From contig JAKSKX010000002.1 of NCBI GenBank assembly GCA_024401535.1, forward strand, positions 62,001 through 126,000: a stretch of 64,000 bases of DNA. The letters run 5' to 3'. Source of the DNA: Paludibacteraceae bacterium. GTDB lineage: Bacteria > Bacteroidota > Bacteroidia > Bacteroidales > Paludibacteraceae. Made by a program: the position numbers and the translations under genes. Positions within the stretch are counted from its first letter, which is position 1, and the number at the start of each line of letters is the position of its first letter. Shown in pieces: positions 1-64,000 of this stretch. Below the pieces are notes generated by a model. It did not search any database. It was given only the letters and a program-made list of their open reading frames with translations, and had not been told where the DNA came from.

Positions 1-14
1 AAGAACTTTATATA

Positions 15-22
15 TAATTTTG
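15..22 (+). promoter_or_regulatory. Putative -7 promoter element of the DnaJ-like gene
   Basis: TAATTTTG fits the Bacteroidetes -7 consensus TAnnTTTG and lies about 35 bases before the start codon at 57. The expected -33 element would fall at or beyond the left edge of the window, so it cannot be checked. Confidence 0.4.
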
Positions 23-56
23 CCGGAAAAATCTGCAAGGTATAAAATCCATAATA

Positions 57-881
57 ATGAGCAGCTTCTTTATAATTATCATATTTATCCTATACAAAAT
101 ATTCAGATCGTCTTTTCTGAATGGCTCTAGTATTGGAGACGATTCGGGCAGAGGAATACCGAACATAGACCAATACTTCAACTCTATAGCAGCTCCGGTA
201 ATAATGGTTGCCAGAATGTCGTCTAACCCGACAAGGGAGAAACAAAACGAGGTAAACTACTACATCCAGAATGTAATCATACCTACATACTTTAACGATC
301 TGGCTACAAGGCACAAAGCTTACTCTGTATTTGCAAAGTACACGAGAATCGACAGAGAAACACTGATAAACCTAGTAAAGAACGCAGGTGACACTATAAT
401 CAGAACAAGCCCAAGCACATACTACAAGAAGACTCTGCTAAAGCATCTGTTTGAAATTTGCAGTATATGTGACGGCATGAACACAACCCAGAGAGACTTC
501 ATAGAGTCATTTGCAAGGAAAATTGGAGTCAGCGCCAGACAAACATACGACGAATACATGTCGGAAAACGGAGGAAGCTACGACTGGCATAACCATAGGA
601 GCTCTTATGACCAAAACACAAACGACAATTACAGCTATGGGTACGAGAGAACTGCAAACAAAACTTCCGCAGGTGAGCTGGAGAAGGCTTACAAAACTTT
701 GGGAGTTGATGAAAACGCAACGGACGACGAGATAAAAACAAGGAAAAACAAACTTTTAAGGAAGTGGCATCCGGACCTCTACGCACAACAAGGAGAGGAA
801 GCAATAAAAAAGGCAACTCTCAATTCACAAAAGATAAACGAAGCCTACGACATCATAAAGGAACATCGCGGCTTTAACTAG
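57..881 (+). CDS. Membrane-anchored TerB/DnaJ-domain co-chaperone (DjlA-like)
   Basis: A 274-residue protein with a hydrophobic N-terminal segment (about residues 3-14), a helical TerB-like central region (about 40-165), a Asn/Tyr/Ser-rich linker, and a C-terminal J domain (about 207-270) with the HPD motif at 238-240. J domains stimulate the ATPase of DnaK-type Hsp70s; this layout matches DjlA-type proteins, which are membrane-bound co-chaperones. The client is unknown. The start is the first ATG after a promoter-like element. It is a single-gene unit ended by a hairpin shared with the convergent downstream gene. The J domain is certain; the TerB assignment is from general appearance. Confidence 0.8.
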   Translation: MSSFFIIIIFILYKIFRSSFLNGSSIGDDSGRGIPNIDQYFNSIAAPVIMVARMSSNPTREKQNEVNYYIQNVIIPTYFNDLATRHKAYSVFAKYTRIDRETLINLVKNAGDTIIRTSPSTYYKKTLLKHLFEICSICDGMNTTQRDFIESFARKIGVSARQTYDEYMSENGGSYDWHNHRSSYDQNTNDNYSYGYERTANKTSAGELEKAYKTLGVDENATDDEIKTRKNKLLRKWHPDLYAQQGEEAIKKATLNSQKINEAYDIIKEHRGFN

Positions 882-885
882 AAAA

Positions 886-923
886 ATAAGGGTGACTGTC
901 AAATTCTAGACAGCCACCCTTAT
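886..923. terminator. Bidirectional hairpin terminator
   Basis: Inverted repeat of 15 bases (886-900 with 909-923, one mismatch) with an 8-base loop, placed between two convergent genes. It can serve the DnaJ-like gene on the plus strand and the DUF4197 gene on the minus strand. Confidence 0.7.
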
Positions 924-949
924 AGCTTAAAGTACTCTAAATAAGGTTT

Positions 950-1810
950 TTACTTATCCAACTGACCGAATACCCTTCTTAGCAAGTCGTTTGTACGCTC
1001 AGCTACATTAGTACGAATACCCAACTCCTTCTCAGCAATCTTTGTGAACAAACCGTCCAATGCACGACCGGTAACGTAGTCGGAAATATCACTATCAACT
1101 GGCTGAACTGAACTAATTTTGTTCATAGTAGAAGCAGGAATCTTACCACTTATACTTGCTAACTGCAAAGCAGTCTTTCCTGCAGTACTATTTAAAGCAT
1201 CATATAGAGCATTATTTCCCTTAGCAAACTTACTCCACAATGTAACAGCATTAACTTCACCAACACCTACATTCTGCATACTCTCTGTGATAGTAGGATG
1301 GAATGCTGCCATAAGGTCAGACCTTGTATCAGTCTCCAACTTTACTGTAGCGGCATTGTCAGCGCCAAAAAGGATATCCTTTGCATCCTGAATTGTAAGA
1401 CCAGTGACCTCGTCAGCAAGAATCTTGGCAGACTCAGGGGCAGCATCAGTAGCAGCATTGTTGAAAGCTGTTACCAAATTTTCCTGAAGATTATCACCAA
1501 GGCCAACAGCAGAAACTATAGACTTGCCAGCATCAGTACTTGCCAATGAATTATAAACTTCAAATGCAGTTACTGCTCCCTCTGGAAGTCCAATCTTTGT
1601 AGCTACCTCAGCCATATAACCGTCAGTACTCAACTTCTCTACAGCAGTAGATACACCAATCTGCAATGCCTGTTTCAAAGCGCTTGCAGTCTCTCCGTCC
1701 GACGCTCCCTGCAATGCATCGGCAACCTCCTCACAACCAGTCATCATAGGCACAGCGGCAACAAGCGACATGGAAACAAGGAACGAACTTAACACTCTTC
1801 TTATCTTCAT
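950..1810 (-). CDS. DUF4197 family lipoprotein
   Basis: A 286-residue protein with a lipoprotein signal peptide: basic start, hydrophobic stretch and a lipobox ending in Cys26 (MMTGC). The mature part starts with the ALKQAL/GVSTAVEKLS pattern typical of DUF4197 and is mostly helical. The family is widespread in proteobacteria and Bacteroidota and its function is not established. The protein is expected to be lipid-anchored in the envelope. It is monocistronic, with a promoter-like element about 28 bases upstream and a shared terminator downstream. The family call is from sequence pattern and length. Confidence 0.8.
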   Translation of the reverse strand: MKIRRVLSSFLVSMSLVAAVPMMTGCEEVADALQGASDGETASALKQALQIGVSTAVEKLSTDGYMAEVATKIGLPEGAVTAFEVYNSLASTDAGKSIVSAVGLGDNLQENLVTAFNNAATDAAPESAKILADEVTGLTIQDAKDILFGADNAATVKLETDTRSDLMAAFHPTITESMQNVGVGEVNAVTLWSKFAKGNNALYDALNSTAGKTALQLASISGKIPASTMNKISSVQPVDSDISDYVTGRALDGLFTKIAEKELGIRTNVAERTNDLLRRVFGQLDK

Positions 1811-1837
1811 ACCTTTTATAGTTTAATATTATGGATG

Positions 1838-1845
1838 CAAATATA
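1838..1845 (-). promoter_or_regulatory. Putative -7 element of the DUF4197 gene
   Basis: On the minus strand this reads TATATTTG, a match to TAnnTTTG, 28 bases before the start codon. No well-spaced TTTG -33 element is present. Confidence 0.4.
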
Positions 1846-2040
1846 AACACTTTTTACAAAAAGGCCATAAATGAACATGAAAATAGAAAAAAACGAACGA
1901 TTGTTCGAAAGAGAAAAATATTACATATTACATTATGTTTCAGATAATTAACGCAACCTATATGCACATTTTATCGATGTATGTGCAACAATAATCGACA
2001 TTTTGATAATAAAAAATGCAACTATTTAGAAAAATAATAC

Positions 2041-2048
2041 TAATTTTG
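2041..2048 (+). promoter_or_regulatory. Putative -7 element of the acyl-CoA carboxylase operon
   Basis: TAATTTTG followed by C matches the Bacteroidetes -7 consensus, 73 bases before the biotin carboxylase start. A TTTG at 2002-2005 is too distant to be a normal -33 element. Confidence 0.5.
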
Positions 2049-2121
2049 CATGTCAAATGTTCGTTTATTTCAAATAAACTGATGACATCAATAAATGTAG
2101 AAATACGAAAATTGGTTGTAA

Positions 2122-3639
2122 ATGATACAGAAGATTTTAGTTGCCAATAGAGGTGAGATAGCAATGCGAGTGATGCGCTCTTGCAAAGAGATGGGCATCA
2201 AGACGGTTGCTGTGTACTCTGAGGCAGACAGAACATCTAAGCATGTATTTTACGCAGACGAGGCTATTTGTATAGGACCCGCTGCATCAAGAGAGAGTTA
2301 TCTTTGCATCGACAAGATTATCGATGCTGCCAAGAAATTCGGAGCAGACGCAATCCACCCAGGATATGGTTTCTTGAGCGAGAATGCAGAGTTTGCAGCT
2401 CGATGCAAGAAAGAGGACATCATCTTTATCGGAGCTCCTGCTGAAGCAATGGTCAAGATGGGTGACAAGATTATGGCCCGCCAAACAATGATCGCTGCCG
2501 GTGTGCCAGTCGTTCCTGGCACTCAGGAGGCACTAAAGGATGCTGACGAGGCTGTAAAGGTTGCAATGGAAATCGGACTTCCTGTTATGCTTAAGGCAAG
2601 TGCCGGTGGTGGTGGTAAGGGTATCCGCCTTGTATGGAAGAAGGAGGAGATTGCCGAGGCATTCAACACAGCGCAGAGTGAAGCTATTTCATCGTTCAAC
2701 GATGGCACAATATACATAGAGAAGTTCATCGAGACTCCTCACCACATCGAGTTCCAGGTGCTTGCAGACCAGCACGGAAACTGCGTACACTTGTTCGAGC
2801 GTGAGTGTTCTATCCAGCGCCGTAACCAGAAGGTTGTTGAGGAGAGTCCGTCTCCGCTAATGACTCCGGACGTAAGAAAGAAGATGGGAGAAATCGCCGT
2901 ACGCGCTGCCAAGGCAGTAAAGTACGAAGGAGCAGGTACAATCGAGTTCCTTGTTGACGACAACTTGAACTTCTATTTCCTTGAAATGAACACTCGACTT
3001 CAGGTTGAGCACCCTATCACAGAGGAAGTGGTTGGTGTTGACCTTGTTAAGGAGCAGATTAACGTGGCTAACGGTCTTCCTTTGAGATTCAAGCAGGAGG
3101 ACTTGACACAGAGAGGTCACGCTATCGAGTGCCGTATCTGTGCAGAGGACGCCGAGAACAACTTTATGCCTGACACTGGCGTGATCAAGCAGCTTCAGGA
3201 GCCTCTTGGAATCGGAACTCGTGTAGATAGCTTCGTTTACGAGGGTTACGAAATCCCTGTTCACTACGACCCTATGATTGGTAAGCTAATCGTTTGGGCT
3301 GTAACTAGAGAGTTCGCTATCGAGAGAATGAGACGTGTTCTTTACGAGTACAGAATCACTGGTCTAAAGACAAACATCTCGTACCTAAGAAAGATTATGG
3401 ATGTACCTGCATTCGTCGAAGGCAAATACAACACTAAGTTCATCGCTGAAAACAACGACAAGCTAAGTGAAGAGAAGCTTTACGAGGCAGAGAAGAGCGA
3501 GGTAGAGGACATCGCTATCATCGCATCATATATGGACTATATCGTTAACTTGGAGGAAAATTCTCCAAAGACAGGCGACAACCGACCTATCAGCAGATGG
3601 AGAGAGTTCGGTAAGCGCACAAATATGGTCAGAATCTAA
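2122..3639 (+). CDS. Acyl-CoA carboxylase, biotin carboxylase subunit
   Basis: A 505-residue ATP-grasp enzyme that carboxylates the biotin carried by the next gene product using ATP and bicarbonate. The glycine-rich ATP loop lies at 158-167 (KASAGGGGKG), and the catalytic E288-M-N-T-R292 block coincides with the E. coli AccC numbering. It is longer than AccC (449 residues) by an acidic C-terminal extension from about 450. It is followed after 18 bases by the biotin carrier and then the carboxyltransferase, so this is a three-subunit acyl-CoA carboxylase (propionyl- or acetyl-CoA type), not a sodium-pumping decarboxylase, since no membrane beta subunit is present. Third-position codon use looks strongly biased, as in highly expressed genes. 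Confidence 0.93.
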   Translation: MIQKILVANRGEIAMRVMRSCKEMGIKTVAVYSEADRTSKHVFYADEAICIGPAASRESYLCIDKIIDAAKKFGADAIHPGYGFLSENAEFAARCKKEDIIFIGAPAEAMVKMGDKIMARQTMIAAGVPVVPGTQEALKDADEAVKVAMEIGLPVMLKASAGGGGKGIRLVWKKEEIAEAFNTAQSEAISSFNDGTIYIEKFIETPHHIEFQVLADQHGNCVHLFERECSIQRRNQKVVEESPSPLMTPDVRKKMGEIAVRAAKAVKYEGAGTIEFLVDDNLNFYFLEMNTRLQVEHPITEEVVGVDLVKEQINVANGLPLRFKQEDLTQRGHAIECRICAEDAENNFMPDTGVIKQLQEPLGIGTRVDSFVYEGYEIPVHYDPMIGKLIVWAVTREFAIERMRRVLYEYRITGLKTNISYLRKIMDVPAFVEGKYNTKFIAENNDKLSEEKLYEAEKSEVEDIAIIASYMDYIVNLEENSPKTGDNRPISRWREFGKRTNMVRI

Positions 3640-3657
3640 TTCTTAAGAATAGAGAGA

Positions 3658-4188
3658 ATGGAAGTACATGTAGGAAACCGAGTTGCTGAGGTTGAACTTA
3701 TCAGCAAAGAGGATAACAAAGTTACCATCAAGATTGACGACAAGACTTACGAGGTCGATATCGTTATGGCTGAAAACGGTAGCTGCTCAATCATCACTAA
3801 CAACGGACGAAGCTATAATGCTGAGTTCAAGAGAGAAAAAGGTGGCAAGAGCTATCTAGTAAACACTCATTTCAACACTTTCCCTGTTGACATCATAGAC
3901 CAGCAGGCCAAGTACTTGATGAACCGCAAGAAGGGTGACGCAAGCGAGGCTCAGGACCGAGTATTCTCGCCTATGCCTGGTAAGGTAGTCAAGATTTTGG
4001 TAGAGAAGGACCAGGAGGTAAAGTGTGGACAGAGCGTTATCGTAGTCGAGGCTATGAAGATGCAGAGTGAGTACAAGGTAAAGCGTGATTGTATTATAAA
4101 GGATATCTTGGTTAACGTGGGTGACGTAATCAACGGAGATCAGACTTTGATCACCTTGAAGGACATCCCAGGTACTGAGAATGCTTAA
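3658..4188 (+). CDS. Biotin carboxyl carrier subunit of acyl-CoA carboxylase
   Basis: A 176-residue protein with an N-terminal beta-rich part and a C-terminal biotinyl/lipoyl domain from about 105. The biotin attachment motif EAMKM places the biotinylated lysine at K134. The carrier shuttles carboxybiotin from the upstream carboxylase to the downstream carboxyltransferase. It sits between these two genes with gaps of 18 and 12 bases, so it is cotranscribed. Unlike the gamma subunits of membrane decarboxylases, there is no long Ala/Pro-rich hinge. Confidence 0.92.
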   Translation: MEVHVGNRVAEVELISKEDNKVTIKIDDKTYEVDIVMAENGSCSIITNNGRSYNAEFKREKGGKSYLVNTHFNTFPVDIIDQQAKYLMNRKKGDASEAQDRVFSPMPGKVVKILVEKDQEVKCGQSVIVVEAMKMQSEYKVKRDCIIKDILVNVGDVINGDQTLITLKDIPGTENA

Positions 4189-4200
4189 TTCTAAAATACT

Positions 4201-5736
4201 ATGAGAGATAAGAAAGTAGTACTCGAAGAGTTCAAAGAGTTCAGTAGAATTGCCGAGTTGGGTGGCGGTCAGGACAAGATTGACAAGCAGCACGAGCAGG
4301 GCAAGCTAACTGCAAGAGAGAGAATCGAGGTTCTTCTTGACAAGGGTACATTCGTAGAGATTGACAAGTTTGTGATTCACAACTGCTCAAACTTTGGTCT
4401 TGACAAGAAAAAGATTAGTGGAGACGGTATCGTTTCAGGATATGGTAAGATAGACGGTCGCTTGGTATATGTTTACGCATACGACTTCACAGTTCTTGGT
4501 GGTTCGTTGAGCCGCACAAACGCCAACAAAATCACTAAGGTTCAGCGTCTAGCTTTGAAGATGGGAGCTCCTATCATTGCTATCAATGACTCAGGAGGAG
4601 CACGTATCCAGGAGGGAGTTTCTGCACTTGCAGGCTACGGTGACATCTTCTACCAGAACACTATTTCTTCGGGTGTCATTCCTCAGATTTCAGTTATCAT
4701 GGGACCATGCGCAGGAGGTGCTTGCTACTCTCCAGCATTGACAGACTTCATCTTTATGGTTAAGGAGAAGAGCCACATGTTCGTAACTGGACCAGATGTA
4801 GTTCGTACAGTAACACACGAGGATATCGACAAGGAAGGACTAGGTGGTGCTATGGTTCACGCTTCAAAAAGTGGTGTCGCTCACTTCGTAGGAGAAGATG
4901 AGGAGGACACACTAATGATGGTTCGTGAGTTGCTAAGCTTCTTGCCTTCTAACAACTTGGAGGAGGCTCCATACGTTAGCACAATGGATGACGTTATGCG
5001 TGAGGACGAGGCTCTAAACGACTTGATTCCAGAGGATCCAAGCAAGCCTTACGACATGAAGGAGCTAATCAGCAGCATCGTTGATGACAACAACTTCTTT
5101 GAGGTACATGAGCATTTCGCACAGAACATAATCGTTGGTTTCGCACGTATGGCAGGCAAGACTGTTGGTATCGTTGCCGACCAGCCAGCTTTCCAGGCAG
5201 GTGTGCTTGACATTGACTCATCTGACAAGGCTGCTAGATTCATTCGTTTCTGCGACTGTTTCAATATTCCAATCGTAACACTTGAGGACGTTCCAGGATT
5301 CCTTCCAGGCTGCACTCAGGAGCATAACGGAATCATCCGTCACGGAGCTAAGATCGTTTACGCATACGTAGAGGCTACAGTTCCAAAGGTAACCCTAATC
5401 ACTCGTAAGGCTTACGGTGGTGCTTACATCGTTCTTGCATCCAAGAACATCGGTACAGACATCAACCTTGCCTACCCAAGCGCAGAGATTGCAGTACTTG
5501 GTGCTGAGGGTGCAGTAAACATCCTTTACCGCACACAGACTGGCGAGGAGAAGGCCAAGACTTTGGCTGAGTACGAGAAGACATTCTCTAACCCATATCG
5601 TGCTGCAGAGCTTGGTTATGTTGACGAGATCATTCTTCCTTCACAGACTCGTGAGAAGATTATCCAGAGTCTTGACATGGCTCAGACTAAGAATCGTCAG
5701 AACCCTGCCAAGAAGCACGGAAACATTCCTCTATAA
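4201..5736 (+). CDS. Acyl-CoA carboxylase, carboxyltransferase subunit (PccB/MmdA family)
   Basis: A 511-residue crotonase-fold carboxyltransferase with both halves present. Recognisable blocks are GGARIQEGV and GPCAGGACYSPAL in the first half (acyl-CoA and oxyanion site) and PGFLPGCTQEHNGIIRHGAK in the second (carboxybiotin side). It transfers CO2 between biotin and an acyl-CoA, probably propionyl-CoA/methylmalonyl-CoA given the PccB/MmdA likeness; the exact substrate cannot be read from motifs. It is the last gene of the operon and is followed by a strong hairpin terminator. A role in the succinate-propionate pathway is likely in this group but is inference. Confidence 0.92.
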   Translation: MRDKKVVLEEFKEFSRIAELGGGQDKIDKQHEQGKLTARERIEVLLDKGTFVEIDKFVIHNCSNFGLDKKKISGDGIVSGYGKIDGRLVYVYAYDFTVLGGSLSRTNANKITKVQRLALKMGAPIIAINDSGGARIQEGVSALAGYGDIFYQNTISSGVIPQISVIMGPCAGGACYSPALTDFIFMVKEKSHMFVTGPDVVRTVTHEDIDKEGLGGAMVHASKSGVAHFVGEDEEDTLMMVRELLSFLPSNNLEEAPYVSTMDDVMREDEALNDLIPEDPSKPYDMKELISSIVDDNNFFEVHEHFAQNIIVGFARMAGKTVGIVADQPAFQAGVLDIDSSDKAARFIRFCDCFNIPIVTLEDVPGFLPGCTQEHNGIIRHGAKIVYAYVEATVPKVTLITRKAYGGAYIVLASKNIGTDINLAYPSAEIAVLGAEGAVNILYRTQTGEEKAKTLAEYEKTFSNPYRAAELGYVDEIILPSQTREKIIQSLDMAQTKNRQNPAKKHGNIPL

Positions 5737-5757
5737 TCGAGGTACAAATACAAAGTC

Positions 5758-5795
5758 AAGAAGAGCGAATGCTATAGGGTTCGCTCTTCTTTTCA
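5758..5795 (+). terminator. Terminator of the acyl-CoA carboxylase operon
   Basis: A perfect inverted repeat (5759-5769 with 5780-5790, AAGAGCGAA core) around a 10-base loop, followed by T-rich sequence. Confidence 0.8.
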
Positions 5796-5825
5796 TTTAT
5801 AAAGAAAACTAAAACAAAAGAAAAA

Positions 5826-7688
5826 ATGACAAATAAAGAGGCTATAATAAACAGGTACAAATTTGAAAAGAAAGTTGACCAGCTGAATAACAACAAAAAC
5901 ACTTATGTATTCAGGACCTCAAAAGAGGAAGAAATACTGATAAAAGACCTACTGCAGAATATAACTAACCACATAATAAGCAATAAAAGAATTGTATCCT
6001 TTTCTGTTGTGTCTGACAATTCCGAAGAAAAGAATTCATACGAATGCGACAATTTCGAAGACTACGAAGTTCTTGAGGACTTTATAGAAATAGACAATGA
6101 CAAATTAAAATTTATTGCTCCGGACAACAACGTAGTTCTACACATAACTTATAGAAGACAGGACACAAACCTGGACATTCCTATTCATGTTCACATTAAC
6201 GGATACGGCTACGAAGGGGACGAGGTTTGCGAAAGCTATGCCTGTGTCAACGCATCAATAATGTGGAAGGAAGGTAACGTGCTTAACTCTGCATTGGCAC
6301 TTATTACTTACGACTGCAACGGATTCGAGAAGATAAAGAGCAAGATTGAAGCATCAATAAACAACGTAGAATCCTTGTCTAACGACGAAAAAGAGATAGT
6401 TAAGGAAGCATTCCAGGACAATACAGAAATAGGACTAGCATACCTTAACAACGGGCAGTTCGTTGATGCCTTGAGTTCTCTGGAATACGAATATAGAGAG
6501 CTGAACAGAGAGCCGGATGCAGACAAGAAACTATATTCATCACTGGCATACAATATCGGCGCCTGCTATCTTCAGCGCTACCAGTTCAAGAAAGCACTTC
6601 ACTATTTTGATGTGGCTAACACTTTCTGCAACAACAAGGAGACTTCCCAAGCTTTGCTCCACTCCTCAGCATGCGCAAATGACTTGAACACACTGTGGCT
6701 ATTGGAGACTGCTAAGAAGGAGGCTGACGCAATAGCTCACAATGACAAGGAATACCAGAACTTCCTTTCAAACATAGAGGATGTTCTAAAAACAACACAC
6801 GAACCCAATAACGAGAAGAATCTTTTCTATCAGATACTAAACTTCTTTGGAGTTATTCATTCCGAAGTTTCATCAATGATTGTCGAAAAGAAAGGTCTAA
6901 GGCCATACATTGTTGACAACCAGCTCGAGATTATCGGCTTCAACATTGTACCTGAGCTATATGGCTGCGACGACATGACGCTATACATATCACACCGTTC
7001 AAGCAGAGACTATGTGTGCAAAGAATTGCTGGGAGAGGACTCAGACTACCCTACTGAAGAGTCCAAGAAAATTCCTAACGCAAGCCCAGACAAGTCAAAG
7101 GTAAAGACAAACGGAGAAATTATCGTCCACATCAGCAGAATAAACGACATTGCCACAGTGAACATAATGGTGCCTTCGTTCAGCAAACTGCCAAACAAGT
7201 TGAACGGTTACCCTCAGGTCGCATCATTCAAATACTATTTGAACGCAGTAATGACTCCGGAACAATTCAACGAACTTCGCAGTTCGTCCATCAAGAAAGT
7301 GTCAGAGAAAGAGGAGGAACTTGGCTATGGCGAATATTTCTCTTTGGGTATGGACGCAGAGGCTCATTACTACTTCATCATGGGCTTGCAGGCATTCAAC
7401 TACAAGATTTACGGCACTGCGCTTTACTTCCTATCTCAAGCATACGAACTTGTAGCGGCAAAAAGATATACTGACCAGATCGACAATATCGACAAAGAGA
7501 TGATGATGGAAGCCGCATACATGCTTGGAGTAATCCACATGGCTAACCATGAGTATGACACTGCTGCATATTATCTAAGACCTCTTTCACAACTCGACAA
7601 AAAAGAGTGGAAGGACGAATATGCCAAGGCTTTGACTCTCAACGGAGACCTGAAGTTTATTGACGCAATCAAGGGAAGCATTGGATAA
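5826..7688 (+). CDS. TPR-containing cytoplasmic protein of unknown function
   Basis: A 620-residue protein that I do not recognise. It has no signal peptide or membrane segment and is acidic. Residues about 1-170 look like a mixed alpha/beta domain with no known motif. Helical repeats resembling tetratricopeptides occur at about 205-300 (AYNIGACYLQRYQFKKALHYF) and again at about 520-610 (AAYMLGVIHMANHEYDTAAYYL). A third mixed domain lies between them. It stands between the carboxylase operon and nadE; with no terminator before nadE the two may be cotranscribed. TPRs suggest a protein-binding role, but no function can be assigned. Confidence 0.75.
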   Translation: MTNKEAIINRYKFEKKVDQLNNNKNTYVFRTSKEEEILIKDLLQNITNHIISNKRIVSFSVVSDNSEEKNSYECDNFEDYEVLEDFIEIDNDKLKFIAPDNNVVLHITYRRQDTNLDIPIHVHINGYGYEGDEVCESYACVNASIMWKEGNVLNSALALITYDCNGFEKIKSKIEASINNVESLSNDEKEIVKEAFQDNTEIGLAYLNNGQFVDALSSLEYEYRELNREPDADKKLYSSLAYNIGACYLQRYQFKKALHYFDVANTFCNNKETSQALLHSSACANDLNTLWLLETAKKEADAIAHNDKEYQNFLSNIEDVLKTTHEPNNEKNLFYQILNFFGVIHSEVSSMIVEKKGLRPYIVDNQLEIIGFNIVPELYGCDDMTLYISHRSSRDYVCKELLGEDSDYPTEESKKIPNASPDKSKVKTNGEIIVHISRINDIATVNIMVPSFSKLPNKLNGYPQVASFKYYLNAVMTPEQFNELRSSSIKKVSEKEEELGYGEYFSLGMDAEAHYYFIMGLQAFNYKIYGTALYFLSQAYELVAAKRYTDQIDNIDKEMMMEAAYMLGVIHMANHEYDTAAYYLRPLSQLDKKEWKDEYAKALTLNGDLKFIDAIKGSIG

Positions 7689-7765
7689 TTTTCCATCCTA
7701 TGCAGCCGGACTCACCTCCGACAAGTAACAATTAGGCAATTCAAAACAAATATACACAACACACA

Positions 7766-9679
7766 ATGAGAAAAGAAGACTTAGGATTTGTCCGCATAGC
7801 AAGTGCAATCCCCGTTGTAGAGGTTGCTAATCCAAAGCTTAACGCAGACAGAATAATATCGCTTATAGAGAAAGCCGCAAAGGAAAATGTAAAGATTGTC
7901 TGCTTTCCAGAGCTTTGTCTGACTGGCTACACATGTGCGGACTTGTTCTTTCAGAGAGCTTTAATCGAAGAAACAGCGAGACAGCTTGACAGAGTCAACG
8001 AAGCCGCAAAAAATAATGGCATATACGCACTTGTAGGCGCTCCGGTCTATAGAAACGGAAAGCTATACAATGCGGCCTTCGTTGTTGGAACTGACGACTA
8101 TAAATCTACTGAGGTTGACAAACAGTACCTTCCAAGCAACAACGAGTTCTATGAAAAGCGATGGTTCACGCCCGGATTCGGAGAGAAGAAGCAGATATTT
8201 GAAATCGAAGGGCTAAGGTTCGCCATAGAAATCTGCGAAGACTTGTGGATGCCAGCTTCACCGAGTGATGCCCTTTGCCTTGGCGGAGCAGAGGTTATCT
8301 TCAACTTGTCTGCAAGCGACGAACTTATCGGCAAGGAGGCCTACAGAAGACAACTTGTCAAGCAGAAGTCAGCGACTAACGCATGCGCATACGTCTATAC
8401 AAGCGCAGGATTCGGAGAAAGCAGCACAGACCTTGTATTCTCTGGAACTGCAATCATAGCAGAAAACGGAAGTCTGCTTGCTACTGCAGAGCGTTTCTCT
8501 ATCAACGAGCAGCTAATAGTTGCCGACCTTGACATCCAGAGACTTCAGGCTGACCGACTAAGAAATTCATCATTCATCATCGGCAACCAAAATCCGAACA
8601 AGGAGGAGATTCCTGTAAACAGACTTGACAACCAATCAAGCTACGCAGAGCCTCAACACATAACAAGAACGTTCGCACCTCATCCTTTCGTTCCACCTGA
8701 GGACGAGATGAAAACTCGATGCAACGAAATCTTCTCCATCCAAGTGGGTGGACTTGCAACACGTCTGTTCCACACAGGAATAAAGAAGGCAGTTGTCGGA
8801 ATCAGCGGTGGACTTGACTCTACACTTGCTCTTTTGGTCATGGTTAAGACTTTTGACAAATTGGGAATACCAAGAGAAAACATCGTAGGAATAACTATGC
8901 CTGGATTCGGAACTACGGGCAGAACATACAACAACTCGCTCAACATGATGAAAAGCCTGGGCGTAACTATCAAGGAGGTTGACATCAAGCCGGCTTGCCT
9001 TCAGCACCTGAAGGACATAGACCATGACTTGGCAATTCTTGATGTGAGCTACGAGAACACTCAAGCGCGCGAAAGAACTCAGATTCTTATGGACTACTCG
9101 AACAAAATCGGCGGTCTCGTAGTAGGAACCGGAGACTTGTCAGAGCTTGTTTTGGGTTGGGCGACATACAACGGAGACCACATGAGCATGTATGCCGTGA
9201 ACACTTCCATCCCTAAGACTTTGGTAAGGTACATGGTCAAATATGCCGCACTTTACGAGATGGACGAGTCTGCTCGCGAAACATTGCTTGATGTTTGCGA
9301 CACACCTGTAAGCCCGGAGCTTCTTCCGGCCGATGACAAGGGTGAGATTTCACAAAAGACTGAGGACTTGGTCGGACCTTACGAGCTACATGACTTCTTC
9401 ATCTACTATACCCTACGCTTCGGATTCTCGCCAACAAAGATATTCTTTATGGCGCAGAAAGCTTTCTATGGAAAGTATGACAACGCAGTGATATTGAAGT
9501 GGATGAGGACATTCTACTGGCGCTTCTTCGCACAGCAGTTCAAGAGAAGCTGTATGCCAGACGGTCCTAAGGTTGGTAGCGTAAACCTATCTCCAAGAGG
9601 AGACTGGAGAATGCCAAGTGACGCAAGCAGCAAAATCTGGATAGAGGAAGTCGAAAATCTGACAAAGACTTTCCTATAG
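7766..9679 (+). CDS. nadE: Glutamine-dependent NAD(+) synthetase
   Basis: A 637-residue two-domain enzyme that amidates nicotinic acid adenine dinucleotide to NAD. The N-terminal nitrilase-type glutaminase shows its catalytic set: E49 (FPEL), Lys in the YLPSNNEFYEKRWF block, and C157 (EICEDLW). The C-terminal synthetase has the ATP pyrophosphatase loop SGGLDS at 347-352. The length fits glutamine-dependent NadE, so ammonia is supplied internally. The start at 7766 puts the glutaminase domain at its usual position. A terminator follows. Confidence 0.95.
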   Translation: MRKEDLGFVRIASAIPVVEVANPKLNADRIISLIEKAAKENVKIVCFPELCLTGYTCADLFFQRALIEETARQLDRVNEAAKNNGIYALVGAPVYRNGKLYNAAFVVGTDDYKSTEVDKQYLPSNNEFYEKRWFTPGFGEKKQIFEIEGLRFAIEICEDLWMPASPSDALCLGGAEVIFNLSASDELIGKEAYRRQLVKQKSATNACAYVYTSAGFGESSTDLVFSGTAIIAENGSLLATAERFSINEQLIVADLDIQRLQADRLRNSSFIIGNQNPNKEEIPVNRLDNQSSYAEPQHITRTFAPHPFVPPEDEMKTRCNEIFSIQVGGLATRLFHTGIKKAVVGISGGLDSTLALLVMVKTFDKLGIPRENIVGITMPGFGTTGRTYNNSLNMMKSLGVTIKEVDIKPACLQHLKDIDHDLAILDVSYENTQARERTQILMDYSNKIGGLVVGTGDLSELVLGWATYNGDHMSMYAVNTSIPKTLVRYMVKYAALYEMDESARETLLDVCDTPVSPELLPADDKGEISQKTEDLVGPYELHDFFIYYTLRFGFSPTKIFFMAQKAFYGKYDNAVILKWMRTFYWRFFAQQFKRSCMPDGPKVGSVNLSPRGDWRMPSDASSKIWIEEVENLTKTFL

Positions 9680-9706
9680 GGAAATAAAATATCACAGCAC
9701 TAACAA

Positions 9707-9750
9707 ATTGTATGGCTGGACATTGCTCGAGCCATACAATTTTATTTTAT
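9707..9750 (+). terminator. Terminator of nadE
   Basis: Perfect 11-base inverted repeat (9707-9717 with 9730-9740) followed by a T-rich tract. Confidence 0.8.
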
Positions 9751-9832
9751 AACACACAAACACTTTCCTAAAAAACAAAATCAATCAAAATCTTACTGAT
9801 ACAAAAAAATAAATTCAAATTCATCACTCGCC

Positions 9833-9840
9833 TAGCTTTG
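9833..9840 (+). promoter_or_regulatory. Possible -7 element for the sigma factor operon
   Basis: TAGCTTTG matches TAnnTTTG but lies 140 bases before the first gene at 9980 and has no good -33 partner, so it is only a candidate. It would give a long leader. Confidence 0.25.
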
Positions 9841-9979
9841 TATTCAAAATGACATTTAAAAACACTTACAAATACGGTTGAAATAACTAAAAATCTTCAA
9901 AATTGTAAAAAAATAGGCTTCCCTGTAAAATATTTCCTCAAACCCGTTGTCCATACATATAGAACAAAAAATATAATCT

Positions 9980-10321
9980 ATGACAATATTACAGAAACAT
10001 TTGATATTCATTCCGGTGTGCTTCGTCCTATTTGGAGCATGTTTTGGCTATATAGTTATGTTGCTATGGAACTGGCTTATGCCATCAATTTTCAGCATGG
10101 GGCAGATAAATTTCTGGCAGGCTGTAGGTCTTCTTTCCCTTTGCAAGATATTGTTCGGAGGAACAGGAATTGCCCAACATTGCCACGGCAAACACGGACA
10201 TTGCGGATGCAACAATGACAAGAACAAACTGCGTGAGAAATGGGAGAACATGACACCTGAGGAACGCAAGAAAGTGATGGAGGAAATCAAAAACAAATGT
10301 AGCAGTTCGGACGAGCTATAG
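9980..10321 (+). CDS. Small two-helix membrane protein upstream of ECF sigma factor
   Basis: A 113-residue protein with two predicted membrane helices (about 8-31 and 43-62) and a charged tail with a His/Cys-rich turn (HCHGKHGHCGC, about 67-77) and an amphipathic helix containing MTPEERKKVMEEI. Small proteins with this layout (NWLMP...FWQA.GLL.L.KILFGG, then His-rich, then EKW..MTPEER) are commonly encoded beside ECF sigma factors. The stop codon is only four bases before the sigma factor start, so translation is probably coupled. It may act as an anti-sigma factor or sensor, with the His/Cys cluster as a possible metal or redox site; this is inference. Confidence 0.7.
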   Translation: MTILQKHLIFIPVCFVLFGACFGYIVMLLWNWLMPSIFSMGQINFWQAVGLLSLCKILFGGTGIAQHCHGKHGHCGCNNDKNKLREKWENMTPEERKKVMEEIKNKCSSSDEL

Positions 10322-10325
10322 CAAG

Positions 10326-10877
10326 ATGAAAGATAAAGAGATTGACGACATAATTCGCGAGAACTCATCTTGGCTTCGTGCTTTTGTTAGAAGAAAAGTA
10401 AGAAATAGAGACGATGCAGACGATATCGTTCAAGACACTCTATATCAACTAATAAGGACAATAAAGGTTCTAGAGAACCCAATCGGGCACGTTTCTTCTT
10501 GGCTCTATACAGTTGCTCACAACCTGATTATCAACCATAGCAAAAGGAATCGAGAGGAAGCAATCGGACAAACTGATGACAACAACGAGAACTTCATGAC
10601 TGAAATCTCAGAGATATTAATTGCCGATGACAACGAAAGCCCTGACTTCAAGATTCTCCGATCTATGGTGTGGAAGGAATTTGACAAGGCACTGACAGAA
10701 CTGCCTCAGGAGCAGAGGGAAGCAATAGAAATGACAGAGATACAAGGTTTGTCAGTCAAGGAGTCAGCAGAGAAACTGGGAATATCTCAGAACACGTTTC
10801 TTTCGAGGAAGCATTATACAGTTGTTCACATCCGAAAAAGACTATACAGTCTATACCAAGAATTAATAAACAAATAA
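10326..10877 (+). CDS. ECF-family RNA polymerase sigma factor
   Basis: A 183-residue sigma-70 family protein with region 2 at about 15-75 (DDADDIVQDTLYQLIRTI, then WLYTVAHNLIINHSKR) and region 4 at about 120-175 (LPQEQREAIEMTEIQGLSVKE and a helix-turn-helix ending in SRKHYTVVHIRKRL). Regions 1 and 3 are absent, as expected for ECF sigmas. It directs RNA polymerase to its own regulon in response to a signal. It is tightly linked to the upstream membrane protein and to the cytochrome b gene 13 bases downstream. No FecR-type anti-sigma factor is present. Confidence 0.9.
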   Translation: MKDKEIDDIIRENSSWLRAFVRRKVRNRDDADDIVQDTLYQLIRTIKVLENPIGHVSSWLYTVAHNLIINHSKRNREEAIGQTDDNNENFMTEISEILIADDNESPDFKILRSMVWKEFDKALTELPQEQREAIEMTEIQGLSVKESAEKLGISQNTFLSRKHYTVVHIRKRLYSLYQELINK

Positions 10878-10890
10878 AAAAAAAACAAAC

Positions 10891-11598
10891 ATGTGGCTAA
10901 TTGAATCATCAATAGGGAAAAAGGCAGTAATGTCAGTTACAGGAATAGCATTAGTGTTGTTCCTAACTTTTCATGCTTGCATGAACATCGTTTCACTGAT
11001 AAGCGCTAAGGGTTACAATGCCATCTGCGAATCATTAGGTGCTAACTGGTATGCAGTAGCGGCAACAATAGTGCTAGGCATTTTGGTTCTGATACATTTT
11101 GCCGTAGCAATCAGAATATCAGTCTGGAACTATCAGGCCAGACCAGAGAAATACGCAGTCACTCACAAGAATGACGCAATAGAATGGTCAAGCCAACACA
11201 TGCTCGCTCTTGGAATAATCGTTCTTGGCGGAATATTTCTTCATCTCTACAACTTCTTCGGCAACATGATGCTAGAGGAAATTATTGGAGGGAACAAGGA
11301 ACTTGCCACAAACGGCATTTACCATATCATAAACATATTCCACGGAATAGGCGAGCGCACAGTTATGGGCGTTGTCTATACACTGCTTTATATTGTATGG
11401 CTTGCAGCATTGTGGTTCCACTTGAATCACGGAATCTGGAGTTCCATGCAGTCACTTGGTATCAACAACTCAACTTGGTTTCCGCGTTTGAAGCTAATCA
11501 GCAACATTTACAGCACAGTAATCATTCTTATGTTTGTCAGCGTGGCTGTTCTGTACTGTCTTGGCTATACTCCTTACGACATAAACGAAGTAATGTAA
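10891..11598 (+). CDS. Succinate dehydrogenase/fumarate reductase cytochrome b subunit (SdhC/FrdC type)
   Basis: A 235-residue membrane protein with five likely transmembrane helices, closely resembling the Bacteroides diheme cytochrome b558 subunit: N-terminal SSIGKKAVMSVTGIAL, LGANWYAV and HGIWSSMQSLG blocks. Candidate heme-ligand histidines in helices are H28, H69, H118 and H177, with H180 nearby. This subunit anchors the flavoprotein and iron-sulfur subunits and exchanges electrons with menaquinone. Normally sdhA and sdhB follow directly; here the next gene is a glutathione peroxidase, so the subunit is an orphan in this window. Its partners may be encoded elsewhere, or it may be a paralogue under the sigma factor. 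Confidence 0.88.
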   Translation: MWLIESSIGKKAVMSVTGIALVLFLTFHACMNIVSLISAKGYNAICESLGANWYAVAATIVLGILVLIHFAVAIRISVWNYQARPEKYAVTHKNDAIEWSSQHMLALGIIVLGGIFLHLYNFFGNMMLEEIIGGNKELATNGIYHIINIFHGIGERTVMGVVYTLLYIVWLAALWFHLNHGIWSSMQSLGINNSTWFPRLKLISNIYSTVIILMFVSVAVLYCLGYTPYDINEVM

Positions 11599-11613
11599 AG
11601 AAAACTATAAACA

Positions 11614-12222
11614 ATGAAAAGAATTGTCTCGCTAACGATATCACTAATAATATCGTTAGCTTCAATTGCACAGAACAGCGTCTATGACTTCACAGTCAGG
11701 GACAACAAGGGGAACGACACTCCCCTTTCAAAATACAAGGGCAAAGTGCTGCTTGTCGTGAACACAGCTACCCATTGCGGACATACTCCCCAGTACAAGG
11801 AACTTGAAGAACTCTATGAGTCATACAAGGACAAGGGATTTGAAATTCTTGACTTCCCCTGCAACCAGTTCGGCGCTCAGGCTCCGGGAACAGATGAGGA
11901 AATCGAACAGTTCTGCACAACAAACTACAATACGAAATTCCCACGCTTCACAAAGGTTGAAGTGAACGGAGAAAACGAGGCACCTCTGTTCTCTTACTTG
12001 AAGGATAAGAAGAACTATGTAAGGGTCAAGCCAAAGAACAAGCTGATCTCGATCAAGGACATTGTTCTTGTAGAGAGCGAAGCAGAGGCAAATGAGAAGC
12101 CGGACATATACTGGAACTTCACAAAATTTCTTGTAAACAAGAAAGGCCAAGTCATTGCACGCTTTGAATCAGCTGCCAGAACAGAATCTCTAGCACCTGC
12201 AATAGAAGCACTTTTGAAATAA
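11614..12222 (+). CDS. Exported glutathione peroxidase-family thiol peroxidase
   Basis: A 202-residue thioredoxin-fold peroxidase with an N-terminal signal peptide (cleavage likely after about A19). Catalytic residues are visible: peroxidatic C55 in NTATHCGHTPQY, Q85 in FPCNQFG, and the WNF block near 170. C83 in FPCNQFG is also conserved in the family. It uses cysteine, not selenocysteine. Such enzymes reduce hydrogen or lipid peroxides, usually with thioredoxin-like donors; the signal peptide puts this one in the periplasm. It is the last gene of the sigma factor operon (15-base gap) and a terminator follows. Confidence 0.9.
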   Translation: MKRIVSLTISLIISLASIAQNSVYDFTVRDNKGNDTPLSKYKGKVLLVVNTATHCGHTPQYKELEELYESYKDKGFEILDFPCNQFGAQAPGTDEEIEQFCTTNYNTKFPRFTKVEVNGENEAPLFSYLKDKKNYVRVKPKNKLISIKDIVLVESEAEANEKPDIYWNFTKFLVNKKGQVIARFESAARTESLAPAIEALLK

Positions 12223-12252
12223 CAATACACAACTTTAACAAATACTGATGCA

Positions 12253-12294
12253 GAAGGACGCAAGTGGCAGATGTTACTTACGTCCTTCATTTTT
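12253..12294 (+). terminator. Terminator of the sigma factor/peroxidase operon
   Basis: A 13-base inverted repeat with one mismatch (12253-12265 with 12276-12288) followed by a run of T. Confidence 0.8.
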
Positions 12295-12376
12295 TCGGGC
12301 AGTACAATCGCTGTTAATTATTGTTAAAAGTAAGCATAAAAATTAGCAAAACTCAGTCTTTATAAAAGTTTTTACA

Positions 12377-12384
12377 TATTTTTG
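12377..12384 (+). promoter_or_regulatory. Putative -7 element of the DUF2157 operon
   Basis: TATTTTTG followed by C matches TAnnTTTG, 21 bases before the DUF2157 start. No clear -33 element is seen. Confidence 0.45.
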
Positions 12385-12405
12385 CAAGCAGAAAATTAAA
12401 ACATT

Positions 12406-13284
12406 ATGACAGAAAACACAAATTTGTTAACCAAAGCAACAGGCGCTGAATGGATTAAATTCCTTAAATTCCTCTCTATTGGAGCGGGAGCGGGATTCCT
12501 GTTGTCAGGTGTTATCTTCTTCTTTGCCTATAACTGGAGCGAGATGCACCGCTTCACAAAAATGGGAATTGTCGGCGCACTGATGCTGGCTTGCTACGGA
12601 GGTGTATTCCTAACAAAGAAAAACTTGATTGTTCAAAATGTCCTTATTACGGCGATGAGCGTTATCGTTGGTGTCATGCTTGCCCTTTATGGCCAAGTCT
12701 ATCAGCTTGAGGCAGACAGCTACCAAATGTTCCTGACTTGGGGACTGGCTATTTTAGTATGGGCAATAGCTGCAGACTTCTATCCTTTATGGCTTATAGA
12801 AATTGGTTTGTTCTGCATGTCGATAGCATTGTATAAAAACCAAGGTTCTTCTTGGAGACATTGCTATTTGGTTCTTTCGCCCACTTTCTTGGTTTCTGTG
12901 ACTGCAGTGTTTACGTTTCTGCATAAGATGATACCTGGACGAGAGCCTGCACCAAGATGGTTTATGAATGTAATCTTTACTACCAGTCATATTTATTTGA
13001 CTATTGCTTCAATGTTTGAAAATAATGGTTTTCCAATGCTAGTGTTTTTGATGGCAACTGCATTGTTATATTACTATTCAATAAATCAGAAGAATTTGTG
13101 GACATACTCCTTGATTTTCATAGGAGGATTGATGTTGTTCTTAAGATATTCTATAAATATTGGAAATATTGAAGCAATAACGGTCCTTTTGTTTGATACT
13201 ATTGTATTGGTGGTCGGAGTGTACTTCCTTTCTAAGCATTTGATTGATAAAAATAATGAATGGAATAAAGATGGAAACAAGTAA
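12406..13284 (+). CDS. DUF2157 domain membrane protein
   Basis: A 292-residue multi-spanning membrane protein with about eight hydrophobic segments. The N-terminal region has the DUF2157 signature: helix, FFAYNWSEMHRFTKMGIVGA, and the GQVYQLEAD loop. Function is unknown. It is the first gene of the conserved DUF2157-DUF4401-GDYXXLXY cassette; the next gene starts inside its 3' end. Codon use changes within the gene: the first 500 bases favour C-ending codons, while the part after about 12,950 and the next two genes are richer in T-ending codons. Confidence 0.85.
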   Translation: MTENTNLLTKATGAEWIKFLKFLSIGAGAGFLLSGVIFFFAYNWSEMHRFTKMGIVGALMLACYGGVFLTKKNLIVQNVLITAMSVIVGVMLALYGQVYQLEADSYQMFLTWGLAILVWAIAADFYPLWLIEIGLFCMSIALYKNQGSSWRHCYLVLSPTFLVSVTAVFTFLHKMIPGREPAPRWFMNVIFTTSHIYLTIASMFENNGFPMLVFLMATALLYYYSINQKNLWTYSLIFIGGLMLFLRYSINIGNIEAITVLLFDTIVLVVGVYFLSKHLIDKNNEWNKDGNK

Positions 13285-14329
13285 TAATAATACAAATGAA
13301 GTTAAGAAACTTCATTGGGGAATAAAGGTGCTTCTGTTCCTTGCCGGACAGATTACTGCGTTATTCTCTTTGGGATTCATTGCTATGACTGCTATGACTC
13401 TAAGATTGGACGAGCCAGTAGTATATGGAATCTTGGGAGTTGTAATTATTGTTGTCAGTTTTGTAGGAGCCAAAATAGTTAATGACGAAAAACTAGTTTA
13501 TGCTCTGGTTTTGCCTGCATACTTCGACGGTATAGCATTGATGGTCGGGGGATTTACTTTAAAATGCGATACTTTTTTGCCAGCATGCTTTATGCTACTT
13601 GTTGTTGCGATAGTTTCGTATTTCTTTGTAAACAACAAGTTTTTTAGGAGCATTCTGATATTGGAATGCTTTAGTCTTGTGCCTTGCTTGTTTTCATATG
13701 TGGAGAATAAGCAGGAGATATTGAGTGTAATCGGACTGATATATATTGTTATCTATGCTTTGACTTGCTTATGCCAAGATAAAATCTGTAAGAATATGCC
13801 CGAAGCAAAGGATCATTTGACTTCCTTCAGGTTCTCTGCACAGTTTGTTGGATTTGTCCTTGTTTTTTGTAATGACATAGTAATTGCCCGAATCAAACTT
13901 TTTAGTAGCAGTACATTTAATGCTAACCAATATATTTATGACGGAATCTATAACGTGGATGTTCTGTCTTTAATCTATGGAGTTTGTGCGCTTGCCTTGG
14001 CAGTATATTGGATAAGTGATTACATGGGTAAGCCGGCATTGGTTCCTATCTTGTTGTGCTTAGTGGTATGCGCACTATCTACATTCTATCGTCCTATAAT
14101 TTTGTCTGTTCTTTGCGCAATTTTGGGATTTTGGGTAAAGGAAAGAAAGTGTTGGATTCTTTCTCTGCTGCTTCTGACTGGCAGCACAATATTCTATTAC
14201 TACAATACAAACTTCACTTTACTCAACAAGTCATATTCCCTTATGGTATTGGGTGTAGTGTTCTTGCTTTGCGGTTATTACATTGTCAAGCAGGAGAAGG
14301 TGTCACAGAATAAAAAGGAATTACTATGA
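13271..14329 (+). CDS. DUF4401 domain membrane protein
   Basis: A membrane protein of 352 residues with ten or so hydrophobic segments, recognised as DUF4401 by position and by the N-terminal HWGIKVLLFLAGQITALFSLGF block. The start at 13271 (METSNNN) is preferred over an in-frame ATG at 13244 because it leaves only a 14-base overlap with the DUF2157 gene. The gene's stop overlaps the start of the GDYXXLXY gene by four bases (ATGA), which indicates translational coupling. The three proteins probably form one membrane complex of unknown role. Confidence 0.8.
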   Translation: METSNNNTNEVKKLHWGIKVLLFLAGQITALFSLGFIAMTAMTLRLDEPVVYGILGVVIIVVSFVGAKIVNDEKLVYALVLPAYFDGIALMVGGFTLKCDTFLPACFMLLVVAIVSYFFVNNKFFRSILILECFSLVPCLFSYVENKQEILSVIGLIYIVIYALTCLCQDKICKNMPEAKDHLTSFRFSAQFVGFVLVFCNDIVIARIKLFSSSTFNANQYIYDGIYNVDVLSLIYGVCALALAVYWISDYMGKPALVPILLCLVVCALSTFYRPIILSVLCAILGFWVKERKCWILSLLLLTGSTIFYYYNTNFTLLNKSYSLMVLGVVFLLCGYYIVKQEKVSQNKKELL

Positions 14330-14820
14330 GCAAATTGAAATATATTTTAATAACAGCCAACTTCATTCTATTGGCTGGTTTGTTTATATTCTCTGTAGTT
14401 AAAATGGAGAATATAAGGGGTAATGGTAAGGAACTTTACATGAAACTTGCGCCTGTCGATCCTCGCTCGTTGATGCAAGGTGACTACATGACCTTATCTT
14501 TTGATTTGGACAATCAAATTAGTTATATCAGATACCTAAGAGATGATATGAAATTCCCTTTCAAGTATGTTGTGGTAAGTCAGGACAGCTGTAAGTATTT
14601 GAGAGGTCAGGACGAACCATCTCCTTGTGAAGATAATGAGGTCGTTATAAAGCTTGCACACAAAGACTACTGGCATTTCCTTCCAACAAAATCTTACTTC
14701 TTCCAAGAGGGTACAGGTGATAAGTATAGTAACTCAGAGTATGCTCGTGTCAAAGTTGATGAGTATGGTAACTTTGTTATAGTTGCTCTTTGTGATGAAA
14801 ACAAGAAAGATATAGAATAA
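14326..14820 (+). CDS. GDYXXLXY domain protein
   Basis: A 164-residue protein with one N-terminal membrane helix (about 5-26) and an extracytoplasmic beta-rich domain. The family motif is present as QGDYMTLSF at 51-59; the last aromatic is Phe rather than Tyr. This is the usual third member of the DUF2157/DUF4401 cassette. Function is unknown. Confidence 0.87.
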   Translation: MSKLKYILITANFILLAGLFIFSVVKMENIRGNGKELYMKLAPVDPRSLMQGDYMTLSFDLDNQISYIRYLRDDMKFPFKYVVVSQDSCKYLRGQDEPSPCEDNEVVIKLAHKDYWHFLPTKSYFFQEGTGDKYSNSEYARVKVDEYGNFVIVALCDENKKDIE

Positions 14821-14826
14821 AATACT

Positions 14827-15399
14827 ATGACTATGAAATCATTCGGATCAAAGCCATGGTTAGTACCTCAGCCTGTACTAATCATCGGAACTTATAACGA
14901 GAACGGCGTTGCAAACGCCATGAATGCGGCATGGGGAGGACAATGGGACATGCACGAGATTGTAATCTCTATGGGAGCTCATGCAACAACTCAGAACCTG
15001 AAGCTGAACAACGGCGAATTTACTGTCGCTTTTGCCACTGCAGAGACAATGGTGGCTAGCGACTACGTTGGCATCGTATCTGCCAAGAAAGAGCCAAAGA
15101 AGATAGAGAAAACAGGTTGGTCAGTAGAGAAAGCGCCCAATATCAACGCACCTCTATTCAAAAACTTCCCGCTAACTATCGAGTGTCGCATCAAAGAGAA
15201 GATTGACGAGTCGGAAGAAGGCTACTATCTTGTTGCAGAGGTTGTAAACGTTCTATGCGACGAAAAGTATCTTGACGAAAGCGGTAATCCCGACGTGGAA
15301 AAGATGAAGCTGATTGCTTACGAGCCTATCAGCCACAGCTACATACAAATGGGAAACATCATCGGAAAGGCATTCTCTTGCGGAAACGAAATCAAATAA
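14827..15399 (+). CDS. Flavin reductase family protein (FMN-binding split barrel)
   Basis: A 190-residue cytoplasmic flavoprotein of the flavin reductase-like family: KPWLVPQPVLIIGTYNENG at the start, NAAWGG, the SMGAHATTQNL block, and a C-terminal HSYIQMGNIIGKAF. Such proteins bind FMN and reduce flavins or act as small oxidoreductases. It follows the GDYXXLXY gene by six bases and is probably read through from it, though a functional link is not evident. An in-frame ATG at 14833 is an alternative start. Confidence 0.85.
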   Translation: MTMKSFGSKPWLVPQPVLIIGTYNENGVANAMNAAWGGQWDMHEIVISMGAHATTQNLKLNNGEFTVAFATAETMVASDYVGIVSAKKEPKKIEKTGWSVEKAPNINAPLFKNFPLTIECRIKEKIDESEEGYYLVAEVVNVLCDEKYLDESGNPDVEKMKLIAYEPISHSYIQMGNIIGKAFSCGNEIK

Positions 15400-15422
15400 A
15401 GAAAACGCTTTCATAAGACAAA

Positions 15423-15455
15423 AGAGCCTCGCTAAACCATTTTAGCGAGGCTTTC
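15423..15455. terminator. Bidirectional hairpin terminator
   Basis: Perfect 12-base inverted repeat (15425-15436 with 15441-15452, AGCCTCGCTAAA arm) with a 4-base loop between convergent genes. Confidence 0.8.
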
Positions 15456-15488
15456 TGTATATCTACGATTACTTTCGAACAAATATGC

Positions 15489-16100
15489 CTAGCGAATGAA
15501 GTTCATCGGTTCTCGAGGCTCTAAAACGGGTGTTTCACCCTCCCCGGTAGCAATCTTCTTCAACAGCCACGCCATATTGTTAGCTAGTGTCCTCATTGTC
15601 TGCAAGCCCTCTGCGTCAAGGCTTGTCTCCCCTTCAGCACAACCGTAAAGTATATTCCAGTACTGCGAAGTAACGACTGGCATATTCGTCATCTGGAAAG
15701 GCATATTAAGAGTCTGGAATGCTGACGTAGCTCCACCCCTTCGACACACGCACACACCTGCAGCAGGCTTGTTTGCAAACACAGAACTACCTGCATACAT
15801 CATTCTTTGCTGAAGCGAGCAGACTGGACCTGCGGGCTGTCCATAATACACCGGAGAGCCAATAACAAGTCCATCACACCTCTCCATCTTTTCTATTACT
15901 CTGTTCACAACGTCGTCATCGAAAGTACAACGGTTGTTCTGACACGTATTGCAGGCGATACAGCCTCGGACCGGCTTGTTTCCTATCCAGAACAACTCGC
16001 TCTCAATATTATGCTTTTCCAACTGTGCCGCAATCTCTTTCAATGCAATGCTTGTATTTCCATCACGACGAGGACTTCCATTGATGATAAGTACTTTCAT
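15489..16100 (-). CDS. Flavodoxin-fold NADPH-dependent FMN reductase / iron-sulfur flavoprotein-like
   Basis: A 203-residue protein starting MKVLIINGSPRRDGNT, the FMN phosphate-binding loop of the flavodoxin-like FMN reductase family. A cysteine cluster (GCIACNTCQNNRC) in the first third resembles iron-sulfur flavoproteins, and GSPVYYGQPAG is the second flavin-contact block. It probably reduces quinones or other electrophiles; the substrate is unknown. The ATG at 16100 is chosen over an upstream in-frame start at 16133 because it gives the canonical N-terminus and sits 31 bases from a -7 element. Confidence 0.85.
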   Translation of the reverse strand: MKVLIINGSPRRDGNTSIALKEIAAQLEKHNIESELFWIGNKPVRGCIACNTCQNNRCTFDDDVVNRVIEKMERCDGLVIGSPVYYGQPAGPVCSLQQRMMYAGSSVFANKPAAGVCVCRRGGATSAFQTLNMPFQMTNMPVVTSQYWNILYGCAEGETSLDAEGLQTMRTLANNMAWLLKKIATGEGETPVLEPREPMNFIR

Positions 16101-16130
16101 AACTACAATTTTATATGAGTTGATAATATG

Positions 16131-16138
16131 CAAATATA
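16131..16138 (-). promoter_or_regulatory. Putative -7 element of the flavodoxin-like gene
   Basis: On the minus strand TATATTTG matches TAnnTTTG, 31 bases before the chosen start at 16100, which supports that start. Confidence 0.45.
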
Positions 16139-16173
16139 GGCATATTTATCGTTAACACATGCATAAAGACACA

Positions 16174-16207
16174 AAAAGAGGAAATGCCCAAGGGCAAATC
16201 CTCTTTT
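16174..16207. terminator. Hairpin terminator of the beta-barrel gene
   Basis: AAAAGAGG (16174-16181) pairs with CCTCTTTT (16200-16207), with a further inner GCCC/GGGC pairing and a small internal loop. The minus-strand transcript ends in T-rich sequence. Confidence 0.7.
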
Positions 16208-16228
16208 AACCTTCTGCTAATACTCGGA

Positions 16229-16972
16229 CTAGAACTTGAATCCTACGAAAGCACGAAGCGAGTTTCTTCTGGTAGCGTCAATCTCGAATCCAGCCGAGCT
16301 GTTGTCGTCATCACTGAACAAACTGATACCAGCCATGTTTGCAATGTTGTACTCACAACCGAACTGGAACTTCTTGTAACGGAAAGCACCACCGAAATAG
16401 TGAGACAAACCAAACTCACCGTTTCCGCTCCATGAATCATCGTCCTGCTTGCCGTCCTTGTAGTCAGTTGAACCAACAACATTAATACTTGGAGCAACCT
16501 GATAGTAAACGTCGATAGCCTTGTCATTGCCAAGGTAGTAAGTACCCATCAAACCAGGTCCTAGGAAGTCAACCTTAACGTCAAGGTCTCTTGACACAAC
16601 CTCTCCGTTAACCTCGTACTTCAATGCACCAACAGAAACATCCAACCAGCGTGCAGAAATACCGATTCCGAAGTTACCAGGATTTGCAACATACCAACGG
16701 TTATCCATTGTAAGGCCGAACATAGGTATCTTGCTAACCGAACACTTGTCACCCTTCTCAAACTCCTTGATTGGGAAAACTTTCTTGGTACCGTCAACTA
16801 TGTCAATAGACTGACCATTCGCTGACATTCCTACACCCTCGTACGCACCGTACTTGTCACCTCTGAAACCGAAGTCAAACTTTAGGCCGAAACCATTGTC
16901 CTCGCCCTGATTCTGGGCAAACGAAGATAGACATCCAAGTGCTGCAACTACAGAAAAAATAAGCTTTTTCAT
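16229..16972 (-). CDS. Outer-membrane beta-barrel protein
   Basis: A 247-residue protein with a signal peptide (MKKLIFSVVAALGCLSSFAQ) and alternating beta-strand pattern ending in aromatic FVGFKF, typical of eight-stranded outer-membrane barrels in Bacteroidota. Function is not known; similar proteins are structural or adhesive. The ATG at 16972 is chosen over an in-frame upstream one at 17026 because it yields the signal peptide. A promoter with both elements lies about 125 bases upstream. Confidence 0.8.
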   Translation of the reverse strand: MKKLIFSVVAALGCLSSFAQNQGEDNGFGLKFDFGFRGDKYGAYEGVGMSANGQSIDIVDGTKKVFPIKEFEKGDKCSVSKIPMFGLTMDNRWYVANPGNFGIGISARWLDVSVGALKYEVNGEVVSRDLDVKVDFLGPGLMGTYYLGNDKAIDVYYQVAPSINVVGSTDYKDGKQDDDSWSGNGEFGLSHYFGGAFRYKKFQFGCEYNIANMAGISLFSDDDNSSAGFEIDATRRNSLRAFVGFKF

Positions 16973-17095
16973 GATAATATAAAATATACAAATTGGGTTC
17001 TGATTAATTTGTTCAATATACCTCATAGACTCTAGCAGAACCCTCTAACTAGATTATCGAAGTTGTGCGAGACTGTTTTCATCTCAACCACATTG

Positions 17096-17123
17096 CAAAG
17101 ATATAGCAAGGAAATTATACAAA
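17096..17123 (-). promoter_or_regulatory. Putative promoter of the beta-barrel gene
   Basis: On the minus strand, TTTG at 17123-17120 and TATCTTTG at 17103-17096 are separated by 16 bases, close to the Bacteroidetes -33/-7 arrangement. The resulting leader is about 115 bases. Confidence 0.5.
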
Positions 17124-17329
17124 ATGATATTTTTACATAAAAATTTGTGCATTTTGTTAAGGAATGTTAAAACAAACAAAACATAAGACAAAATACATCC
17201 ACTTTAAGAATTTTTAACATGAAAAAACGGCTATAAGGCATATTCCATACTTCGACAATATAAAAAAGACACAGATGGAAGCTCAAATCAAAAGAACAGA
17301 CATAAAAAACGGATTCTTCAAAAAACGAA

Positions 17330-17360
17330 AAAAGAGGTTGCCCAATGGACAACCTCTTTT
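17330..17360 (-). terminator. Terminator of the OmpA-family gene
   Basis: Inverted repeat with arms 17330-17340 and 17350-17360 (AAAAGAGGTTG arm) around a 9-base loop, just after the OmpA stop codon on the minus strand. Confidence 0.8.
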
Positions 17361-17408
17361 ATAAGATTATTGAATTTATCAATTACTCGTAGATAGGAGA
17401 GTCAGAAA

Positions 17409-18872
17409 CTACTCCTCAACAACCTTCTCGAATACTACTCTAAACTCAACACGACGGTTCTCAGCACGACCCTTAGCAGTCTTGTTGTCTGCTACTGGCT
17501 TCTCCTGACCGAATCCCTTAGACTTCATACGAGACTCGTCAACACCGTGGTTAACCAAGTAAGCCTTAACAGCTGCAGCACGGTCGTCAGAAAGCTTAAG
17601 GTTCTTGTCAGCGTTACCAACATTATCTGTGTGACCACCGATGAACAACTTGTAAGTTGGGTTCTCGTTCATTACAGTAACTACGTCGTCAAGAATCTTG
17701 TAAGAAGACTTCTTGATAGTAGCCTTACCTGTCTCGAACTGAATACCGTTAAGAGCCTTCTTGAACAACTGCTTAACAGCCTCCTTAACCTCAGGACAAC
17801 CGTTGTTCTCCTTTACACCCTTCTCGTTTGGACATGCATCCTCGTAGTCATAGATTCCATCTCCATCTGTATCGATAGGACAACCCTTCTCGTCAACAAA
17901 TCCCTTAGCAGCAGCTGGAGTACCAGGACACTGGTCAAGGTAATCAGCAACACCATCACCGTCTGAATCGATAGGACAACCCTTCTCGTCAATCATACCC
18001 TTAGCTTCAGCTGGAGTGTTAGGACACTGGTCAAGGTAATCAGCAACACCATCACCGTCTGAATCAATTGGGCAACCAAGAGTATCAACCTGAACACCTG
18101 CAGGAGTACCAGGGCACTTGTCTAGATAGTTTGGAACACCGTCCTTATCATCGTCAAGTGGGCAACCGTTAGCGTCAACTGCAACACCTGCTGGAGTGTT
18201 AGGACACTGGTCAAGCTTATCCTCAACGCCATCCTTATCAGAATCCTTAGGAGCGCCGAATGCGAACTTAACTCCTAGAGAGTGCATCATCTGCTGATCG
18301 TTAGCCTTACCGCAGTCACGAGTATCCTTGTCATCACCAAGAGTGAAACCATAACGGCAGATGTAAGACAAAGCAACACGCTCAGTAAGACGAAGATCGC
18401 ATCCAAGACCTGCAGGGATAACCAAATCACCACCGTCAACACCGATGAAATCATCTACTGTAGAAAGGTTACGGTAACCAACTCCGGCGAAAGCGAATGG
18501 ATGGAACTTGCACTTCTCGTTCTTAACGAACTTGAAAGCTGCAGTCAAGTCAGCATAGATCTCGTTCTGCTTGTAAACAGGTCCATTGCTTAATGGAGCA
18601 ACTGCCTTATTGAACTTAGCTCCGATACGGCCATATGCACCGAACAAAGAAACGTCCCAACGCTCGTTCAAGAAACGTGAAACCTGAAGACCACCGTGTC
18701 CGTGGAATGTGTAACCCTTACCAAGGATTCCAAACATATCGGAAGCCAACTCTCCTTCATACTCAGTCAAACCACCATAAACACCGATAGCCCATGGGTT
18801 AGACTCGTTCTGTGCAGAAGCAATCGAAAGAGATGCCAATGCTGCACATGCTAAAGATGTAATTCTTTTCAT
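17409..18872 (-). CDS. OmpA-family outer-membrane protein with thrombospondin type 3 repeats
   Basis: A 487-residue outer-membrane protein. A signal peptide (about 1-20) precedes an N-terminal eight-stranded barrel (about 21-205), five calcium-binding thrombospondin type 3 repeats with DxDxDGV and CPxTPA motifs (about 208-350), and a C-terminal OmpA peptidoglycan-binding domain (HTDNVGNADKNLKLSDDRA). It links the outer membrane to the cell wall and is usually abundant; the codon bias and the two-element promoter agree. It is monocistronic. Confidence 0.93.
   Translation of the reverse strand: MKRITSLACAALASLSIASAQNESNPWAIGVYGGLTEYEGELASDMFGILGKGYTFHGHGGLQVSRFLNERWDVSLFGAYGRIGAKFNKAVAPLSNGPVYKQNEIYADLTAAFKFVKNEKCKFHPFAFAGVGYRNLSTVDDFIGVDGGDLVIPAGLGCDLRLTERVALSYICRYGFTLGDDKDTRDCGKANDQQMMHSLGVKFAFGAPKDSDKDGVEDKLDQCPNTPAGVAVDANGCPLDDDKDGVPNYLDKCPGTPAGVQVDTLGCPIDSDGDGVADYLDQCPNTPAEAKGMIDEKGCPIDSDGDGVADYLDQCPGTPAAAKGFVDEKGCPIDTDGDGIYDYEDACPNEKGVKENNGCPEVKEAVKQLFKKALNGIQFETGKATIKKSSYKILDDVVTVMNENPTYKLFIGGHTDNVGNADKNLKLSDDRAAAVKAYLVNHGVDESRMKSKGFGQEKPVADNKTAKGRAENRRVEFRVVFEKVVEE
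17816..18250 (-). repeat. Tandem repeats of about 96 bp encoding thrombospondin type 3 units
   Basis: Within the OmpA-family gene, near-identical blocks recur with a 96-base offset (for example around 17926 and 18022), encoding 32-residue acidic DSDGDGVADYLDQCP units. The outer units are more diverged. Confidence 0.8.
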
Positions 18873-18947
18873 TTTAGAATAGAATGTTATTTTTATTATT
18901 ACCTATTTATCAGTACAAAATGCCCTAAAAAAGAGCATACTCAAATG

Positions 18948-18980
18948 CAAAAATAGATAATTTTTGATTTATTTAACAAA
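18948..18980 (-). promoter_or_regulatory. Promoter of the OmpA-family gene
   Basis: On the minus strand TTTG (18980-18977) and TATTTTTG (18955-18948) are spaced by 21 bases, a good match to the Bacteroidetes housekeeping promoter, 76 bases upstream of the start. Confidence 0.6.
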
Positions 18981-19038
18981 TTTAGGCTGTAAAAAAAGCA
19001 TATTTAATGCTGAAAAACATTATTTGAATAGTAAAAAT

Positions 19039-19069
19039 AAAAAAGACAGCCACATTGACTATCTTTTTT
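19039..19069 (-). terminator. Possible terminator of the sirtuin gene
   Basis: An A-rich arm at 19039-19049 pairs with 19059-19069 with one mismatch. On the minus strand it ends in a run of T just after the sirtuin stop codon. Confidence 0.55.
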
Positions 19070-19075
19070 ATCGTT

Positions 19076-19780
19076 CTATTGCTCGTTTTCCAACAACTTG
19101 ACAAGATCAACCACCCCCTCGCTAGCCTTCTTCGGGATTACTTTTATCCTTGGGTTGCCTAGCATAGAACTGTTTGGATTTGGATCTATGAAATATGTAT
19201 GTGTAGAGCTGGGAATATACTGAATCAAAGAGGCAGCGGGATATACAACCATTGATGTTCCGATAACTACGAATATGTCAGCCTCACTAACAACGTCTAT
19301 GGCTTCCTCGAACATTGGGACTGGCTCGTCAAATAGAACTATATTGGGCCTCAACCCGTTTCCATCAGGGCCTACAGAGTCAACTGTAATATGAGGGTTG
19401 TCCAAATCAGTACGCCTTACTATAAGTTTGGGATTCCTAGTCGAGCAAACTGTAGCGAGTTCCCCGTGCAGATGAATTATTTTGGAACTGCCTGCCTTCT
19501 CGTGCAGGTCATCAATGTTTTGAGTGACAACAGTAACGTCGAACTTGGATTCAAGCTCCCTCAACACTTTGTGAGCGGCGTTGGGCTGTCGGTCCTTGGC
19601 ATCATCATAGAAATAGTTAAGGAAGTCCAAGACGTCCTGTGGATGCTCGACTAAGGCACGATGTGTGCAAACATCCTCGACTTTATACTTGTGCCAGTAC
19701 CCCTCTGCCATGTCTCGGAACGTATTTATTCCGCTCTCTGCACTGATACCGGCTCCTGTCAATACCACTAGCTTTTTCAT
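19076..19780 (-). CDS. NAD-dependent protein deacylase, Sir2 family, lacking the zinc cysteines
   Basis: A 234-residue sirtuin: GAGISAESGINTFRD at 9-23 binds NAD, TQNID is at 86-90, and the catalytic histidine is H105 in HLHG. Sirtuins remove acyl groups from lysines with consumption of NAD. The usual zinc-binding pair of CxxC motifs after the catalytic His is missing: only C112 is present (VCSTRNP), and the next segment lacks cysteines. The rest of the fold appears intact. It lies downstream of der but a terminator stands between them, so it is probably transcribed separately. Confidence 0.88.
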   Translation of the reverse strand: MKKLVVLTGAGISAESGINTFRDMAEGYWHKYKVEDVCTHRALVEHPQDVLDFLNYFYDDAKDRQPNAAHKVLRELESKFDVTVVTQNIDDLHEKAGSSKIIHLHGELATVCSTRNPKLIVRRTDLDNPHITVDSVGPDGNGLRPNIVLFDEPVPMFEEAIDVVSEADIFVVIGTSMVVYPAASLIQYIPSSTHTYFIDPNPNSSMLGNPRIKVIPKKASEGVVDLVKLLENEQ

Positions 19781-19799
19781 ACGATAAAACAGAAAAAGA

Positions 19800-19830
19800 A
19801 GGGAGTGCGGATCATTCTACCCCACTCCCT
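19800..19830 (-). terminator. Terminator of the der operon
   Basis: AGGGAGTG (19800-19807) pairs with CACTCCCT (19823-19830); on the minus strand a T-rich tract follows. It closes the M23-dxr-rseP-era-der run. Confidence 0.75.
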
Positions 19831-19839
19831 ATAATGAAC

Positions 19840-21156
19840 TTACTTTTGACGAACGTAGATGTTTACCGGAGTTCCAGTCAAACTCCACTTTTCACGCAAC
19901 TTGTTCTCAAGGAATCGCTTGTATGGGTCCTTGACATACTGCGGAAGGTTTGCATAGAACACGAACGATGGAACTGCTGTGTTCGGCAACTGCATCACGT
20001 ACTTTATCTTGATGTACTTGCCCTTCAATGCAGGTGGCGGATAGTTCTCTATCAAAGGAAGGAAGAACTCATTCAACTGGCTTGTGCTGATTCTGCGAGT
20101 ACGGTTTTTGTAAACCTCCATAGCTTCCTCTACAACCTTGAATATTCTCTGCTTGTTTGTTACAGAAGTGAATATGATAGGGAAGTCAGTAAAAGGAGCA
20201 AGGCGATCGCGTACAACCTTCTCGAACTTCACTGTTGTGTTTGCATCCTTGTTTTCGACCAAGTCCCACTTGTTGACAACAACCACAAGTCCCTTGCTGT
20301 TCTTCTGGATCAACTGAACAATGTTCAAATCCTGGGACTCGAGACCACGAGTTGCGTCAATCATAAGAATGCAGACATCAGAATCCTCGATGGAACGAAT
20401 GGAACGAATTACTGAGAAATACTCAAGGTCTTCGGTCACCTTTCCCTTCTTACGAATTCCGGCAGTATCGACAAGATAAAAATCATAGCCGAACTTAGTA
20501 TATCTAGTGTTGATGCTGTCTCTTGTTGTTCCGGCAATATCAGTCACTACGTTTCTCTCTTCGCCGATAAAAGCGTTCACGATTGACGACTTACCTGCGT
20601 TTGGACGACCTACTACAGCGAAACGAGGCAAAGAGTCCTCTTCAAGGTCCTCCTCCTTGGCAGGCATAATCTCAAGAATCTTGTCAAGCAAATCTCCTGT
20701 ACCTGAGCCATTGATTGCAGACACACACATCGGATCTCCTAGTCCGAGTTTATAGAACTCAGCCGAAGCGTACTGCCAATCATAGTTGTCCACCTTGTTG
20801 GAAACAACCAAAACAGGCTTCTTGCTCTGACGAAGAAGCTGAGCCACCTGAGCGTCAAGGTCTGTCAAGCCGTTCATTGTGTCAACTACGAAAAGAATAA
20901 CGTCGCACTCCTCTATGGCGATGACAACTTGCTTGCGGATCTCCTCCTCGAAAATATCATCAGAATCGACAACCCAACCACCGGTGTCGATTATAGAGAA
21001 TTCCTTACCGCACCAAAAAACCTTTCCGTACTGACGGTCGCGCGTAGTTCCCGCCTGCTCATTCACGATGGCCTGACGAGTCTGAGTCAGTCTGTTAAAG
21101 AGCGTTGACTTTCCCACGTTAGGGCGACCAACTATAGCTACTATATTACTTGCCAT
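19840..21156 (-). CDS. der: Ribosome biogenesis GTPase Der (EngA)
   Basis: A 438-residue protein with two consecutive GTPase domains (P loops GRPNVGKST at 10-18 and GRPNAGKSS at 183-191; NKVD and NKWD base-recognition motifs) and a C-terminal KH-like domain. It acts in assembly of the 50S ribosomal subunit. It is the last gene of a minus-strand operon, 45 bases after era. Confidence 0.96.
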
Positions 21157-21201
21157 TTTAATCTTCTCTTTTCAATTACACAAAATGTTTTGCTCTGGGA
21201 A

Positions 21202-22083
21202 TTAGTCCAGTTCGTACCCGAAAGACTTAAGCTTCGAGTCCTTGCTTCTCCAGTCCTTCTCAACTTTCACGAAAAGTTCAAGGAACACTTTTTTGCCGAA
21301 GAATGCCTCTATATCCTTGCGGGCTTCCATACCGACCTTCTTGAGCATTGCACCGGCTTTGCCGATAATGATGCCCTTCTGTGTGTCTCGTTCAGTATAG
21401 ATTACCGCATTGATTCGAATGAGCTTTTCGTCTTCCTTGAACTGCTCAACCACGCACTCTACAGAGTATGGTATTTCCCTGTCATAGTTAGTAAGAATCT
21501 TCTCGCGAATAATTTCAGTGACAAAGAATCGTGCAGGCTTGTCAGTCAAAGCGTCCTTGTCAAAATAAGGAGGTGAATCAGGGAGCAAGTCCTTAATTCT
21601 TTTCAGGATATAGTCAAGGTTGAAATTGTTCTGAGCCGAACACGGGATAATCTCGGCTTTAGGCAACAATTTGTTCCAAGACGCAACAAGAGCCTCAAGT
21701 TTCTGCTGATCAGTCAGATCAATCTTGTTAATAATCAAAAGCACTGGGGCGTTCTGCTTTTTCACTTTCTCTATGAAGTCAATATTCTTGGTGGCGTTTT
21801 CGACTGTATCGGTCACGTAAAGCAACACGTCTGCGTCGGTAAGCGCACTATTGGAGAAGTTCAACATTGACTCCTGCAACTTGTAGTTAGGCTTCAGCAC
21901 ACCGGGAGTGTCAGAGTAAACAATCTGGAAATCCTCACCATTTACTATTCCCATAATACGATGACGCGTAGTTTGAGCCTTGGAAGTGATGATAGATATT
22001 CTCTCTCCGACTAATGCGTTCATCAATGTAGATTTTCCCACGTTCGGGTTACCTACGATGTTTACGAATCCGGCTTTGTGCAT
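21202..22083 (-). CDS. era: GTPase Era
   Basis: A 293-residue GTPase with P loop GNPNVGKST at 11-19, DTPG, NKID and a C-terminal type II KH domain with IIGKAGAMLKKVG. Era binds the 3' end of 16S rRNA and helps mature the 30S subunit. It lies between rseP and der; pairing of era with der is common in Bacteroidota. Confidence 0.96.
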   Translation of the reverse strand: MHKAGFVNIVGNPNVGKSTLMNALVGERISIITSKAQTTRHRIMGIVNGEDFQIVYSDTPGVLKPNYKLQESMLNFSNSALTDADVLLYVTDTVENATKNIDFIEKVKKQNAPVLLIINKIDLTDQQKLEALVASWNKLLPKAEIIPCSAQNNFNLDYILKRIKDLLPDSPPYFDKDALTDKPARFFVTEIIREKILTNYDREIPYSVECVVEQFKEDEKLIRINAVIYTERDTQKGIIIGKAGAMLKKVGMEARKDIEAFFGKKVFLELFVKVEKDWRSKDSKLKSFGYELD

Positions 22084-22116
22084 ATCTTGTACTTTATAAT
22101 TCTAATTAGTTACTTA

Positions 22117-23424
22117 TTACTTAAAAAATCTGAACAGATCGAGTCCGTTTGCAAACAGCATGAGCGCAAACAGAAGCGCAATTCCAATCATTTGAGCCTT
22201 GACCAGGAACTCGTGGCTCGGCTTCTTTCTCGTTATTATTTCATAGAGGACGAACATTGCGTGTCCACCGTCCAATGCAGGGATTGGAAGAACATTCATA
22301 AAAGCAAGAATGACCGAAAGGAACGCCGTAATCGAAAGGAAATAGCGAAGGTCAAACGACGAAGAGAACAACGAGGCCAAAGTTCCGAAACCGCCCATGC
22401 TCTGAGCCCCTTCGGGAGTGAATACGTACTTCATACTGCTCGCATATCCCGTCAATTTGCCGAATCCCCTTGAAATTCCCATAGGGACAGCCTCCATGAA
22501 GCCGTAGTCCACATGAGTGACCTTGTAAATTTCCGAAAGTCTTCCATTTATTGCCGCACCTATTTTTCCGTCCTTGTTCGGAGTTACGCTCATCTGTAGC
22601 GTGTCCGAGCCTCTAGCCACGGACAAGGCCACCGGCTTGTTCGCATTAGCCCCGAAAATTCTGCTTGCCTCAGTGAAAAACACTTCCTTTCCGTTCACCT
22701 TGAGGATTCGGTCCCCCTTGCGAAGTCCGAGTTTCTCAGCCGGCATATTCGGCATAACCTCCTGGACAATGAATGGAAGTCTGTAAGTTGCGAAGCCTCT
22801 GTTTTCGGTCAGAATCTTCTTGACAAAGTCAGAGGGCATAATTATTTCCACGACGCTTCCGTTTCTGTTCACGGTAACTTTCTGAGCTTCGAAGATTCTG
22901 GTTGCGCTTTCCTGGTCTAGGCTGACAATTTCCTCACCGTCCGCAGATACAAGAATGTCTCCGTCCCGGAAACCAGCCTCCTGGGCTGACCAAGAGAACT
23001 CAAGTCCGTAAGTCACATCCTTCATTGCCACATAGTCATCCCCCCAGTGATAGAGCATTCCTATGTAAATTCCAACTGCAAGGAGAAAGTTCATGAAAAC
23101 TCCAGCAACCATTATTATGAGTCTCTGCCAAGCTGGTTTGCTTCTGAATTCCCAAGGCTGAGGCTCCTTGCCGGCGAACTCCGTGTCCATGCTTTCGTCC
23201 ACCATTCCCGCAAGCTTGACATAGCCGCCAAGCGGAAGCCAGCCGATTCCGTAAGTCGTCTCGCTGTTCTTGGGTTTGAACGAGAACAGGCTGAAGCCTG
23301 GGTTAAAGAAGATGTAGAACTTCTCAACCCTCACGCCAAACATCTTCGCAGTAATGAAATGTCCGAACTCGTGAATCATCACCAAGAGCGAAAGACACCC
23401 GAAAAATTGAAGCAATACTGCCAT
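22117..23424 (-). CDS. rseP: RseP-type site-2 intramembrane metalloprotease
   Basis: A 435-residue membrane protease with the zinc motif HEFGH at 18-22 in the first helix, tandem PDZ domains in the middle, and the third zinc-site motif ALDGGH near the C-terminus, followed by a last helix. It cleaves membrane-embedded substrates such as anti-sigma factors or remnant signal peptides; the substrate here is unknown. It follows dxr by 28 bases, a usual arrangement. Confidence 0.93.
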   Translation of the reverse strand: MAVLLQFFGCLSLLVMIHEFGHFITAKMFGVRVEKFYIFFNPGFSLFSFKPKNSETTYGIGWLPLGGYVKLAGMVDESMDTEFAGKEPQPWEFRSKPAWQRLIIMVAGVFMNFLLAVGIYIGMLYHWGDDYVAMKDVTYGLEFSWSAQEAGFRDGDILVSADGEEIVSLDQESATRIFEAQKVTVNRNGSVVEIIMPSDFVKKILTENRGFATYRLPFIVQEVMPNMPAEKLGLRKGDRILKVNGKEVFFTEASRIFGANANKPVALSVARGSDTLQMSVTPNKDGKIGAAINGRLSEIYKVTHVDYGFMEAVPMGISRGFGKLTGYASSMKYVFTPEGAQSMGGFGTLASLFSSSFDLRYFLSITAFLSVILAFMNVLPIPALDGGHAMFVLYEIITRKKPSHEFLVKAQMIGIALLFALMLFANGLDLFRFFK

Positions 23425-23452
23425 AAATATTATCTATCAACAAATTAAATCA

Positions 23453-24607
23453 TTAACAAAAGCTTTCAGCCAGCCTTCGAGCGGTCTTGTCCGTTTCGAC
23501 ATAGTCCTCGTACGAAGGCTTCTGCACGAAATGGGATTTTCTGACCTCGTCCATAGTTCGCTCTATTACGTCACTCATTTCTAGGAATCCTATTTCGTTC
23601 TTGAGGAACTTTGCCACCACGACTTCGTTTGCCGCATTGAGCGCACACGCCGAATTTCCCTTCTCGTCCAAGGCTCTGAAAGCTAGGGCAAGGTTTCTGA
23701 ACACCTCGGGGTCTGGCTTTTCGAAGGTGAGAGTTGCAACTTTGGCGAAGTCTAGCCTTTCGCCACCGAGGTGAATTCTGTTCGGGTAGCTCATTGCGAG
23801 CGAAATCGGAATCCTCATGTCTGGAGTTCCGAGCTGAGCAAGAACCGCTCCATCCTCGTACTGGACCATAGAGTGAATAATACTCTGCGGATGAACCTGA
23901 ACCTCAATCATTTCTGGAGTCAGGTCAAAGAGCCACTTTGCCTCGATTACCTCGAAACCCTTGTTCATCATTGAAGCTGAGTCGATTGTAATTTTCGCTC
24001 CCATGCTCCAGTTCGGATGCTTCAAAGCCTGGGCTGGTGTCACATTTTCCAACTGCTTTCGAGTCCAGCCCCTGAACGGACCTCCTGAAGCAGTAAGGAT
24101 AATTTTTTCAAGTCTATTGTGTCGATTTCCATCGAGGCACTGGAAGATTGCGGAGTGCTCAGAATCGACGGGAAGAAGCTTCACACCAAACTTCTGGCAG
24201 AGATCACAGACCAAATCACCAGCAACGACAAGCGTCTCCTTGTTCGCTAGTGCAATCTGTTTTCCAGCCTTGATTGCCGAGATTGTCGGAGCAAGCCCCG
24301 AATAGCCGACAAGGGCAACGAGAACCATGTCCACCTCGCTCATTTCGGCAACCTCGCAGATTGCCCTTTCTCCTGCCAAAACTTTGGTTTTCAAACCTTT
24401 GACAGCCTCAGAGACGAACTCGTACTTTGATTCGTCTGCGATAACGGCGAAGTTTGGCTCGAACTCGCGAATCTGCTGGACAAGCAAATCTGCGTTTCGT
24501 CCAGCCGTAATTGCAAAGGCCTCGTACTTGTCCTTGTTTTCACGGATTACATCCAAAGTCTGAGTACCAATGGAACCCGTAGAACCTAAAATGGAAATCT
24601 TCTTCAT
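23453..24607 (-). CDS. dxr: 1-deoxy-D-xylulose 5-phosphate reductoisomerase
   Basis: A 384-residue enzyme of the methylerythritol phosphate route to isoprenoids; converts DXP to MEP with NADPH. The N-terminal NADPH loop GSTGSIGTQTL, ALANKETLV, the metal-binding VDSEHSAIFQCL and the flexible loop with SMGAKITIDSASMMNKG are all present. Length is normal. It is cotranscribed with the LytM-like gene upstream and rseP downstream. Confidence 0.96.
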   Translation of the reverse strand: MKKISILGSTGSIGTQTLDVIRENKDKYEAFAITAGRNADLLVQQIREFEPNFAVIADESKYEFVSEAVKGLKTKVLAGERAICEVAEMSEVDMVLVALVGYSGLAPTISAIKAGKQIALANKETLVVAGDLVCDLCQKFGVKLLPVDSEHSAIFQCLDGNRHNRLEKIILTASGGPFRGWTRKQLENVTPAQALKHPNWSMGAKITIDSASMMNKGFEVIEAKWLFDLTPEMIEVQVHPQSIIHSMVQYEDGAVLAQLGTPDMRIPISLAMSYPNRIHLGGERLDFAKVATLTFEKPDPEVFRNLALAFRALDEKGNSACALNAANEVVVAKFLKNEIGFLEMSDVIERTMDEVRKSHFVQKPSYEDYVETDKTARRLAESFC

Positions 24608-24644
24608 GTTTTCTGCCTCAGTGGGCCAAAAATGTTCTTGTACT

Positions 24645-25766
24645 TTACTGTTCAGCCGGAGTCTGAGCCGGAGCTGGAGTTTGAGCTGGAGCCTCTGCCG
24701 GAGCCTCCTTCTTGACTTCAGTCGGAGATTCCTTCTTTACCTCTGCTGGAGTCTCCTTCTTTACCTCGACCGGAGCTTCTGCAGGAGTCACGCTCTTTGC
24801 CGGAGTTACAGCGTCAGGCTTTTGAGTCTGCTTCTTGGCAACAGAATTCAAGTCAACCGGTGAAACCTGGAATTTTGCGTTCTTCTTGCTCTGAGCCTCA
24901 TCCTTGATAACTTTTCCCGTAGAGAAAGAAATGTACTCCTGAGGGTTTAGAGGCTTTCCTGAAAGCCAAAGCTCGAAAGTCATTTCCTGAGTCTCGTTAT
25001 CCCTTAGGGTTGCAAGGATTTCGCCAGCGTGAACAACATCGCCGATGTTCTTGAAGAACGGCTGCGTGAACTTGTATGTCGAAACCAGGTTCTCGTCATG
25101 CTGAATCTGAATACAGTATCTGTTGTGGGCTGAATAGCCTGTGAAAATCACGTGTCCGTCCAAGATGCTGTAAATGCTAGCCAACGGCTCCACGGCAAGC
25201 GAAACTCCGTACCTTTCGATACTGCTGTCGTAGGGTTTTGTGACGACTCCAAGAGAAGGCCTCTGCATTACGAGGCGCTGGCTGAGCGAAGAAACCTTGA
25301 AGTCCGTTGAATACTTCTGCTCAATTTCGTAGGTCGAACAGAAGGCGTTTTCCCTTTCGCTCGGATTCATCTTGACCTTTTCAAGCTCCACGTTCACAAG
25401 ATCAGAGAGAACCGCATTGCTGTCCTTGGTCTCTATTTCGCCGCAGACAACCTTGTGAAGCATTTCCAGGTACATTTGGTTCTGAGCCGTAAGTTCCTGG
25501 AGCGAGTCAACCACTAGCGCCTGGTTCTTGACCTTTGCGTCAAGCTCGATTCCGTCAGTGTAGCCCGGAAGGAACGAGCGCAACGGCGTCTTCATAATCA
25601 AAAATGCTATGAAGAAGAAGTAAAGCACCGCAATGGCGAAGCAGAAAAGAATCACCTGAATGCGGGAAAGACGTATGTGCCAAGCCTCCTCTAACGTGTT
25701 TTCGTTCAGGATTGTAAGCTTGTATTTGAAGTTAAGTTTATGTAGAAAACTCTCTTTTTTTGCCAT
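24645..25766 (-). CDS. Membrane-anchored LytM/M23-like protein with lost zinc ligands
   Basis: A 373-residue protein with one membrane helix (about 36-58), a coiled region, a LytM/M23 fold at about 180-280, and a low-complexity C-terminal tail of PAEVKKE-type repeats. M23 endopeptidases need H..D and HxH zinc ligands. Here the first block reads YGVSLAV (186-192), so the usual His and Asp are gone, and the HLHFEL block is EMTFEL (261-266). The domain is therefore probably not catalytic and may act as a scaffold or activator, as EnvC and NlpD do. A bactofilin gene is the next gene upstream on the same strand. First gene of the dxr-rseP-era-der run. Confidence 0.8.
   Translation of the reverse strand: MAKKESFLHKLNFKYKLTILNENTLEEAWHIRLSRIQVILFCFAIAVLYFFFIAFLIMKTPLRSFLPGYTDGIELDAKVKNQALVVDSLQELTAQNQMYLEMLHKVVCGEIETKDSNAVLSDLVNVELEKVKMNPSERENAFCSTYEIEQKYSTDFKVSSLSQRLVMQRPSLGVVTKPYDSSIERYGVSLAVEPLASIYSILDGHVIFTGYSAHNRYCIQIQHDENLVSTYKFTQPFFKNIGDVVHAGEILATLRDNETQEMTFELWLSGKPLNPQEYISFSTGKVIKDEAQSKKNAKFQVSPVDLNSVAKKQTQKPDAVTPAKSVTPAEAPVEVKKETPAEVKKESPTEVKKEAPAEAPAQTPAPAQTPAEQ
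24651..24790 (-). repeat. Low-complexity repeat encoding a Pro/Ala/Glu/Lys tail
   Basis: The 3' end of the LytM-like gene consists of imperfect copies of a 21-base unit encoding ETPAEVKK-like heptads, then Ala/Pro/Gln-rich triplets. The tail could span the peptidoglycan layer; its length may vary between strains. Confidence 0.7.
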
Positions 25767-25782
25767 CAGTAATCAATCATAA

Positions 25783-25813
25783 GTCATAATGCGTAACGCA
25801 CAATGCACAATTA
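25783..25813 (-). repeat. Degenerate 7-8 bp tandem repeat
   Basis: On the minus strand the sequence runs as variants of ATTGTGC / ATTATGA / CTTATGA in succession. Short phased tandem repeats of this kind occur in intergenic DNA of Bacteroidota; here it covers the region just upstream of the LytM-like start. Confidence 0.4.
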
Positions 25814-25819
25814 ACGGAG

Positions 25820-25827
25820 CAAAGTTA
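25820..25827 (-). promoter_or_regulatory. Putative -7 element of the LytM-dxr-rseP-era-der operon
   Basis: On the minus strand TAACTTTG matches TAnnTTTG, 54 bases upstream of the LytM-like start; no good -33 element is seen. Confidence 0.4.
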
Positions 25828-26443
25828 CAAATAATTTTCGAGAAGTCACGAACGGCGGACAAACTTTTTTGGGGCATGAAGTTCTTGTCTCATTTTCAAA
25901 AGACTCGATTTTGCAAGGCGGACTATTTCTTCGACGAGGCAGACCTAACTGTTACTATAATATTCGGTTAGACTTGAAATTTGGCAGAATTATCTATAAT
26001 TCATAAAAGACATTGTCTGCCTATCCGCTAATGCAAAAATTGACTGCATCCTATCAAATTCCTCTATACTATCCAAGCTTTTACCTTATTTTCTTAATCT
26101 GACTGTTTCTTCATTCTCATAAGAACTTTTAACAGAACGAAAAGGCAAGTCTCTTACTAGCTCAATGTTTTCAAACATGGAGTAGATATCATTATTTTTC
26201 CAATCAAATGATTTTGAAGATGCAATAGGGAGTTTGATTTTTGAATCTTCTTCACTATAGGATGCAATGGCAAGAAAACAATAGGCTATCAAGGGCCAAA
26301 GTCATCCAAACTATATCAAAAATTCAAAGCTTTGGCAAACAGGCATACAATCGGAAATACGGAATCTATGAACTTATGTGAATCCGACTGCACTGCACAA
26401 CCTTTTTGTCACATGAGCATCTCTGCACACCTTCCTAAGACAA

Positions 26444-26471
26444 GAAAAGACGCATTTTCATGCGTCTTTTC
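26444..26471 (-). terminator. Terminator of the bactofilin gene
   Basis: Perfect 11-base inverted repeat (26444-26454 with 26461-26471) with a 6-base loop, rich in A/T at the ends, downstream of the bactofilin stop. Confidence 0.8.
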
Positions 26472-26500
26472 GTATAAAGTTGTCAAGTGAGAGACTTGAT

Positions 26501-26884
26501 TTACTTCTTGATTTGCTGGTTAGGCTGAGCTTGAGCTGCAGACATGTCGCAAGTTCCTGTAAACTTGGCATTAGGCTCGACGCTCAAGACCTTAGTCTTG
26601 ATTTCTCCGTCAACAACTGCCGAAGATCTCAAGCTTAGAGTGTCAGAAACTACAATCTTGCCGCTGAACTTTCCAAGCAACTCAGCGTTCGCACAAGTCA
26701 AAGTGCCCTCCATAGAGCCGTTTGCACCGATGATAACTTTTCCCTTACAAGTTAGTGTTCCGTTGATTTGACCGTCAAGACGGAAGCTAGCGTCCGCAAC
26801 GACGTCTCCTGTAATCTTTGTTCCGGCAGCAATAGTATTGTACTCAGCACCGGCGTTCACTGTTTCTTTTGACATAATTCCCAT
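26501..26884 (-). CDS. Bactofilin (polymer-forming cytoskeletal protein)
   Basis: A 127-residue protein with the bactofilin beta-helix core: NTIAAGTKITGDV, DGQINGTL, GSMEGTL, LGKFSGKI, VDGEIKT, flanked by short unstructured ends. Bactofilins polymerise without nucleotide and organise cell-wall enzymes. The ATG at 26884 is called, but the ATG three codons downstream (26875) is equally possible. It follows pheS by 77 bases and is probably in the same transcript; the next gene on this strand after 734 bases is the LytM-like protein, matching the frequent pairing of bactofilins with M23 proteins. Confidence 0.9.
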   Translation of the reverse strand: MGIMSKETVNAGAEYNTIAAGTKITGDVVADASFRLDGQINGTLTCKGKVIIGANGSMEGTLTCANAELLGKFSGKIVVSDTLSLRSSAVVDGEIKTKVLSVEPNAKFTGTCDMSAAQAQPNQQIKK

Positions 26885-26961
26885 TAGAATTTTTTCGATT
26901 TCTATATTAGGCCCGGCTTGTCGGCGGCTTCACGCTTCAAGTTCACGAGCCCTATTAGTTA

Positions 26962-27981
26962 TTAATAAGCGGACTTGAACTGGTCTAGGAAACGCACATC
27001 GTTTTCCGAGAACATTCTCAAATCCTTAACTCTGTACTTCAAATTAGTGATTCGCTCGACTCCCATTCCGAAAGCGTAGCCAGAGTAAACCTTGCTGTCA
27101 ATTCCGCATGACTCAAGCACAGCCGGGTCAACCATTCCACAGCCTAGGATTTCAACCCAACCTGTATTCTTGCAGAAGGCACAACCCTTTCCGCCACAAA
27201 TGTTGCAGGAAATATCCATTTCTGCACTTGGCTCAGTGAATGGGAAATATGAAGGGCGAAGACGAATTGCAGTCTCCTCGCCGAACATTTCTTTAGCAAA
27301 GTAAAGAAGCGCCTGCTTCAAGTCGGCGAACGAAATGTTCTTGTCGATGTACAAACCTTCAACCTGGTGGAAGAAGCAGTGAGCACGATAAGAAATTGCC
27401 TCGTTTCTGTAAACACGACCTGGGCAAAGCACACGGATAGGAGGCTTCTGGCTTGTCATCACACGAGTCTGAACCGAAGAAGTATGAGTTCGAAGCACAA
27501 CATCTGGGCTCTTTGTGATAAAGAAAGTGTCCTGCATATCTCTAGCCGGATGCTCTGGCGGAAAGTTCAAAGCAGAGAACACGTGCCAATCATCCTCGAT
27601 TTCAGGACCTTCAGCAATAGTGAAACCTATACGAGAGAAGATGTCCGCAATCTTATTCTTGACGATTGAAAGCGGGTGGCGAGTTCCGATCTCGATTGGA
27701 TCCGGAGTACGAGTAACGTCAATCTTTTCCTCAGCCTGCTTTTCGCCCTCGAACTTAGCCTTTAGCTCGGCAATCTTTTCAGTTGCCTTGTTCTTCAAGT
27801 CGTTAAGCAAGGCACCCATTTCCTTCTTCTGCTCGGCAGGTACCGACTTAAAGTCAGAGAATAGAGCCGTAACCTCACCTTTTTTGCTAAGATACTTGAT
27901 TCTCAACGCCTCAAGCTGCTCTGCATTCTCCGCCTTGATATTCTCTATCTCTGCGAGTAATGAACTAATTTTCTCTTTCAT
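26962..27981 (-). CDS. pheS: Phenylalanine--tRNA ligase alpha subunit
   Basis: A 339-residue class II tRNA synthetase subunit with an N-terminal coiled coil (about 1-85) and the catalytic domain: motif 2 around RVYRNEAISYRAHCFFHQVEG and motif 3 FGMGVERI near the C-terminus. Pairs with PheT, which is not in the window, as is usual in Bacteroidota. Its start overlaps the end of nadD by 17 bases. Confidence 0.95.
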   Translation of the reverse strand: MKEKISSLLAEIENIKAENAEQLEALRIKYLSKKGEVTALFSDFKSVPAEQKKEMGALLNDLKNKATEKIAELKAKFEGEKQAEEKIDVTRTPDPIEIGTRHPLSIVKNKIADIFSRIGFTIAEGPEIEDDWHVFSALNFPPEHPARDMQDTFFITKSPDVVLRTHTSSVQTRVMTSQKPPIRVLCPGRVYRNEAISYRAHCFFHQVEGLYIDKNISFADLKQALLYFAKEMFGEETAIRLRPSYFPFTEPSAEMDISCNICGGKGCAFCKNTGWVEILGCGMVDPAVLESCGIDSKVYSGYAFGMGVERITNLKYRVKDLRMFSENDVRFLDQFKSAY

Positions 27982-28573
27982 TTCTCTGTATATTATTCTT
28001 TTTATTATTCAACTTTTGAATTGCCTCTATGGCTTCACCGCAAATGCTTGAAGGTAGAAAGAACCTGACGTCCTTGCCAGCCCAAACCGACTCACGGATG
28101 AATGTGGAAGACACCTCGATAATAGGCGTCTGAAGCCAGCTCATATTGTCAAATGGAATCTCGTTCGTATAGCCCAAACGAGGATAGACAATCACTTCGA
28201 ACTCAGCCAAAATCTTTTGGTAGTCTCTCCATCGGGGGAAAGACTCAACATTGTCAGCGCCAATGACCAGAACATAATCGTTCTCAGGGTGCAGATGCTT
28301 CAAGTGGGTAAGCGTAGTGTAGGTGTAAGAAGGACGAGGGAGCGAGAACTCAATGTCCTGAGCCTTAATCTTAGGGTAACCCTCTACGGCCTTCCTAACC
28401 AAATCGAACCTCACTTCATCGGGCAGCATATCCGAAGCCTTCTTTAATGGGTTCAGTGGGGAAACGACAATCTGCACTTCGTCAACGCCTCCAAATTCAG
28501 CCACATAGTTGGCCAAAGCCAAATGACCGATATGAATCGGATTGAACGAGCCGAAGAACAGCGCAACCCTCAT
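27965..28573 (-). CDS. nadD: Nicotinate-nucleotide adenylyltransferase
   Basis: A 202-residue nucleotidyltransferase with GSFNPIHIGH near the N-terminus and the SSTFIRES motif near the C-terminus. It adenylates nicotinate mononucleotide, the step before NadE, which is encoded at 7.8 kb in this window. It starts three bases after the gmk stop and overlaps pheS. Confidence 0.94.
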   Translation of the reverse strand: MRVALFFGSFNPIHIGHLALANYVAEFGGVDEVQIVVSPLNPLKKASDMLPDEVRFDLVRKAVEGYPKIKAQDIEFSLPRPSYTYTTLTHLKHLHPENDYVLVIGADNVESFPRWRDYQKILAEFEVIVYPRLGYTNEIPFDNMSWLQTPIIEVSSTFIRESVWAGKDVRFFLPSSICGEAIEAIQKLNNKKNNIQRNEREN

Positions 28574-28576
28574 AGC

Positions 28577-29140
28577 CTATGCCTCAATGTAAGCCTTTAC
28601 AACGCTAACAATATCTTTCTTAGCCTGTTCAAGGTCGTCGTTTACAACAACCTTGTCAAACTTATCGGCGAAACTCAACTCGAAAGAAGCTCTTTCAAGT
28701 CTGTTCTCGATAACTTCAGGTGCGTCAGTTGCTCGACCAACAAGTCTTTGTCTTAGCACCTCGATGCTAGGCGGCTGAATGAACACGGACAAAGCCCTTT
28801 CTCCATAGAACTTCTTGATATTCACACCACCCTTAACATCAACGTCAAAGATAGCAACCTTGCCGGCTTTCACAATACGTTCAACCTCACTCTTCAAAGT
28901 GCCGTAGAACTTGTCATGATAAACCTCTTCATATTCAAGGAACTCGTCGTTAGCTATCTTCGCACGGAACTCGTCCGGAGTTAGGAAGTAGTATTCCTTA
29001 CCGTTCTTCTCCTCACCTCTCGGCAATCTGCTTGTTGCAGAAATAGAGAACTCGAATATGTCCATCTCCTTCATCAAATGGTTGATAAGAGTGCTCTTAC
29101 CTGAACCAGAAGGCGCTGAAAAAATTACTATCTTATCCAT
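28577..29140 (-). CDS. gmk: Guanylate kinase
   Basis: A 187-residue kinase that phosphorylates GMP to GDP. P loop FSAPSGSGKST near the N-terminus, SATSRLPRGEEKNGKEY and EYEEVYHDKFYGTL form the GMP-binding region. Middle of a yicC-gmk-nadD-pheS operon with gaps of 12 and 3 bases. Confidence 0.95.
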   Translation of the reverse strand: MDKIVIFSAPSGSGKSTLINHLMKEMDIFEFSISATSRLPRGEEKNGKEYYFLTPDEFRAKIANDEFLEYEEVYHDKFYGTLKSEVERIVKAGKVAIFDVDVKGGVNIKKFYGERALSVFIQPPSIEVLRQRLVGRATDAPEVIENRLERASFELSFADKFDKVVVNDDLEQAKKDIVSVVKAYIEA

Positions 29141-29152
29141 ATATTGTATTTA

Positions 29153-30025
29153 TTACAACACATTCAAAACCTGCTCCTTGATTTGCTCAAGTTCGTCCTT
29201 CATCTTGACAACGATAATCTGCATCTCAGCCTCGTTAGACTTTGAACCAAGGGTATTTATTTCACGACCAATCTCCTGAGCAAGGAAGCCCAACTTCTTA
29301 CCGACAGTATCACAGTTGGAATCCATAGTCTCGAAGAAGTACTTGATATGCTGAGTAAGGCGATTCTTCTCCTCGTTAATGTCAAGCTTCTCGATATAGT
29401 AAATCATTTCCTGCTCGAGTCTGTTTCTGTCGAACTCAACATTAACCTGCTGAAGTCTTTGAATCAATTTAGCCTTAATTCCTTCAACTCTACCCTTCTC
29501 GAATGGCTCGACTTCCTTCAACAGAGAGGATATTGCATTAAGGTTCTTCTCGAACACAGCACGAAGCGATTTACCCTCAGTCTTTCTGAAATCCACAAGA
29601 GCCTCAAGCGCACGGCGAACAGTATCATTCACAACCTCAAGCTCAGCCATCTCAATCTCCTGGTTCTCACTCTGCATAACGTCAGGAAGGCGAAGCATAA
29701 TTTTCATCCAATCCTGAGGCTCAGCCACACCAAGTTCCTTGCAAGCATTGGAAATCTGCTCTTTGTAGGACTTTAGCGCCGCAAGATTAACTTTCGTTGC
29801 AGACTCTCCGGAAAGAGTTTCTACTGAAAGCACAAAATCAACCTTACCCTTGTGAAGGACATTTGCAATAGTAGAACGAGCGTCAAGCTCTATTTCCTTA
29901 TATATACCTGGCCAACGCATAAAGAGGTCCATCTGCTTGCTGTTAAGAGACTTAACCTCTACTGTAAAGCGTTTTCCGCCATATTCTCCGACTGCCTTGC
30001 CGAAGCCTGTCATCGACAAAATCAT
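29153..30025 (-). CDS. yicC: YicC family endoribonuclease
   Basis: A 290-residue protein starting MILSMTGFGKA, the family signature, with VEVKSLNSK and the C-terminal KKLGFLAQEIGREINTLGSK block (two domains, YicC_N and DUF1732). YicC proteins are endoribonucleases acting on small RNAs and mRNA ends. It heads the operon with gmk, a conserved neighbour. Confidence 0.93.
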   Translation of the reverse strand: MILSMTGFGKAVGEYGGKRFTVEVKSLNSKQMDLFMRWPGIYKEIELDARSTIANVLHKGKVDFVLSVETLSGESATKVNLAALKSYKEQISNACKELGVAEPQDWMKIMLRLPDVMQSENQEIEMAELEVVNDTVRRALEALVDFRKTEGKSLRAVFEKNLNAISSLLKEVEPFEKGRVEGIKAKLIQRLQQVNVEFDRNRLEQEMIYYIEKLDINEEKNRLTQHIKYFFETMDSNCDTVGKKLGFLAQEIGREINTLGSKSNEAEMQIIVVKMKDELEQIKEQVLNVL

Positions 30026-30092
30026 ACCTGAAAAAATAACTATTTTGTGACCTTCTTCTTACGGAAAGCCACAGTTTTTTACTAAATTATGG

Positions 30093-30100
30093 CAAAAATA
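30093..30100 (-). promoter_or_regulatory. Putative -7 element of the yicC-gmk-nadD-pheS operon
   Basis: On the minus strand TATTTTTG matches TAnnTTTG, 68 bases upstream of yicC. Confidence 0.4.
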
Positions 30101-30123
30101 ATCTTTTTCTCCTTGAGAAGTAT

Positions 30124-30131
30124 TATTTTTG
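30124..30131 (+). promoter_or_regulatory. Putative -7 element of tsaB
   Basis: TATTTTTG on the plus strand, 44 bases upstream of the tsaB start, back to back with the yicC element. Confidence 0.45.
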
Positions 30132-30174
30132 TACGATTTTTTTAGAATTATACCAAAAAAGTTGTTTAAAGATT

Positions 30175-30858
30175 ATGGCAACAATAATAAATATCGAGAC
30201 TTCTACACCCTCTTGCTCGCTTTCTGTAGCCTGCAATTCTGAGGTCATTCTTTCACTCGAAGACAACTCTGGAATGAATCACGCCACACTTCTTGGCACA
30301 TATATAAAGCAGGCTATGGACACAATCAGAGAACGCAATCTCACTCTAGATGCTGTTTGTGTCAGCCAAGGTCCCGGCTCATACACAGGACTTAGAATCG
30401 GAGTCTCTACAGCAAAGGGACTTTGTTTCGGCTCTGGAGCAAAGCTGATTGCGGTTGACACTCTTGCTGTAATTGCAGAAATGGCACGCCAAGAGAACAA
30501 TATAAACGGAACTATCTGCCCGATGATAGACGCTCGCAGAATGGAGGTTTACACAGCACTATATAAAGCAGACGGTTCGTCAACTGAAGTTGAGGCTAAG
30601 ATTATTGACGAGACTTCTTTCGCGGAGGAACTAAAAAGTCAAGACATCTATTTCTGCGGAAACGGTGCAGAAAAATGCCAACAAACTATCAAGAGCGACA
30701 AGGCCCACTTCTTGGCGAACATACACCCATCAGCAAAGTACATGGTTAGATTCGCTGAGGAGCGATTCAAAAGTGGCAAGTTTGAAGATGTTGCATACTT
30801 TGAGCCTTTCTATTTGAAGGAGTTCCAAACTACAGTAGCAAAAAACAAGGTGTTGTAA
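30175..30858 (+). CDS. tsaB: tRNA threonylcarbamoyladenosine biosynthesis protein TsaB
   Basis: A 227-residue ASKHA-fold protein: N-terminal INIETSTPSCSLSV, SGMNHATLLGTYI, and the GPGSYTGLRIGVSTAKGL motif typical of TsaB. TsaB works with TsaD and TsaE to make t6A37 of ANN-decoding tRNAs. Single plus-strand gene between two minus-strand blocks. Confidence 0.94.
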   Translation: MATIINIETSTPSCSLSVACNSEVILSLEDNSGMNHATLLGTYIKQAMDTIRERNLTLDAVCVSQGPGSYTGLRIGVSTAKGLCFGSGAKLIAVDTLAVIAEMARQENNINGTICPMIDARRMEVYTALYKADGSSTEVEAKIIDETSFAEELKSQDIYFCGNGAEKCQQTIKSDKAHFLANIHPSAKYMVRFAEERFKSGKFEDVAYFEPFYLKEFQTTVAKNKVL

Positions 30859-30885
30859 ATTTTCATATTCAGCACACATAGATAC

Positions 30886-30920
30886 AACAAAAGGATGTTC
30901 GTTATGAACATCCTTTTGTT
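30886..30920. terminator. Bidirectional hairpin terminator
   Basis: Perfect 15-base inverted repeat (30886-30900 with 30906-30920) with a 5-base loop between convergent tsaB and rmlD, with A/T-rich stem ends in both directions. Confidence 0.85.
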
Positions 30921-30942
30921 ATTATTGCCTATAAATACTCTA

Positions 30943-31788
30943 TTACATCAACTTCAAGCACTCCTTCAAAGAGTCTCTCCAATAAGGTACAACGGCGCCT
31001 GCCTCCTTAATCTTTCTCTTATTTAGAACACTGTATGCTGGTCTCTCGGCAGGAGTTGGGTATTCCCAAGACTCAATGGCGTTAAGCTTAGCCTTGCAGT
31101 TAGTCTCCTCGAAAATAGCTTTTGTAAAGTCATACCAACTTACTGCACCTTCGTTTGAATAGTGGTAAACCTCAACACCAGAAATTCCCTTCTCAAGCAA
31201 AGTCATAAGGGCAAGAGCCAAATCTGTTGCATAAGTAGGCGTTCCAACCTGGTCGTAAACAACGCCTAGGCTCTCTCTTTCGCTACCCAAACGCATCATA
31301 GTCTTTACGAAGTTGTTACCGAACTCGCTATACAACCATGCTGTACGTACGATAACAGCGTCACCTCCAACTTCCTTGACCATCTCCTCTCCTGCAAGCT
31401 TAGTACGTCCGTAAGCGCCAAGTGGAGATGTAGCGTCAGTCTCCTTCATAGGAAGGTTGCTCTTTCCATTGAAAACGTAATCAGTGCTGACATGAAGCAG
31501 CTTAGCATTAACAGACTTAGCAGCCTCTGCCAAATTCTTAGGACCTATAGCGTTGATTTTGTATGCTAATTCTTCAGCCTGCTCTGCCTTGTTAACATCT
31601 GTGTAAGCAGCGCAGTTGATAATAGCACCGATATTTTTCTCTTTAACCAAAGACTTCAATGCCTCAAGATTTGTAATGTCAACCTCCGGCATATCAGTAA
31701 ACAGAAAACTATGCTGAGGATAGTTTACAGAAATCTTTCTAATGGAATTACCAAGTTGGCCGTTTCCACCTGTAACCAAGATATTCAT
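30943..31788 (-). CDS. rmlD: dTDP-4-dehydrorhamnose reductase
   Basis: A 281-residue short-chain dehydrogenase with Rossmann loop TGGNGQLG at the N-terminus, STDYVFNG and the catalytic YGRTK block. It makes the last step to dTDP-L-rhamnose for cell-surface polysaccharides. It follows rmlC by 14 bases. Confidence 0.93.
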   Translation of the reverse strand: MNILVTGGNGQLGNSIRKISVNYPQHSFLFTDMPEVDITNLEALKSLVKEKNIGAIINCAAYTDVNKAEQAEELAYKINAIGPKNLAEAAKSVNAKLLHVSTDYVFNGKSNLPMKETDATSPLGAYGRTKLAGEEMVKEVGGDAVIVRTAWLYSEFGNNFVKTMMRLGSERESLGVVYDQVGTPTYATDLALALMTLLEKGISGVEVYHYSNEGAVSWYDFTKAIFEETNCKAKLNAIESWEYPTPAERPAYSVLNKRKIKEAGAVVPYWRDSLKECLKLM

Positions 31789-31802
31789 TCTTCTCTAAAA
31801 AA

Positions 31803-32366
31803 TTAGATTTTACCATAAGTGAAGACCTCAGCATCTTTCAAGTTAGGATGCTTCAAATCTTTGTCTGAAAGCAACAACTCGATATTGACCTCCGGCCACT
31901 TTATACCAATCTCAGGGTCATTGTACATGATACCTGCATCAGCCTGAGGAGCATAAACATTATCCACCTTGTAAGTAAAGATAGCCTCATCGCTAAGCAC
32001 CAAAAAGCCATGAGCGAAACCGCGCGGGATGAATAGTTGTCTCTTATTCTCGTCTGTCAACTCAACAGCCACATGCTTTCCGAAAGTAGGAGAACCCTTA
32101 CGAATATCCACTGCAACATCAAGCACAGCACCCTTGACAACACGAACCAACTTTGCCTGGGAGCAGTCACCCTTCTGGTAGTGAAGTCCCCTTAGAACTC
32201 CCTTTGAAGACTTACTTTCATTGTCCTGAACAAACTCAACATGTTTGCCTGCATGAGCGTCAAACTCATTCTGCTTGAACGCCTCAAAAAAATAACCGCG
32301 GCTATCACCAAAAACTTTAGGCTCGATGATAAATACTCCTTCGATGTCAGTATCTATAAAATTCAT
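31803..32366 (-). CDS. rmlC: dTDP-4-dehydrorhamnose 3,5-epimerase
   Basis: A 187-residue cupin enzyme: FVQDNESKSSKGVLRGLHYQ (split by SKSS) carries the catalytic histidine region, and FIPRGFAHGFLVLSD is the second family block. It epimerises dTDP-4-keto-6-deoxyglucose. It is separated from rmlA by 81 bases that contain a hairpin. Confidence 0.94.
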   Translation of the reverse strand: MNFIDTDIEGVFIIEPKVFGDSRGYFFEAFKQNEFDAHAGKHVEFVQDNESKSSKGVLRGLHYQKGDCSQAKLVRVVKGAVLDVAVDIRKGSPTFGKHVAVELTDENKRQLFIPRGFAHGFLVLSDEAIFTYKVDNVYAPQADAGIMYNDPEIGIKWPEVNIELLLSDKDLKHPNLKDAEVFTYGKI

Positions 32367-32401
32367 TACAAAAAGTTTTATATCTTATTCCTAAACATGA
32401 A

Positions 32402-32431
32402 CATAAGACGACGCAAATACGCCGTCTTATG
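32402..32431 (-). promoter_or_regulatory. Intergenic hairpin between rmlA and rmlC with GCGTATTTGC loop
   Basis: A perfect 9-base stem (CATAAGACG, 32402-32410, with CGTCTTATG, 32423-32431) encloses a 12-base loop that reads GCGTATTTGCGT on the coding strand. It lies 36 bases before the rmlC start and has no T tract, so it looks like a processing, attenuation or stability element, not a simple terminator. Confidence 0.6.
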
Positions 32432-32447
32432 AACTATAATCTTCTCT

Positions 32448-33314
32448 TTATTTCTTTATAAGCGAGATAATGTACTGACCATACTTGGTCTGCTTCAACT
32501 GATCTCCCAATGCAAGCAGTTGGTCATCGTTAATCCAACCGTTACGCCATGCAATCTCTTCAATGCAGGAAACGTAAAAACCTTGTCTGTTCTGGATAGT
32601 CTCTATAAAGTTAGAAGCCTCAAGAAGGGAATCGCAATTGCCTGTATCAAGCCAAGCAAAGCCTCTTCCGAACAAATCTACTCTCAAACTACCTTCTTGC
32701 AAATATGTCTTGTTCAAGTCTGTGATTTCATACTCGCCACGAGCGGAAGGTTTCAATGCCTTTGCACGCTCACAAACAGTATTGTCATAGAAATACAAAC
32801 CAGGAACTGCATAATTACTCTTTGGCACCTTAGGTTTCTCTTCTAGAGAAGTTACATTACCATTGTCATCAAAACCAACTACACCATAGGCTGTAGGGTC
32901 CTTGACATAGTAACCAAACACCAAAGCTCCGGACTTTATCTCTGAAGCCTTACGTAGCATTGTCGAGAAATTCTGTCCGTAGAACATATTGTCACCTAGT
33001 ATCAAACAAGCCTCCTCACCATTCAGGAATTCCTCACCAAGCACGAAAGCCTGAGCAAGGCCATTAGGCTTTTCCTGAACCTTATAAGAGAACTTCATTC
33101 CAAGGCTCTCACCTGTACCGAGCAACTGCTCAAACATCGGCAAGTCGCGTGGAGTGGAAATGATCAACACTTCTCTGATTCCAGCCAACATCAATGTAGA
33201 AAGCGGATAATAAATCATCGGCTTGTCATACACTGGCATTATCTGTTTGCTGATAGCTTTCGACAATGGAAACAAACGTGTTGCACTACCGCCTGCAAGA
33301 ATAATTCCTTTCAT
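32448..33314 (-). CDS. rmlA: Glucose-1-phosphate thymidylyltransferase
   Basis: A 288-residue nucleotidyltransferase beginning [18 protein letters not shown], with [17 protein letters not shown] and [10 protein letters not shown]. It makes dTDP-glucose, the first step of the rhamnose route. The second-step gene rmlB is not in the cluster. It starts 17 bases after the thioredoxin-like gene. Confidence 0.95.
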
Positions 33315-33331
33315 TTCTGTCTAATTAGATT

Positions 33332-33772
33332 CTACTTCAACAGAACAGTATTGATAGCGCGCTCCAACTCGCTCTTAGGAAGAGCACCACGATTAGACTG
33401 AGGTTCACCAAACTTAGGAATGAAGATCAACAAAGGAATGCTGTGGGCACCGAAAGCCTGAGCCAACTCCTTGTTCTTGTCAACATCTACCTTATAGATA
33501 TTGATCTGATCCTTGTACCTAACAGACAATTCATCTAGATAAGGAGAAATTGAGCGGCAAGGTCCACACCATGTAGCATAGAAATCCACGATACAAGGCT
33601 TGTTTCCCTTGAACTTCCATGTGTTCTCCTGAACAAAGTCAAAGATCTCAGTTCTGAACTCCTGAGAGTCGATATGCTTAACGAACGACTTAGCCTCATT
33701 GGACTGAGCCATAGAACATGCAGTCGAAACGAACACAGCAAACGCTGCCAATATAACTCTTATCAATTTCAT
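33332..33772 (-). CDS. Exported thioredoxin-like protein
   Basis: A 146-residue thioredoxin-fold protein with an N-terminal signal sequence and the active site WCGPC (C69, C72) followed by the cis-proline SIPLLI. A cysteine at position 19 in VSTAC could be a weak lipobox, so the protein is either a lipoprotein or free in the periplasm. It likely reduces envelope disulfides or supplies electrons to peroxidases. It is placed first in the transcript that continues into rmlA; there is no evident functional link to rhamnose. Confidence 0.87.
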   Translation of the reverse strand: MKLIRVILAAFAVFVSTACSMAQSNEAKSFVKHIDSQEFRTEIFDFVQENTWKFKGNKPCIVDFYATWCGPCRSISPYLDELSVRYKDQINIYKVDVDKNKELAQAFGAHSIPLLIFIPKFGEPQSNRGALPKSELERAINTVLLK

Positions 33773-33860
33773 CTTTCTAAAAATTTCAATTGTTAGTATT
33801 CCGAACTTTTCAAAGGGATTTTATGTCATTTCCGACCATAAATATCTCTTAACTTCGTGC

Positions 33861-33895
33861 CAAAGTTAATACATATTATTGTATTACGTAGCAAA
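33861..33895 (-). promoter_or_regulatory. Putative promoter of the thioredoxin-rmlACD operon
   Basis: On the minus strand TTTG (33895-33892) and TAACTTTG (33868-33861) are 23 bases apart, 89 bases upstream of the thioredoxin-like start. Confidence 0.5.
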
Positions 33896-33984
33896 GATTT
33901 CATTAAAAGTCCTTAAAATTTGTTAAAGCGTGTTAAAATAACAATCAAAGGACGATTTATCACATCAAAAAAGTAATGGAAATT

Positions 33985-35862
33985 TTACTTTTGAGCGTTT
34001 TTCTTCTGCTCCTCGGCGATGCGCTGCATTTCCTCAAGTCTTGACATCCAAGATGACTTGCTTTGAGGCTTGCGCTGATTCTCCTTCAACTTCTCTAGCA
34101 ATTCAGCCTCATTGATTGTCTTTCGAATCACATAAGTCTGAATGATAGTGATTAGCAGTGAAATGAAGTAGTAGTACGACAAACCAGAAGCATAATCGTT
34201 GAACACAAAGAAGAATACAACCGGCATAGCTAGCATCATGATCTTCATTACTCCCTGCTGACCCTGCTGCATACCGTTATCAGTAAGCTTCATGTTCCAA
34301 TAAGAGTAAATAACATTAGTCACTGTCATTAGGAGACAGAACAAACTGATATGATTTCCTATAGCCGGCAAGCTGTAGTCCCAACTCAAAATAGAATCAT
34401 AAGATGAAAGGTCCTCTGCCCACAAGAAAGACTGGCCCCTCAACTCGATAGATGCAGGGAAGAATGAGAACATTGCGAACAGGAACGGCATCTGCAACAA
34501 CATAGGCAGACATCCACCCATCGGACTCACTCCTGCACTTGAATATAGTTTCATCATCTCCTGCTGACGCTCCATAGGCTTATCCTCTGGGATACGCTTG
34601 TTGATCTCGTCAATCTGAGGTTTTAGGACACGCATCTTTGCACTAGACAAATATGACTTATAAGTCATTGGGAAGATGAGCATCTTGATAACGATTGTCA
34701 TCAACAAGATGATCAAACCATAATTTGAAAGGAATGAACCGAAGAAATTAAACATCGGAATAACCAATCCCTGGTTCACCCATCGGAAAATACCCCAACC
34801 TAGTGTTAGCACTCTGTTCATATCGACATCGGCATCAAGCTTATCGTCATAATCATATAGGATTGAATACTTGTTAGGGCCGAAATACATGTGCATCGAA
34901 GCCTCAGAACCGGACTTGTCTGTAGCGAAAGGCAATGACATATTCGAACTAAACCTCTTTAGGTAATAAGAATCCTTATCCTTTGGCAGTGACGACTCGA
35001 CGCAAACTGAATTGAACTTATCGTCGGCAATAAGGAAGGAAGAGAAGAACTGGTCCTTGAAAGCAACCCACTTCAAAGGTTCATCCTGATCGAACTTCTT
35101 GCTGTCAGCAGATGTCTCGGACAAATAGCTGACACTACCCTCATATTCCTTATAATATATAGTGCAATATCTGTTTTCGAAATCCCTACCCTTCTCATTC
35201 TGATAGACATCCTGGTTCCACTCTATTCCGATAGAATTATCTGACTTCATGTACTTGTCTATTCCGCTAGAAACGACCTTGAATCCAAGCATATATTCAT
35301 CACTAGGCAATGAATAGATGAAATCAAGGCTCTCGCCTCCTGCTGTTAGAAGAGCAAGAGTTATCGAAGTGTCGCTCTTTGCCTTAACCTGGAAGTTCAT
35401 CTGCGCAGTGTGAATGTCATTCTTTGTTGTAGTCGGAAGCACAACATCGAACTTAGAGAAAGAGTCAACATTCAACTTGACGTTTCCGCCTCTGTAGGAA
35501 TTGTACTCCTTCAAGGTAGCGCACTTTACAAAACCGCCCTTGGTTGTAAAGTCAACCTTTATCAAATCATTTTCCAAAGAGACAACATTCTCCGCACCAG
35601 ACAATGATGGATAGAACACACCATACTCATCCTGTAATGCAGCAAGCTTGGCGGAATCCATAGAAGAAAGATCCAACGCCTTGCTCTTGGCCTGCTCTAT
35701 TTCGGCAGCCTTAATCTTTTCCTCAGCCTGAACACGAGCTATAGAATCGCGCGTCCTCAATTCCGCCAACTGCTCAGCGGAAGGCTGGTTATACCACTGA
35801 AAACCAAAAATTATTGCGAAGACAACCACAAAGAAAAGTAAGTTGTTTCGCTTATTATCCAT
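33985..35862 (-). CDS. yidC: Membrane protein insertase YidC
   Basis: A 625-residue insertase with an N-terminal membrane helix, a large periplasmic beta domain (about 55-350), and the five-helix C-terminal Oxa1 core with GWGIFRWVNQGLVIP and the LPMLLQMPFLFAMF block. It inserts and folds inner-membrane proteins, alone or with SecYEG. The start at 35862 (MDNKRNN) is preferred to the ATG at 35877 because it leaves a longer leader from the -7 element at 35895-35902. The basic C-terminal tail fits ribosome contact. Confidence 0.94.
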   Translation of the reverse strand: MDNKRNNLLFFVVVFAIIFGFQWYNQPSAEQLAELRTRDSIARVQAEEKIKAAEIEQAKSKALDLSSMDSAKLAALQDEYGVFYPSLSGAENVVSLENDLIKVDFTTKGGFVKCATLKEYNSYRGGNVKLNVDSFSKFDVVLPTTTKNDIHTAQMNFQVKAKSDTSITLALLTAGGESLDFIYSLPSDEYMLGFKVVSSGIDKYMKSDNSIGIEWNQDVYQNEKGRDFENRYCTIYYKEYEGSVSYLSETSADSKKFDQDEPLKWVAFKDQFFSSFLIADDKFNSVCVESSLPKDKDSYYLKRFSSNMSLPFATDKSGSEASMHMYFGPNKYSILYDYDDKLDADVDMNRVLTLGWGIFRWVNQGLVIPMFNFFGSFLSNYGLIILLMTIVIKMLIFPMTYKSYLSSAKMRVLKPQIDEINKRIPEDKPMERQQEMMKLYSSAGVSPMGGCLPMLLQMPFLFAMFSFFPASIELRGQSFLWAEDLSSYDSILSWDYSLPAIGNHISLFCLLMTVTNVIYSYWNMKLTDNGMQQGQQGVMKIMMLAMPVVFFFVFNDYASGLSYYYFISLLITIIQTYVIRKTINEAELLEKLKENQRKPQSKSSWMSRLEEMQRIAEEQKKNAQK

Positions 35863-35894
35863 TTTAGTTTGATTCATAATTTACAAATTTTGCG

Positions 35895-35902
35895 CAAATA
35901 TA
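35895..35902 (-). promoter_or_regulatory. Putative -7 element of yidC
   Basis: On the minus strand TATATTTG, matching TAnnTTTG, 33 bases before the chosen yidC start. Confidence 0.45.
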
Positions 35903-35996
35903 TTAAAAATATAATTCTTTAACACATAAAACCTTATTTTTTTACCAAAAGACAAAGAAAATCGAAGTTTATTTTTCTTTTACAAATTTTCTGTCT

Positions 35997-36004
35997 TATA
36001 TTTG
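35997..36004 (+). promoter_or_regulatory. Putative -7 element of the 436-residue protein gene
   Basis: TATATTTG followed by CGC on the plus strand, 35 bases before the start at 36039, divergent from the yidC element. Confidence 0.45.
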
Positions 36005-36038
36005 CGCAACAAAAAAACGTAAATGCAGATTCTTAAAA

Positions 36039-37349
36039 ATGGGAATAAAGAGAACAATATTGGGAATACTTTTGTCAGCATCGACATATATGATTGGAAA
36101 TGCAAATCCACACCGCTTCCCTATGGAAAGAGTTCCGTTTGTGGACGGAGAGTACATCTTGTTCTCATCAACTCCTATCCCGTCAGACAAGCAGATTCCG
36201 CTAAGTATAAGGGAATTTGCTGAATACACAAGAATGCATAAGGTTCCGGCTCTGCCTCCGTACTACACTTCCTTGACAGGATACGTCATAAATCCAGGAG
36301 CTGAGAGACTTGACAGTGTTGTCATCGCTTCCGAAAACGGAGGTGGCGGCAAAGTGGTTCTATGCTACGACTCTCTTGGCTATCTAGATAACCAGACTAT
36401 CAAGGATGGCCCGAATGTTTACGCTGAAATCAAAATCAAGAGGAACGAGAAACACCAGGAGATAGAGCGAGACATCGAATACAGAAACGGTGACCAAATG
36501 ATCTATAAGTTGGCTTCAGGCAAACCAACTCACTACGAGCTTAACGAAAACAAGAGGACAACAGAGAAGATTTCCTGGGCATACAAGAATTCAATGCCTT
36601 TCACCGCTACTGCATCGTCAAACTCCGACGGCAAAATATCCGCTACATTCACGTACACTCCACAAAAAAGGGTCGAATCCATCAAGATGAAGAAGGACGG
36701 AAACTTGACCACTACACTTTTCGAGTTTTCCGACTACGAGTCGAGCGTGTACGCACCAATCGTGTACAAACTAAATGAAAAGGCATCAAAGGAAAAGCCC
36801 TACGACATATTTACATACTATTGCAAGGACAACGGCGACACTTACCTGAGAGAAAACAAGGTTGCCAACCGCAACATATATAAGATGAAGGGGCTTGACA
36901 AAGAACCTATTCTGACAGCTTCGATATCGTACGAGTCTTACGCCAACGGAATGGAAGGTGGAGCCAAGAACATGATAAACAGAATTGTCGTGAAGGACAA
37001 AAACGGAAACATCCAGCGCGACGAACAATTCTCATACTACCCAGACTTGAGAATGAAAGCCATCAGCAGCATCGAATTTGGAGAAATCACCTACATATAC
37101 AACAAGGACGGAAATGTAATGCTCATCATGATTACACAAAACGGCGTGCAGAGAACAATACATTTCTATTACACAAATTTCGAGGAGGAGAGACAAAGAC
37201 TTGAGGCTGAACGATTGGCACGAGAAGCGGAAGAGGCTGCAAAAGCCGCTGAGGCAGAAAACAGCACTGAAGGTGCCGGCTCGGTTATTAGCGAGGATGA
37301 AAAAGCTGCCAGCACAGACAAAGTCATCCCTACAGACGAGACAAAATAG
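36039..37349 (+). CDS. Exported protein of unknown function
   Basis: A 436-residue protein that I do not recognise. It begins with a likely signal peptide (to about residue 22). The central part is rich in beta strands with repeated Tyr/Asp/Gly/Asn turns that vaguely recall YD-type sheets (for example NRIVVKDKNGNIQRDEQFSY). From about 375 it turns into a charged Glu/Arg/Ala helix and a Ser/Thr/Glu-rich tail. It is 11 bases upstream of miaA and probably cotranscribed with it; that linkage gives no functional clue. Confidence 0.7.
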   Translation: MGIKRTILGILLSASTYMIGNANPHRFPMERVPFVDGEYILFSSTPIPSDKQIPLSIREFAEYTRMHKVPALPPYYTSLTGYVINPGAERLDSVVIASENGGGGKVVLCYDSLGYLDNQTIKDGPNVYAEIKIKRNEKHQEIERDIEYRNGDQMIYKLASGKPTHYELNENKRTTEKISWAYKNSMPFTATASSNSDGKISATFTYTPQKRVESIKMKKDGNLTTTLFEFSDYESSVYAPIVYKLNEKASKEKPYDIFTYYCKDNGDTYLRENKVANRNIYKMKGLDKEPILTASISYESYANGMEGGAKNMINRIVVKDKNGNIQRDEQFSYYPDLRMKAISSIEFGEITYIYNKDGNVMLIMITQNGVQRTIHFYYTNFEEERQRLEAERLAREAEEAAKAAEAENSTEGAGSVISEDEKAASTDKVIPTDETK

Positions 37350-37360
37350 TTAAAGGAATA

Positions 37361-38287
37361 ATGATAGACCTGATTGCAATAGTCGGACCGACTGCGAGCG
37401 GCAAAACCGCGTTTGCAGCGCACCTTGCACACGAAATAAAAAGTGAAATCATTTCTGCGGACTCCAGACAAATCTACCGCGGAATGGATTTGGGAACGGG
37501 CAAGGACATCGACGACTACACAATCGACGGGCAGACTGTTCCGTATCACCTTATTGACATAGCGGACGCCGGATACAAGTACAATCTCTTTGAATATCAG
37601 AGAGATTTCAACAACGCCTATAAGGAAATAAAGAGCAGAGGAATAACTCCGATAGTGTGTGGAGGCACCGGTCTCTACGTTGAAAGTGTATTGCGAGGCT
37701 ACACTCTGCTATCGGTTCCAGAGAACAAGGAACTGCGCGAAAGACTGGCAGACAAATCTTTGGAAGAGCTGACAGAAATACTTAAGCAGTACAAAACTCT
37801 GCACAATACTACTGATGTCGATACTGCTAAGAGAGCCATCAGAGCTATTGAGATACAAGAATACTACTCGCTTCATCCGGATGAAGTCGAAGAACATACT
37901 ACCCCTAGACTTAATGCGCTGGTAATAGGCGTAGATATAGAACGAGAGGAGCGAAGAAACAGAATAAGCTCAAGGCTTAGAGCAAGAGTGGAGTCCGGAA
38001 TGGTGGATGAAGTAAAGAGACTGCTTGACAGCGGAATTGCTCCTGAATACCTTATATACTATGGACTTGAGTATAAGTATCTGACAAATTATGTGATTGG
38101 GAATCTGGAATACGAAGAGATGCTATCTCAACTCGAAATAGCCATACACCAGTTCGCCAAAAGACAGATGACATGGTTCAGAGGCATGGAGAAACGAGGC
38201 ACTAAAATCGAATGGATTGACTACAAACTGCCGATGAATAAAAAAGTAGAAAGAGCCAAGGAGCTAATCAAAGAATATAACAAATAA
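37361..38287 (+). CDS. miaA: tRNA dimethylallyltransferase
   Basis: A 308-residue prenyltransferase with the P loop GPTASGKT at 9-16, ISADSRQIYRGMDLGTGK, VCGGTGLYVES, and the QFAKRQMTWFR block near the C-terminus. It adds the isopentenyl group to A37 of tRNAs reading UNN codons. A terminator follows. Confidence 0.95.
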   Translation: MIDLIAIVGPTASGKTAFAAHLAHEIKSEIISADSRQIYRGMDLGTGKDIDDYTIDGQTVPYHLIDIADAGYKYNLFEYQRDFNNAYKEIKSRGITPIVCGGTGLYVESVLRGYTLLSVPENKELRERLADKSLEELTEILKQYKTLHNTTDVDTAKRAIRAIEIQEYYSLHPDEVEEHTTPRLNALVIGVDIEREERRNRISSRLRARVESGMVDEVKRLLDSGIAPEYLIYYGLEYKYLTNYVIGNLEYEEMLSQLEIAIHQFAKRQMTWFRGMEKRGTKIEWIDYKLPMNKKVERAKELIKEYNK

Positions 38288-38318
38288 GGAGCGGAAAGAC
38301 AATCCGCTCCTTAACTTT
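38286..38318 (+). terminator. Terminator of miaA
   Basis: Perfect 10-base inverted repeat (38286-38295 with 38303-38312), overlapping the stop codon, followed by T-rich sequence. Confidence 0.75.
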
Positions 38319-38354
38319 TTATCCGCGCAACTACACAAAACTGAAATTGTTTAC

Positions 38355-38434
38355 AAAGTTTTGAGAAAATTGCTAAAAAACACACTTGTTGGGAAACTTT
38401 TCCTGAGAAAACTTTGGAAACGAAAAAAGTTTTC
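38355..38434 (+). promoter_or_regulatory. Candidate TetR operator cluster
   Basis: Four related octamers in alternating orientation: AAAGTTTT (38355-38362), AAACTTTT (38394-38401), AAAACTTT (38408-38415) and AAAGTTTT (38426-38433). The last two form an inverted repeat GAAAACTT/AAGTTTTC around the promoter spacer, and the second lies in a 12-base near palindrome. This is where an autoregulating TetR protein would be expected to bind. Confidence 0.45.
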
Positions 38435-38444
38435 TGTAATTTTG
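38413..38444 (+). promoter_or_regulatory. Promoter of the TetR-RND efflux operon
   Basis: TTTG (38413-38416) and TAATTTTG (38437-38444) are spaced by 20 bases, one of the best promoter matches in the window, 84 bases before the tetR-type start. Confidence 0.6.
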
Positions 38445-38527
38445 CATCGTATTTCTATGGGGAAGGTAATACCTTAACAAAAACTAGAGATATAGAAAAT
38501 GTATCAAGCAAATAGTAGGAAAATTTT

Positions 38528-39127
38528 ATGAATTTAACGTACAAGATAGTCGAAACTGCAACAGATATGTTTGTCAAGAGAGGAATAAAGGCTGTGAGCG
38601 TTGACGAAATTGCCGCAGAACTTGGAATCTCTAAGCGTACCCTATACGAACAGGTCAAAAGCAAAGACGAACTTGTAGAACAATGTATTGCATTCTATCA
38701 CGAAAACTGCAAGAAAAGATTTTCCGAAATAACAGAAAGCCAGTGCAGTGTATTCGAAAAGTTGATTAAACTAATAGAGAGTCAGCTTAATATAATTCGC
38801 AGCACAAACAAGAACTTTCTTGACGAACTGATGAGCAGAATGAAGGAGGCAAGAAAAAAAAGAGAAGAGGAAGACAAACTGAAATACCATTACCACTTTA
38901 TAAATGTCATTAAGGAAGGACAAGCAAGTGGCGATATTTTAACAGAGTACGAGCCAGAAATAGTGGTAAAGATTATTGAATCACAAATGATGGCACTTGG
39001 ACAGTCTTCGTTCTACGATTTTTCCCAAATATCGTTCTTTGATGTCTTTAGAACCTTATGGAGCATATCATTAAACGGTATTGCCACAGACAAAGGCAGA
39101 GCGATAATCAAAACAATGAAAATATAA
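38528..39127 (+). CDS. TetR/AcrR family transcriptional regulator
   Basis: A 199-residue regulator with an N-terminal helix-turn-helix (about 20-45; VDEIAAELGISKRTLYEQVKSKDELV) and a helical ligand-binding domain. It is the first gene of the efflux operon, 17 bases upstream of the TolC-like gene, so it probably represses its own operon until a pump substrate binds. The ligand is unknown. Confidence 0.92.
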   Translation: MNLTYKIVETATDMFVKRGIKAVSVDEIAAELGISKRTLYEQVKSKDELVEQCIAFYHENCKKRFSEITESQCSVFEKLIKLIESQLNIIRSTNKNFLDELMSRMKEARKKREEEDKLKYHYHFINVIKEGQASGDILTEYEPEIVVKIIESQMMALGQSSFYDFSQISFFDVFRTLWSISLNGIATDKGRAIIKTMKI

Positions 39128-39144
39128 TAAAAAATAACATAACA

Positions 39145-40473
39145 ATGCACAAGGTATTTAAGTCTATCGGATTAATACTTGCGTCGTTGGCATTTACTCC
39201 TTGCATCATGGCGCAAGAGAGCGAAAGCACAAACACAACGGCCGTACAAGCAAATGCAACTGAGCTTAGTTTGTCTCTGGATCAAGCAGTCAAGTATGCA
39301 CTAGAGCATAACCGCACCCTAAAGAACGCCTCTTTGGAGGTTCAGAAAGCAGAAATGCAGAGATGGCAGACTATTGCACAGATGCTACTTCAAATTGACG
39401 GAACATTCCAGTACACAAATATGTTTGGGCAGGAAATGAACCTTGGCGGCATGCCAATTCCTATGAATCCTTACGGACAGATGACTTGGCAGGCTTCTGC
39501 TGGCGTTTCCGCTCAAGGCATCATCGGTGCACAGATGCAGCGTCTTGCCAAAGAGATTCAAGAAATCAATGTTCTCAAATCAGAACAAGACACTAAATAT
39601 GACGTAGAAAGCAGCTATATCAACATCCTAGCACTTGAGGAGACAGCCAACTTACTAAACAAGAACATGGAAAACCTTAATTCGCTAAAGTCAATGATTG
39701 ACAATGCTGTTAAGGTGGGTGTTGCCGAGCAGAACGATGCAGACCAAATCTCTATACAAGTTGCCTCTATGCTGAACGGACTAAATTCTGTAAAGCGTTC
39801 TATAGAGACTCTTTACAATGCCCTAATTCTTAGCATAGGAGCAGACAGCAATGTAAAGATAAAATTGACTCAGACACTTGATGATGTTGTTAATGATGGC
39901 ACAATACTTAGCTTGACTGGTACAGACCTCGACCTTAACAACAACCTTGACTACCAGATGTTGATGAAGAGTTCTGAGATTTCTGACAAGCAGAAGAAGA
40001 TGGCTGTAGCCGCATTCTTCCCAACTGTAGGAGTTGCCTACCAGAATGCTCACAAGCACTACTTTGGCGAGGCTGGATTTGACATGACGCCTACTAACAC
40101 TTTCGTTGCGACTGTCAATGTTCCTGTATTTTCATCAGGCAAGAGAACTTGCGCAGTTAAGGAGGCAAAAATTGCTCAGCAAGAACAAGCTAACACTATC
40201 GAGCAGACTGAAATCGGCTTGAAAGTACAGGAGAAGCAACTAAAGTTCAACCTTACTTCCGCATACGAAAACTATAATGTGCAGAAGGAGAACATCCGAG
40301 TAATGTCCAACGTATTCAACTCTTACGGAGAAAAGCTTAAGTATGGCAAGGCTTCGAGCATGGATATTACAAACTCAAGCATTAACTTAGTTTCTGCACA
40401 GACAAACTACATCAATGCTGTTCTTGACATGGTGAATGCAAACATCTCGCTAAAGAAACTATTGAACAAATAA
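39145..40473 (+). CDS. TolC-family outer-membrane efflux protein
   Basis: A 442-residue outer-membrane channel of a tripartite pump, with a signal peptide (about 1-23, ending in CIMAQ) and two outer-membrane-efflux repeats, each with long coiled-coil helices (SLDQAVKYALEHNRTLKNASLE starts the first). The ATG at 39145 is chosen; an upstream in-frame ATG at 39058 would overlap the regulator and hide the signal peptide. Confidence 0.92.
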   Translation: MHKVFKSIGLILASLAFTPCIMAQESESTNTTAVQANATELSLSLDQAVKYALEHNRTLKNASLEVQKAEMQRWQTIAQMLLQIDGTFQYTNMFGQEMNLGGMPIPMNPYGQMTWQASAGVSAQGIIGAQMQRLAKEIQEINVLKSEQDTKYDVESSYINILALEETANLLNKNMENLNSLKSMIDNAVKVGVAEQNDADQISIQVASMLNGLNSVKRSIETLYNALILSIGADSNVKIKLTQTLDDVVNDGTILSLTGTDLDLNNNLDYQMLMKSSEISDKQKKMAVAAFFPTVGVAYQNAHKHYFGEAGFDMTPTNTFVATVNVPVFSSGKRTCAVKEAKIAQQEQANTIEQTEIGLKVQEKQLKFNLTSAYENYNVQKENIRVMSNVFNSYGEKLKYGKASSMDITNSSINLVSAQTNYINAVLDMVNANISLKKLLNK

Positions 40474-40494
40474 ATAGAAAAAACATACAATACA

Positions 40495-41604
40495 ATGAAT
40501 AGAAAATATTTAAGCGCTATCTCGCTTTTCGGAGCAATGGCATTGACGCTTGCTTCTTGCGGAAACAAAAACAAGACAAGCAATGGCCAGGACAAGGACT
40601 CTACAAAGGTAACTAAAAACGTAGATGCTGATAACAACGAGGATGCAGCCGAGCAAATCGCATTACCAGTAAGAGTTACTAAGGTAGAGAAGAAGGCTAT
40701 CAACAAAGAGATTTCTTGTACTGCTGTGCTTGAAGGTTGGGAGACAATGACAATCAGTCCTTCTGTAACAGGTATCATCGAGAAGGTCTATAAAGATGTT
40801 GGTCAGAGCGTGGCTGCAGGAGAACTACTTGCACGTATGGACCAGACTCAGCTTAACGCAGCCAAACTTGCCTACGCTAACATTCAGACTGAATTCCAGA
40901 GAATGGAGGCTTTGCTTGCTGGTGGTAACACAACTCAGCAGCAGTATGATGCAGTAAAGCTTCAGCTTGACCAGGCTAAAACTAACCTTGACTTCCTTCA
41001 GAAGAACACTTTTGTCAAGGCAGAGTCAGCAGGTGTGGTTGCTGCCAAGAACTACGAGAACGGTGAACTTTACAATGGCGCTCGCGGTATTCTTCAGATT
41101 ACTCAGGTCAGCGTATTGAAAACTATCCTTAGCATTCCAGAGACTTACTTCCCAACAATCAAGAAGGGAATGAAGATGGAGTTCACATCAGACATCTATC
41201 CAGGCAAGATTTTTGCTGGAGTTGTTGAGACTGTTTACCCTACTATTGACGCAGGCACACACACTTTCCAGATCAAGGTTAGAATCCCTAATACCGGCAA
41301 CAACCTTCGTCCTGGTATGTATGTCAAGACTAACGTAAACGTAGGAAAGGTAAACGCTATTGTTATCCCTTACATGTCAGTTCAAAAGCTTATCGGTTCA
41401 AACAATCGTTTCGCATTTATTGCTGATGGCAACAAGGCTAAGCGTGTTGATGTTGTTCTTGGTGAAAGAGTAAATGAGGACGTCGCTATTGAGAGCGGAG
41501 ACATCAAAGAGGGTGACATGATCGTAAGCCAGGGTCAGGGTAAGCTTACTGACGGTGCTCTTATCGAGATTGTTACTGATAACGGCGAGGTATTCCTAAA
41601 GTAA
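40495..41604 (+). CDS. RND efflux periplasmic adaptor lipoprotein
   Basis: A 369-residue membrane-fusion protein (AcrA/MexA type). Lipobox ends at C22 (TLASC). Then come a Lys/Asp-rich linker, barrel-sandwich hybrid halves around a short coiled-coil hairpin (about 85-190), a beta barrel and the membrane-proximal domain. It joins the inner-membrane pump to the TolC-like channel. Confidence 0.93.
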   Translation: MNRKYLSAISLFGAMALTLASCGNKNKTSNGQDKDSTKVTKNVDADNNEDAAEQIALPVRVTKVEKKAINKEISCTAVLEGWETMTISPSVTGIIEKVYKDVGQSVAAGELLARMDQTQLNAAKLAYANIQTEFQRMEALLAGGNTTQQQYDAVKLQLDQAKTNLDFLQKNTFVKAESAGVVAAKNYENGELYNGARGILQITQVSVLKTILSIPETYFPTIKKGMKMEFTSDIYPGKIFAGVVETVYPTIDAGTHTFQIKVRIPNTGNNLRPGMYVKTNVNVGKVNAIVIPYMSVQKLIGSNNRFAFIADGNKAKRVDVVLGERVNEDVAIESGDIKEGDMIVSQGQGKLTDGALIEIVTDNGEVFLK

Positions 41605-41635
41605 TCAAAGAAATAAATCATAAAATCCAAAAGAA

Positions 41636-44600
41636 ATGAGTATATACAAAACGGCGATTGAGAAGCCAATCACGACAGTCCTCATCTTTGTGGCTGTAAT
41701 GATATTGGGTATATTCTCGTTCCTTCGCCTTCCAATCGACATGTTCCCAGAGATGGAGCCACCGATTGTCTGCGTAATGACAGCCTATGGTGGAGCCAAT
41801 GCGAGTGAGATTGAGACGAACGTAACGAAAGTACTAGAAAACAGTCTAAACTCAGTGGATGGACTTAAAGATATGACAAGTATCTCTAAGGATAACCTTT
41901 CACTTTGTGTTATGGAGTTCGAGTGGGGACAGGACCTTGACGAGGTTGTAAACGACATTCGTTCATACATAGATATGGCCAAGGATAACCTTCCGGATGG
42001 AACAAGTAATCCATTGCTACTAAAGTTCAACACAAGTTCAATGCCTATCCTTCAGTACGCTGTTACTGCCAAGGAGTCATACGCAGGACTTGACAAACTG
42101 ATGAACGACCAGGTTATTCCTCAGCTTAACCGCGTAAATGGTATCGGTAACATCGCAATGTCCGGAGAGCCAGTTCGTAGAGTGTATGTCGATATCGACC
42201 AAACACAGTTGGACGGTTACGCACTTAGCCTTGAGCAGGTTGGTCAGGCAATCTCTGGCAACAACCTTAACCTTGCTTCTGGTACTGTAAAGATGAACAA
42301 GGAGCAGTACGAGCTTGAGGTTAGAAGTGAGTACGCCGAGAGTGCTGAAATCGGTGATATTGTGGTAACAACAACACCCGACGGAAAAGTTGTTCATGTA
42401 AAGGATATCGCAACTATCAAGGATACTATCAAAGACCTTTCCCTAGAGGAGAAGATCAATAGTAAGGATGGTATGCGTCTAATGATCATGAAACAGACAG
42501 GAGGTAATACTGTAAAGATTTGTACTGACGCGAAGAAAGAGCTAAAGAAGATCGAAAAAACACTTCCTTCTGATGTGAAATTCACAGAGATTCATGACCA
42601 ATCAAGAGAAATCACAAATGCGATTAACTCACTAGAGGAGAGTATCATGTGGGCTCTATTATTCGTGGTGCTAGTCGTATTGTTCTTCCTTGGTAAGTGG
42701 AGAGCAAGTATCATCATCGGTGTTACAATTCCGATTTCACTACTTGTTGCGTTCATCTACATTCTTGGTGTAGGAAGTTCAATCAACATCATTTCGCTAT
42801 GTTCATTGACTATTGCCATCGGTATGGTTGTGGATGACTCTATTGTGGTACTAGAAAACATCACAACTCATATCGACCGTGGTTCTTCTCCACGCGAGGC
42901 TGCCATCTATGCAACTAACGAGGTATGGGTATCAGTTATCGCTACCACACTCGTAGTTGTAGCCGTGTTCGTTCCTTTGACAATGGTAACAGGTATGGCT
43001 GGTATCTTGTTCAAAGAGTTAGGTTGGATTGTTACTATCGTAGTTTGTACATCAACTTGCGTAGCCATCTCTCTTACTCCAATGCTATGTTCAAAGCTAT
43101 TGAAGAGCAAAGAGGTTGAGATAGTAAATGGAACACTAAAAGAAGTTAAGGATGAAGAAGGTTTGTACCATAAGTATGTTGTACGTCTTCTTGACAAACT
43201 TGACTTATTCTATGCTAACGTACTAAGATGGTGTCTGTCTCATAAGCTAATCACAGTACTAGGTGTAGGCTTGTTCTTCGTTTTGAGTATGCTTCCTATA
43301 GCATTAGGCAAGATCGGAACAAACTTCGTAGGTGACTCTGACCGTGGACAGATTATCGTAAACTGTGAGCTACAGCAGGGTAATCGAGTTGAGGAAACTG
43401 CAAAGATAGCCCGCAAGCTTGAGGCTGAATTCTTCAAAGCTTATCCTAAAGATATTCGCTTGATCTCTACTACTTGTGGTTCTAACGATGATGCTGGTAT
43501 CTCAGCGTTGTTCTCTAGCACAACTAACAACAAGATTCAGATGCGTGTCATCACAACTAAGAAGTACGACCGTGACTTCCCTCTAGATAGTATCAGCGAA
43601 ACTCTTCGTAACATCATGAAGAAATATCCTGAACTAGTTGACTATCAAGCACAGGCTCAGTCTGGATTTGGAGGAGGTGGAGGACAAACCGTAGATATCG
43701 AAATCTATGGATACGACTTCAACACTACAAGTGCATACGCTGAGCAAATTCGCCACTTGATAGAGAGTAAAGTGCCAACTGCACGTGATATCACAAACTC
43801 AAGAGAGAAGGACCGTCCACAACTAAAGATTACAGTTGATAAGGAGAAGGCTTCCCGTCTAGGTCTATCATCTGCTATGATTTCAAGCTATGCAAGAAAC
43901 CGTATCAATGGTATGAATGCAGGCTTCTTGAAGGAGGATGGAGATGAGTACACTATCCTAGTAAGATTGAAGGAGGAAAACAGAAACACTCTATCCCTAA
44001 TCAACGAGCTTACAATTCCTACAGCCAGAGGAAACGTTAAGCTTAACGAGATTGCCAAGCTTGAGGAGTATTGGTCACCACCTGAGATTGAGCGTAAGAA
44101 CCGTCAGCGTTACATGACATTGAAAGTTACTCCATTCAACACTTCTCTTGGTGAGCTAGCCGCTGAAATCCAGAAAGTGATTGACAAGTCTGATAAGCCT
44201 AACGAAATTACAGTTGCACTTTCGGGAGCATACGAGGACCAGCAGGAGTCTTACGCAGACATGGGAATGTTGTTTGCCCTAATCATCATGCTCGTATATA
44301 TCGTTATGGCAAGCCAGTTCGAGAGCTTAGCTAAGCCTTTCATCATCATGATGTCTGTGCCGTTCGCCATATCAGGAGCCATACTGGCGTTGTACTTCAC
44401 AAATACTGCACTTGATATGATTGGTGCTCTTGGTATCATCATGCTTGTGGGTATCGTAACAAAGAACGGTATCGTGCTTGTGGACTACATCAACTTGATG
44501 CGAGACAGAGGATACGAACTTTACGAGGCTATCGCTCTTTCTGGACAGAGCCGTCTTCGTCCGGTACTTATGACTGCAGCCACTACACTACTTGGTATGC

Positions 44601-44836
44601 TTCCTATGGCATTGAGCAAGGCTGAAGGTAGTGAGATGTGGATTCCTATGGGTATCGTCGTTATCGGAGGTTTGCTTGTCAGTACATTGGTTACCCTAAT
44701 CGTTGTTCCTGTAATGTATGGACTAATGAGTAAGAAGGGTGAAAGAGACCAAATGAAGGAGGTTAGAGACCAGTTCATCTTCATGAACATCGACGTAGAA
44801 AAGGCTGAGGCTGAAAAACAAAAACTAATAAATTAA
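41636..44836 (+). CDS. RND-family efflux transporter (AcrB/HAE1 type)
   Basis: A 1,066-residue inner-membrane proton antiporter with twelve expected helices and two large periplasmic loops. The proton-relay aspartates D400-D401 are in VVDDSIVVLENI. The N-terminus is the typical IYKTAIEKPITTVLIFV. It exports hydrophobic compounds together with the two upstream gene products; substrates cannot be inferred. A Gly-rich stretch (FGGGGGQ) in the second porter region is notable but common in the family. Confidence 0.95.
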   Translation: MSIYKTAIEKPITTVLIFVAVMILGIFSFLRLPIDMFPEMEPPIVCVMTAYGGANASEIETNVTKVLENSLNSVDGLKDMTSISKDNLSLCVMEFEWGQDLDEVVNDIRSYIDMAKDNLPDGTSNPLLLKFNTSSMPILQYAVTAKESYAGLDKLMNDQVIPQLNRVNGIGNIAMSGEPVRRVYVDIDQTQLDGYALSLEQVGQAISGNNLNLASGTVKMNKEQYELEVRSEYAESAEIGDIVVTTTPDGKVVHVKDIATIKDTIKDLSLEEKINSKDGMRLMIMKQTGGNTVKICTDAKKELKKIEKTLPSDVKFTEIHDQSREITNAINSLEESIMWALLFVVLVVLFFLGKWRASIIIGVTIPISLLVAFIYILGVGSSINIISLCSLTIAIGMVVDDSIVVLENITTHIDRGSSPREAAIYATNEVWVSVIATTLVVVAVFVPLTMVTGMAGILFKELGWIVTIVVCTSTCVAISLTPMLCSKLLKSKEVEIVNGTLKEVKDEEGLYHKYVVRLLDKLDLFYANVLRWCLSHKLITVLGVGLFFVLSMLPIALGKIGTNFVGDSDRGQIIVNCELQQGNRVEETAKIARKLEAEFFKAYPKDIRLISTTCGSNDDAGISALFSSTTNNKIQMRVITTKKYDRDFPLDSISETLRNIMKKYPELVDYQAQAQSGFGGGGGQTVDIEIYGYDFNTTSAYAEQIRHLIESKVPTARDITNSREKDRPQLKITVDKEKASRLGLSSAMISSYARNRINGMNAGFLKEDGDEYTILVRLKEENRNTLSLINELTIPTARGNVKLNEIAKLEEYWSPPEIERKNRQRYMTLKVTPFNTSLGELAAEIQKVIDKSDKPNEITVALSGAYEDQQESYADMGMLFALIIMLVYIVMASQFESLAKPFIIMMSVPFAISGAILALYFTNTALDMIGALGIIMLVGIVTKNGIVLVDYINLMRDRGYELYEAIALSGQSRLRPVLMTAATTLLGMLPMALSKAEGSEMWIPMGIVVIGGLLVSTLVTLIVVPVMYGLMSKKGERDQMKEVRDQFIFMNIDVEKAEAEKQKLIN

Positions 44837-44843
44837 TAAAACA

Positions 44844-44902
44844 TTGAGTTGATCGAGGCTAATGGGTGTGCGTATTTGCCCATTTCCCTCGACACAACTC
44901 AA
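44844..44902 (+). promoter_or_regulatory. Two-tier RNA hairpin between the RND pump and PII-like genes
   Basis: Outer stem: TTGAGTTG/CAACTCAA (44844-44851, 44895-44902) and TCGAGG/CCTCGA (44853-44858, 44887-44892) separated by a 1x2 internal loop. Inner stem: AATGGG/CCCATT (44861-44866, 44879-44884) with loop TGTGCGTATTTG. It ends 14 bases before the PII-like start codon and fills the whole gap. No T tract follows, so it is more likely a processing, stability or attenuation element. Confidence 0.7.
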
Positions 44903-44916
44903 AAATATATGATGAT

Positions 44917-45210
44917 ATGAAATCAGTTTTTATTGTCTTCAACCAGGCAAATACAGATAAAGTTGAGTACATCCTTGATACGCTTGAGATTCGTGGTTTC
45001 ACAATGTTCGAGCAAGTTCAGGGACGCGGCTCTGTTAACGGTGAGCCTAGACGTGGCACACACACTTGGCCAGAAATGAACTCTGCCATAATGACTGTAG
45101 TGGAGGATGACAAAGTTGACGAGCTACTTCTTACCATCAAGAAACTCGACCTAAGAGCTGAAGAGGTAGGAGTCAAGGCATTTGTTTGGAATATCGAACA
45201 AATGATCTAA
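44917..45210 (+). CDS. PII-like small signalling protein
   Basis: A 97-residue protein with the alternating beta-alpha-beta pattern of the PII superfamily (MKSVFIVFNQAN, then QGRGSVNGEPRRGTHTWPEM, then MTVVEDDKVDELLLTIKKL). It is shorter than GlnB (112 residues) and has a different T-loop. PII-like proteins sense nucleotides or small ligands and bind a membrane partner; the partner could be the RND pump encoded upstream. The ATG at 44917 is chosen over an in-frame start at 44866, which lies inside the hairpin. Confidence 0.75.
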   Translation: MKSVFIVFNQANTDKVEYILDTLEIRGFTMFEQVQGRGSVNGEPRRGTHTWPEMNSAIMTVVEDDKVDELLLTIKKLDLRAEEVGVKAFVWNIEQMI

Positions 45211-45223
45211 TAAGACACATATT

Positions 45224-45285
45224 AAAGAATTGGAAATTGACGCACGACAAAAAGCAAACGTCAGTTTTCAATTCTTTATTTTTTT
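45224..45285 (+). terminator. Terminator of the efflux operon
   Basis: A 19-base imperfect inverted repeat (45224-45242 with 45259-45277) followed by a long T run. Confidence 0.8.
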
Positions 45286-45327
45286 TCTATTACGGACTAA
45301 CATACACTAATTTACAAACAAAGGGAA

Positions 45328-46203
45328 ATGACGGACTCAAATGAAATTTTCTTCCATAGAATTGAAAACAAAGATGAAAAGATTGTAGAACTATTTGAGA
45401 AAGGGTTTAACAGAGACATATACTGTCTGTTCATCTGCATAAACGGAAAAGCAAAAATTCAACTCGAGGGCAAAAACTATGAACTTGGAGACGGAGATGT
45501 GTGCATTTACACTCCGGAAAGAGACATCAGAATTCTATCCATATCACAAAACATAAACGGCGTTCTTGTAGGTGGTTCAAACAAACTCATACACAATGCC
45601 ATTCACTCGATATTCAGCGCAGAGCGTGTACTTTATATGAGAAGCAACCCAACGTTCCACCTTGAAAAGGAACAGAGGCAGAAGCTCTTCAACCTTATAG
45701 AGTCATGTTTTGGCATCATCTCAGAAAAGGTTGAATACAGACAGCAAAGTGCAACAAACGCTGATTTTCATGACAAGACCAAGAAGGCTCTGCTAGAGAG
45801 CGTCTGTTTCTATGTCATGGACCTTTATTCCAGATCCAGAGTTTTCGACACGTGCAGCGACCAGCCCAAAACAACCAGGTCAATCATACTTCAGAAGTTC
45901 CTTGTCTCTCTATACTACAACTATATCAAAGTTCGCACAGTTGAGTTTTATGCCAACCAGCAGGGACTTTCCAAACGATACTTCTCGACAACAATCAGGA
46001 CTGAAAGCGGCAAGACTCCAAAGCAGTGGATAGAGGAAATCGTAATTGAGGAAATCAAACATTTTCTCGCTAACGGAAACATGACGATAAAGGAAATAGC
46101 ATACCATTTCAATTTCCCGTCTCAGAGTTTCTTTGGCAAGTATTTCAAACAGGCTGTAGGTATCAGTCCAAGAGAATACAGAGACAGAGAAATAACTAAA
46201 TAA
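45328..46203 (+). CDS. AraC family transcriptional regulator
   Basis: A 291-residue regulator with an N-terminal cupin-like sensor part (LEGKNYELGDGDVCIYTP) and a C-terminal AraC double helix-turn-helix (about 190-285: VEFYANQQGLSKRYFSTTIR and TIKEIAYHFNFPSQSFFGKYFKQ, the latter a typical AraC signature). Targets and ligand are unknown; it is monocistronic between two terminators, next to the efflux operon. Confidence 0.92.
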   Translation: MTDSNEIFFHRIENKDEKIVELFEKGFNRDIYCLFICINGKAKIQLEGKNYELGDGDVCIYTPERDIRILSISQNINGVLVGGSNKLIHNAIHSIFSAERVLYMRSNPTFHLEKEQRQKLFNLIESCFGIISEKVEYRQQSATNADFHDKTKKALLESVCFYVMDLYSRSRVFDTCSDQPKTTRSIILQKFLVSLYYNYIKVRTVEFYANQQGLSKRYFSTTIRTESGKTPKQWIEEIVIEEIKHFLANGNMTIKEIAYHFNFPSQSFFGKYFKQAVGISPREYRDREITK

Positions 46204-46224
46204 CCAGACTATTCTGTTTAAACA

Positions 46225-46270
46225 AACAGCCGGAATGGGAAACCCTTTAAAAGGTCCGATTCCGGCTGTT
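46225..46270. terminator. Bidirectional hairpin terminator
   Basis: Perfect 12-base inverted repeat (AACAGCCGGAAT, 46225-46236, with 46259-46270) between the convergent AraC and small membrane protein genes. Confidence 0.8.
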
Positions 46271-46276
46271 CTTATT

Positions 46277-46708
46277 CTAAATGATTTTGTTGAATATAAA
46301 AGGAAGAGCTAACACCAAGCAATCAAAAATATAGCCATAAATAGAATAACGGACAACATCTTTGTCATTTCCGCCTATAGCTTTATAATAAAGCAGTCCC
46401 GCAGCCAAGACTATACCTGACAATACTATACCCATAAAAAATTCCACTATCAATATAATAATAAGAGGTAAAAAGTACAATAATATAAAAGCGAGATAAT
46501 GCACAAAATCTTTAGCTTCAAACCTTCTTAGTATTAATTGGATTATTGTTTCAGCAATCCAAAGCCATGGTGCTGTTATACAAATTCCCAACCATAACCA
46601 AGCTCCTATATTATCAAAATGAAAAAGTCTTATTAAACCAAGAGAGATTATAATAAACAACACAACTCCGCCTAATTTGTAAAGGCTACAAATAATTTCT
46701 TCTTTCAT
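46277..46708 (-). CDS. Small membrane protein of unknown function
   Basis: A protein of about 143 residues with four predicted membrane helices and little soluble sequence (start MKEEIICSLYKLGG). I do not recognise a family. Its base composition is more A/T-rich than its neighbours, with many ATA codons, and it is followed upstream by a non-coding A/T-rich stretch, which could indicate acquired DNA. An alternative TTG start lies 33 bases further upstream. Confidence 0.6.
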   Translation of the reverse strand: MKEEIICSLYKLGGVVLFIIISLGLIRLFHFDNIGAWLWLGICITAPWLWIAETIIQLILRRFEAKDFVHYLAFILLYFLPLIIILIVEFFMGIVLSGIVLAAGLLYYKAIGGNDKDVVRYSIYGYIFDCLVLALPFIFNKII

Positions 46709-47199
46709 ATTCTGCCTCTTAAAAATTATAATAATGCGCAATATAATTAATATTTGCGAAATTTCACCTCATATACAGTAATAATTAAGATAAATTAACA
46801 CAAACCCAAATAATACAGATATTGTAATATTGGACTGCACACACACCTACAGACAAAAAGAGAAACGCTGCAGAGAATTACATAACAAGCAATTACAACT
46901 TGATTTTGTCTTTTAGGAAAAACATAAAACAAAATACCAAATAAATTTCGATTGGCAAATAAGGGAACAAAGCAAAATCCTTTTAATTTTTCCAATACAG
47001 CACAAGACAAAAACACAAACTCCACATAACAATAAGACACATAACGTCATATACGACTAAAAAGCATCAAACTATTGGCTAAAAAACATTCTACAATCAA
47101 AAAACAGGGAAAGACGCTTTGGGACAAAGCAAAAAGAATCTTGCAAATTCCATTTCTCTCGGAATTTGCAAGATTAGTTAATCTGACGGCTAAAAATTG
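46709..47199. other. AT-rich intergenic region
   Basis: About 490 bases of A-rich sequence without a convincing gene. A minus-strand ORF of 81 codons (46795-47040) is rich in Cys/Phe/Val as translated poly-A-rich DNA tends to be, and is not called. The right end holds the terminator of the metal locus. Confidence 0.55.
47137..47175 (-). terminator. Terminator of the metal-uptake locus
   Basis: Perfect 15-base inverted repeat (47137-47151 with 47161-47175) with a 9-base loop, just downstream of the DUF4625 stop on the minus strand. Confidence 0.85.
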
Positions 47200-47694
47200 T
47201 TAGTCTGCATCATCGTGGTCAGCACCATGATGCTCATGAGACTCAACTTCATTAGACAAGAAAATATCTCGGGCTGTCATAGACTGATTTCCTGCCGCAT
47301 CAGTACAATATACAACAAGGTGATATGCCCCAGGTGCTGCATTCTCTGGGATTACTATATCATGATGATGGATGTGTGCGTTGCGAAGGCCTTCTAAATC
47401 ATAAGACTTCTTAAAGAAAAAAGGCTCTGTACCTTCAGCTCTAGTCGAAGAGACCTTGTGTCCATGACCATCAAAGTTGCTGTGAATCTCAACAAGATAA
47501 CTGCCCAACTTCTCGTTGTCAGCAAAGTCTGCCTCGAAATGAACTCCGTCTCCAATGCGAAGGGAATCTCCATTCTCAGGCTCATCAAGCATGATGACAG
47601 GCTTCTCTGTATCTGCATTGTTGTCATCTGTACAAGAAGCACCGAATATAGTAAAGAACACTGAAAAAGCTAAAAATAAAATATTTCTTTCCAT
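47200..47694 (-). CDS. His-rich DUF4625 lipoprotein
   Basis: A 164-residue lipoprotein with a lipobox ending GASC (about C21), then an Ig-like DUF4625 domain (TEKPVIMLDEPENGD..., DAAGNQS). Histidine clusters are present (HGHK, HIHHHD, and a C-terminal tail HEHHGADHDDAD), which suggests binding of zinc or another divalent metal at the outer membrane. The ATG at 47694 is used; it starts eight bases after the TonB receptor stop, so the two are coupled. Confidence 0.85.
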   Translation of the reverse strand: MERNILFLAFSVFFTIFGASCTDDNNADTEKPVIMLDEPENGDSLRIGDGVHFEADFADNEKLGSYLVEIHSNFDGHGHKVSSTRAEGTEPFFFKKSYDLEGLRNAHIHHHDIVIPENAAPGAYHLVVYCTDAAGNQSMTARDIFLSNEVESHEHHGADHDDAD

Positions 47695-47702
47695 TATTTT
47701 AA

Positions 47703-49781
47703 TCAAAAAGTTAAACGAATTGTTGTCTGAAAATCGAATCCAGCCTCTGGCAGTTCAATTTTCCTATAAAAATTTAGATGATTCAAATAGGAAGTGTTGA
47801 ATATATTGCCTGCATTGACAAGCAAAGATAAATTCCCTTCCTTTATAGGGAAATCAACCTTCCCTCCCACATTAAACAAGTTATAACCAGGAGTTTCATC
47901 TTCATTATGGCATACATGTTTCTGGGGTGCAACACTATGTGATTCAACATAGACTTGCCATTGTTTGCATTCCCAACTTAATGTATTACGCATAGAAGCA
48001 GGCGGAGAAAATGGCGTTGAGGTATGCGACTCTAAATCCATAGAATAAATATATTCTCCAGAGAAATCATAATAGAAGTTTCGCACCATATTAACCTTTA
48101 CGTGCAGTTCCCCGCCATAAAAACTCGCTGGCGAATCTACATACTTATAGATCTGTCCCGCATCGGGCAACATTGACCATTGTCCAGTAGGATGTAACGA
48201 AATAAAATGGGAATAATAGCTAAGGAAAGGAGAAACTGAAATCTCTATCCTTTTTTTGTGCAAAGAATATGACAAGTCGAATTGCAAACCTTTCTCTCCA
48301 TCAAGGGACTCATCTCCTAGTTCGTGACGGAAAGCTCCGTGATGAACACCATTTGAAGTCAGTTCGTTGGCAGAAGGAAGCCTATAGGCTCTACCCACAG
48401 AAACACGAAATTCATACTCCTTGTCTGGAGAAAAGGTTGTTCCCACAGCAAAAGAATAATCATTAAAATGTCTGGCCACACCACTAACATCAGAACCATG
48501 GGACTTGGTGTTTATATAGCCCAAATCATAACGCGCACTTGCATTCAGTTCCCAAGATGCTCCGATTTTGAAATTTGAAAGATAGTAAATTCCATACTCA
48601 TTTCGCCTATATTCGGGAATCAAGAATCCATAACCTCCAATCTCATTATCTTGACAAGAGGCTGAAATTCCAAAACTCTGACTAAATATGTTTGAAGTGT
48701 ATTGTTTTAACTTCAAGTTAGCTGAAAAGGTCTTCAAGTCAAGCATCAACTCTTTATCTGGATCAACGGAAGGAGGAAACTGTCCCACAGAATGTGTATG
48801 GAAGTAACTCCACTCCTCCCTATGATTATCTTGACAAGCAAGAACAAGAGATGTCTGCAAAGACTTGAAAGTCCATTTGTTTGAGCTGAATATCTTCAAA
48901 TGATTAACTGAACTATAGGGCAAGTCTATATTCCAATTGTTGCCATCTGCACCCAAGTTACTACTGCTGGGAATTCCATGAGCGTCACTAAAGAAACCTG
49001 ATTTCTGATAACTGTCAGTTATACCTATACGGCCTTCGTAGCGTTCATTCTTGAAAGAGAACAATATATTTGCACATCGCTCTTTCCCGGCAGTATTCTT
49101 CAAACGGCTGTCCGTAATAGGGAATCTAACACTCAAATATGTAAAGCTGTCAGCAGGGACGCGATAATCCCCCCAATGCCGCTCAGTATATCTTATCTGA
49201 GAATAGAATTTATTACGCTTGACAGCCATCATGACTGAACCACTAAATCCCGAACATACACTTTGATGCTGAATAAGAAATTCCCCTAACAAAGTATCAT
49301 TCATCGGAATAGGAGGTGGCAACAATTCTATCACACCTCCCATAGCATCACTTCCATAAATAACAGAAGCTGGACCTTTGACAACCTTTACATCTTCAAC
49401 ATTGAACGCATCGATTTCCAGGCCATGATCTGCACCCCATTGCTGACCTTCCTGCTTTACTTCATTATCAATGACCACTATGCGCTGAAATCCCAACCCA
49501 CGAATAACTGGTTTGCTGAAACCTATACCAATATCCATAGACTGCACGCCCTCTGTATGCGAAAGAGCATCCATTAAACTATGACCCATGTGCAAATCAA
49601 GAGCCTCATGGGGAATATTTACGACAGGAAGCAGCACTGCATCTGTTGTTGTCTTTTTCACTCCAGTTATGACAAACTCATCCAATTGGAATGAATCCAC
49701 TGGTTCAACAGACTGCGCATAGAGATTTAAAGAAGTAAAGCAGAACAATAGAACAAGTCTGATTGTTTGTTTAATTCTCAT
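47703..49781 (-). CDS. TonB-dependent outer-membrane receptor (ZnuD-like)
   Basis: A 692-residue receptor with a signal peptide (about 1-22), a plug domain (EGVQSMDIGIGFSKPVIRG to VKGPASVIYGSDAMGGVIE) and a 22-strand barrel ending in TIRLTF. It lacks the N-terminal carboxypeptidase-like extension of SusC proteins, so it is not a glycan importer. Blocks such as GRAYRLPSANELTSNGVHHGAFRHELGD (split at SANEL) resemble ZnuD-type metal receptors. Flanking His-rich genes support uptake of zinc or a similar metal, energised by TonB. Confidence 0.88.
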   Translation of the reverse strand: MRIKQTIRLVLLFCFTSLNLYAQSVEPVDSFQLDEFVITGVKKTTTDAVLLPVVNIPHEALDLHMGHSLMDALSHTEGVQSMDIGIGFSKPVIRGLGFQRIVVIDNEVKQEGQQWGADHGLEIDAFNVEDVKVVKGPASVIYGSDAMGGVIELLPPPIPMNDTLLGEFLIQHQSVCSGFSGSVMMAVKRNKFYSQIRYTERHWGDYRVPADSFTYLSVRFPITDSRLKNTAGKERCANILFSFKNERYEGRIGITDSYQKSGFFSDAHGIPSSSNLGADGNNWNIDLPYSSVNHLKIFSSNKWTFKSLQTSLVLACQDNHREEWSYFHTHSVGQFPPSVDPDKELMLDLKTFSANLKLKQYTSNIFSQSFGISASCQDNEIGGYGFLIPEYRRNEYGIYYLSNFKIGASWELNASARYDLGYINTKSHGSDVSGVARHFNDYSFAVGTTFSPDKEYEFRVSVGRAYRLPSANELTSNGVHHGAFRHELGDESLDGEKGLQFDLSYSLHKKRIEISVSPFLSYYSHFISLHPTGQWSMLPDAGQIYKYVDSPASFYGGELHVKVNMVRNFYYDFSGEYIYSMDLESHTSTPFSPPASMRNTLSWECKQWQVYVESHSVAPQKHVCHNEDETPGYNLFNVGGKVDFPIKEGNLSLLVNAGNIFNTSYLNHLNFYRKIELPEAGFDFQTTIRLTF

Positions 49782-49985
49782 TGTAATAATCTTCTACAAA
49801 AAGTATTAGGGAAACTGACAGATAAACCTAACCAACGGAAGGGACTGCCACGAAACAACAAGTTCAATTGCGACAATAAACAATACAAAAAAACAATTTC
49901 TTCTTGTTACATCGCAACTTATTCCGCTTATCGTAAGTTTATATATCAAGCTAGACTTTCCCTTTCTCTAGCAAAAAACAAAAGA
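49782..49985. other. Gap between DUF2946-like and TonB receptor genes
   Basis: A 204-base stretch with no TAnnTTTG element on the minus strand. A near palindrome GTTACATCGCAAC (49906-49918) is the only symmetrical site noticed; whether it is a metal-regulator box is unknown. Confidence 0.35.
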
Positions 49986-50342
49986 TTAACAAGAGAATGG
50001 AGGTGCTCTTTGACTTGGCAAATATGCGATACGACAGACTTCATCATCTGACGCAGGCATACAATAAACAGGGTAATTAGGTGATAAAAGAGCTATTTCA
50101 AACTCAGTCGGAAGTAAATACGGACTATGAAGCAAATCACACAAGGCACAATCATCACATGAACTAAACCATTTAACTAGATGGCTATGAGGATGACCGT
50201 GACTTAAACAATCTTCACAATCTATGGGTTCATAATTCTCATGGTCTTCATGAACGTGAACAGAACCACTGGCAATTATCATAAGATATATTGTCAAGAG
50301 GAACTGAGTCAAAAATATTTTTTTGAATCCAAACTTCTTCAC
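49986..50342 (-). CDS. His/Cys-rich exported small protein (DUF2946-like)
   Basis: A 118-residue protein with an N-terminal hydrophobic export signal (about 8-26) and eight cysteines and many histidines: HVHEDHE (29-35), CEDC (42-45), HGHPHSH (48-54), CDDCALC (62-68). It ends RAPPFSC, the RAPP tail seen in DUF2946-type proteins. The cluster could bind zinc or copper. It lies upstream of the TonB receptor on the same strand, forming a three-gene metal locus with the DUF4625 lipoprotein. Family assignment is by pattern only. Confidence 0.75.
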   Translation of the reverse strand: MKKFGFKKIFLTQFLLTIYLMIIASGSVHVHEDHENYEPIDCEDCLSHGHPHSHLVKWFSSCDDCALCDLLHSPYLLPTEFEIALLSPNYPVYCMPASDDEVCRIAYLPSQRAPPFSC

Positions 50343-50393
50343 GTTTATAAAAGAAAAAGAATATCAATTTCTGAACAGAGATGCAAAGATATA

Positions 50394-50401
50394 AATAAAA
50401 T
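50394..50401 (-). promoter_or_regulatory. Putative -7 element of the metal-uptake locus
   Basis: On the minus strand TATCTTTG, matching TAnnTTTG, 52 bases upstream of the DUF2946-like start. Confidence 0.4.
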
Positions 50402-50443
50402 TAACGAAAATCTATTTTAAAACTATAAACAGCCATTTTTTCA

Positions 50444-50483
50444 AAAAAAACGAGGTCATACAACTGTATAGCCTCGTTTTTTT
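50444..50483 (-). terminator. Terminator of the giant surface protein gene
   Basis: AAAAAAACGAGG (50444-50455) pairs with CCTCGTTTTTTT (50472-50483); on the minus strand it ends in seven T, 13 bases after the stop codon. Confidence 0.85.
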
Positions 50484-50495
50484 AGTAAAAATTCC

Positions 50496-53400
50496 TTACT
50501 TGAAGTAAACTACCTCAATAGTACCCTTGATAACATCACGGTCCCTAGTAACCACGTAGTAGTAAACTGTTGGGTCCGCAAGCATACCACGAATCATACC
50601 GTCCCAACCGTCATCTCCACTAAATACCAAGTTACCGTAACGGTTATAGATCTCGACCTTGAAGCCCTTCATGAATACGTCATTCATTCCGATTGAGTTA
50701 TGAGGAGTGAATGCTGTAGGGATGAAGTCGTAAGCATCAATCTCGACTACGTTAGAAGCAGCAGAGCTACATACGTTATCAGTAGCGACCACATAGAACA
50801 ATGTAGTGTCCTGAACGCTGTTTACCCTCATGTTCTTGAAGAACTCCTCGTAGCTGTTAGTTGTACCGATCAACTCGTCTCGCTCGTCAAGAGGATTCAA
50901 GTAGCTTTCAACAACATTTCCGTATCCATCGAACTTGCCTGAAACTGCATCGAACTGACCGTTAACCTTGTACCACAACAACTCTACATCCTCGCTGTAG
51001 TGAGTTGTAACCTTTAGGTCAACAGGATCACCTGCCCAAACTCTTGGCTTGTCACTTGGATTAGATGTCAAAAGGATCTTCTCTGGCAAGATCTGCTCGC
51101 GAACATCAAGTTCAAGAGCGTTAGAAGAAGAGTCTCTCAACAGACCGGCTACCGTAGTGTCACTCTCGAATGTTCCGTTGTTAACATTGTAAGAGTAGTC
51201 ACAACTCCACAACTTAGAACTGTCGCTTCGTGTAACACCACACTCGTTCTCTGCGTAGTAAACTAGCTTAGCACCGTCATCTCCGAATGTTACAGGGCGT
51301 CCGGCGTAAACCGAGTCACTCAAAATCCAACCTGAACTGATGATTGGTGAACCCATATCCTCAACACATACATTATAGATGTCAACGTATTCACCCGAAG
51401 GACCGCTGATTGGAAGTGGCAAGTTCTCACAGCTCTCAACCAAGCTTGTAGCCATTGCCACACGTGGCTTCTCCATAATCTTCACGAAGAATGAAGTGGT
51501 ATCCTTACATCCGGTCAATGTATCAGTAGCAACTACGAAGTATGTTCCTGTATGAGACACATTATTCAAAGAAAGAGCCACATTCTTGATAGAGTCACGC
51601 TCAGCCTTGTCGCTTGTAAAGAACTTGCGGTAATAAGGCTTATTTCTGTTGTTACTCCATATTACATGATCATCATCAACACTCTCCTTAAATACGTCGT
51701 AAGAGAACAATGATATTCTGTTTTCGAACTTCTTGGTTTCTGGTTCATAGTACCAATAATTACCATGAACAGGAACAAGCTCTGAAGACAACAAGTTCAA
51801 ATCCTTGCGCGATCCCTCACAGAACTCCTCATCATGAGAAGATATGTCAACGATTACCTTTCGGTTTGGAACAACAATGCTCTTAGTGTAATCCGACTTG
51901 TTACCACAAACATCGGTTAGAGTGATAACCGCATCGGTATTTTCATGAAGATTTGTACCAACTGCAGGAACCTGGGAAATATGCATTACCGCAGAGTCAG
52001 CACAATTATCGTTCCAGTTGTAAGAGAACTTAGTGATATCCATCATCTCGAAGATACATTCCTTCTTGAACTGAACAGAAATCACACTGTCAATGAATGA
52101 TTGAGTCAAGTTGAATGTAGGAGCGATAGTATCGCGAACCAAAATCTTGAACACAACGCTGTCTGCTGTTGACAAGTTACACTCGTCAGTTGCATAGTAT
52201 GTATAGATATGCTCATAGTTGTAATGGCTACACTCCTTAGGGTCATCGCTCTGAGTAGTGCTATATACATACTTGACAGTAGCTGTTCCGCAATTATCGA
52301 CTGCACTCAAATTAGTTGGAAGTACCGACTCGTTCAAAGTCTCGTGACAAGCGATAACAGGGAATTCATCAACCAACTTGTTTACCCAGTTTGGCCTCAA
52401 AGTATCCTTGATAGCGAACTTATTGACACATACGCTTGAATCTCTGAATCTGTCATAGATTGTGTAAGTGCGGACTACATAGCCGTCACACTTGTCACCC
52501 TCCATAGAATCCTCTACCTTGAATCCGGTAACATTTCTTTCTGTCAACACCTTACCACCAATATAAGACTTGAAGTAGTCAAGATCTGAAGGTATCTCTG
52601 GAATTCTGTTGTCATCAGGACAAGCAAGAACTCCCTGGTAATCCATAGGACAGATAATCTCAGGATGAACACTATCAACAACAACAAGCTCGGTCATACA
52701 ATAGTTAGAATTGTCTGACAAATCTGTGAATGTAATCTTAACGTCAACAGTGTCATCCAAAGGATAAATGTCCTCTGTGAAGTTCTTGCCGTCAAGACGT
52801 TCGATTTGAGGATTCAACAAACCGTCACACAAGTCATTGAACTTATCCTCTACTGCATAGTTAGGCAACTCGCGGAAGTCTGCGATAGAGACTGACTTGT
52901 TATGCTCCCTCAACACGTATGTCAATGTAGGATACTTGCTGCAGTCCAAAGCAGGAGGAACAGTGTCCTTTACAACCACAGACTGCTTGCGAACAACCTT
53001 GTTGCCACTTTCGTCTGAAACTACCCAAGTAATTTCCTGACTTGCATTTTTCATCAATTCCTGAATCTTGAATGGATTGGCGTCAGTCAACTCGATAGTG
53101 TCATTACCGCTAACATAAGAGATAGTAGGATTAGAAGTACAGTTGTCTGCTGGGTGAAGTGAATCCTTCATCATTGCAAGAGTAGCCTCGTAGTCTGCAT
53201 CACATCTGCCAGGCTCAGAGTAGATGACAAAGTCATGCAACCTGTCAGCCTTTGGAGATGTTGTATCGACTGCAAGGAATGTCACGACACAAGACTCGAA
53301 TGAGTTTGTACCATCTGTAACCTCGAATTCATAAGACTTAGACTCTCCTCTTGTCAAAGACAACGAGATATTGTCGAAGCTTGTAAATGAGCTACCATCC

Positions 53401-56400
53401 TTAATCTTTATCAATACTGAATCCTGGCAATCATGTGAAACCTTGTCCATGTCACTAGTTGTAAGCATATTCTCAGGAGTACCCCAGTAGCTTGAACCCT
53501 TAGGAGTCAATACTGCATCAGCACGCAAGTTGATCAACATCTGCTTAGCGGATATAACGTCAGTGTTCATACAATCGTCTCCGACATAAACCTTAACTGG
53601 CTCAGTAGGGCAGACATAATCAGGAGCAAGGACGTCTTGAACCGTTACTTTCTGATCCATAGTACTTACAGGATTGATTCCATCGCTCACATACCAAGTA
53701 ATTGTATTGACACCTAGCAACTCCGCGAAGTCTTCTTTGAACTTATTGTTAACCTTAACCTTCTTGCCATCATTGATTGAGTACTCTATAGTAAGTTTCT
53801 CTGTACAGTCCTTGATGTCAAGTAGTGTATAAATATCTTCGCGAGTTAGTTCATATTCAGCCTTACAGTCCTCACCACGATTCAACAATGTATCGATAAC
53901 TTCCGTAGTAAGAACCGGACTGTTCTTATCAACACCCTTGTATGTTACCGTACAAGTTGTAGTGTTTCCAAGTTCATCCTTGATAGTGTACTTGACAGTC
54001 TGAGTCTTGCCGATAGTCAACTCTACATCCTGATCAAGTCTGTCGTTCTCAACACTCAACTTGCTTCCACAACCGCTGTGATGCAATAGGCTGTCATAGT
54101 CAGCAGAAGTCTCGTCAACTCCCTGCTCTGCCAAAACAGGCTTACGGAAGAACTCGATCATATCCTCGCTCTTGGTTGATGCAGTAGCCAAACACAAGTT
54201 GTCGTAGTCAACAGCAATCTCAACCACTGTATCAGGGCAAGCAATCTCTGGTGCGATGTTAGGAACGGTAATTGTCTGTGTACAGAAATCATTTCTATTT
54301 CCAGCCTTGTCTGTGAATACCCACTGAATCTGAGTCTCACCTACCTTGAATGGAGCATCAATACCCTCTGCCACATCACCGAAGTAGCGAGTAGGAACCT
54401 TAGTGATTTCTTCGTAAGGAGAGCAGTTGTCAGTGATGTACTGCTTCTTGGCGTCAATATTCTCAAGAGTCAACATACCGTGAGCCTTCAAGAATGTAGA
54501 GTCAATGCACTTGGCACCGCCCAACATAGCCTCAGTAATTGTCACGTCAGGAACGAGCTTGTTGCAGACAGCCTCAGGAGCATCCATATCCTTGACAACC
54601 ACATTTTGAGTAACCGAGCTTGCGTTGTGCTTCTCGCTTCTGTCTGTAGCTATCCATTCGATAGTCTGTCCGTCAGTTACTGTGATGCTGTTTTTCTCAC
54701 CTATAATGAAGATCTTATCCTTATCGCCATCCTGAACGTAAGTGCCGTCAGAGTTCATCACCTTGTAAGTGACATCATATCCGCTACAGTCAGCAACCTT
54801 TAGAAGATCTATTACGTCAGTCTTAGTCATTACTGTCTTACCCTCACACTTGTTGTCTGCCACAAGCTCCATATCTTTCAAGTAAGAAGCAAGAGTCGGA
54901 GGTGTAACATCCTCAGCCTTGACTACAGTCTTACACTGCTTAGAGTCAAGAGTTCCGTCATTCAATGTCCAGTAAACATTCTTCTTCAATGTATTGTTGT
55001 CAATATCGAACTGATTGAATGAAACTGTCATCTTGTCAACATTACCGGCAACACCCTCTGTGTCAGAAACCTTCACTGTCAAATCCTTACCACAATCGTC
55101 ATAGATGTTTGTGATAGTCTTGTTTCCATCATCAACTGAAGTTCTGAAATAATCCTCGTCACCAGTATTCTTTGCGCTGATTACGCCATCCGAACCAATA
55201 GAAATCTTGTCCTTCAAGTGACCAAGAGCCAACTGGTGAAGATCCATTACTATTGAAGCTTCGCAATTATCAGCCAAGTTAACCTTAATGGTATCAGGGC
55301 AGGCAATCTCTGGAGCTACACCGTCAGTAACCTTGATTTCATGCTCGTCAACCTTAGCAGTTGTTGTTCCGTCTAGTCCAACTGAATTCCACTCGATAGT
55401 GTAGTCTCCTGGTACAAGAGGCTTATTGAATGACTCAGTAGGCTTGATAGATCCGTCATACTTCTTGTCGCTATCGTTAGCGTCTGTGATTGTATATTTC
55501 AACTCTGAAACAGGAGAACAATCCTTGTATTCCTGGTGATAGATCTCCTTATATACATCCTCGAATGTCTTAGCGTAGTCGTATGAACACTCCTCTTTGT
55601 CAGAATCATCCTTCTTTGTCTTGAATTCTGTTTCATCAGCAAGAGCATGTGTAGTCAAAATCTGAGGAGCACCAACCAATGTATATACACACTCGGTTTG
55701 GTTACCAGAAGCGTCAGCAACAACAATAGTTACCTGCTTCTCCTCCTTGTATTTGATTGTCATCGACGAGCTAGAACGAAGAGTGTCACCATCGGCTATG
55801 AAGTTGTTTGATTCGTCCTTAGTAGCAACCACTACCTTAGTAGTAAGACCTTCATCACAATCGTTCTTCATAGCTGTCTTCTGCTCATCAAAGAAGTTGT
55901 ACTCAGTATTAAAGATAGAATTCTCTACAGAATTGCTTTCTACATACTCGATTGCCTTTCCGTCCTGGTCTGTAGCAGATGCACCCAAAATTGTCTTAGC
56001 ACGAGAAGCGAACAACAACTTATCGAAGTCAAGGTCAACTACTGTATCACACTCGACACCGACAGGAACATTGATTACATTGTCACCGTAACAAGCAATC
56101 TCTGGTGCAATATCATCCTTGACATATAGATTCTGAGTTACTTTTGACTTGTTAGCCGCAGGACTCTTGTCAGTGACTGTGTACTCTATTGAATACTCAC
56201 CATGAACAAGATCCTTAGTCATCTCGCTGTAGTCAACTGTACCATTGTTGTCAACATAAACATTGTCCTTGGAAGCAACCACGTTACCGTCCTTGTCTTT
56301 GATTACAATGTCGATAGACTTGAACTCAGAACAATCAAATACCTTGTCAGCTATCATTGACTTAAGGTCTGACTCGACTGTCTTGTACTTAGCCGAGCAC

Positions 56401-59400
56401 TTGTCAGCTGGTGTTTCACTGTAATTGATTGTCTTGTCAACAAGAGATACAGCGGAAACGTCTGGTCTGATTGTATCGACCGGAGTGATTGTTGTAGTGC
56501 AAGACTCCGAACGATTCTGGCTTGGAGAAGCATCAACCAATGTCCACTCGATTTCAACCTTGTCAGACATGCTGCTAAGTTCAACCTTTAGGTCTGTAGT
56601 GTTCAACTCCTTAACCGAAGCGTCCTTGTTAGTCTTGTACTCGACTGTTAGAGGATCACCGCACTCGTCAGTAATCTCTGTAATCTTACCGGTAACATCA
56701 TCAGTCTTGAAAGTAACACCGCTTGAAGTAGTCTTGTTAGTGACTACTCCTCCGACAGTGTCAATTACACCAGCCTTGTACAAATAATCCTTGGCAAAGT
56801 CATGGAATGTAATCGTGCTGTCAGCCTTACACTCACCGTCAAGAATCAATGTGTTTTCATGAACACACTCGAACTCAGGCGCTACATCATCAACGACTGT
56901 CAACTTCTCGTTCTTAGATGTCTCGAGGCCGTTCTCATCCTTTGCTGTATATGTAATGACGTAGTCGCCAAAGTGCAAGTCTTCGATCTTTATGCCAGAA
57001 TAGCCGTTAACCTTGTCATAGACTGTACCCTCTTTCAAGCACTCTGTATCTGACTCAGTCTTCTTCAAGCAGTACTTAACCTCGCTCAACGAACAATCAC
57101 TAACACCAAGAAGTAACTTGATTTCTGAATCTGTTCTGATGTAATCTGCACCGCAAGTCTTGTGAGAACTCTCCATGTACGAAATCGAGTACTCTAGAAG
57201 ATCTTTCATCACAGGAGCCTTGTCATCAATAGCCTCAATCTTTTGTGTACAAGTCTCGGAGATTCCGTCATATTTAGTTGAGAACTTCCAAGTAATTGTC
57301 TCGCTTTGCTTGTCATTTGTTAGAACATGTTCAAATGGCATAGGATTGAAATTAGTACCATCCAATGCGTACTCAACAATAATCTCGTCATCAGGAGCGC
57401 AAAGTTTTGCTGAAACACTATCCTTGACATCCTCAACCGAAATCTTGACATCTTTCTTGCAGCCATCCTCAAGAGGCAATACCATACCCTTGAAATTCTC
57501 GCATGTGATATGTAGGTCTTCACTTGAAGCGGCGTACTTGATATCTCTTGTAACGACACAGCTGTTTGCATCAGTAAGCTTGACACCAAGACTAGCAAAC
57601 TTCACATTGCCGGACAAAGCGAACTTGCTGTCTGCGTAAGATGCTACATCCTCCTTGGTCAATATCTCTACGATATACTTATTTTGGTAGTTGTCTCCCG
57701 TAATAGGAGTTGTGTAAGGAGTACCACCTGTCACATTCTTCAACTCTACAACCGAATAGTCGTATGTACAAGGAGTTGAAACACCATCAGTAGAGTAAGC
57801 CAAGTCGAAGGAAACAGCTGTTGCCGGCTGGCTGATAGTTTCAGTTATATCCTCAGTTATGGTATTGTCTGCGTCAAGGATAAACTTCATGTTGTACTCT
57901 CCTGCTACAAGTCCTGTGAACTTGGCAATATGCTTGCCCTCTGTAACATTGTATGTTGATGTAACAGACTTGCTGCCATCAGTCATATCCACCTTAAACT
58001 TGCCTGACGCTGACTTGATAGTGATTGTACCCTCGTCACCAGGATTCTCATCATTTGCCATACATAGGGCATCCTCATGAGTAACCTCAACATCTGCGGC
58101 GTCAGAAGGACCAACAACCACCTGGAACGGGTAAGGACAGTCGTTGCCGTCAACTACATTATAGTAGTATGTGCCTGCTGTCAAACCGGACTCAACGATT
58201 GAAGTTCCGTTGTATGATGTTCCAGGAGTGCAATCGTCACCATCCTTGTCTGTCATACAGTACTTGAAGCTTCCATATCCACCGTCAAGAGTGACTGTAT
58301 ATGAAGCATCGTTATTGCCATAAGTAGAAGGCTTTTTAACATCCAAAACTGTGCTAGATATTGCCTCAGACGGCTGTTCAACCTTGAAGTCAACCTTATC
58401 GGACTTACAAGAATTAGCGTCAGTTACAACCAACGAGTAGGTAACCGCTGAATGGTCAAGCGCAGAAGTAGTTACTGAAGAAGTACTTGCGCTGAAAGAC
58501 GCGTCACTGTCTTTAGTCCAAGAATATGTGTACGATGCCTTACCCTTGCTTACCTCAGGTTCGATAGTAGTGGTAGCATTGTAACACAATGTCTTTGGAA
58601 GCTGAGCAGTAACAACCGGCTTCTCGTTGATTACATGAGTATAATAAAGTTTATCTGATGTGTTAGAACACTCATCAGAAACAGTAACCATATACTCATA
58701 AGTATTAGGAACAGTCTCCGAAGAAGTGAACTTGGCATCAGAGCCAAGAGACACATCTGGTTTGTCAACAGCTGCCCAATTATACTTGATACAGTTGCTG
58801 CAAGCCAAACTTGAAGAAGCACCTACAACCTCAACCTCAGGATTTGCGCCACCCTCACAGACTGAAGTGTTAGCCTTAGAAAGTGTTCCTACCGTGAATG
58901 TTGACGGATTAGTAATCACAACATTAGTCTCACTTGAAACAGAACATCCGTTGGCGTCGGTCACTGCAACAGAATATGTACCCTGAGCCTTCTGGATTGT
59001 AGCTGTTGACTCAGTTTCTCCCATTTTTACAGCTTCATCACTGTTGACCCTGTAAGTGTATGGTTTTGTACCACCACTTATAGCCAAATTGATGTCTGTT
59101 TTCACATCGTGGCAAACCTCTGTCACATCTGCAGACCAAGTGTCTAGCTTCAATGACTTAGGAACAGTAAGAGTAATATATGTCTCCCTAGAATGGCCTT
59201 CTGGATCTTTGTTACCACAAGTATCCTTTGCTAAGACATATACCTTTGTATCCTTCGAGATTGTAGCGCCCAAAGGCTCTCCGTCCTTGTCTCCAACCTT
59301 GAATATGTATTCGTTGTCTTTCTCGAACAAGCAGTCAGCAATCTCGAACTGTATGTTAGTCTTGATCATGTCGATATCGACAGGGAACTCACAGTTCACT

Positions 59401-62400
59401 CCTGTTGTCAACTTGACTGGATCAGGATTCTTGTTGATTGTTGGCTGTTCCAAGTCTGCATAGAATCTGCCATTCTTAACTTCGCTGACACATCCGCTCT
59501 CGTCATTCTTAACCTGTAGAGTGTATTTGTACTCACCGCCACAACGCTTAGTCATATCGCGCTTGAACTTGACCTGGGCACCTTCACCTACTATCTCTGT
59601 ACCTTCTGGAACCCATACATAGGTATTTGTACCCTCTGTGTATCCTGCACCTTCACCGGTTACGAATGTAGCTTCAACACCATATCTGTCTTCGCTTGCG
59701 CAATAACCTGTTCTTCTTGTGCCGTCAGTATTGAAATCATCAACCAAGAAACCTCCCAATACCGGATTCCTATATACTGTTGCGCTTACAGGAGTCGAAG
59801 TTGCCTCACAGCCGTTTACAGAAGCCACAACTGTGTATGTTGCAGTTGAGTGTGTAGCTCCGGCAGCAAGCTTCAATGTCTGAGATGCGGCAGAAGCGTT
59901 CTCCGGAGCAGGTGTTCCTGTCCATGTGTATGTGATGTCCTCTGTCACAGCTGTCTCGCCTATCTTGACCAATGGAGTGAATGTGATGTCTGTCTCACAT
60001 GACTTCTCCTGGGCAATAATCTTGACTGTTGGCTGAGGCTTGACAGTCACGATGACATCGACCTCCTTGTCGGTACAAGTTCCGTTCTTTGCAACGAATG
60101 TGTACTTCGTAGTCTCTGTCAATGCTGCAGTTATGTAGTCGTCGCCGACCTTAGTCAATCCTGCAGGAGTCTCCATCGTACCAATCAAACCGGAAGTCTT
60201 GATTGTTGCTGTCTGACCGCTACAGATTGGTTCTGGAGTCACTGCAATCACATTCGGAGCAAGATAAGAAGTCGCTGATGCATTTACATGCTCAGACTCA
60301 CACTCGTTGCCGGATGCAAATGTCTTGACAGCCTTGACGAACCATTCCTGAGTCTCCATAAAGTCCGCATCGTCGGAAGCGACAGTGAATGACTGGGCAT
60401 TGTTCCTATTGTCATTCTCTGAATATGCGCCCGTCTCTGTTCTGCTCCACAAGTATTTGATATTCTCAATATCATCAGATCCGCCAACCTTGGCCGAAGC
60501 TGTGAAAGTTGCCTCTCCGCACGCTGTGGCAGGAGTAAGAACCACCTCCACCTTGTCAAGCTCTGTAACATTAACTGTCTTTGTAGCTTCACATCCGTTG
60601 TCGTCCTTTACTGTGAACGTATGGCTTGCAGTTCCCTTGAAGCCAGAGAATGTTGTGTTCTCTGCGCCTGTCTGGTCTGCCTTGCCTGATACGGAGAATG
60701 TGTAGGCGGATGCCTTTGTTCCTCCATCAGCAGTAAGCTCGATATCGGCTTCAACTCCGTTACATACTGTGATGTCAGATGCAGACAACTTCAACTCTGC
60801 AGGCTCGCCTATCACTACACTTATTGGGGAAGTTGAGCAACCGAACTTGTCGCTGACTACCAATGTATATGAATCTTTAGCAAGACCTGTGAGCTGGATG
60901 TCGCTAGTTGTAATATTAGTAGAGCTCTTGACCACTTCGCTGCTAGAGTTCTTTAACTCGTAGGAAGCAGCCAAATCCTTGTCAACTATGAAGTCAACCT
61001 TACCGTTAGCCGTATAGCCGGTATTGGCTGTGTTACAAGTGACCGAAGTAACCGTAGGTGCGGCAATATCCAACGTGTTAGGTATGCTGATCTTGACTGT
61101 CTTGGGCTCAGACTTGTTGCCGCATTCGTCAACCATCACAACGCTGACTGTTGTCGAGCTTGATATCGTTGATCCTGCTGAAGGAGTCTGCTCGAAGTGG
61201 TGTCCGATGCTGCATCCGTCAACCTCTTCCTTTGTGTTGTCTGTGAAGACATTAGGAACTGTGTACTCGCAGTTCGCACCCTCTGCCGAGAACTCTGTCT
61301 TCACAAGGTCGAATGACAATGTGTTGTTCTTCTCTACAGTGTAGCTGCCTGACTTGCTGTCACTACATCCTGTTGTCTCGTTCTCAACCTTCAATGTGTA
61401 TGAGAATGAAGGCTCGCAAGCACCTGTTGTGTTTGAAAGAGTTCCTACATTTGTTGTACCAGTTGCATCATCGGACCATGAGTACTTGTAGCTGTGGCCG
61501 GCCTTGGCATTTGTCACAGTTGCAGTAACCTCGTAGCTTGCCGCCTTAGAGCATGCTGCTGCAGGGTTTGTGAATGTGAACACCGGCTTCTTGTTGAATG
61601 TCGCTGTCTTTGTGTCAGGCTCAGACCAGCATCCGTTGGCATCCTTGACCTTGACGCTTACTGACTTCTGCTCGCCGTCTGTGTATGTCGAAGCATAGGC
61701 CTCTGTGTATTTTGAAGCGCCTTCCTCAGCTGAGCCGTTCCAGTAGTAGTGGTATGCAGCAACTCCCCCGCTCACCTCAGGAGTGAACTCGATGCCCTCC
61801 TCACAGCTCTTCTTGTCTGCCAAAGTGACCGTAGGGTTTGCATAGACTGTAAACGTGAAGTCATTTGCATCTGTCTTGCCGCACTCGTTCTTCACCTTAT
61901 ATGTAAACGTATGGTTGCCTGCCGACAAGCCCTTGATGTAGTCCGAAGTCACCTTGATGTCTCCGTCATACCACTCTGCCTCGCGCAAAGAGTTGTTCAC
62001 ATTCGCATCGTTCCATGTCACTGACGGAGAAGGAAGGACAACTCCCTCAGCACCGGCACAGACTGACGTCAATGTGGCTGTTCCGATCTCAGGATCGGCG
62101 TAAACGTTTACAACGATATTCACCTCTTCGCTAGGACATCCGTACTTGTCAGTTACAACTGCCTTGTGTGTGCCCTCGCCAAGAGCGAACTTCGTCTTGT
62201 CTATAGCATCTGACGACTCCGTACCGTCAACTGTGTACTTGTACTCGCCCTCTGTCTCTGTCTTCAAAGTAAGCTTGAACTCTGCTGTAGCACCCTCACA
62301 CACAGTCTTAGGCTCGACTTCGTTAAGTGCAGGAGAGTCATACATCTTCACCTCGAACTCACCTGATGTGTTCTCGCATCCGTTTGCGTCAGAGACTGTA

Positions 62401-64000
62401 ACAGTGTACTTGCCTGCTGCACTCACGTTAATCTCGCGAGTCACTTCTGCTGTACTCCACTTGTATGTAGTGTATTCCTCAGAAGTACTCAAAGCCAATG
62501 CAACTCCATCGTTACACAAGTAGTCGTCAGCATATGTCTTCTCTATAACAGGCTGAGGAAGTTCGTTGAACTCAACTACCTTGCTGTCACTGTTCACACA
62601 ACCCTTAGAATCCTTGACATATACTGTATGCTCCTTGTTGTCAGAGCTTACTGTGATTGAAGGCTTGTCACTGTATTCAGTCTCTGAGTCCCACTTGTAT
62701 GTAACGCCTGTGGCATTAGCCTTAAGTGTTGTATTCTTTCCTTCACAAACCTTATCATAGCTTAGCGATACGCTAGGCTTAGAGTTTGCTGATACAATGT
62801 GAGATATCGAGTTTGTACAGTTCTCGCCCATTGACACCTCGACATGGTATGTGCCTGCCTCGGCAACCTCAAGAGTGTTCTTTGTGCCAAGACTTGTCTC
62901 TTTTGCTCCCTCCTTGTACCAGTTGTATGTCACACCTGTAGCGTTTGCTGTCAACAAAGCCTTCTGCTGTGCTTCCTCGTCTCCATCCTTACACAACGCT
63001 GTTGTCTCTGTGATGGTTACCGAAGGTCTTGCGGAAGCTGTCATTGTGGCAGTAGCAGGCTCAGATGCGCTACAAGTTCCGTTCTTGGCTGTTGCAGATA
63101 TATGCCATACATCACCGTCTCCGATAGCTTGAGTAATCTTGCTATCCGTAACTGTTGCCAATGTCTTGTGCGCTGCGTCTCCATCCTTCCAGATGTATGC
63201 AGTGACATCTCCGACAACATTATTAAGTGTCACTGAAGCATCGTTGCCAGGACATACGCTTACGCTTGCGTCTGCGAACTCTACGTGAGACGTTGCATCT
63301 ACATTGACTGTGATTACGTTTGAATAAACCGGACTGCCACAGTCGTTCTTAACCATATATCTAATTTCGTAAGAACCGTTTTTCGATATTGCTGTTCCCG
63401 CAGTATAATCAGCCCAGTTATCCTCGCCCGCTTCTGAAATCTGCCAGCCCTGCTCTTTAATAGCATCGCCGTTATCGTCGATTGTCTTTGTCAATCCATT
63501 CAATGCTGTTTCTGAAAGCGAGCCGCCCTCACAGATGTTCGCCAATACACCGGACATGCTTACTGTAGGCGCAGAATTGATTGTCAATGTGTATGTCAAA
63601 TCCTCTGTCTTACCCTTTGTACAAGCGTCATTAACTGTAACCTTATATGTGTAAGTTCCTACCTCTGTAACTGTTGGAGTAAATGAGTTTGTTGTCACGG
63701 AAGACATGTCCTCCGCAATAGCATCTATGGATTCAGATGTCCATTTGTATGTCAAACCGCTCTCCTCTCCATTTGTTGTAGCATTGACTTTGATTTGGGC
63801 AACATCTTCAATCTTCTCCTTACAGATTGTCTGCGCAGTAGAGGCAAGTGTCGCTTCTGTCCATGTATATTCGTCAATAGAGAATGTCTCTGGTTCACTT
63901 GTACATCCGAACTTGTCGGTCACTGTCGCTGAGTAGCTGCCAGACTTCGCTCCAAGTGAGAATACTGCATCGTTTGTTGATGATTTAGAACCATCTACCT
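50496..64000 (-). CDS. Giant type IX-secreted surface protein (SprB-like), 5' end outside the window
   Basis: The reading frame is open from its stop at 50496 to the right edge, giving at least 4,500 residues; the GTG at 63923 is an internal valine codon (SATVTDKFGC), not a start. The C-terminus (50499 to about 50740) is a gliding-motility-type sorting domain (IPTAFTPHNSIGMNDVF, VEIYNRYGNLVF, GWDG), the type B signal of the type IX secretion system. From about 57.2 kb to the edge it is a chain of Ig/PKD-like and SprB-type repeats, many ending in DxxGC. Between 52.6 and 57.2 kb two other module types alternate. No membrane segments are seen. It is expected to be exported and held on the cell surface as an adhesin or motility filament. 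Confidence 0.9.
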   Translation of the reverse strand, partial: VDGSKSSTNDAVFSLGAKSGSYSATVTDKFGCTSEPETFSIDEYTWTEATLASTAQTICKEKIEDVAQIKVNATTNGEESGLTYKWTSESIDAIAEDMSSVTTNSFTPTVTEVGTYTYKVTVNDACTKGKTEDLTYTLTINSAPTVSMSGVLANICEGGSLSETALNGLTKTIDDNGDAIKEQGWQISEAGEDNWADYTAGTAISKNGSYEIRYMVKNDCGSPVYSNVITVNVDATSHVEFADASVSVCPGNDASVTLNNVVGDVTAYIWKDGDAAHKTLATVTDSKITQAIGDGDVWHISATAKNGTCSASEPATATMTASARPSVTITETTALCKDGDEEAQQKALLTANATGVTYNWYKEGAKETSLGTKNTLEVAEAGTYHVEVSMGENCTNSISHIVSANSKPSVSLSYDKVCEGKNTTLKANATGVTYKWDSETEYSDKPSITVSSDNKEHTVYVKDSKGCVNSDSKVVEFNELPQPVIEKTYADDYLCNDGVALALSTSEEYTTYKWSTAEVTREINVSAAGKYTVTVSDANGCENTSGEFEVKMYDSPALNEVEPKTVCEGATAEFKLTLKTETEGEYKYTVDGTESSDAIDKTKFALGEGTHKAVVTDKYGCPSEEVNIVVNVYADPEIGTATLTSVCAGAEGVVLPSPSVTWNDANVNNSLREAEWYDGDIKVTSDYIKGLSAGNHTFTYKVKNECGKTDANDFTFTVYANPTVTLADKKSCEEGIEFTPEVSGGVAAYHYYWNGSAEEGASKYTEAYASTYTDGEQKSVSVKVKDANGCWSEPDTKTATFNKKPVFTFTNPAAACSKAASYEVTATVTNAKAGHSYKYSWSDDATGTTNVGTLSNTTGACEPSFSYTLKVENETTGCSDSKSGSYTVEKNNTLSFDLVKTEFSAEGANCEYTVPNVFTDNTKEEVDGCSIGHHFEQTPSAGSTISSSTTVSVVMVDECGNKSEPKTVKISIPNTLDIAAPTVTSVTCNTANTGYTANGKVDFIVDKDLAASYELKNSSSEVVKSSTNITTSDIQLTGLAKDSYTLVVSDKFGCSTSPISVVIGEPAELKLSASDITVCNGVEADIELTADGGTKASAYTFSVSGKADQTGAENTTFSGFKGTASHTFTVKDDNGCEATKTVNVTELDKVEVVLTPATACGEATFTASAKVGGSDDIENIKYLWSRTETGAYSENDNRNNAQSFTVASDDADFMETQEWFVKAVKTFASGNECESEHVNASATSYLAPNVIAVTPEPICSGQTATIKTSGLIGTMETPAGLTKVGDDYITAALTETTKYTFVAKNGTCTDKEVDVIVTVKPQPTVKIIAQEKSCETDITFTPLVKIGETAVTEDITYTWTGTPAPENASAASQTLKLAAGATHSTATYTVVASVNGCEATSTPVSATVYRNPVLGGFLVDDFNTDGTRRTGYCASEDRYGVEATFVTGEGAGYTEGTNTYVWVPEGTEIVGEGAQVKFKRDMTKRCGGEYKYTLQVKNDESGCVSEVKNGRFYADLEQPTINKNPDPVKLTTGVNCEFPVDIDMIKTNIQFEIADCLFEKDNEYIFKVGDKDGEPLGATISKDTKVYVLAKDTCGNKDPEGHSRETYITLTVPKSLKLDTWSADVTEVCHDVKTDINLAISGGTKPYTYRVNSDEAVKMGETESTATIQKAQGTYSVAVTDANGCSVSSETNVVITNPSTFTVGTLSKANTSVCEGGANPEVEVVGASSSLACSNCIKYNWAAVDKPDVSLGSDAKFTSSETVPNTYEYMVTVSDECSNTSDKLYYTHVINEKPVVTAQLPKTLCYNATTTIEPEVSKGKASYTYSWTKDSDASFSASTSSVTTSALDHSAVTYSLVVTDANSCKSDKVDFKVEQPSEAISSTVLDVKKPSTYGNNDASYTVTLDGGYGSFKYCMTDKDGDDCTPGTSYNGTSIVESGLTAGTYYYNVVDGNDCPYPFQVVVGPSDAADVEVTHEDALCMANDENPGDEGTITIKSASGKFKVDMTDGSKSVTSTYNVTEGKHIAKFTGLVAGEYNMKFILDADNTITEDITETISQPATAVSFDLAYSTDGVSTPCTYDYSVVELKNVTGGTPYTTPITGDNYQNKYIVEILTKEDVASYADSKFALSGNVKFASLGVKLTDANSCVVTRDIKYAASSEDLHITCENFKGMVLPLEDGCKKDVKISVEDVKDSVSAKLCAPDDEIIVEYALDGTNFNPMPFEHVLTNDKQSETITWKFSTKYDGISETCTQKIEAIDDKAPVMKDLLEYSISYMESSHKTCGADYIRTDSEIKLLLGVSDCSLSEVKYCLKKTESDTECLKEGTVYDKVNGYSGIKIEDLHFGDYVITYTAKDENGLETSKNEKLTVVDDVAPEFECVHENTLILDGECKADSTITFHDFAKDYLYKAGVIDTVGGVVTNKTTSSGVTFKTDDVTGKITEITDECGDPLTVEYKTNKDASVKELNTTDLKVELSSMSDKVEIEWTLVDASPSQNRSESCTTTITPVDTIRPDVSAVSLVDKTINYSETPADKCSAKYKTVESDLKSMIADKVFDCSEFKSIDIVIKDKDGNVVASKDNVYVDNNGTVDYSEMTKDLVHGEYSIEYTVTDKSPAANKSKVTQNLYVKDDIAPEIACYGDNVINVPVGVECDTVVDLDFDKLLFASRAKTILGASATDQDGKAIEYVESNSVENSIFNTEYNFFDEQKTAMKNDCDEGLTTKVVVATKDESNNFIADGDTLRSSSSMTIKYKEEKQVTIVVADASGNQTECVYTLVGAPQILTTHALADETEFKTKKDDSDKEECSYDYAKTFEDVYKEIYHQEYKDCSPVSELKYTITDANDSDKKYDGSIKPTESFNKPLVPGDYTIEWNSVGLDGTTTAKVDEHEIKVTDGVAPEIACPDTIKVNLADNCEASIVMDLHQLALGHLKDKISIGSDGVISAKNTGDEDYFRTSVDDGNKTITNIYDDCGKDLTVKVSDTEGVAGNVDKMTVSFNQFDIDNNTLKKNVYWTLNDGTLDSKQCKTVVKAEDVTPPTLASYLKDMELVADNKCEGKTVMTKTDVIDLLKVADCSGYDVTYKVMNSDGTYVQDGDKDKIFIIGEKNSITVTDGQTIEWIATDRSEKHNASSVTQNVVVKDMDAPEAVCNKLVPDVTITEAMLGGAKCIDSTFLKAHGMLTLENIDAKKQYITDNCSPYEEITKVPTRYFGDVAEGIDAPFKVGETQIQWVFTDKAGNRNDFCTQTITVPNIAPEIACPDTVVEIAVDYDNLCLATASTKSEDMIEFFRKPVLAEQGVDETSADYDSLLHHSGCGSKLSVENDRLDQDVELTIGKTQTVKYTIKDELGNTTTCTVTYKGVDKNSPVLTTEVIDTLLNRGEDCKAEYELTREDIYTLLDIKDCTEKLTIEYSINDGKKVKVNNKFKEDFAELLGVNTITWYVSDGINPVSTMDQKVTVQDVLAPDYVCPTEPVKVYVGDDCMNTDVISAKQMLINLRADAVLTPKGSSYWGTPENMLTTSDMDKVSHDCQDSVLIKIKDGSSFTSFDNISLSLTRGESKSYEFEVTDGTNSFESCVVTFLAVDTTSPKADRLHDFVIYSEPGRCDADYEATLAMMKDSLHPADNCTSNPTISYVSGNDTIELTDANPFKIQELMKNASQEITWVVSDESGNKVVRKQSVVVKDTVPPALDCSKYPTLTYVLREHNKSVSIADFRELPNYAVEDKFNDLCDGLLNPQIERLDGKNFTEDIYPLDDTVDVKITFTDLSDNSNYCMTELVVVDSVHPEIICPMDYQGVLACPDDNRIPEIPSDLDYFKSYIGGKVLTERNVTGFKVEDSMEGDKCDGYVVRTYTIYDRFRDSSVCVNKFAIKDTLRPNWVNKLVDEFPVIACHETLNESVLPTNLSAVDNCGTATVKYVYSTTQSDDPKECSHYNYEHIYTYYATDECNLSTADSVVFKILVRDTIAPTFNLTQSFIDSVISVQFKKECIFEMMDITKFSYNWNDNCADSAVMHISQVPAVGTNLHENTDAVITLTDVCGNKSDYTKSIVVPNRKVIVDISSHDEEFCEGSRKDLNLLSSELVPVHGNYWYYEPETKKFENRISLFSYDVFKESVDDDHVIWSNNRNKPYYRKFFTSDKAERDSIKNVALSLNNVSHTGTYFVVATDTLTGCKDTTSFFVKIMEKPRVAMATSLVESCENLPLPISGPSGEYVDIYNVCVEDMGSPIISSGWILSDSVYAGRPVTFGDDGAKLVYYAENECGVTRSDSSKLWSCDYSYNVNNGTFESDTTVAGLLRDSSSNALELDVREQILPEKILLTSNPSDKPRVWAGDPVDLKVTTHYSEDVELLWYKVNGQFDAVSGKFDGYGNVVESYLNPLDERDELIGTTNSYEEFFKNMRVNSVQDTTLFYVVATDNVCSSAASNVVEIDAYDFIPTAFTPHNSIGMNDVFMKGFKVEIYNRYGNLVFSGDDGWDGMIRGMLADPTVYYYVVTRDRDVIKGTIEVVYFK
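50499..50740 (-). other. Type B (gliding-motility) C-terminal sorting domain
   Basis: About 81 residues with the family order PTAFTP..., NDVF, IYNRYGNLVF, WDG, YYYVV and a final strand to the stop. This domain directs type IX secretion of SprB-like proteins, which usually need a PorP/SprF partner; none is encoded in the window. Confidence 0.88.
52630..57240 (-). repeat. Alternating two-module super-repeat of the giant protein
   Basis: Two module types alternate. Type E starts with APEIACP-like blocks (near 56,880, 56,105, 55,318, 54,580, 54,253, 53,625, 52,960 and 52,665). Type O starts with xPxLxx and contains a later DC(S/T) (near 57,215, 56,465, 55,670, 54,903, 53,920 and 53,255). The first four O-to-O distances are about 750, 795 and 767 bases, a period of 250-265 residues. 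The order breaks near 54.5-54.2 kb, where two type E modules are adjacent. Confidence 0.75.
57240..64000 (-). repeat. Ig/PKD-like and SprB-type repeats of the giant protein
   Basis: About 2,250 residues made of diverged beta-sandwich modules, each typically with a VC/SC(e/n)G start, a YxWxxD core and an end such as TYTVTVSDANGC. At least eleven DxxGC or DxxxC ends can be read (for example SDANGC, TDKYGC, KDANGC, SDKFGC, KDDNGC, TDANGC). Paired cysteines suggest disulfides in the exported protein. Confidence 0.75.

Follow-up and report, generated by a model that had tools for sequence, protein, structure and literature searches.

Results

A giant open reading frame encodes an array of 17 modules

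The window, a 64,000-nucleotide stretch of a Paludibacteraceae genome, holds on its minus strand the last 4,500 codons of a giant protein whose full open frame is 11,291 codons long (contig C12:112499-146371), codon 23 being the first in-frame ATG. We divided an array at 51864-57527 (minus strand) into 17 modules, most of which are of two types termed E and O. The modules lie where an earlier, sequence-only reading of this DNA had placed them (residues 2253-3790 of the 4500-residue frame). The features are as follows, in window positions.

50496..63998, minus strand: giant open reading frame, C-terminal 4,500 codons; runs out of the window
57225..57527, minus strand: E0, four cysteines, without the long insert; the O model is its best HMM match
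56889..57224, minus strand: O1, the conserved two cysteines plus two extra
56475..56888, minus strand: E1, E-type module
56115..56474, minus strand: O2, O-type module
55674..56114, minus strand: E2; DFDKLLFASRAKTIL follows its second cysteine
55323..55673, minus strand: O3; KTFEDVYKEIYHQEYKDCS starts between its two cysteines and ends at the second
54909..55322, minus strand: E3, E-type module
54588..54908, minus strand: O4, O-type module
54258..54587, minus strand: E4, with four cysteines and the array's best Pfam HYR match; the E model gives no match
53928..54257, minus strand: E5, HYR match of 22.9 bits; directly after E4
53634..53927, minus strand: O5, O-type module
53265..53633, minus strand: E6, E-type module
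52965..53264, minus strand: O6, O-type module
52404..52964, minus strand: E7 and E8, adjoining, with three and four cysteines, respectively, and a cysteine near both ends
51864..52403, minus strand: X1 and X2, bounded by junction motifs alone
50499..50717, minus strand: C-terminal stretch like a T9SS type B sorting domain (TIGR04131, CHU_C), under curated cut-offs

Two module types follow each other in a near-regular order

Profile HMMs separate type E (four conserved cysteines, 110-147 residues) from type O (two conserved cysteines, 98-120 residues), which bears out the earlier claim of two distinct module types. Since HMMs trained on the giant protein alone score single domains in relatives with maxima of 105 bits for E and 78 bits for O, the two-type array is beyond chance. 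The order is O1-E1-O2-E2-O3-E3-O4 (residues 2259-3137), then E4-E5-O5-E6-O6. The strict alternation over 1,500 residues that the sequence-only reading had proposed does not hold, because E4 (3138-3247) adjoins E5 (3248-3357), both with four cysteines, and a second break follows O6, after which E7 adjoins E8. Summed from module boundaries, the first three O-E pairs measure 250 (O1-E1), 267 (O2-E2), and 255 residues (O3-E3), close to the 250-265 residues claimed for the repeat unit, which does not fit the later three at 217 (O4-E4), 221 (O5-E6), and 197 residues (O6-E7). As for the signature motifs, all six O modules have the expected DC(S/T), or NCT, at their center, and five of the six have the Cys-Tyr segment as C-x-x-x-Y. 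The APEIACP opening ascribed to type E is found in that exact form solely in E3 and E5, with AP starting each module from E1 to E6.

Database searches leave most modules under cut-off

Searches of the 4,500-residue frame with Pfam and NCBIfam found little for the array. Pfam HYR (PF02494, curated cut-off 21.7 bits) exceeds its cut-off in two of the 10 modules scanned, E4 (26.1 bits) and E5 (22.9 bits), over the last 30 residues only. No Pfam family is above cut-off in the other eight: E2 reaches 13.6 bits with HYR, and no HYR match is listed for the four O modules scanned. With a threshold of E 0.01, E7 and E8 give no Pfam match, and X1 and X2 no Pfam HYR match. One Pfam family covering all modules in full, inserts included, which the sequence-only reading had named as the contrary case, is thus not what we found, given that only E4 and E5 pass. 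Within the modules scanned, no match over cut-off spans an E insert, and a search of the PDB with the E profile gave a best E of 0.49.

These three results (eight of the 10 scanned modules without a family, an uncovered insert, and no better PDB match for E) would be expected if O and E were unrelated families, each with its own fold, that were first fused and later co-amplified as an undescribed pair. We consider this very unlikely, since the profiles of the two types match one another (94.4%, E 9e-8, with C3 out of register), and since O, and E once shortened, match HYR end to end with C2 and the last strand aligned, as detailed below.

For wider comparisons, we used alignments of 41 E rows and 47 O rows (alignment A4). 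Two of an initial 49 O rows (L033:3782-4063 and L034:4873-5268), a list from which matches of ≤30 bits had been excluded beforehand, were dropped as the E0 modules of relatives, which match the O model and have cysteines at both ends. At E ≤ 1, Pfam HYR matches 14 of the 41 E rows and nine of the 47 O rows. The commonest Pfam match of O is PF16403 (22 of 47 rows).

Both types look like variants of the HYR module

The HYR reference was a set of 19 sequences picked from a longer list, leaving out L045, L048, and L049, although these cover most of the model. Using hhalign, type O matched this set at 95.6% (E 1e-8, 85 columns), with C2 in register and C3 shifted by one column. For whole E, with its insert kept, the local alignment reaches the last 23 columns only, while E without its C2-C3 loop matched HYR at 97.5% (E 5e-12, 81 columns), the four cysteines being in register. 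Deleting 53 columns at almost any central position of E, including positions that cross C3, gave a 96-97% end-to-end match, and the C2-C3 cut scored best (97.6%, E 4e-12), ahead by just one to three orders of magnitude. Since most middle cuts work, the match between E and HYR rests on the two ends of the module, and the position of the insert on cysteine spacing. Column-shuffle controls of E, O, and cut E against HYR stayed at ≤10% in 360 shuffles; with the global option, one of 40 O shuffles gave 99.6%, and in local mode 120 shuffles gave ≤0.8%.

In the E alignment, C1, C2, C3, and C4 are present in 41, 41, 41, and 40 of 41 rows, the exception being a row ended by a stop. In the O alignment, C2 and C3 occur in 47/47 rows and C1 and C4 in none (C4 would occur in two of 49 if the dropped E0 rows were counted); 37 O rows have two cysteines, six have three, and four have four. 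C2 is present in 13 of the 19 HYR sequences. Because C1 and C4 come and go together, their joint presence or absence suggests a C1-C4 disulfide. Type E also retains the P..xC start, D(N)C center, and D..GN..C end of HYR. C2-C3 spacing is 14-18 in HYR (19 rows), 18-23 in O (47 rows), and 41-64 in E (41 rows), which places an insert between C2 and C3 of type E. The inserts claimed earlier are present in E; there is hardly one in O, where the segment exceeds that of HYR by about 5 residues (median 20 vs. 15). Their proposed helicity is weakly favored by Chou-Fasman propensities, which are slightly raised in the C2-C3 segment of E.

A second alternative is that E derives from HYR and O from another immunoglobulin-like family (PF16403, Big_9, or PKD-like), which would make the array a hetero-array. 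O does lack C1 and C4, and PF16403, its commonest Pfam match, passes its cut-off in one of four O rows inspected (28.5 vs. 27). The O profile also found weak Ig/PKD matches in the PDB, with bacillolysin at E 4e-4 and the PKD domains of KIAA0319L at E 5e-4; for the HYR set, the top PDB match was at E 2e-4. However, the inspected PF16403 matches span just the last 27-29 residues of O, a final segment that is alike across many Ig-like families, whereas the alignment of O with HYR spans its 85 columns. Moreover, the two cysteines of O are invariant in the alignment, with C2 in register with HYR, and E0, although best matched by the O model, has all four cysteines, as expected of an intermediate. 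We therefore regard a separate origin of O as rather unlikely. Rather than the undescribed domain pair proposed by the sequence-only reading, both types look like variants of the known, immunoglobulin-like HYR module: O matches HYR end to end, E does so after shortening of its middle, and E has the four HYR cysteines.

The array was probably shaped in O-E pairs

Module order is conserved in six relatives from the genus, in one case on a partial contig. Four relatives have five O-E pairs, compared with three in this genome and in SIG116; in one of the four, a stop interrupts the first pair. Pairs 1 and 4 are 77% (L033), 80% (L034), and 62% (L036) identical in protein sequence over both modules. 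Growth by duplication, which had been proposed before, is thus supported by pair counts and pair identity in relatives, with the whole O-E pair as its unit. Across six proteins, adjacent modules are ≤38% identical and same-type modules up to 84%; within the giant protein itself, the values are 30% for next-door and 36% for same-type modules.

Profile searches gave matches in 45 of 200 genomes of the family and 115 of 393 genomes of the order. Among the matches listed, near-full-length pair matches were confined to the genus, and the longest match outside it covered positions 40-218 of 232 (33 bits). Among the family's other large proteins, eight loci inspected by HMM and stretches of three of them inspected by eye showed no O-E alternation; these loci have tandem HYR-like modules, in most of which cysteines lie at both ends.

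The protein is a candidate type IX secretion substrate

At the C terminus, TIGR04131 scores 29.0 bits here and 32.1, 31.7, 32.7, and 34.8 bits in four relatives, under the cut-off of 35 in all five homologs scanned; its location at the very C terminus fits a type B sorting domain. A T9SS is present in the genome as judged by the two components searched for, SprA (2272.8 bits) and PorP/SprF (eight matches), all over cut-off. No PorP/SprF match is on contig C12. PorP-like proteins hold type B substrates at the cell surface (PMC9143113). A sub-cut-off type B domain together with a genomic T9SS points to a surface filament or adhesin. Separately, another large protein of this genome has a TIGR04131 match of 39.7 bits.

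Discussion

Taken together, these findings favor, with a probability of roughly two in three, a reading in which E is an HYR module with an insert in its C2-C3 loop, O is an HYR-like module without C1 and C4, and the array was shaped by duplication and loss of O-E pairs. Type E would be a four-cysteine module with a loop insert of ~40 residues between C2 and C3, and type O its counterpart lacking cysteines 1 and 4. Whole O-E pairs would have been duplicated and lost, so that the array grew and shrank while the types stayed in register and neighbors stayed dissimilar. The modules would have an immunoglobulin-like fold with predicted C1-C4 and C2-C3 disulfides, and the protein may be exported by the T9SS to act as a surface filament or adhesin, the E insert forming an exposed contact loop.

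More speculatively, the alternation might be a mechanical design. Type E would be locked, its C1-C4 disulfide tying the first strand to the last so that a pulling force bypasses the module, and O would be clampless and unfoldable, which would give a filament of locked and extensible links that is duplicated only as such pairs, with E inserts as binding loops at regular spacing. We consider this design quite unlikely; a real C1-C4 clamp would make the array a natural model of alternating stiff and soft links.

This analysis adds a loop-inserted and a reduced, two-cysteine HYR subtype, mostly under Pfam cut-off, which stand in a near-regular two-beat order within one 11,291-codon frame. Paired duplication keeps adjacent modules dissimilar; in tandem-domain proteins, divergent neighbors have been linked to misfolding avoidance (PMC4660218). 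In our literature search, the HYR domain, type IX secretion, and giant proteins did not appear together in any paper, not even two at a time, and nothing linked Paludibacteraceae and HYR, while three papers mention both HYR domains and Bacteroidetes.

Among known systems, canonical HYR (PF02494) shares with the array the four cysteines and the start, center, and end motifs of E, as well as the end-to-end matches of O and shortened E. It differs in that C2 and C3 of E are 41-64 residues apart, O is without C1 and C4, and eight of 10 scanned modules are under the Pfam cut-off. HYR_4C (PF23237, "HYR-like domain with 4 cysteines") occurs in further large proteins from this bacterial family and has as many cysteines as E, at different positions. 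Its name made it a candidate, but we rejected it as the identity of E because the profile match, with a comparison set of ten rows picked from a longer list, is weak (27%); E4 reaches 12.8 bits with HYR_4C (curated cut-off 27), and no match was found in this genome at E 0.001. HycP of Clostridium cellulolyticum is likewise a large bacterial protein consisting mostly of tandem HYR modules, with unknown function (PMC3723904). Its 23 modules are described as copies of one ~75-residue type accompanied by a cellulose-binding module, whereas two types alternate here and no CBM was matched in the giant protein. SprB of Flavobacterium johnsoniae is very large and built of repeats, and SprB-repeat matches, under cut-off, are found elsewhere in the giant protein. 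SprB is also a type B T9SS adhesin with the corresponding C-terminal signal, and sprF adjoins sprB (PMC9143113). In contrast, the contig of the giant protein is without a PorP/SprF match, and the modules of its array are HYR-like.

A Giant Protein with Two Types of Modules

The modules lie in a minus-strand frame that has 4,500 codons inside the window and continues beyond its edge. In its own genome, this frame spans 11,291 codons from stop to stop (contig C12:112499-146371; loci L022 and L023), and homologous giant frames in three relatives have 12,302, 12,966, and 9,186 codons. Its first Met is codon 23, with a hydrophobic signal-like stretch (read by eye) after it. No Pfam match over cut-off was found in residues 1-5,124 of the giant protein, while Ig_7 is over cut-off in the 1,667 residues directly after them. 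The features in the window are as follows.

50496-63998, minus strand: C-terminal 4,500 codons of the giant protein
51864-57527, minus strand: module array, from E0 to X2
58515-58586, minus strand: SprB repeat (best stretch, sub-cut-off), N-terminal to the array
58941-59102, minus strand: BiPBP_C (best stretch), N-terminal to the array
62790-62972, minus strand: Ig_7 (best of eight stretches), N-terminal to the array

The region upstream of the giant gene (L023:15481-18988) encodes a 490-residue AAA_25/DnaB-like protein and four similar small ORFs, with TonB C-terminal domains in the three scanned. Directly downstream, five relatives encode a protein of ~1,000 residues (L030:1008-3989; similar ORFs in L024, L026, L028, and L031). 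That of L030, the one tested among the five, gave no tblastn match in the window.

Cutting at D..(A/P)P junctions yielded 17 modules (residues 2158-4045 of the 4,500-codon frame). HMMs assigned six to type O, which conserves cysteines C2 and C3 only, and five (E1, E2, E3, E5, and E6) to type E, with four conserved cysteines (C1 to C4) and an insert between C2 and C3. E0 and E4 have four cysteines each, yet do not match the E model, the best score of E0 being with the O model. Although training of the first-round HMMs drew on this protein alone (five E and six O modules; later rounds used all sequences), they recovered the same module order in relatives. The two types proposed by the sequence-only reading are therefore distinguishable, but not in strict succession. 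Between 52630 and 57240 the order is O1 E1 O2 E2 O3 E3 O4 E4 E5 O5 E6 O6 E7, and alternation fails in this protein since the four-cysteine modules E4 and E5 adjoin. The position of the extra module is also occupied by a four-cysteine module in all six relatives examined.

Relation to HYR

In the E alignment (41 rows), a P, C1, C2, and C3 are invariant, with one D and C4 nearly so, while in the O alignment (47 rows) the invariant positions are C2, C3, and a D close to the end. We compared both with 19 PF02494 (HYR) matches taken from other genomes. O aligned over 85 columns (95.6%); C2 was in register, C3 off by one column. The uncut E profile aligned over its last 23 columns only, but once the C2-C3 columns were removed the match covered 81 columns (97.5%, E-value 5e-12), with four cysteines in register. 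When 59 equal-width cuts along the E profile were each compared with HYR, the C2-C3 cut was the best region (97.6%, E-value 4e-12), but cuts nearly anywhere from columns 8 to 144 gave 94.7-97.6% end to end, even with C2 or C3 lost. Cuts taking out the last strands lowered the match to about 44-51%. The first and last strands and their cysteines therefore carry the similarity; the insert is placed between C2 and C3 on the basis of cysteine spacing, which is 14-18 residues for HYR, 18-23 for O, and 41-64 for E. Column-shuffle controls reached at most 10% among 360 trials; in an earlier run with the global option, 1 of 40 O column shuffles gave 99.6%, and nothing similar recurred. The Pfam HYR cut-off was passed by 2 of 10 modules, so that most fall outside HYR under the curated rule. 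The earlier suggestion of an undescribed domain pair is nevertheless not supported, since profile likeness to HYR runs end to end in O and in shortened E. The modules may have an Ig-like fold, with putative helices in the E insert.

C1 and C4 are present or absent together. A cysteine in the first 12 or last 16 residues occurs in 0 of 47 O rows (10 have one or two cysteines besides C2 and C3), whereas the first cysteine is found in 41/41 E rows and the last in 40/41, the lone exception being truncated by a stop in L035, a giant-protein homologue. Two E0 rows of relatives, which match the O model and have cysteines at both ends, were excluded from the O alignment; they leave the coupling intact because both cysteines are present. 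This pattern suggests a C1-C4 disulfide in E modules.

Growth and Spread of the Array

In E and O module trees, the modules of this protein mostly group with same-position modules of relatives, which implies that the array predates the species, although the trees contain several long branches and the tool flagged the joins among these. Five O-E pairs precede the extra module in four relatives (L033, L034, L035, and L036), and three in this genome and L037; the relatives are draft metagenome-assembled genomes, in which repeat assembly can err. The first pair of L035 is broken by a stop, an in-frame TGA near 2459-2461 within the first E module of the RUG12804 relative, which reflects either misassembly or a disrupted gene. 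Pairs 1 and 4 share 77, 80, and 62% protein identity in L033, L034, and L036, respectively. Since this identity extends across both modules, the pair was duplicated as a whole, which bears out the proposed growth by duplication. In this protein and L037, pairs share 25-31% identity. Across six proteins, neighboring modules are at most 38% identical and same-type modules up to 84%.

Matches to the O-E pair profile occurred in 45 of 200 family genomes and in 115 of the 393 genomes from the order. Among the matches listed outside the genus, mostly the O end and E start were covered, which is the part common to HYR arrays. The array itself was matched in seven of nine genomes of the genus, this one included; the other two are 77 and 78% complete. 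Tandem HYR-like modules also occur in other large proteins of the family. This genome encodes a second large protein (L124:713-12664, contig C56; 3,984 codons), which matches HYR and has a type B sorting domain that scores over cut-off.

Likely Function

The C terminus of the giant protein resembles a type B sorting domain of the type IX secretion system, scoring under the curated cut-off both in this protein and in four relatives. The genome encodes SprA and eight PorP/SprF proteins, none of the eight on array contig C12. The simplest reading is that the giant protein would be a long surface filament or adhesin, with export, location, and binding all predicted. Its HYR array might serve as a spacer, and the E inserts may be exposed loops on the filament. 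Bacterial surface proteins with tandem HYR modules exist, the function of HYR in them being given as unknown (PMC3723904). SprB and other type B proteins are bound at the surface to PorP-like proteins (PMC9143113).
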